DNA from: a virus | DNA length: 22,994 nucleotides | Reading direction: 5' to 3' (one strand) | IMG/VR virus record: IMGVR_UViG_3300033273_000316 | Location: 1-22,994 of that record | In this document: in pieces, positions 1 through 22,994 of the stretch | How positions within the stretch are numbered: position 1 is the stretch's first letter | How the letters are laid out: every line of letters starts with the position of its first letter | Translations under genes and position numbers: made by a program | The notes under the pieces: model-generated | What the model was told of the DNA's origin: nothing | Seen by the model: the letters and a program-made list of their open reading frames with translations, nothing else | The model's database searches: none

Positions 1-79
1 ACGTAAAATGAAGGAAATTCATGTAAATATGATTTTTGGGTGGGTGAGTTCTCCACTTCCATAAATTCAAGCACTTTAC

Positions 80-111
80 AAAAAAAAGCTCCGAAAATAA
101 CTTCAGAGCTT
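80..111 (-). terminator. Possible rho-independent terminator for leftward transcription
   Basis: The arms 86-95 and 102-111 (AAGCTCCGAA and TTCAGAGCTT) form a 10-bp stem with one C-A mismatch and a 6-base loop. An A-run at 80-87 becomes a T-tract after the stem when read on the - strand, which is the terminator arrangement. No leftward gene was found to its right, so its client is unclear; it may serve an untranslated RNA or simply insulate the operon. Confidence 0.45.
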
Positions 112-196
112 CTAAAACTTAATGATGAAAAATATCAGATTGATATACTAAATTTACAAAAAAAGACAGAGTTATCCTAACCCTAACCTTATTTCT

Positions 197-214
197 TTTG
201 AGAAGAGTCTCAAA
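197..214. other. Leader hairpin with competing right arm
   Basis: TTTGAGA (197-203) and TCTCAAA (208-214) are perfect complements around the 4-base loop AGAG. A second copy of TCTCAAA lies at 221-227, so the left arm could pair with either copy. Alternative pairings of this kind occur in attenuators, but there is no U-tract on the + strand to make it a terminator. Function is unknown. Confidence 0.35.
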
Positions 215-278
215 TGATAATCTCAAAAAAAGAATTATGTGTTTAGAAACTCTTCGTAAATATAACTAACTTTTTAAG

Positions 279-310
279 TTTTGTTTTATTTTCGTATTTT
301 AGTACATAAT
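279..310 (+). promoter_or_regulatory. Bacteroidota-type promoter candidate for the structural operon
   Basis: TTTTG at 279-283 is followed after 19 bases by TACATAAT at 303-310. This resembles the Bacteroidota primary-sigma consensus (TTTG, 19-21 bases, TAnnTTTG), though the -7 box matches only partly. Transcription would start a few bases downstream, just before the ATG at 333. It is the best candidate in the leader, but such matches are easy to find in AT-rich DNA. Confidence 0.3.
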
Positions 311-332
311 ATAAATATATAGTTATAATAAT

Positions 333-1052
333 ATGAGTAATTCCATCACAATAAACATCCCTACCTCTCTGGAGGATATTACATTAAGACAATATCAAAA
401 GTATATTAAGGATGTAAAGCATTTAACAGAGAAAGAAGAACCTACACAGGAAGAGGTAGAATTTGCGAATCTAAAGTTATTAGAATGTTTTTGTGGTATT
501 AATCTAAAACAGGCTTTTCAGTTGCCTATGACAGAGTTTAATTCTGTAATAACTCATATAAACGAATTATTTAACATTAAACATACTCTGCATAATAAAT
601 TTGATATGGTAGATGCAGATGGTAATAAGGTAACCTTTGGGTTTATTCCTAAATTAGAAGATATATCAATGGGAGAATTTGTGGATTTAGAAAAATACAT
701 TTCCGATTGGCAGCAGATGCACAAAGCGATGGCTGTATTGTATAGACCTGTTATACACGAAAAAAATAATTTCTATCTAATAGAGGATTATGAGGGGTCT
801 GATAAATACTCCGATGTGATGTTAGACTCACCTATACAGGCAGCACTTGGTTCTATGGTTTTTTTTTACAGTTTAGGGACCGAATTGTCGAAACATTTGA
901 TGGACTCTTTGGCGAAACATCTGAAGGAGGACTTGGAGTTCAAGCAACATTTGGAGCAAAGTGGGGTTGGTATCAATCAATTTACGCACTCGCTGGAGGA
1001 GATGTCAGAAAATTTGAAGAAGTTACAAAACTCCCCATTTCTCAATGTTTAA
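333..1052 (+). CDS. Tail assembly chaperone, unshifted product (gpG-like)
   Basis: This 239-residue soluble protein is rich in charged helices (KYIKDVKHLTEKEE near residue 24; a Lys/Glu helix over residues 185-230). It has no signal peptide or membrane segment. The family call rests on resemblance to a conserved Bacteroidota phage protein with a HSLEEM..NLKKL C-terminus and, above all, on the -1 frame open across its last third, the hallmark of gpG/gpGT tail chaperones. Such chaperones bind the tape measure and recruit tube subunits. The gene follows a promoter-like leader. In lambda-like phages the chaperone lies directly before the tape measure; here it lies 8 kb upstream of it. The unshifted stop falls 64 bases before the next start, a gap closed by the shifted form. 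Confidence 0.6.
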   Translation: MSNSITINIPTSLEDITLRQYQKYIKDVKHLTEKEEPTQEEVEFANLKLLECFCGINLKQAFQLPMTEFNSVITHINELFNIKHTLHNKFDMVDADGNKVTFGFIPKLEDISMGEFVDLEKYISDWQQMHKAMAVLYRPVIHEKNNFYLIEDYEGSDKYSDVMLDSPIQAALGSMVFFYSLGTELSKHLMDSLAKHLKEDLEFKQHLEQSGVGINQFTHSLEEMSENLKKLQNSPFLNV

Positions 1053-1120
1053 CCTGGTTAGAATTTGAAAGGGAGAAAAACGAATTAGAAAGTAAAATGA
1101 TAAAACAAAATTTAAAATGA
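333..1120 (+). CDS. Tail assembly chaperone, -1 frameshift product (gpGT-like)
   Basis: Frame 0 codons to 864-866 joined to the -1 frame from 866 give a 262-residue protein: 178 shared residues plus an alternative 84-residue C-terminus. That -1 frame is open from 803 to the TGA at 1118-1120 and reads as plausible protein (GWYQSIYALAGGDVRKFEEV, then ISQCLTWLEFEREKNELE). The slip site would be the nine-T run at 859-867. The shifted stop overlaps the next ATG (1117) as ATGA, matching the coupling used by most genes here. By analogy the gpGT form bridges tape measure and tube protein and is made in smaller amounts. A homopolymer sequencing error is the main alternative, but both C-termini look coding. 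Confidence 0.65.
859..894 (+). promoter_or_regulatory. Programmed -1 frameshift site in the tail chaperone gene
   Basis: Nine consecutive T (859-867) contain T TTT TTT (860-866) in the correct phase for tandem slippage of two Phe codons. Five to six bases downstream a weak hairpin can form: GTTT 871-874 with AAAC 891-894 and GAC 878-880 with GTC 887-889. The spacing suits a stimulatory element, though the stem is weak. No other good -1 heptamer was seen in the dual-coding stretch. Confidence 0.6.
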
Positions 1121-1578
1121 GACAAGTTTATACAGTACTCGATAAAATAAAAGAAATATTAAGAGCAAACGGAATTACCAAAACCGTCACCTTCGGTGAT
1201 ATTACAGAAGTTGACTTAAACAAAACAAGTATGTTTCCTCTTTGTCATATTGTATTTGGCAATGTTACATTTGAGGAAAGAATCATGTCAGCGTCTATTA
1301 GAATATTATGTTTAGATGTAGTAGATGTAACAAAGCAGAAGCAAACTGAAGATATGGCATTTGGAAATGACAACCTGCAAGACATCCTAAACACTCAACT
1401 TCAGGTGGTAAATGATTTGCAACAAGAAATGAGAAGAGGAGATGCTTTTTCTGATAACTTCCAAATTACTACAAGTGTTGTTGCTGAACCATTTCAAGAC
1501 AACTTCGAGAATCAATTAGCTGGATGGGGAATGACAGTAAACATAGAAGTTCCTAATAACGAATTATCTCTTTGTTAA
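1117..1578 (+). CDS. Probable tail completion / tail terminator protein
   Basis: A 153-residue soluble protein starting with an amphipathic helix (VYTVLDKIKEILRANG), followed by alternating strands and a hydrophilic middle (TKQKQTEDMAFGNDN). It ends in a motif familiar from Bacteroidota siphophages, LAGWGMTVNIEVPN, with a C-terminal Cys. Size, alpha/beta layout and position next to an HK97-gp10-like gene suit a tail terminator or completion protein that caps the tube and meets the head connector. The ATG overlaps the stop of the frameshifted chaperone, so its translation may be tied to frameshifting. The functional call rests on context and pattern, not on a diagnostic residue; a generic minor tail protein is the alternative. 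Confidence 0.4.
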   Translation: MRQVYTVLDKIKEILRANGITKTVTFGDITEVDLNKTSMFPLCHIVFGNVTFEERIMSASIRILCLDVVDVTKQKQTEDMAFGNDNLQDILNTQLQVVNDLQQEMRRGDAFSDNFQITTSVVAEPFQDNFENQLAGWGMTVNIEVPNNELSLC

Positions 1579-2033
1579 TGAAAAGAGTTCAAGCTACATT
1601 AGAACAATACAAAGATAAAATTGTAATCCAACTAAAAGACCGCCTTGCGGAGCAAGGTTTGGTTGCATCAGGCAAACTTCAAAATAGTATTTACGGTGTA
1701 GTAACCGAAACAGGTATTAATATATTTGCAGAAGGATATGGTACTTTTGTAGAAGAAGGAAGAGGACCAGGAAAAATGCCACCAAGAAATAAAATATTAG
1801 AGTGGGTAGAATCAAGAAACCTTCAATCTATAAATCCTAAATATAAAAGACCAAAAGATATTGCTTGGATGATAGCAAGGTCAATAGCAGAGAAAGGTAC
1901 AATTCAGAGATTTGGATATCAAGGTTCTAAATTTATTGATTTTGTAAGTAAAAATATTATGGCATCTTTAACAAAAGATATAGAAGAGAGTTATTTAAAA
2001 GATTTAAAAGACGCAATAGATGGCAACAGTTAA
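1578..2033 (+). CDS. HK97 gp10-like tail/neck component
   Basis: This 151-residue protein matches the HK97-gp10 family pattern: an N-terminal helix (LEQYKDKIVIQLKDRLAEQG), the 'ASGKLQNS' segment typical of gp10-like proteins, a short beta region (YGTFVEEGRGPGKMPP) and a C-terminal helical part. These proteins sit at the head-tail junction or tail completion site. I chose the ATG at 1578 because it overlaps the preceding stop as TAATG, the arrangement used throughout this genome; an upstream TTG at 1572 is less likely. The end overlaps the next gene by 14 bases. Family assignment is fairly secure; the exact position in the virion is not. Confidence 0.6.
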   Translation: MKRVQATLEQYKDKIVIQLKDRLAEQGLVASGKLQNSIYGVVTETGINIFAEGYGTFVEEGRGPGKMPPRNKILEWVESRNLQSINPKYKRPKDIAWMIARSIAEKGTIQRFGYQGSKFIDFVSKNIMASLTKDIEESYLKDLKDAIDGNS

Positions 2034-5000
2034 AGTAAATTCAAGAAGTCCTTATTATGTGACTGCAACAGGAGCAGAAGGTAGTGCAGTTGAAAACGCA
2101 TCACTAACAATTACAGGACCAGCAACAGGTGTAACAAATAGCGATATCACACTAACAGCAGTAGCAAGCAATTTCACACCTGCAAGTTATGCTTGGACAG
2201 GAGGAGCAATTGCTGGAAACGCAAATGAAGAAGTAACATTTACTGAAACATCAGATGGTGCAGTTGAGTATGGAGTTACAGCAACAGATTCAGCAGGTAA
2301 TACTTATACTGCAACTAAAACAGTTACTTGGTCAGCTAACACTCAATATACAGCTACTTTAACTATAACAAATGATATTAATGGACCATCTCAAGGATAT
2401 ACAGGAACTGTAACTAAAAATGCTACTAATATATCTGAAACAGTAGAAACAATAAACACATCATTAGATGAAACAGTATTCACTGTAACAGGTGAATCTG
2501 GAGATACATACGATTTTGATATTGCATTAAGCCTGGCAACTGGATTTAATGATACTGCAGCAAGTTTAGCAATTTCAACAGCAAGTTTTAGTGGTTCTTT
2601 TGCATCAGCAAATATTAATTTAACATCAACTCTAACAGGTACAGTGGCATCAGACGCAAGTTATAGTTTATATGCTGATAAAACAGATGTAACAGAGGGA
2701 CAAACTTTTACTGTTTTTTTAAGTGATGATAATAATGTAACACCAGATAACACATCTATTCCTTTTACTATTACAGGAACTAACATAACTGAAAATGACT
2801 TGCAAAGAGGTACTTTACTTGGTTCTTTTACTGTGATAGGAAACGAAGCTTCACAAACATTTGAAGTAAGGTCAGATTCAGTTCAAGAATCTGGAGGAGA
2901 AACATTAACCTTAACACTAAACAACTTTCCTTCTGTAGATATAGATATTAATTTATTTGATGAAGTAGAACGTGGAGACCCACAAGAAGTATTAATATCT
3001 CCAATAGGATACGATAGTGCTAACAGTGCTTGTTCTGTTACTGCTACAGAGACAGTTTATTATGGATTATTCTCTGGGCAAACATTTGGTAATGGTGTTA
3101 CACTGTATCAAAGTGATGCACTACAAACACCTTATTCTGGTGGTGGTAAGTATTTTAAAATAGGTTCTAATAAAAATGGTAGAATTGGAGTAAGTAATGA
3201 TGGTGAAATAACTGGATATGTAGATTGTCCTTCTACTCCAGTTACATCTTGTACTATACCTGAATCAAGCACATCGCCTAATAATGCAATTGTGTCTTCT
3301 AGCTTCTCTACTGTGGCAGGACCAGATGGTGCTAATGCTTGTGCTTTAACTGCAGACCAAGATGTATATTACAATGGCTCTATAACAGAAGGGCCAACAT
3401 TATTTACAGTAAAAGACGCAAATGATAATCTGTCTAATCCTTTTGGAGGAACAGATAACTGGTATAAATTAATACTAACTTGTGCAGATGGAACACCACA
3501 AGAACATTATGTATTCATAAATAGCTATCCTGCTGGTCGTGTAAATAGTATATTTGTCTGTGGAAGTGATATAATCCCAACAACATCTATTACAGCAGCT
3601 CCAAGTGTAACTATTGATATGTCAACTTCAGATGGAAACAATCAAGGATTTGCCTATGTTGACCAGCAAGTAATTTTAACAGCATTAACACAAAATATAT
3701 CAAACCCAACTTATCAGTGGTATAAAAGTACAACTAACAATGATATTACTTCTATACCAGGAAATGCTATTTCTGGTGAAACGCAGCAAACATTAGTAAT
3801 AAATGGAACAGGTACAGAGACGCAATCAACAACAGGAACTTTATATTATAACTGTTTAGTAAGCGGAACAACTGATGCAGATACTAATAAGTCAATAACT
3901 TGGCAAAATAGACCAGGTTATGCAGTTACATTTACAGCATCAGCAGACAATGTTAATCCTGCTTATAGTGCTTGTACTGGTACTTCTACAACTATATACA
4001 CAAACAGAGATGGTGAAACAGCTTATTGTGTTGCAAGTAAGTTTTATTCTAATGCAGCAGGTTCTTCATCACCGTCATTAACTCCAGGATGGTATGCTTT
4101 TAATGACGGAACAAATCATAATTTAAGATTTATAGAAGCAGATGGTACTCCTCAAGGATGTGTTACTGGTGGATGTGGAGGTGCAGAAGACCCCACTCCA
4201 GTTGAACCTACTGTAGGATATGCAAGAATACAAAAATGTCCTAATCAAACAAATGCTGGAGCTGTAAGATTTGTAGCTTTTGATGGATTTGAATATTCTA
4301 ACACAAACATAGTAATACAGCTTGATGATTTTGGAGGAGATGGTACAACTGATGGATGTTGGAATATAACTAATATCTATTCAACACTATCAAGTTGGGA
4401 TAACACTTTAACAGAAGATAATTTTACAAGAACTCCTACAGCATTACAGCCTTATGGTTCTTGTGAAGAATGTATTGGAGACATAGAGGTCGTTGTAGAA
4501 ACAGGACAAGACCCTAATAGATATTATGGTGGGTATAGACAGTGTAACAATGATGGAGCGCCTATTATATATTATTCATCCGCATCTCCGCTTCCAAATG
4601 TATTTAGAACAAGCTCAAACACATTAACTTGTAGAAGTAAAGTAAATGATGATTATTCTTCGACAGCAAATGAACCTGATGGTCAAGTAGAAAATTATCC
4701 AGGTTATCAGGAATTTAATGATTGTACTACTTGTTTGGAAGGAGATACAGTTACTCCAGACCCTCTTGCTTATTTTAGACAATATAATAATTGTGATGGA
4801 GCTGGTGGATATGTAATTATAGGAAGTACAACTGATTTAGACGCTACAGGTCATTGGCCTTCAGTCGTTAAATATAGTGACGTTTGTTATAGTGATGGAG
4901 GAAATACAGCAACAACGTCTATTATTAATATAACAGATTTAGTTACTTATTCTGATTGTACTGCTTGTGGTTATGTAGCCCCTACGCCAGATGACCCTGT

Positions 5001-5283
5001 TACAATAGAAACAAATGTAATTAGAATAACAAGCACAGCGTTTTCTACAATAACTAATGCTTGTGATGGGACAACAAGTAGTTTCCCTACAACTCTATAT
5101 TACACAGGTTCGCTTGGAGATGGAACACAATTATATTCTGATTCAGCACTAACAAGAGTTTATGCACCTGCATCTAGTGATTTTTATTTATCAGAAGATG
5201 CGTATTATTTTAAGATAGGAACTGGTACAGGAAATCCACGTGGTGAAATATATTCATTTGGTCAATGTGGTAATATAATATAA
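2020..5283 (+). CDS. Large modular Ig-like / Cys-module virion surface protein
   Basis: A 1087-residue protein rich in Thr, Ser, Gly and Asn, with strong beta character and no membrane segment. Residues ~27-105 look like an Ig/PKD domain (YAWTGG ... VTATDSAGN), ~210-315 like a Calx-beta-type domain and ~520-635 like another Ig-like domain (YQWYKS). Four copies of a ~75-residue Cys module (about 330-403, 435-514, 645-719, 1008-1087) share AC..T, VYY.G, LY.D and a closing Gly-Cys region. Three ~70-residue modules (736-818, 836-905, 917-983) end in Cys-x-x-Cys. This suggests repeated duplication and shuffling. Lying among tail genes, it is probably a tail fibre or receptor-contact protein; a structural decoration is also possible. 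Function is inferred. Confidence 0.55.
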   Translation: MATVKVNSRSPYYVTATGAEGSAVENASLTITGPATGVTNSDITLTAVASNFTPASYAWTGGAIAGNANEEVTFTETSDGAVEYGVTATDSAGNTYTATKTVTWSANTQYTATLTITNDINGPSQGYTGTVTKNATNISETVETINTSLDETVFTVTGESGDTYDFDIALSLATGFNDTAASLAISTASFSGSFASANINLTSTLTGTVASDASYSLYADKTDVTEGQTFTVFLSDDNNVTPDNTSIPFTITGTNITENDLQRGTLLGSFTVIGNEASQTFEVRSDSVQESGGETLTLTLNNFPSVDIDINLFDEVERGDPQEVLISPIGYDSANSACSVTATETVYYGLFSGQTFGNGVTLYQSDALQTPYSGGGKYFKIGSNKNGRIGVSNDGEITGYVDCPSTPVTSCTIPESSTSPNNAIVSSSFSTVAGPDGANACALTADQDVYYNGSITEGPTLFTVKDANDNLSNPFGGTDNWYKLILTCADGTPQEHYVFINSYPAGRVNSIFVCGSDIIPTTSITAAPSVTIDMSTSDGNNQGFAYVDQQVILTALTQNISNPTYQWYKSTTNNDITSIPGNAISGETQQTLVINGTGTETQSTTGTLYYNCLVSGTTDADTNKSITWQNRPGYAVTFTASADNVNPAYSACTGTSTTIYTNRDGETAYCVASKFYSNAAGSSSPSLTPGWYAFNDGTNHNLRFIEADGTPQGCVTGGCGGAEDPTPVEPTVGYARIQKCPNQTNAGAVRFVAFDGFEYSNTNIVIQLDDFGGDGTTDGCWNITNIYSTLSSWDNTLTEDNFTRTPTALQPYGSCEECIGDIEVVVETGQDPNRYYGGYRQCNNDGAPIIYYSSASPLPNVFRTSSNTLTCRSKVNDDYSSTANEPDGQVENYPGYQEFNDCTTCLEGDTVTPDPLAYFRQYNNCDGAGGYVIIGSTTDLDATGHWPSVVKYSDVCYSDGGNTATTSIINITDLVTYSDCTACGYVAPTPDDPVTIETNVIRITSTAFSTITNACDGTTSSFPTTLYYTGSLGDGTQLYSDSALTRVYAPASSDFYLSEDAYYFKIGTGTGNPRGEIYSFGQCGNII

Positions 5284-5308
5284 GATGTAATACTATATTA
5301 TTTTTTTT
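5275..5308 (+). terminator. Weak AT-only terminator candidate
   Basis: ATAATATA (5275-5282) and TATATTAT (5294-5301) can form an 8-bp stem that overlaps the stop of the preceding gene and runs into eight T (5301-5308). The stem has no G-C pair, so it would be weak. It sits in one of the few real gaps between structural genes, 48 bases long. Confidence 0.25.
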
Positions 5309-5331
5309 AGTTATATACTTAAAGAAAAGAC

Positions 5332-6420
5332 ATGGCAGTATTAACAAGCTCTACTTTAGATTTGTATTGTTGGTCTGGAAGATGGAGTTCAGTGCCATCT
5401 CAACCTCAATACGTAATTAGAAAAACAAATCCTGATACAAACAACTTAATACGTTTTGAAATATCAGAACTAATACAGGATTACATTGATGTTGTATTTA
5501 ATGATGATTATACAATTGGTAGCGGTGGACTTTCTAATATAAAATCTACTTGTTGGTTTTATTATATTAAAAGAAATACATATAGTGATAGAGACCCACA
5601 AGAATTTTACGGTTACGGAATAGGTACAAAAGGGTACACTTATTTTGAAGATGGTATAAACTCTACTTTATCAACATCAAGATTATTCTCTAATAACTAT
5701 ATTTATTTGCCAGAAAATGCAAATATTAAAATACCTATCTATATAGGACCTGGTGGAGTTAAATTTGTTAGATTCTTTAGAAAAGATTCTTTAGGTAATG
5801 AAACGGTAGCTCAAACAGATAGCTTTGAATTATTATTAGATATTCCAACATCTGAAGACTCTAATCTTTACATACAATATGTTTCATCTGATGTTCAAGC
5901 TAGTAAAATAGAAATAGAATCTGTTAACACTTCTGCTTCAACATATTCAGCTGCTACAGGAACAGCTATAGAAACTGTTTATCCTATTTATACTTGTGAA
6001 CCTAAATATACTAATTATAAAGTATCATTTATAAATAAATTTGGAGCAATACAAGACTTATACTTTAACAAGAAAAGAACAGATGATTTAAACGTAAAAA
6101 GAGATGATTATAATACAAGCACAATATCTTCATCATCTTCAGGTGTAAGTTATAACACTTATGATGCAACTAATATAGTTCAGGACGTTGCTGCAACAAA
6201 ATCACTTGTACTAAATACAGGATTTCTAAAAGAAGAATATAATGAAATAATGAGACAGTTATTTCAATCAGAAAATATATGGATTAGAGAAAACAATCAA
6301 ACATTACCTATAAAAATTAAAGATAGTAGTTTTACTTATAAAACACATCTAAACGATAAACTTGTAAATTATACTGTTCAATTTGAATATGCTTTTGATG
6401 GTATTAACAACATTAGATAA
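5332..6420 (+). CDS. Minor tail / tail-tip protein of a Bacteroidota phage family
   Basis: A 362-residue beta-rich protein. Recognisable pieces are an early 'IRFEISELIQDYI' stretch, a central 'CEPKYTNYKVSFINKFGAIQ' region followed by aromatic strands, and near the C-terminus 'LNTGFLKEEYNEIMRQLFQS' with a Trp-Ile-Arg segment. I recognise this layout from uncharacterised tail proteins of phages infecting Bacteroidota, always beside the larger tail protein encoded next. It probably forms part of the distal tail or baseplate. The gene begins 48 bases after the previous stop and its TAA overlaps the next ATG (TAATG), so the two are likely made in fixed proportion. No catalytic motif is visible. 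Confidence 0.45.
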   Translation: MAVLTSSTLDLYCWSGRWSSVPSQPQYVIRKTNPDTNNLIRFEISELIQDYIDVVFNDDYTIGSGGLSNIKSTCWFYYIKRNTYSDRDPQEFYGYGIGTKGYTYFEDGINSTLSTSRLFSNNYIYLPENANIKIPIYIGPGGVKFVRFFRKDSLGNETVAQTDSFELLLDIPTSEDSNLYIQYVSSDVQASKIEIESVNTSASTYSAATGTAIETVYPIYTCEPKYTNYKVSFINKFGAIQDLYFNKKRTDDLNVKRDDYNTSTISSSSSGVSYNTYDATNIVQDVAATKSLVLNTGFLKEEYNEIMRQLFQSENIWIRENNQTLPIKIKDSSFTYKTHLNDKLVNYTVQFEYAFDGINNIR

Positions 6421-9206
6421 TGAACCAGAAAGTACAGTTATTTATAGAAAATCAAGAAGTTGATATATTTCAGGATAATGCAATAAATATTGTATCGTCA
6501 ATAAAAGATTATAGAGAGCCTGATAAATTATTTACTGATTATTCACAAAACTTTAATCTTCCTGCCACTACAAGAAACAACAAGATATTTAAACACTATT
6601 ACGATTACGATATTGGAGATGGGGGTTATGATGCAAGAAAATCAAAAGAAGCAAGAATAGAAATAAACGATAGACCATTTAAGGAAGGGTATATAGTTCT
6701 TGAAAGCGTAGATTTAAAATACAATAAACCTTCAACATATAAGGTTACGTTCTTTGGTGGATTAAGATTATTAAAAGAATTATTCCAGGATTTAAAGTTA
6801 TCTGATTTAACATGGCTAGAAAATTTTGATTTTCTTAACAAAGGATATGACTCTTCTAGCACAGATGATTTACACGCATATCTAACTACAGAAAAAAATA
6901 AAACTGTAGATTCAGTTTCTTACACAAATCCAATCGTAGTTCCTTTAATATCCAACAAAGAAAGACTTTATTATAATTCAAGTACAGAATTTTATGGAAA
7001 TTTAGAAGATGGTAATTTATATTACACAGCTACCAGTCCATACGCATATCCTAACAATGGTAAAAAAAATGGATTAAACTCTCAATATATAAAACCTGCA
7101 ATAAGAGTTGCTAATATTATAAAAGCGATAGAAAAAGAGGTGAATCTAGATGTAAATACGCCTAACATAGAATTTTCTAATGACTTCTTTAACTCATCTA
7201 ACTTGGATTATTATAATTTATATATGTGGCTCAACAAAGATATTGATGAGGAAAAAGATATTGTTATAAAAAGAAAAATAATAAACACATTCAACAATGG
7301 ATTAAATACTGTTTATAGGTCAAATTCTTCAGGATATTTCCTTGAAGAGGTAATGACTATATTATCTACTGATGATGACGGAAATACAACAGGTCAAACT
7401 GCAAATAGGTTTTTAATATCAGGTGTGGAGGATGAAAGTATAGGCTCTTTAGAGTGTAGGGTAAAAATACCGTCTTCTATTGCTCCAACAGCTAAATTTA
7501 ATTTACAGGTATGGAGAAATGGTTCTTATATTAAATCTTTTGATAATATAACAGCTAGTAGTACAACTCATGATTTTAGAATTGAAAGAGATGGTAAATA
7601 TGAATTTGTAATAATTACAGAGTCAAATATAGGTGTTGAATTTAATTCAGGTTTTGAAGTTAAGTTTGTTATTAGACCTGCCAATGATGGTGATTCTTTT
7701 GGTAGAGACGGAGATGTTTTTAATGATGTAACTATTCAAGGTGGTGTTTTAGAAATATTTTCTGATGACACAAAATTCTCTATAAAAGACAATATGCCTG
7801 AAATGACAGTTTTAGAGTTTCTATCAGGGATATTTAAAATGTTTAATTTAATATGTTATATACAAAGTGATATAAATGCTACTTATGCAAATTACTCTAC
7901 TAATATTACAAATGTGAAAACGATTAGAGTAATGACATTTGATGCTTATTACGCATCTTCTAACGCAGAACTTGATATAACAGACAAAATAGATATATCA
8001 TCATCATCAGTTCACAGACAAGTTCCTTATACTAAAATAGAATTTAAATATGAAGATACTGAAGCTGTTCTTGCAGAACAACATTTATCTGAATTACGTA
8101 GTGAATGGGGTGGAGAAAAATGGGAGATAACAGAATCAAGGGCTGAAAAAAAATATGAGATTATACCACCTTTTGCACACATGAAATTTGAGCGACTAGT
8201 TGACGGAAATAATACTTCTACTATTACAGATGCTCAAGTAGGTTTTAGTATAACAAGAAGTAGTGCAAGTAAAGGAGAATATAAAGATGAGAAGTATAAT
8301 CCACATTATGGAAAGCCTTTATTGTTTTACCCTTATTACGTAAGCACAGGAACAACAATTCCTTATTTATATAAGGATAGTGGTGGTTCTTTTCAATCAA
8401 TACCGATAACCGATTATTTCATTCCGCTAAATTCAGTAGATATAAACACTTCTCAATCTAATCACTTTGGAGAAGAAGTAGATGAATATAGAGTTTATGA
8501 TTCAGAAAATCAAAGTAATGTAAATAATTTATTTAATATATATTATAAAAACTATATAACACACTTATTTGACCAAAGGTCTAGAATAACAAAATTAAAA
8601 GCAAATCTAACTAATGCTTTTCTATCTAAATATTCTTTAGCTGATAAAATAAGAGTATCAGGTAAAACTTATAGTATAAATAAAATAAATGTAAACTTAA
8701 TAAATGGTAAAGCGGATTTAGAATTACAAAGATATTACTCTATTAAATCATTTGCTTGTTTAAGTGATAGTATAGAAGTAGATATAGAAGTAACATCAGC
8801 TGGTAACTTATATGTATTTGATAATAAATTTGGTGCGTATCAAATGGGTGAAGGTGTTTATGTATTTAATGATGTACCTGCAGCTCATCCAATAGCTTTT
8901 TACAATTTTGGTAAAACAAATGAAATATCTTATACAGGAACTGTTGTAGGAGGAACTAAAGCTGGACAAGACGGAAATACATATACATATTATTCTGGTG
9001 ATGTAACAGTAACAGTAAATGGTGACTTTGGAATTATTAGCTATGAGTGTTATCATCACGGATATATGGGTGGCGAAAGCAATTTAAGTTACAACGCAGA
9101 TTGTGAGGCAGAAACTGTACCTCCTGTAACTGGAAACTTAACAGTAGATGCAACAGATATTAGTGTAGATAATGCAATTATAACAGCAGACCAAACAGAC
9201 GAATAA
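6420..9206 (+). CDS. Tail-tip / baseplate hub-like protein with C-terminal cupredoxin-like domain
   Basis: This 928-residue protein has a conserved N-terminus (YREPDKLFTDYSQNFNLPA, NNKIFKHYYDYDI) that I associate with large tail proteins of Bacteroidota phages; the long beta-rich body ends near residue 780 with a hub-like segment (LADKIRVSGKTYSINKIN). Residues ~793-890 add a separate beta domain with His823 (AAHPIAF) and Cys877, His880, Met883 in YECYHHGYMGG. That C-x2-H-x2-M spacing matches amicyanin, so type-1 copper binding is possible; similar domains occur in marine phage proteins. The last 21 residues are three heptads of the form T/S-V/A-D. It overlaps both neighbours by one base. The tail role is inferred. 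Confidence 0.5.
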   Translation: MNQKVQLFIENQEVDIFQDNAINIVSSIKDYREPDKLFTDYSQNFNLPATTRNNKIFKHYYDYDIGDGGYDARKSKEARIEINDRPFKEGYIVLESVDLKYNKPSTYKVTFFGGLRLLKELFQDLKLSDLTWLENFDFLNKGYDSSSTDDLHAYLTTEKNKTVDSVSYTNPIVVPLISNKERLYYNSSTEFYGNLEDGNLYYTATSPYAYPNNGKKNGLNSQYIKPAIRVANIIKAIEKEVNLDVNTPNIEFSNDFFNSSNLDYYNLYMWLNKDIDEEKDIVIKRKIINTFNNGLNTVYRSNSSGYFLEEVMTILSTDDDGNTTGQTANRFLISGVEDESIGSLECRVKIPSSIAPTAKFNLQVWRNGSYIKSFDNITASSTTHDFRIERDGKYEFVIITESNIGVEFNSGFEVKFVIRPANDGDSFGRDGDVFNDVTIQGGVLEIFSDDTKFSIKDNMPEMTVLEFLSGIFKMFNLICYIQSDINATYANYSTNITNVKTIRVMTFDAYYASSNAELDITDKIDISSSSVHRQVPYTKIEFKYEDTEAVLAEQHLSELRSEWGGEKWEITESRAEKKYEIIPPFAHMKFERLVDGNNTSTITDAQVGFSITRSSASKGEYKDEKYNPHYGKPLLFYPYYVSTGTTIPYLYKDSGGSFQSIPITDYFIPLNSVDINTSQSNHFGEEVDEYRVYDSENQSNVNNLFNIYYKNYITHLFDQRSRITKLKANLTNAFLSKYSLADKIRVSGKTYSINKINVNLINGKADLELQRYYSIKSFACLSDSIEVDIEVTSAGNLYVFDNKFGAYQMGEGVYVFNDVPAAHPIAFYNFGKTNEISYTGTVVGGTKAGQDGNTYTYYSGDVTVTVNGDFGIISYECYHHGYMGGESNLSYNADCEAETVPPVTGNLTVDATDISVDNAIITADQTDE

Positions 9207-9364
9207 TGATAAAATTATTAATAGAAGCATTAAAGACAGATAACTTTTATGGAGTTAGTTATTATATAGATGTAGCAAAGGGAAGGTACAAATCTCCTAC
9301 TACATGGAAAGAAATGAAAGAAAGCATTAAACGCAATAGATATGGCTACAACACAAGTAAATGA
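9206..9364 (+). CDS. Small 52-residue protein before the tape measure
   Basis: The ATG overlaps the preceding stop as TAATG, and the reading frame fills the otherwise empty 135-base gap, ending 23 bases inside the tape measure gene. The product is short, basic and helical at its start (MIKLLIEALKTDNFYGVSYY), followed by a Lys/Arg-rich C-terminus with Trp (TTWKEMKESIKRNRYG). I do not recognise a family. The position directly before a tape measure is where tail chaperones often sit, but nothing in its sequence proves such a role. Support comes from the overlap at both ends and protein-like composition. Confidence 0.55.
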   Translation: MIKLLIEALKTDNFYGVSYYIDVAKGRYKSPTTWKEMKESIKRNRYGYNTSK

Positions 9365-11432
9365 AATGATATTTCAAATCATCGTTGATGATAAAGGCGT
9401 TAAACATAAAATAGGAAACGCAACTGTATCTATAAGCAAATTTGAAAAAGAATTAAAAAAAGCTACTCAAGCAAATAAACAATTTAATGATACTTTAAGC
9501 GGTAGAGAAAGTATGATTACAAATGCTGGTTTAGCTGGTGCTACTCTTACAGAACTTGGGCGTACTATTTCAGATTTACCTTATGGTATTAGAGGTATCG
9601 CAAACAACTTATCTCAATTATCTACACTTTTTGTTACAATGGTATCAAAAGTAGATGGAAGTGTTAAAGGATTTGCAAGAGTAGGAAAAGCGTTTAAGAT
9701 GCTTACAAGTCAGCTTATGGGTCCTCTTGGACTTATATTAGCATTTCAAGCTGTAATTGCTTTATTAGATGCTTTTGCTGGGAAAAGTAAAAAAGCTGCT
9801 GAAGAGACTGATAAATTAAATGAAGCATTAAGAGGACAAGATGCTTTAAATCAATCAATGCAAGTTTACATTGATGTTTTAAAAGATGCAAACTCAACAG
9901 AAGAACAAAGATTAGTTGCTTTAGGTAAATTACAAAAACAAGGATATGATGAAACTATAGGGACTTTAGAGGAATATCAAGCAGCTTTAAAACAAGCACA
10001 AAAACTTGAAATTGCAGAATTACAAGTAAAAGATAAAATTGCAGAATCAGAAGGTAAAATAGCGGAAGCAATAAAAGAAAGAGATAAAGCTCAAAAAGAA
10101 TTAGATGAACTTCATAAAAACAGTGTTCTTCGTTACTCAAGGGAGCAAAGAATTAAAAAAGCTAACGAACTTATAGATTCAGAACAAGCAATCATTGATT
10201 CTCAATTAGACGGTATAAGAAATTTTGTGCAAGAATTAGAAAATGACCCTTCAATTGCAGGAAATCCTTTTGTTGCAGATATGTTTGGAGTTAAGAAAAA
10301 AACACCAGACAAACCTCCTGGAGAAAGTGAAGTTGCTAAAATAGTAAAAAAATTAAATGAAGAAGTACAAAAAATGTCTGCTGAAAATGCAGAAGAATTA
10401 TTAAAAATAGAAAAACAACTTGCATTAGACGAGATAAAACAAGCAGAAGGTTCACAAAAAGAAAAAAATGAAGCTATAAGATTAATTAATGAAAGATTTA
10501 ATTTAGAGTTAAAAGCATTAAGAGAAGAAGAGCTTGATGAATTTAAAGAGTATGTTTCTAAATCAGTAGAGGAATCTATGAAAGTTATAGATTCTTTGTA
10601 TAAAGATTTCTTAAACAAAAATAAACAAGCAGCAAGAGATGCACAGAAATTTATATCTGATTGGATAAAACAACAAAACAATTTATTAAGACAGTCAAGA
10701 GAACAACAAAAAATATTTAACCAAGCCTTTACTTCAACATCAGATATTTTGGGTGCTTTAAATGATTTGAGGCAAGAACACCATCAAGCTCAACTCGACA
10801 GATTACAAAGAGAAAGAGATGTTATTTTAGCAAATGACACATTGACTCAATCTGAAAAAGAAAAAAGAATTAAAGCAATAGAATCTAAAGAAATAGCAGC
10901 ACAAAAAAGAAAAATAAAATTAGAGAGAGATATGTTTACTATTGAGCAAACTTTAATGATTGCTAAAACAATAATGAATGCTAAATTTTTTGCTCAACAA
11001 CAAATAATGATGGCACAAATTGCGGTTCAGCAAGGTGTTGCCTCTGCAAGACAGATAGCTTTAGAAGGTGCAACTCAAGCTGGTAAAGCAAGTATGTCTT
11101 TAGGTACTTTTATGTCAGCATTAGGTCCTGCTGGTGTGATAGCTTTTGGTGCGTCAATAGGTGTTGCGTTAGCGAGTATTAAAAAAGCAAGAGATGCTGC
11201 TAAAAATCAAATAGCTAATTTAGTTCCTGAAGCAAACATAGGAAGTGGTGGGGCTGCACCACCAATACAAGCTCCTGCATTCAATGTAGTAGGTGCAACA
11301 CAGACAAGTCAACTTGCTCAAACAATATCACAAGCCGAGCAACAACCTATAAAAGCATATGTTGTAGCTTCTGATGTAACTACCGCACAGGAACTTGAAC
11401 GTAGTACAATTGAAGGAGCTTCTATTGGATAA
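9342..11432 (+). CDS. Tape measure protein
   Basis: A 696-residue protein with the standard tape measure layout. The N-terminus has short strands followed by charged helices; residues ~60-100 hold LTELGRTISDLPYGIRGIAN, a segment common in tape measures of Bacteroidota phages. A hydrophobic segment (MGPLGLILAFQAVIALL, ~128-144) follows. Long coiled-coil stretches rich in Glu, Lys and Gln span ~215-290 and ~340-560, and a second Ala/Gly-rich hydrophobic region lies at ~585-635. It sets tail length (about 100 nm at 0.15 nm per residue) and is expected to enter the cell envelope during infection. No lysozyme or peptidase domain is visible. Its start overlaps the 52-residue gene by 23 bases. Confidence 0.85.
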   Translation: MATTQVNEMIFQIIVDDKGVKHKIGNATVSISKFEKELKKATQANKQFNDTLSGRESMITNAGLAGATLTELGRTISDLPYGIRGIANNLSQLSTLFVTMVSKVDGSVKGFARVGKAFKMLTSQLMGPLGLILAFQAVIALLDAFAGKSKKAAEETDKLNEALRGQDALNQSMQVYIDVLKDANSTEEQRLVALGKLQKQGYDETIGTLEEYQAALKQAQKLEIAELQVKDKIAESEGKIAEAIKERDKAQKELDELHKNSVLRYSREQRIKKANELIDSEQAIIDSQLDGIRNFVQELENDPSIAGNPFVADMFGVKKKTPDKPPGESEVAKIVKKLNEEVQKMSAENAEELLKIEKQLALDEIKQAEGSQKEKNEAIRLINERFNLELKALREEELDEFKEYVSKSVEESMKVIDSLYKDFLNKNKQAARDAQKFISDWIKQQNNLLRQSREQQKIFNQAFTSTSDILGALNDLRQEHHQAQLDRLQRERDVILANDTLTQSEKEKRIKAIESKEIAAQKRKIKLERDMFTIEQTLMIAKTIMNAKFFAQQQIMMAQIAVQQGVASARQIALEGATQAGKASMSLGTFMSALGPAGVIAFGASIGVALASIKKARDAAKNQIANLVPEANIGSGGAAPPIQAPAFNVVGATQTSQLAQTISQAEQQPIKAYVVASDVTTAQELERSTIEGASIG

Positions 11433-11466
11433 TAAAACAAAATAAAATAAATATAGTTATTTAGGT

Positions 11467-12639
11467 ATGGAAAAAATAATAGAACTTATTATAGACGAGC
11501 AAAGTGAGATTAGCGGTATTGAAGCTATCTCTGTCGTTGAAAATCCTGCAATAGAAGAAGACTTTATTGCACTAAAAGAACATAAAGATATTAAACTTGC
11601 TGAAGTAGATGCAGAACAAAGAATATTAATGGGTCCTGCACTTATTCCTAATAAGAAGATATTTAGAAAAGGTGCTGATGACGATGACAATGATTACTAC
11701 ATATATTTCTCTGAAGAGACAGTTAAGAAAGCATCTGAATTATTCTTTATAAAAAGCAAACACCAAAACTCTACATTTGAACATTCATTTGAATTATCAG
11801 ATATGTCTGTTGTAGAATCTTGGCTTATAGAAGACCCAAAAAATGATAAAGCATCTGCTTATGGATTTGACTTACCAAAAGGAACTTGGATGGTATCAAT
11901 GAAAGTATTAAATGATGATGTATGGAAAGCAGTTAAAGAAGGAGAAGTAAAAGGATTTTCTATAGAAGGTTACTTTGCAGATGGACTGGAAAGACCAAAA
12001 GAAAGTATAGAAGAAAATCTTTGTAATGAATGTTTAAGTGAATTAAATGCAGAGTTTGAACTGGCAGAAGTGTTAGCAAGTTTATCTGAAGAGGTAGAAC
12101 TTGAATCTTATGGAGGATATCCACAGTCTGCAAGAAACAATGCTAAAAGAGGAATTAAATATAACGAAGCTGTAAATAATAAATGTGCAACACAAGTTGG
12201 TAAGGTTAGAGCAAGACAACTTGAAGCAGGAGAGAAGTTTACTTTACCTACTCTTAAACGCATATACTCATATTTATCAAGAGCTTCTGCTTATTATCAA
12301 GAGGGCAATAATGAAGCCTGTGGAACCATATCGTATTTATTATGGGGTGGTAAATCAATGTTAACTTGGGTAACATCTAAACTTAAAGGACTTGATGCAA
12401 TAGAAGCAGCATCAACTATTATTGATGGAAGAGCTGCTTATACAACTGTAGAAGAAGCTGAAAGAGCTGCAGAGGATATTGGATGTTCAGGTTACCATAC
12501 TCACCAGTACGAAGGTGATACTTGGTATATGCCCTGTGAGGAACACAATCTAAAAGCTCCTTGCCAAGATGGATATGAGCAGATAGGTATGAAAGATAAA
12601 GACGGTAGAAAAGTACCTAATTGTGTTCCAATAAAATGA
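11467..12639 (+). CDS. XkdF-like head maturation protease with C-terminal add-on modules
   Basis: Residues ~1-190 match XkdF-like prohead serine proteases: 'GPALIPNKKIFRK', a possible catalytic His106 (STFEHSFELSD) and Ser165 in 'VKGFSIEGYF'. The enzyme would cut the scaffold and capsid N-termini inside the prohead. After an acidic linker come three further parts: a helical domain at ~219-317 (starting YPQSARNNAKRG, with paired Cys and 'LWGGKSMLTW'), a compact 'IGCSGYHTHQYEGDTWYMPC' module, and a final 'GYEQIGMKDKDGRKVPNCVP' tail. Both later modules recur at the ends of proteases in marine and Bacteroidota phages, but their role is unknown. The gene follows the tape measure after a 34-base AT-rich gap and ends in an ATGA overlap. 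Confidence 0.7.
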   Translation: MEKIIELIIDEQSEISGIEAISVVENPAIEEDFIALKEHKDIKLAEVDAEQRILMGPALIPNKKIFRKGADDDDNDYYIYFSEETVKKASELFFIKSKHQNSTFEHSFELSDMSVVESWLIEDPKNDKASAYGFDLPKGTWMVSMKVLNDDVWKAVKEGEVKGFSIEGYFADGLERPKESIEENLCNECLSELNAEFELAEVLASLSEEVELESYGGYPQSARNNAKRGIKYNEAVNNKCATQVGKVRARQLEAGEKFTLPTLKRIYSYLSRASAYYQEGNNEACGTISYLLWGGKSMLTWVTSKLKGLDAIEAASTIIDGRAAYTTVEEAERAAEDIGCSGYHTHQYEGDTWYMPCEEHNLKAPCQDGYEQIGMKDKDGRKVPNCVPIK

Positions 12640-12854
12640 GAAGAAGAAAGAACGCAACATTAAGCTATTCATCACCAAGAAGCTCATCAAGAGCTTGTTT
12701 GTGTCCAGATGGAAGAACATATTCAAGAAAATGTTGTGATGGAACATTAGAAGCACAAGGAATAGGAAGTATTTACAAAACAACAAAATGGTTATTGCAG
12801 GAGGATGGAAGTTACATATTACAAGAAAATGACAATAAAATAAATTTAGAATAA
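12636..12854 (+). CDS. Small cysteine-motif phage protein
   Basis: A 72-residue basic protein; I chose the ATG at 12636, which overlaps the protease stop as ATGA. After a Ser/Arg-rich start it carries a compact motif, ACLCPDGRTYSRKCCDG, with four Cys in a C-x-C...C-C pattern, followed by 'GIGSIYKTT' and an acidic end. I have seen this motif in small proteins and protein ends of Flavobacteriia phages, but no function is known to me. The Cys cluster could bind metal or form disulfides. Its stop overlaps the next ATG by one base, placing it firmly in the head gene cluster. Confidence 0.65.
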   Translation: MRRRKNATLSYSSPRSSSRACLCPDGRTYSRKCCDGTLEAQGIGSIYKTTKWLLQEDGSYILQENDNKINLE

Positions 12855-13309
12855 TGGCAGATAAAAGAATATCAGAATTAACAGCAGCAACTGCACTACA
12901 AGGAGATGAAACATTTCCAGTAGTACAAAGTAGTGAAACGAAAAAAGCAACATTACATCAAGTAAAAAACTATATAGTATCAGTACATCTAACAGCGGAA
13001 GCAGATGTAGATGTAGATTTAGGTGTTTCAACTTATGAAAATACAAGAATGTTTAAGTTTAGTTGGACAGGGGGAAATGGTACTGCTGTATATACTTTGC
13101 CTGACGCAACAACAAATGAAAATAGAATTATAAGATTTGTTGCAGATAGCACATTTACTTCATCTAAACACGTTGACTTAACACCAGTAGATGGACAGAC
13201 AATAGATGGTGGTGCAAGCAGTAACAGATATAGAATAAACAAAGATTATGAAGGTATAGCTATTTGGTCAGATGGAAGTGAATGGTTTATAATTCAGAAG
13301 AAAGCATAA
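12854..13309 (+). CDS. Virion-attached fibre-like protein (head fibre candidate)
   Basis: A 151-residue protein starting with 'ISELTAATALQGDETFPVVQ' and 'KKATLHQVKNYI', an N-terminal anchor common in phage fibres and appendages. The rest is a compact beta domain (TYENTRMFKFSWTGGNGTAV ... VDLTPVDGQTIDGG ... YEGIAIWSDGSEWFIIQ) like the jelly-roll ends of small decoration or fibre proteins. Its place between protease and scaffold suggests attachment to the capsid rather than the tail, as with head fibres, but this is inferred from position. It starts in a TAATG overlap and is followed by 49 bases before the scaffold. Confidence 0.5.
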   Translation: MADKRISELTAATALQGDETFPVVQSSETKKATLHQVKNYIVSVHLTAEADVDVDLGVSTYENTRMFKFSWTGGNGTAVYTLPDATTNENRIIRFVADSTFTSSKHVDLTPVDGQTIDGGASSNRYRINKDYEGIAIWSDGSEWFIIQKKA

Positions 13310-13358
13310 AAATACAACAGAATAAATTTAATCGGTAATAACTATAAATAAGAATCTT

Positions 13359-13856
13359 ATGAAAGCAAGTGAAATTGTAACTAAAATCAAAGATGTTCTT
13401 TTGTCTTCAACTAAAGAAGAGGAAACTACTCCTGAAGTTGAGTTAAAAGAAGAAGCTCCTAAAGCTAAAAAAGAAGAAGCTAAAGAGGAGATTAAAGAGG
13501 AAGCTCCTGCTGCTAATGTGCAAAAAATTACATATTCTGCAGAAGAAGGTGCTGAAGAACTACAAGAGGACAACTACGAAGAAGACATCGTAGAAGAAGC
13601 TCCTGCTGTGGAATATGCTACTAAAGATGAAGTTTCAGAACTGAAAGCTATGGTAGAAAAACTAAAAGGTATGATTGAAGCTAAAGAAGAGGCTAAAGAA
13701 GAGGTTCCACAAGAACTATCTGCTGACGAACCTGCTGAAGCAATTAATCATTCACCAGAAAACGAAGTAAGTGAGAAAATTGGTGTTAGATTTTCACCTA
13801 ACGCAAATAGAAACACTACTTACAATAGAGTATTAAACGCAATAACTAATAATTAA
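13359..13856 (+). CDS. Capsid scaffolding protein candidate
   Basis: A 165-residue, extremely acidic and Lys/Glu/Ala-rich protein directly before the major capsid gene, the usual scaffold position. Repeated 'EEAP' segments (DNA repeat GARGAAGCTCCT near 13450, 13499 and 13593) make up the first 100 residues. A short coiled coil follows (YATKDEVSELKAMVEKLKGM), and a basic C-terminus (GVRFSPNANRNTTYNRVL) would suit contact with the capsid protein. There is no enzyme motif, and low complexity makes family comparison weak. It would be removed or cut by the XkdF-like protease. An acidic protease extension that became separate is a possible alternative origin. Confidence 0.6.
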   Translation: MKASEIVTKIKDVLLSSTKEEETTPEVELKEEAPKAKKEEAKEEIKEEAPAANVQKITYSAEEGAEELQEDNYEEDIVEEAPAVEYATKDEVSELKAMVEKLKGMIEAKEEAKEEVPQELSADEPAEAINHSPENEVSEKIGVRFSPNANRNTTYNRVLNAITNN

Positions 13857-13870
13857 TTAATTTTTAAATA

Positions 13871-14806
13871 ATGGCAACAACAACTTCAATAACTACTACT
13901 TACGCTGGTGAATTTGCAGGGAAGTATATTTCTGCTGCTTTATTATCAGGTAAAACTTTAGCAGAGGGTAATATTACAGTAGTACCTAATGTTAAATATA
14001 AACAAGTAATGAAAAAAGTGGCTACTGATGACATCGTAAAAGACGCAACTTGTGACTTCTCTGATACATCAACACTTACTCTTACTGAAAGAATCTTAAC
14101 TCCAGAAGAGTTCCAAGTGAACCTTGAGTTATGTAAAAAGGATTTTAGAAGCGACTGGGAAGCTGCTCAAATGGGATATTCTGCATTTGACAACTTACCT
14201 TCTAACTTTGCAGACTTCTTAATTGCTCACGTAGCAGATAAAGTAGCTCAAAGAATTGAGACTAACATTTGGACAGGTACTAACGCAACTGCAGGTCAGT
14301 TTGACGGATTCATCACTACTTTAGGTGCTGATTCAGACGTAGTTGACGTAACAGGTACTGCATCTACTGCAGCTAACATTATTACAGAGCTTGGTAAAAT
14401 TGCTGATGCAATTCCATCTGCTGTATATGGTTCAGAAGATATGACTATCTACTTACCAGGTAATATGTATAGAAACTACATTAGAGCTTTAGGTGGATTT
14501 GGTGCTTCAGGATTAGGAGCAGCAGGTACTAACGACCAAGGTACTCAATGGTACAATATGGGTTCTGGTTTATCATTTGATGGTATTCAAGTAGTTCACG
14601 CTCCTGGTTTATCTGACGATGACGCTGTAGCAGCTCAAAAATCAAACTTATTCTTCGGAACAGGATTACTTTCTGACCAAAACGAAGTAAAAGTAATTGA
14701 TATGGCTGACCTTGATGGTTCTCAAAACGTAAGAATCGTTATGAGATTTACTGCTGGTATTCAGCACGGAATTGGAAGTGAAGTAGTATTATACGCTACT
14801 GCATAA
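13871..14806 (+). CDS. Major capsid protein (HK97 fold)
   Basis: A 311-residue protein lying between scaffold and tail tube, with a strong isolated terminator after it. The N-terminus is Thr/Ala-rich; 'NLELCKKDFRSDWEAAQMG' and 'FADFLIAHVADKVAQRIETN' look like the spine helix and P-domain of HK97-type capsid proteins from Bacteroidota phages. The C-terminal half holds 'MTIYLPGNMYRNYIRALGG', 'GIQVVHAPGL' and a final beta segment 'VRIVMRFTAGIQHGIG'. Codons for Asn, Phe and Asp end in C more often than in the fibre genes, as expected of a highly expressed gene. No long N-terminal delta domain is present, consistent with a separate scaffold. Confidence 0.8.
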   Translation: MATTTSITTTYAGEFAGKYISAALLSGKTLAEGNITVVPNVKYKQVMKKVATDDIVKDATCDFSDTSTLTLTERILTPEEFQVNLELCKKDFRSDWEAAQMGYSAFDNLPSNFADFLIAHVADKVAQRIETNIWTGTNATAGQFDGFITTLGADSDVVDVTGTASTAANIITELGKIADAIPSAVYGSEDMTIYLPGNMYRNYIRALGGFGASGLGAAGTNDQGTQWYNMGSGLSFDGIQVVHAPGLSDDDAVAAQKSNLFFGTGLLSDQNEVKVIDMADLDGSQNVRIVMRFTAGIQHGIGSEVVLYATA

Positions 14807-14823
14807 TAAATAATTGTTCAACT

Positions 14824-14866
14824 AAAAAAAAGGTAGGTGGGAATTAATACTACCTGCCTTTTTTTA
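14824..14866 (+). terminator. Strong rho-independent terminator after the capsid gene
   Basis: AAAAAAAGGTAGGT (14825-14838) pairs with ACCTGCCTTTTTTT (14852-14865) over 14 bp with a single T-G wobble; the loop is 13 bases. The left A-run and right T-run make it able to act in both directions. It isolates capsid transcripts from the tube gene 15 bases further on. Confidence 0.85.
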
Positions 14867-14881
14867 TAAAATATAAAAATT

Positions 14882-15463
14882 ATGGCTTGTGATATCGCAA
14901 AAGGAAGAAAAGAACCTTGTAAAGATGTTGTTGGTGGAATAAAAAATCTTTATTTCGTTAACTACGGAGATTTAGGTACTGTAACTGTAACAGATGACGC
15001 TACTGGTGAAGAAATTACTAATATAACAGGAGATTCAGGAGATTTAACTTGTTACAAATACGAAGTAAAAGGAAACTCATCATTAGAGCAAACTGTTAAC
15101 TCTTCAAGAGAAAACGGAACTACTTTCTATGAGCAAACATTAAACTTAACTCTTAAGAAATTATCTAAATTAGATAATAAAGAATTAAAGTTAATGGCTT
15201 ATGGAAGACCTCACGTTGTAGTTGAAGATTACAACGGTAACTTTATGATGGTAGGACTTGAACACGGTGCAGATGTATCTGGAGGTACAGTTGTAACTGG
15301 TGCTGCTATGGGAGATTTAAGTGGATATACTTTAACTCTTACAGCTATGGAAACAAAACCTGCTGTATTTATGGCACACACTTCAGGACAAGAAGTATTT
15401 AATTCAACAGACTTTGCTGGATTAACTGGTACTATTACTATTACTGAAGGTACTAACGACTAA
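14882..15463 (+). CDS. Major tail tube protein
   Basis: A 193-residue beta-rich protein lying right after the capsid gene and enclosed by two strong terminators, as expected for a very abundant virion protein. The start 'MACDIAKGRKEPCKDVVGGI' is typical of tube proteins in Bacteroidota phages. It continues with 'YFVNYGDLGTVTVT', a 'YEVKGNSSLEQTVNSSRENG' segment that is probably the long tube loop, and strands through 'LTLTAMETKPAVFMA'. The C-terminus is Thr-rich (GTITITEGTND). The protein would polymerise in hexameric rings around the tape measure, capped by the terminator-like product of the gene at 1117. The two N-terminal Cys may pair. The family call is good; fold confirmation needs structure comparison. 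Confidence 0.65.
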   Translation: MACDIAKGRKEPCKDVVGGIKNLYFVNYGDLGTVTVTDDATGEEITNITGDSGDLTCYKYEVKGNSSLEQTVNSSRENGTTFYEQTLNLTLKKLSKLDNKELKLMAYGRPHVVVEDYNGNFMMVGLEHGADVSGGTVVTGAAMGDLSGYTLTLTAMETKPAVFMAHTSGQEVFNSTDFAGLTGTITITEGTND

Positions 15464-15469
15464 TATAGG

Positions 15470-15518
15470 TTGTTCTTAAAAAGAAAAGGAGGCAATTTGC
15501 CTCTTTTTTTTTGAACAA
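15470..15518 (+). terminator. Rho-independent terminator after the tail tube gene
   Basis: GAGGCA (15489-15494) and TGCCTC (15498-15503) form the core stem with a 3-base loop, extended by A/G against T, and followed by nine T (15504-15512). An outer pair, TTGTTC (15470-15475) and GAACAA (15513-15518), encloses the whole element, so it may fold into a longer bulged hairpin. Confidence 0.85.
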
Positions 15519-15529
15519 TATTCAACAGA

Positions 15530-15544
15530 ATAGGTTATATAGAT
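15530..15544 (+). promoter_or_regulatory. Conserved ATAG(G)TTAT element six bases before a start codon
   Basis: ATAGGTTAT at 15530-15538 lies exactly six bases before ATG 15545. ATAGTTAT occurs with the same six-base spacing before 333 (319-326) and 11467 (11453-11460). All three genes are first after a gap or terminator. It could be a promoter -7 box giving a leaderless or near-leaderless transcript, or a translation signal. Low base complexity means chance is not excluded. Confidence 0.3.
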
Positions 15545-15910
15545 ATGATAAGATTATCACCAACAACAGATTCTCAAACTGTAAGTATAATACCACGAGC
15601 ATATACAGTTGCCAGTGACTTATCTATGGTTATCGTAGAAGACGGAACAAGAAAAACTCAAACAATAAATGACATTACATCTTCATTATCATCTAATGGT
15701 AATTTCTTGCAGATGTCTATAGCATTTAGTATTTTAACTGCAGAAAACAGTTATTCGTTTGAACTCAAACAAGGAAGTACTTTATTATACAGAGGTAAAG
15801 CATACTGTACATCACAAACAGATAATACAACAGACCACACATTAAACAGTAATAAATATAATCAATATGTTGGAACTGATACGGATGACCAAAAATATAT
15901 AATAATATGA
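15545..15910 (+). CDS. Small beta-rich structural protein between tail tube and portal
   Basis: A 121-residue protein with alternating strands (QTVSIIPRAYTVASDLSMVI, FLQMSIAFSILTAENSYSFE, LLYRGKAYCT). It has no signal peptide or membrane segment and ends in an acidic, Asn/Tyr-rich tail. I recognise the 'YSFEL..GS.LLYRGK' pattern as a small conserved gene lying before the portal in phages of Bacteroidota, of unknown function. It follows the tube terminator and overlaps the portal start as ATGA, so it is probably a minor head or head-tail interface protein made together with the portal. A decoration protein is the main alternative. The gene is secure; the role is a guess. Confidence 0.45.
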   Translation: MIRLSPTTDSQTVSIIPRAYTVASDLSMVIVEDGTRKTQTINDITSSLSSNGNFLQMSIAFSILTAENSYSFELKQGSTLLYRGKAYCTSQTDNTTDHTLNSNKYNQYVGTDTDDQKYIII

Positions 15911-17640
15911 ACAAAGTAAAAATAATAAACCTATCAGGTTACGAAACACCAAGTATAAAAGAATCTACCAGATATGATTGGGTAGAGTATGGAGATGATA
16001 ACAATTATTTTGGTGAACTAATAGAGAAATATACAGGCAGTCCAACAAACTCAAGATGTGTTAATGGTATATCTGACCTTATATATGGTAGAGGATTAAG
16101 TGCAACTGATTCAGAAGACAATGCTGTTCAGTTTGGACAAATGCAACAAATACTTCAAGATAAAGATGTAAGAAGAATTGTAAGTGATTTAAAATTACTT
16201 GGACAAGCTGCAATACAAGTTGTATATAATAAAAGAAAGACAAAGATTATGCAACTTAAACATTTTCCTACTGAAACATTAAGAGCTGAAAAAGCAAAAG
16301 ACGGAAAAATACAAGCATATTATTATCATCCTAAATGGAAAGAAATAAAACCATCTGATAAACCTAAAAGAATACCAGCATATAAATTTGGTAGAAAAAG
16401 TGAAACTGTAGAAATATATTGTGTAAAACCATATAAAGCTGGTTTTTATTATTATTCTCCAGTAGATTATCAGGGATGTTTACAATATTGTTCACTTGAA
16501 GAGGAAGTATCAAACTACCATATAAACAACATACAAAATGGATTACAACCGTCAATGTTGCTTAACTTTAACAATGGTATTCCATCAGATGAAGCTCAAC
16601 AAATTATAGAGTCTAAAATATATGAGAAGTTTAGTGGGTCTTCTAATGCAGGTAAATTTATATTATGTTTTAATGAAGATAGTGAAGCTCAAGCAAACGT
16701 AGAGCCGATTAACTTGCCAGATGCTCATGCTCAATATGAGTTTTTAGCTAAAGAATCAAGAGAAAAGATAATGATTGGTCACGGTGTTGTTTCTCCTATA
16801 CTTCTTGGTATAAAAGATAACACTGGTTTTGGAAATAATGCAGAAGAATTAAGAACTGCATCGGTTTTAATGGATAATATTGTTATTAGACCATTTCAAA
16901 CTTTACTGATTAATGCTTTTAATGAATTATTAGCATTTAACGGTATAAATCTTAATCTTTACTTTGTTACTCTACAACCAATTGAGTTTACAGAGCTTGA
17001 TAATATTGAAACAAAGATTAAAAGAGAAGAAGAAACAGGTGAAAAACTGTCATCACAAGAGAAAAATGACTTTAATGATGAAGAAGGTGATGATTTACTA
17101 TCTCAACTAGAAAGTTTAGGTGAAAAAGTAGATGAAAATGACTGGGAACTTATACACACAGAGAAAGTAGAAGATACAGAAGCAGAATTTGACTTTACTA
17201 AACTTGCAGAAGTGTCAAAAGATGATGCTAAACCTAATAAGGTGTCTTCACAAGACAATTCAACATATAAGGTTAGATATTCTTATGGTCCTGTAAGAAA
17301 TTCAGCAGATAGCAGACGTTTTTGTCAAAGAATGGAGCTATTAACAGGTCAAAATCTTGTATTTAGAAAAGAAGATATAAATATGATGTCTTTTAGAGGT
17401 GTAAATAAGGAATTAGGTCACAAAGGACAGAACTATTCATTATTTAAGTATAAAGGCGGTGTAAATTGTCATCACTATTGGGAATTAAAGGTATATAAGA
17501 AGAAGGTTTCTGATAATAACCTGGTCAGTGAAGCAGAAGCAATAAAAGATGGCTTAAAAGAGCCTAAAAACGCTCCTGAAGTCGAAATTGCACCAAAAGA
17601 TATGGCAAACAGAGGACATCATCCAAATTATAAAAAATGA
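15907..17640 (+). CDS. Portal protein with C-terminal His/Cys module
   Basis: A 577-residue protein. The first ~400 residues carry portal-family features: 'YTGSPTNSRCVNGISDLIYG' near residue 40, the clip/stem-like region with 'QLKHFPTETLRAEKAKDGKI', and 'IMIGHGVVSPILLGIKDNTG' followed by long stem helices (MDNIVIRPFQTLLINAFNEL). It forms the dodecameric DNA gate of the head. After an acidic linker (~385-450), residues ~455-535 form a separate module with 'SRRFCQRM' (Cys473), 'YRKED'-like 'FRKEDINMMSFRG' and 'YKGGVNCHHYWE' (Cys521, His522, His523). It resembles a module found in Bacteroidota phage head proteins and loosely Mu gpF minor capsid proteins. Both ends are ATGA overlaps. Confidence 0.75.
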   Translation: MNKVKIINLSGYETPSIKESTRYDWVEYGDDNNYFGELIEKYTGSPTNSRCVNGISDLIYGRGLSATDSEDNAVQFGQMQQILQDKDVRRIVSDLKLLGQAAIQVVYNKRKTKIMQLKHFPTETLRAEKAKDGKIQAYYYHPKWKEIKPSDKPKRIPAYKFGRKSETVEIYCVKPYKAGFYYYSPVDYQGCLQYCSLEEEVSNYHINNIQNGLQPSMLLNFNNGIPSDEAQQIIESKIYEKFSGSSNAGKFILCFNEDSEAQANVEPINLPDAHAQYEFLAKESREKIMIGHGVVSPILLGIKDNTGFGNNAEELRTASVLMDNIVIRPFQTLLINAFNELLAFNGINLNLYFVTLQPIEFTELDNIETKIKREEETGEKLSSQEKNDFNDEEGDDLLSQLESLGEKVDENDWELIHTEKVEDTEAEFDFTKLAEVSKDDAKPNKVSSQDNSTYKVRYSYGPVRNSADSRRFCQRMELLTGQNLVFRKEDINMMSFRGVNKELGHKGQNYSLFKYKGGVNCHHYWELKVYKKKVSDNNLVSEAEAIKDGLKEPKNAPEVEIAPKDMANRGHHPNYKK

Positions 17641-18134
17641 AAGCATTATTTATTACATTAGAAGAACTAAAAAGAAAATCCATCATAGATGGTAATGTAG
17701 ATACTGATAAACTCATACAGTTTGTAGAAGTAGCACAAGATACGTATATACAAAATTATTTAGGTACAAGATTTTATAGTGCATTACAAACTCAAGTAAT
17801 AAATAGTACATTATCTAGTGATAATGAAACATTAATCAACACATACATTAAACCAATGCTTATTTGGTACACACAGGCAACATATTTACCTTATGCTGCT
17901 TATCAAATATCAAATGGAGGTATATATAAACATAATAGCGAAAATGCAACTTCTGTTTCAGAGTCTGAAATAACTAAATTAACAAGACACGCAACAGAAA
18001 CAGCAGATTTTTATGCTAAAAGATTTATGGACTACATGGATGATAATTTAGACCTTTATCCTGATTACATAGGAAGTCAAGATGGAGGAATGTATCCAGA
18101 GAGAGACGTTAACTTTACTAATTGGGTTTTATGA
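17637..18134 (+). CDS. Head-tail connector / adaptor protein (DUF6712-like)
   Basis: A 165-residue mainly helical protein. It has the layout of a head completion adaptor: a start 'LFITLEELKRKSIIDGNVDT', then 'LIQFVEVAQDTYIQNYLGTR' and a helical bundle with 'YIKPMLIWYTQATYLPYAAY'. Its long C-terminal helix (TADFYAKRFMDYMDDNLDLY) ends in 'YPERDVNFTNWVL'. The pattern fits the DUF6712 family, found beside the portal in Bacteroidota phages, and resembles gp6/gp15-type adaptors that bind under the portal ring. The start overlaps the portal stop (ATGA) and the end overlaps the next tiny gene in the same way, so portal, adaptor and peptide are likely co-translated. Confidence 0.65.
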   Translation: MKALFITLEELKRKSIIDGNVDTDKLIQFVEVAQDTYIQNYLGTRFYSALQTQVINSTLSSDNETLINTYIKPMLIWYTQATYLPYAAYQISNGGIYKHNSENATSVSESEITKLTRHATETADFYAKRFMDYMDDNLDLYPDYIGSQDGGMYPERDVNFTNWVL

Positions 18135-18232
18135 AAGATAACAAGCAGACATACAAGCCAAAAAAAGAAAACGAAATAAAATTAAGTAGTTATATAAAAA
18201 AGATAAAAGATGTCGTTTGGAAGCGTATATGA
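18131..18232 (+). CDS. 33-residue basic microprotein
   Basis: The ATG overlaps the adaptor stop as ATGA and the frame ends 23 bases inside the next tiny gene. The product is hydrophilic and Lys-rich (MKDNKQTYKPKKENEIKLSS) with a C-terminal amphipathic segment ending in VVWKRI. No family is recognised. It could be an unstructured linker protein or only a translational relay to the next gene. Support is the ATGA overlap. Confidence 0.45.
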   Translation: MKDNKQTYKPKKENEIKLSSYIKKIKDVVWKRI

Positions 18233-18293
18233 TGAGAGCTGGTGGGGCAATGATAGTGAATCTAATAATTGGGGAATAATTTATCCAGTATAA
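18210..18293 (+). CDS. 27-residue Trp/Gly microprotein, paralogue of the next gene
   Basis: This tiny product, starting MSFGSVYDESWWGNDSE and ending WGIIYPV, matches the first 27 residues of the next gene product without gaps at 17 of 27 positions. Two paralogues side by side, each with its own ATG, argue that both are expressed. The aromatic-rich pattern FGSVY..SW.GN..E.N.WG.IYP resembles short conserved proteins I associate with Flavobacteriia phages near fibre genes. It lies in a region of tail and fibre genes, so a small virion or chaperone peptide is plausible; function is unknown. It lacks the C-terminal heptads of its neighbour. Confidence 0.55.
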   Translation: MSFGSVYDESWWGNDSESNNWGIIYPV

Positions 18294-18297
18294 GACA

Positions 18298-18465
18298 ATG
18301 GGATTTGGTTCAGTATATAGTGTAAGTTGGTTTGGAAACGTTAATGAAGCGAATGGTTGGGGTAATATTTACCCATTTGATGCAGATGGTTCTTATTTAA
18401 CGGTAGATACGACATTATTTAGTGCAGATAGCACAAGTTTAACAGCAGACGCAACAGTATATTAA
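18298..18465 (+). CDS. 55-residue microprotein with Trp/Gly head and three C-terminal heptads
   Basis: The product opens with MGFGSVYSVSWFGNVNEANG and WGNIYP, the same head as the preceding gene. It then adds 'FDADGSYL' and exactly three heptads, TVDTTLF, SADSTSL and TADATVY, which end at the stop codon. The same three-heptad ending closes the 928-residue tail protein (stop at 9204-9206). The heptads alternate Asp and hydrophobic residues and may form a small beta element used for docking. It lies four bases after the previous stop and 12 bases before the next start, ahead of fibre genes. Function unknown; a virion assembly peptide is my best guess. Confidence 0.6.
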   Translation: MGFGSVYSVSWFGNVNEANGWGNIYPFDADGSYLTVDTTLFSADSTSLTADATVY

Positions 18466-18477
18466 AATAAATAAAAA

Positions 18478-19122
18478 ATGGCAAAACAAGCAATAGGAAT
18501 AGGAACTTCAGCGAATGATGGGACAGGAGACCCATTAAGAACCGCTATGGACAAAACAAATGACAACTTCAATGAAGTATATGCTTTATTTGGAGATGGG
18601 TCAACACTTGCTATAAGTGGAGACGCAACTGTATCAGCAGGAGCTTTGACAATAGCTAATGATGCTGTTGAAAATGCTATGATTGCTGATGACGCAGTAG
18701 ATTCTGCACAAATAGCAGATGGAGCAATAGACACAGTACATATAGCAGATGATAATGTAACATTTGCTAAAATAGAAAATAGATATACTGCTAAAGTAGA
18801 AAAATCAGATACTTCAGGAGCAGTTAGTATTGACTGGTCAGCTGGAACTACATTTGAATTTACTGCTTCATTAACAGGAGCATTAGAATTAGACTTTACT
18901 AATTTTAAACAAGGGCAAGTAATTGGAATTTATGGATTAACAGGTTCACAAACAATTACACTTGATAGTGATGCAGCAACAAGCGAAACATTTAATAGAG
19001 TAGGAACTTCTGAATATGATGGTTCAGGAAGTAACTTTTTACAAGTAGCTTGTGTAGATGATTCCGCAGATGCAGTATTTAATTATTCAGTAATAACATA
19101 TACATCAGATACAACACCATAA
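18478..19122 (+). CDS. Tail fibre-type protein with ten-residue repeats
   Basis: A 214-residue protein with three parts. Residues 1-50 are a widespread fibre anchor (GIGTSANDGTGDPLRTAMDK, followed by NDNFNEVYALFG). Residues 59-98 are four ten-residue repeats of the form I-A-D-D-A-V, likely a trimeric shaft. Residues ~105-214 are a beta-rich end domain (SGAVSIDWSAGTTFEFTASL, 'GVTG'-like loops, ITYTSDTTP) comparable to small jelly-roll tips. The next gene resembles a fibre assembly chaperone, which supports the fibre role. It probably forms a side or tip fibre used for host contact. The start is preceded by an A-rich stretch instead of a Shine-Dalgarno sequence. Confidence 0.65.
   Translation: MAKQAIGIGTSANDGTGDPLRTAMDKTNDNFNEVYALFGDGSTLAISGDATVSAGALTIANDAVENAMIADDAVDSAQIADGAIDTVHIADDNVTFAKIENRYTAKVEKSDTSGAVSIDWSAGTTFEFTASLTGALELDFTNFKQGQVIGIYGLTGSQTITLDSDAATSETFNRVGTSEYDGSGSNFLQVACVDDSADAVFNYSVITYTSDTTP
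18652..18771 (+). repeat. Four tandem 30-bp repeats encoding a fibre shaft
   Basis: Four consecutive 30-base units encode IANDAVENAM, IADDAVDSAQ, IADGAIDTVH and IADDNVTFAK. The protein repeat is clear; the DNA copies have diverged at many third positions, so this is an old expansion. Confidence 0.8.
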
Positions 19123-19126
19123 TAAT

Positions 19127-19597
19127 ATGAAAGCAATAGAAATAAACGGACAAATTAAAACATACGACAGATTACCTAAATCTTGGGGAAATGTTCTAGG
19201 AGGATTTGATTTACTTTCAGATGAACAATTAAAGACTTATGGTTTTTATGATGTAGTGATTCCAGACTGGGATTCAAGAATACAAGAACTTGGAGATTTA
19301 TATTTTGATTCTGCAAGTGAAACTTTTACTAAAGATGTTTCAGATAAAACTTGGACACAAACTTTAGCAGAGTTAAAAGAGCAGCAAATAAATAATTTTA
19401 AACATTCTACAGGAAGTAAATTGCAAGAAACAGATTGGTATATTATAAGAAACCAAGAAACAGGTGCAGCTATACCTGCTGATATAACTTCAGCAAGACA
19501 AGCATTAAGAGACCAATGTGATACAGTAGAATCAGAAATCAACTCTAAAACATCTAAAAAAGCTGTTATGAGTTATGATTTACCAAGTTTAATGTAA
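19127..19597 (+). CDS. Tail fibre assembly-like / XkdW-type protein
   Basis: A 156-residue protein. The first part has 'YDRLPKSWGNVLGGFDLLSD' and 'YGFYDVVIPDWDS', typical of N-terminal halves of such proteins. The second part has a helix (WTQTLAELKEQQINNFKHST) followed by 'LQETDWYIIRNQETGAAIPA' and 'SARQALRDQCDTVESEI'. That 'L..TDWY.IR..E.G..IP......R..LR' pattern is shared by tail fibre assembly chaperones and by XkdW-like proteins. It sits between the repeat fibre and the adhesin and probably helps them fold or attach. The TAA overlaps the next ATG. Whether it is a chaperone or a virion part cannot be decided here. Confidence 0.6.
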   Translation: MKAIEINGQIKTYDRLPKSWGNVLGGFDLLSDEQLKTYGFYDVVIPDWDSRIQELGDLYFDSASETFTKDVSDKTWTQTLAELKEQQINNFKHSTGSKLQETDWYIIRNQETGAAIPADITSARQALRDQCDTVESEINSKTSKKAVMSYDLPSLM

Positions 19598-20640
19598 TGA
19601 GTGTAAATAAAAAAATAATAGAAACTGAAGCACAAGTTTCCCTTGAAGATGCTTTTAATATAGTAACTTATACAGGTAATAGTTCAACCCAATCTATCAC
19701 AGGAGTAGGATTTAAACCTGATTTAGTTTGGATAAAAAGAAGAAATAGTGCTGAGTCTCACGCTTTATATGATAGCATAAGAGGAATTAATAAACAACTC
19801 GAAACTAATTCTACTGCAGCTGAAGCAACTAACACAGCTCCTTACGAAGGTGTAAACTCTTTTGATGCAGATGGATTTACTACTGGGGATAATGGCGGCA
19901 CTAATAGAAGTCCAAATACTTATGTAGCTTGGTGTTGGAGAGCAAACGGAGGAAATACAAGTAGTAATACTGATGGTTCAATAACAAGTACAGTACAAGC
20001 AAATCAAGATGCAGGATTTAGTATTGTATCTTATACTGGGACTGGAAGTAATGCTACAGTTGGTCACGGATTAAGTTCAGCACCAGAGTTTATTATTGTT
20101 AAAAATAGGAGCGATGCTCAATTATGGACTACAGGTTCAAGTATTTTAAATAATGCCAATGCGTATTCAGATTTAAATTCAGGTAAGTGGTATGAATCAG
20201 GGACTCCTTGGAACTCAACACAACCTACAAGTTCTGTATTTAGTGTAGGTACTTATAATGGAACAAATGGTTCTGGAGATAGTATGATTGCTTATTGTTT
20301 CCATTCAGTCGATGGCTTTTCAAAGTTTGGCTCATATACAGGTAATGGAAGTTGTGATACCTCTAATCCTATTCAAAATTGTGGTTTTAGACCAGATTAT
20401 GTTTTATTAAAAAATGTTACAGATGGAGGACATTGGGGTATTTTTGATAGTGCGAGAGGAGGTACAGGACAAAACAACAAACAATTAACTGCTGAATCAA
20501 ATGGTGCAGAATACACAGGACTTAGCGGTTGTGATTATGTAAAGTTTGAAGATACAGGGTTTAGAGTTACAACAGATAATTCAGCATATAATGGAAGTGG
20601 TAAAACTATAATGTATATGGCATATAAAATAGCAAGTTAA
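19597..20640 (+). CDS. Three-repeat adhesin-like protein (DUF7483-like)
   Basis: A 347-residue beta-rich protein made of three copies of one domain: residues ~20-115 (FNIVTYTGN ... FKPDLVWIKRR ... YVAWCWRAN), ~141-236 (FSIVSYTGT ... SAPEFIIVKNR ... MIAYCFHS) and ~241-347 (FSKFGSYTG ... FRPDYVLLKNV ... IMYMAYKI). Each opens with a Y-T-G strand, holds a P-[DE]-[FYL]-[VI] strand and closes with an aromatic 'AYC/AWC' strand. The domain is common in marine phage appendage proteins and resembles DUF7483; its fold may be lectin-like, which suits binding of surface glycans. The first copy is the fullest. It is probably the receptor-binding tip of this fibre cluster. The start overlaps the previous stop by one base. 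Confidence 0.6.
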   Translation: MSVNKKIIETEAQVSLEDAFNIVTYTGNSSTQSITGVGFKPDLVWIKRRNSAESHALYDSIRGINKQLETNSTAAEATNTAPYEGVNSFDADGFTTGDNGGTNRSPNTYVAWCWRANGGNTSSNTDGSITSTVQANQDAGFSIVSYTGTGSNATVGHGLSSAPEFIIVKNRSDAQLWTTGSSILNNANAYSDLNSGKWYESGTPWNSTQPTSSVFSVGTYNGTNGSGDSMIAYCFHSVDGFSKFGSYTGNGSCDTSNPIQNCGFRPDYVLLKNVTDGGHWGIFDSARGGTGQNNKQLTAESNGAEYTGLSGCDYVKFEDTGFRVTTDNSAYNGSGKTIMYMAYKIAS

Positions 20641-20642
20641 TT

Positions 20643-20789
20643 ATGAATGGATTTGAACCAACAATATTAGGAGTAACAGTTTGTATAATAACAATAGCAC
20701 AAATTAATGAAGTACTGCAAGGGCTTCTAATAATAGCTACGTTGGTTTATACGGTAATTAAAATATTTCAACTAATCGATAAAAAATAA
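20643..20789 (+). CDS. 48-residue membrane peptide, holin-like
   Basis: A short hydrophobic protein: an N-terminal hydrophobic stretch (TILGVTVCIITIAQ), a polar turn (INEVLQG), then a second hydrophobic stretch (LLIIATLVYTVIKIF) and a charged end (IDKK). It therefore has one or two membrane segments. It begins two bases after the adhesin stop and is followed within three bases by another small gene and then the GTA-type holin, which places it in the lysis module. A small holin, an antiholin or a membrane anchor are all possible. Confidence 0.55.
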   Translation: MNGFEPTILGVTVCIITIAQINEVLQGLLIIATLVYTVIKIFQLIDKK

Positions 20790-20792
20790 ATT

Positions 20793-20903
20793 ATGGTAAG
20801 AATATTTGAGTGGTTAGCACAACAATTTAGAACATTTAACAATTGGTTTAAGACCAGTTGGAATAACTTAATCAAAAAGTTATTATTTAAACAAGGACTA
20901 TAA
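20793..20903 (+). CDS. 36-residue cationic amphipathic peptide
   Basis: The product is short and carries three Trp, four Phe and six basic residues (MVRIFEWLAQQFRTFNNWFK ... NNLIKKLLFKQGL). It would form an amphipathic helix that lies on a membrane instead of crossing it. The TAA overlaps the start of the GTA-type holin as TAATG, so the two are likely coupled. I recognise no family. It may tune or trigger the holin, or serve only as a translational relay. Confidence 0.5.
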   Translation: MVRIFEWLAQQFRTFNNWFKTSWNNLIKKLLFKQGL

Positions 20904-21277
20904 TGTTAAAGACATTATTAAACATACTGGGTATATCTAAAAAAGACAACATAAGTGGTTTAGGGTTAGAAATCAGGGAGCTGATTAAAGGAAAAGAAAT
21001 AGACCCACAAAAGCTAATAGAACTACAAGCAGAGATTAATAAAGTAGAAGCTCAACATAGAACGATATTCGTTGCTGGTTGGAGACCTTTTATTGGATGG
21101 GTTTGTGGTTTTGCTTTAGCCTATAACTTTGTATTAAGAGACTTGTTAATATGGCTGCTTGGTCAAGAAGGAGTACCTCCAGCTCTACAGATGGAACATC
21201 TAATGACAGTACTTGTAGGAATGCTTGGACTTGGTGGTATGAGAACATTTGAGAAATTAAACAATAAATCAAACTGA
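20903..21277 (+). CDS. Holin, GTA three-helix type
   Basis: This 124-residue protein matches the GTA_holin_3TM pattern. After a soluble N-terminus with a charged helix (ELIKGKEIDPQKLIELQAEI) comes 'AGWRPFIGWVCGFALAYNFV' (residues 58-77), the family's Trp-Arg-Pro entry to the first membrane helix. A second hydrophobic stretch follows (LRDLLIWLLG, 78-87), then a third (HLMTVLVGMLGLGGMR, 99-114) and a short hydrophilic end. Holins of this type open the inner membrane so that the endolysin reaches the peptidoglycan; the M15A enzyme at 21835 is the obvious partner. It is the most secure lysis gene apart from the endolysin. Confidence 0.75.
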   Translation: MLKTLLNILGISKKDNISGLGLEIRELIKGKEIDPQKLIELQAEINKVEAQHRTIFVAGWRPFIGWVCGFALAYNFVLRDLLIWLLGQEGVPPALQMEHLMTVLVGMLGLGGMRTFEKLNNKSN

Positions 21278-21278
21278 T

Positions 21279-21311
21279 ATGTGTAATTGTGAAGTATGTA
21301 TTTGTAGATAA
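21279..21311 (+). CDS. Ten-residue Cys-rich mini-ORF (MCNCEVCICR)
   Basis: An ATG one base after the holin stop opens ten codons with Cys at positions 2, 4, 7 and 9, and its TAA overlaps the next ATG as TAATG. The C-x-C-x2-C-x-C pattern could bind a metal ion. It is short enough to be chance, but the tight joins at both ends match the coupled style of this genome. It may act mainly as a relay or leader peptide. Confidence 0.35.
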   Translation: MCNCEVCICR

Positions 21312-21442
21312 TGCTAAAAAAAGCAATATCTGCTTATATATTTAAACCTAAAAAAAGGAGACCTGGAGTACATTCTAAAAATGCTTCTAAAGGTCAAAGT
21401 GGTTATAAAAAGAAATATCGTGGACAAGGTAAAAAAAGATAA
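21311..21442 (+). CDS. 43-residue highly basic microprotein
   Basis: The product starts with a short hydrophobic helix (MLKKAISAYIFK) and is then Lys/Arg/Gly-rich (PKKRRPGVHSKNASKGQSGY, ending KYRGQGKKR). I associate the 'KRRPG.HSK..SK...YKK.YRGQG' pattern with a small gene of Flavobacteriia phages; its role is unknown. The charge suggests nucleic acid binding or packing with DNA in the head. It starts in a TAATG overlap with the ten-residue mini-ORF. Confidence 0.6.
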   Translation: MLKKAISAYIFKPKKRRPGVHSKNASKGQSGYKKKYRGQGKKR

Positions 21443-21551
21443 GATTAATTTTATCCCTATAGACGAAAATGAATTAATCTTTCATAAGACTAAACAACGA
21501 GTTAAAAGAAGGAAAAAAGGTCATAAAGGATTCAGACAAAACTTATATTAA
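21381..21551 (+). CDS. 56-residue basic protein overlapping the previous gene
   Basis: A second frame opens inside the previous gene (62 bases shared) and runs on for 109 bases beyond it. The unique part reads as plausible protein (KINFIPIDENELIFHKTKQR, then a VKRRKKGHKGFRQNLY end). ATG 21381 is the only ATG; a GTG at 21420 would shorten the overlap. Like its neighbours it is strongly basic. Support is moderate: the unique section fills what would otherwise be an empty gap and joins the next gene after a single base. Confidence 0.45.
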   Translation: MLLKVKVVIKRNIVDKVKKDKINFIPIDENELIFHKTKQRVKRRKKGHKGFRQNLY

Positions 21552-21552
21552 T

Positions 21553-21684
21553 ATGAAACTAGAAAAAGTAATTAAGAGATATTTTACAAACGGATATAGA
21601 CAAGCTAATGGGGTAAAAAGAAAAAAAACTATTACTCTTTCAGATTATATAAATAAGTATAAAAAGAAAAGAAAGAAAAAGTAA
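21553..21684 (+). CDS. 43-residue basic microprotein
   Basis: Starts one base after the previous stop. The product, 43 residues, has an N-terminal helix (MKLEKVIKRYFTNGYRQANG), a middle with 'TITLSDYINKY', and an all-basic end (KKKRKKK). No family is recognised. It is the third basic microprotein in a row between holin and endolysin. The end of the gene runs into a purine-only stretch, so the basic tail partly reflects base composition. Confidence 0.45.
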   Translation: MKLEKVIKRYFTNGYRQANGVKRKKTITLSDYINKYKKKRKKK

Positions 21685-21778
21685 CCAAAAAGAAAGAAAA
21701 GAAAAAAGCCCCCCTGAAAAAAGAAAATAATTATTTTATCTGTTCCAACAATATTCCTATTGAAGTTTAGTAATTTTT

Positions 21779-21802
21779 AGCGTAGATTTACAGCTACGTT
21801 TT
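21779..21802 (+). terminator. Hairpin terminator candidate before the endolysin gene
   Basis: AGCGTAG (21779-21785) pairs with CTACGTT (21794-21800) over 7 bp including one G-T wobble; the loop is ATTTACAG. Four T follow at 21799-21802. The stem is modest and the T-run short, so it may be a partial terminator between the basic microproteins and the endolysin. Confidence 0.4.
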
Positions 21803-21830
21803 GCAAATATATAAATTATTTATAAATTTA
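21800..21830 (+). promoter_or_regulatory. Bacteroidota-type promoter candidate for the endolysin
   Basis: TTTG (21800-21803), 19 bases, then TAAATTTA (21823-21830), one base from the TAnnTTTG consensus. The start of transcription would fall at or within a few bases of ATG 21835, so the message would be leaderless or nearly so. Confidence 0.45.
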
Positions 21831-21834
21831 CAAT

Positions 21835-22197
21835 ATGGAATTAAAATATTTTACTTTCGAAGAATTTGACTCTCCTGATTATCCAGGTAGTGGGGAGAAG
21901 TTTATGGACAGAGAATTTTTAGATTGTTTAGATGAAGCCAGAGATATAGCTGGTGTGCAATTTAAAATTAATTCTGGTTATAGAACACCGCAACATAACA
22001 GAAAAGTTGGAGGTGGAACTGCAAGTTCACACTTAATTGGAAGAGCTGCAGATATACATTGTACTCATACAGGTAAAAGATTAAAAATTATTGAAGCACT
22101 GTCAATGGTTGGTTTTAGAAGGTTTGGCATCGCAAATACATTTATTCATGTAGATAATGACGACCAAAAAAAACCTGCTATTTGGTTATATTCATAA
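21835..22197 (+). CDS. M15A peptidase endolysin
   Basis: A 120-residue enzyme of the peptidase M15A family, which includes D-Ala-D-Ala carboxypeptidases and phage L-Ala-D-Glu endopeptidases. The family's zinc site is visible: His66 in 'TASSHLIGRAADI', Asp73 in the same segment, and His105 with Asp107 in 'FIHVD'. An early 'KYFTFEEFDS' and 'KINSGYRTPQHNRKVGG' are also typical. Its job is to cut peptide cross-links in peptidoglycan once the holin has opened the membrane. No signal peptide, transmembrane helix or cell-wall binding domain is present, so it is a minimal one-domain enzyme. It stands apart from the holin by 557 bases and has its own promoter candidate. Confidence 0.85.
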   Translation: MELKYFTFEEFDSPDYPGSGEKFMDREFLDCLDEARDIAGVQFKINSGYRTPQHNRKVGGGTASSHLIGRAADIHCTHTGKRLKIIEALSMVGFRRFGIANTFIHVDNDDQKKPAIWLYS

Positions 22198-22213
22198 ATT
22201 TTATATATCTTTA
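22181..22213 (+). promoter_or_regulatory. Bacteroidota-type promoter candidate for the ERF gene
   Basis: TTTG (22181-22184), 21 bases, then TATCTTTA (22206-22213), again one base from the TAnnTTTG consensus. It overlaps the end of the endolysin gene and would give a short leader to ATG 22228. This could start early transcription of the recombination genes. Confidence 0.45.
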
Positions 22214-22227
22214 TACAAACTTTAATT

Positions 22228-22782
22228 ATGAATATTACAGAAAAATTACTTAAAATTACAACGGAACTTAAAGCACCAAAGAATCAATTCAATAAATTTG
22301 GTGGCTATAAGTATAGAAGTGCTGAAGATTGTCTTGAAGCACTTAAACCACATCTAAAGAAATACAAATGTGTTTTAAAGATGCACGATGAATTAAAAGT
22401 CGTAGGAGATTTTCCTTATGTTGAAGCAACTGCAAAGTTGATTGATTGTGAGGATGGAAATATGCAGATAGAATCATCTGCACAAGCTATAATAGATTTC
22501 AATGCAAAAGGTATGCAACATCCACAAAGAACAGGAGCTGCATCTTCTTATGCAAAGAAATATGCAATTGGTAATCTATTCTTACTGGATGATACCAAAG
22601 ACTCTGATGCTACAAATACACATGATACATCAGAAGTAAAGAAGAAACCAACACTAACTTCTAATTCGCAGAATTTTATTAAGGCTGCAAAGTATGTTAG
22701 AGATGGTGGTAGTATAGATGACATTATGAAAAAATACGCAATGTCAAAAGAAGTTGAACAGGCATTACTTGCCACAAATTAA
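22228..22782 (+). CDS. erf: ERF-family single-strand annealing protein
   Basis: A 184-residue protein with the ERF superfamily signatures: 'FGGYKYRSAEDCLEALKP' (residues ~24-41), a central beta region (FPYVEATAKLID), and 'HPQRTGAASSYAKKYAIGNL' (98-117) followed by 'FLLDDTKDSD'. ERF proteins form rings on single-stranded DNA and anneal complementary strands, supporting phage recombination and replication. The C-terminal part after an acidic linker (DATNTHDTSEVKKK) is a short helical region (NFIKAAKYVRDGG, YAMSKEVEQALL), perhaps an interaction tail. It lies after a promoter candidate, and a partial gene that often accompanies recombination genes follows by 5 bases. It marks the change from late to early functions. 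Confidence 0.85.
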   Translation: MNITEKLLKITTELKAPKNQFNKFGGYKYRSAEDCLEALKPHLKKYKCVLKMHDELKVVGDFPYVEATAKLIDCEDGNMQIESSAQAIIDFNAKGMQHPQRTGAASSYAKKYAIGNLFLLDDTKDSDATNTHDTSEVKKKPTLTSNSQNFIKAAKYVRDGGSIDDIMKKYAMSKEVEQALLATN

Positions 22783-22787
22783 TTTAT

Positions 22788-22994
22788 ATGAGTTTATTAG
22801 GTACTATAAGTATCAAAACTAATGATGGTGTATATAAGAATTATACATTATCTGTTAGTGACAAAACCAACGAATATGGACAAAATATTTCTATGTTCGA
22901 GGAACAGACAAAAGAACAAAGAGAAGCTGGAGAGCCAAGAAAGTATATTGGTAACGGCAAAGTCTTTTGGACTGATGGGAATGTATCAGTAGCA
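22788..22994 (+). CDS. Conserved hypothetical phage protein beside ERF (partial, cut by window end)
   Basis: The first 69 codons are present and the frame stays open to the edge. The product starts with strands (LLGTISIKTNDGVYKNYTLS), then 'DKTNEYGQNISMFEEQTKEQ', and a segment 'PRKYIGNGKVFWTDGNVSV'. I associate this pattern with a small gene near recombination genes in Flavobacteriia phages, of unknown function. A single-strand DNA binding role is possible by context and beta character but not shown by any motif. It begins 5 bases after the ERF stop, so it is probably in the same early operon. Confidence 0.6.
   Translation, partial: MSLLGTISIKTNDGVYKNYTLSVSDKTNEYGQNISMFEEQTKEQREAGEPRKYIGNGKVFWTDGNVSVA

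Follow-up and report, generated by a model that had tools for sequence, protein, structure and literature searches.

A run of nine to ten T at the junction of two constrained reading frames in a probable tail chaperone gene of Bacteroidota phages

One gene with two ends

The window, by which we mean the whole stretch of DNA analysed, corresponds to a 22,994-base IMG/VR virus record; it holds genes for phage head, portal, protease, holin, endolysin and Erf. On its plus strand, an open reading frame at 333..1052 (the zero frame) encodes a G-like product of 239 aa, consisting of a body of 178 aa and a tail that lies 3' of a run of nine T at 859..867. In the zero frame, the slip site is read as GTT TTT TTT TAC, with GTT at 858-860 and the two TTT codons at 861-863 and 864-866, and these codons bear out the original prediction that a T TTT TTT heptamer at 860-866 sits in the right phase. 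The -1 frame supplies a second tail, at 866..1120 on the same strand, whose translation gives a T-like domain of 84 aa that is conserved across the fetched loci. This frame had been described as open from 803 to 1120; it does run open to 1120 but starts at 806, since 803-805 is a stop codon. None of its start codons yields an ORF of at least 60 aa, and the -1 tail therefore needs a shift of frame. The long (GT) product comprises 178 + 84 = 262 aa and the short one 239 aa, with the first 178 residues common to both. The plus-strand overlap between the two tails extends over 186 nt (867..1052), and TAG at 874-876 closes the third frame directly 3' of the T run.

The stop codon of the -1 frame (TGA, 1118-1120) overlaps the start codon of the next gene (ATG, 1117-1119) as ATGA at 1117-1120. 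A proposed tie between frameshifting and the translation of that gene did not hold up: this is an ordinary short overlap, and ATGA is common in the relatives, not universal, with TAATG, TAGATG and other forms also found. The next gene is a plus-strand ORF at 1117..1578 that encodes 153 aa and matches PHROG 30964, a family of unknown function; its product appears to resemble a tail-terminator type protein. Further along the window, directly 3' of probable tail-completion genes, a 1,087-aa protein encoded at 2020-5283 has the look of Ig-like repeats and a weak match to a PHROG of unknown function, and a small cysteine-rich ORF (CLCPDGRTYSRKCCDG) at 12621-12854 overlaps the end of the protease gene.

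The two frames and the T run among relatives

Relatives were fetched with the -1 tail, with the G part alone (a search blind to the tail and the run), and from annotated phages and bacterial genomes; with contig-end fragments and two unrelated matches excluded, 398 loci span the junction. They include the phage isolates P12024L and P12024S and divergent copies in Flavobacteriaceae genomes. PHROG 32199, which matches the zero-frame gene of the window (E 4.7e-17), is also matched by 51/51 relatives, and the gene belongs to phages of marine Bacteroidota. The -1 relation between the frames is the same in all 398 loci, whose sources are independent metagenomes, isolates and MAGs, and none of them, whether searched via the G part or via the T part, has G and T in one single frame. 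The original prediction of programmed entry into the -1 frame at the nine-T run is supported by the conservation of both the run and the frame relation, and in the alignment of homologues the T run and both C-termini of the G/GT-like product pair are conserved. Homopolymers are prone to indels in sequencing and in replication, and the -1 frame might in principle be an assembly error or part of a decayed gene, or the run a phase-variable switch, but the relation is invariant in the 398 loci, with no length variants that switch the frame among relatives, and both frames are under purifying selection (see below); we consider such readings vanishingly improbable.

In the Nonlabens phages P12024L and P12024S (L081, 14001-14695, and L082, 1995-2689), the annotation gives two separate hypothetical proteins and misses the frame shift, and the second annotated protein is given an internal ATG as its start, one overlapping the stop of the zero frame. 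Two further candidates were rejected as relatives: L241 (E 1e-4) is a chance match in which the architecture is absent, and Flavobacterium phage 6H shows a weak fold match (E 1.9e-4, low TM) with no T9 at a comparable place, and its homology is unsure. In L242 (about 9950-10930, minus strand), the 6H protein AGN89393.1 is followed closely by a further open stretch in a different frame, and the region is possibly another recoded gene with a different site.

The zero frame remains open for much longer than the -1 frame alone would allow. In the window, it is open for 60 codons 3' of the run, where synonymous resampling gives a median of 5 (P 0.0035), and in most relatives for 50-65 codons, where closure at about 5 codons is expected if only the -1 frame were coding; codon resampling gives P <0.05 for the open zero frame in 89% of 55 representatives, and a stricter within-sequence shuffle does so in 40%. 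Among -1 codons whose residue is unchanged, 6.6% differ inside the overlap versus 17% outside it (disjoint pairs, 88-97% identity). In a larger set, the suppression of synonymous change is strongest in the first ten codons 3' of the run (1.7% versus 9.1%) and persists beyond them (5.9% versus 9.1%, P 8e-5; 17.2% versus 24.5%, P 9e-7; 23.6% versus 31.0%, P 8e-6). The peak itself, at 868-900 in the window and in the corresponding part of the relatives, may come from dual coding alone, and a nucleotide-level signal is also possible. Judged by these codon comparisons, both tails are real and both frames are under purifying selection; the 186-base dual-coding stretch of the original prediction stands on the open zero frame and the synonymous suppression together. 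Some clades, that of P12024 among them, have a short zero-frame tail of 18-42 codons, from which it follows that its sequence is not essential everywhere. The third frame has a stop within 9 nt of the run in 108/117 clusters, meaning that wrong-frame products would be short, and this early stop may be a by-product of dual coding.

The run itself has at least nine T in 398/398 relatives. Across their 294 distinct junctions, which form 140 clusters under 80% DNA identity, its length is nine in 226 cases, ten in 65, eleven in 2 and twelve in 1, and never below nine; a relative with eight T, or with G and T in one frame, had been named beforehand as speaking against programmed frameshifting, and neither occurs. 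The Ts are supplied by varied codons, mostly NTT TTT TTT T.., and otherwise NTT TTT TTT TT., NNT TTT TTT TT., TTT TTT TTT followed by another base, or TTT TTT TTT T.., and where ten T occur, the flanking codons preserve the same frame relation. The run may begin at any of the three codon positions: to contain an in-phase heptamer, it must have 9 T from position 1, 8 from position 2 and 7 from position 3, but the observed minimum is nine in each phase.

The two flanks compensate for each other. In the 10 clusters whose run starts on a full codon and whose 3' flank is a non-T codon (L, I, V, G or A), the 5' codon is always TTT; where the 5' codon is NTT (V, L or I; 117 clusters), the next 3' base is always T (Fisher 2.4e-11); where one T stands upstream (7 clusters), two T stand downstream in 7/7 (Fisher 3.5e-5); and with independent flanks, 18.6 of the 140 clusters would be expected to have fewer than nine T, the observed number being 0 and matched by 0 of 20,000 permutations, although the relatedness of the loci makes the permutation and Fisher values look stronger than they are. 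The repeated compensation holds without those values, and the tree of the 140 clusters contains about 25 changes in the composition of the run. Longer runs are avoided too, as seen from the phenylalanine codons 3' of the run, where TTC is used 10 times and TTT 2 times against 79% TTT in the gene body (21% TTC expected, P 8e-6).

Nine T alone are not improbable in this DNA (4.5 such runs are expected from shuffles of the window and 2 are seen), and the significance of the run comes from its place, phase and conservation. Within ORFs of at least 100 aa, no other run of at least nine T was found in 1.9 Mb of fetched DNA, and many of those elsewhere sit directly 3' of terminator-like hairpins. The other nine-T run of the window, at 15504-15512, is intergenic and resembles an intrinsic terminator because it follows a hairpin (AGGAGGCAATTTGCCTC). 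In many relatives (L078, L149, L150, L155, L171, L186 and L191), a hairpin that resembles a terminator and ends in T9 lies just 5' of the G gene, upstream of the slip site by about 510-540 nt, which suggests that the G gene opens a transcription unit.

Slipping by polymerase or by ribosome

The long product could be reached in two ways. One U added to the run in the mRNA and a ribosomal -1 slip at 860-866 would give the identical 262-aa protein (GTT TTT TTT TTA CAG), and mass spectrometry, therefore, cannot separate the mechanisms. Among the sites of programmed transcriptional realignment are Tn runs with n>8 (PMC3711429), high slippage is known at nine A or T, and the RNA-DNA hybrid of RNA polymerase measures 9-10 bp (PMC5009743). 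Of the features expected of such realignment, an A/T homopolymer of about 8-9 or more is found at the frame transition in 294/294 junctions (9-12 T), the run length is independent of codon phase (three phases, all at least nine), and a stop in the remaining frame lies nearby in 108/117 clusters. A floor at nine whatever the codon phase is predicted by slippage of RNA polymerase, whereas a ribosomal heptamer predicts no such floor. In E. coli, polymerase slippage is biased to poly(T) and is detectable from 7 T (PMC6260861); with thresholds this low, a floor of exactly nine is not unique to the polymerase mechanism, and these are E. coli figures, whereas the host polymerase is that of Bacteroidota.

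Classical -1 programmed ribosomal frameshifting, a one-base slip at T TTT TTT as in lambda gpG/gpGT with the extra Ts retained for protein or codon reasons, is the established mechanism of tail chaperones (PMC5009743). In E. coli, U_UUU_UUU is prone to shifting (PMC4066793), and the gpG/gpGT ratio of about 30:1 would fit weak slipping. An in-phase heptamer of the X_XXY_YYZ type is present at 860-866 and in every relative, but its presence follows from run length and phase, any run of nine T necessarily holding one. If the heptamer alone were constrained, the flanks would be free; instead, runs of 7-8 T never occur and the flanks compensate. Shorter runs that would still keep the heptamer, with 8 T for a start at position 2 or 7-8 T for a start at position 3, are seen in 0/124 such clusters, though non-T 3' flanks occur in other clusters, and the extra Ts 3' of the heptamer are conserved. 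Constraint on the protein, in one frame or both, may account for part of this flanking conservation.

Nor is a stimulatory RNA structure conserved. The small hairpin originally noted five to six bases after the site failed to find support: the fold 3' of the slip site in the window is no better than that of shuffles (z +0.8), the RNAalifold consensus has 0 conserved pairs downstream of the site, and in 36-nt windows over the 55 representatives, the folding z-scores resemble those of control positions. We rejected a stimulatory hairpin that looked good in single relatives (L017 and L036) but not across the set. Among the local structures modelled, the conserved downstream stimulators of classical -1 frameshifting are not found. 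Taken together, we regard ribosomal slipping as an unlikely sole explanation of the site.

Both kinds of slipping might also act on the same run with neither dominant. A T run satisfies both, and dnaX uses ribosomal or transcriptional slipping, differing by species (PMC3711429), but this reading does not explain the floor of nine by itself and still needs the polymerase for that part; we find it doubtful. On balance, we favour slippage of RNA polymerase, with one added U, as the main source of the long form, alone or with ribosomal slipping, and the pair as a gpG/gpGT-like tail assembly chaperone. Of the original comparison with gpG/gpGT, the two-product arrangement with its -1 shift survives, while a mainly ribosomal slip has become doubtful, the evidence from run length pointing to the RNA polymerase.

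Under the favoured mechanism, the RNA polymerase of the host would slip on the nine-T run and add one U to a fraction of the mRNAs, ordinary translation of which would read the -1 frame and produce the 262-aa form; straight read-through of the unslipped message would give the 239-aa form, and a ribosomal slip at the in-phase U UUU UUU may contribute. A run kept at 9-10 T would fill the RNA-DNA hybrid of the polymerase enough to slip and yet be short enough for slipping to be rare, and its length would set the ratio of the two proteins. We infer both the polymerase mechanism and the product ratio from the sequences. A fuller claim would be that RNA polymerase slippage governs both forms of a tail chaperone throughout a large group of Bacteroidota phages, and that selection holds the run at 9-10 T, about the length of the RNA-DNA hybrid, as a dial for the chaperone ratio; we judge it evenly balanced.

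A probable tail chaperone and its counterparts

The G/GT-like product pair is probably a tail assembly chaperone, given its two-product architecture, its neighbourhood of structural genes, and the lack of any other small gene before the tape-measure candidate at 9342. A shared N-terminus extended through a frame shift, as expected of such chaperones, is conserved in all 398 loci. A position just upstream of the tape measure is usual, not strictly defining, and here five genes lie between the gene and the candidate. AlphaFold2 predicts the zero-frame product with a mean pLDDT of 86, the G part having a mixed fold in which the last helix continues into the zero-frame tail, and the -1 tail as all-helical (pLDDT 84). 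In Pfam and the PDB, neither domain has a significant match; in the fold search, the HK97 chaperone ranks 11th in the PDB (E 0.98) and a named viral tail chaperone reaches E 0.18, neither of them significant. The original assignment to tail chaperones thus remains likely from architecture and context, without help from the fold matches.

No known tail chaperone was matched significantly by fold or profile, which would suit a pair serving another assembly step, such as head-tail joining, as would the gene order: in P12024L, the pair follows terL, the large terminase gene, and in the window, the gene precedes probable tail-completion genes and not the tape measure. We nevertheless think this improbable, as the two-product -1 architecture is typical of tail chaperones, PHROG 166 (tail protein) is weakly matched by 4/51 relatives (best 6e-4), and the tape-measure candidate has no other small gene before it.

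Two-product tail chaperones are already known, as is homopolymer slippage by RNA polymerase. In the open-access literature searched, we found no description of a tail chaperone made by transcriptional slippage, nor of a phage structural gene with a slip site held at 9-10 T across a large group and two constrained tails. The frameshift of tail chaperones is a standard example of ribosomal recoding. If polymerase slippage acts here, transcription would already fix a structural ratio of the phage, and a virion assembly gene, like dnaX, could use either slipping mechanism in place of the other. Such slippage would also account for the failure of annotation to recognise the gene, split as it is into two hypothetical proteins in P12024L/S. 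The natural series of run lengths and phases offers ready-made test sequences.

Among known systems, the closest are the Nonlabens (Persicivirga) phages P12024L and P12024S, whose genes 40/41 and 38/39 are directly homologous and have both frames and the same T9; they differ from the window in their annotation and in a zero-frame tail of just 27 codons. With lambda gpG/gpGT and the HK97-type chaperones, the gene shares the principle of one gene with two products, a common N-terminus and a -1 shift, the minor product carrying an extra C-terminal domain, and a place in the structural region of a tailed phage. The lambda slip site is a GGGAAAG-type heptamer, whereas here the site is an all-T run of 9-10; the overlap covers about 50-65 codons with a constrained zero-frame tail, the gene lies away from the tape measure, and neither sequence homology nor a significant fold match was detected. 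In Thermus thermophilus dnaX and Shigella mxiE, too, a coding run of nine A or T opens another frame and stops in the remaining frame are nearby, but these are bacterial genes, whereas ours belongs to the structural genes of a phage, has two constrained tails, and its slippage is predicted from sequence. The frameshift genes of IS elements with A or T runs differ in product and function, and are alike in that ribosomal and transcriptional slipping are interchangeable at their homopolymers.
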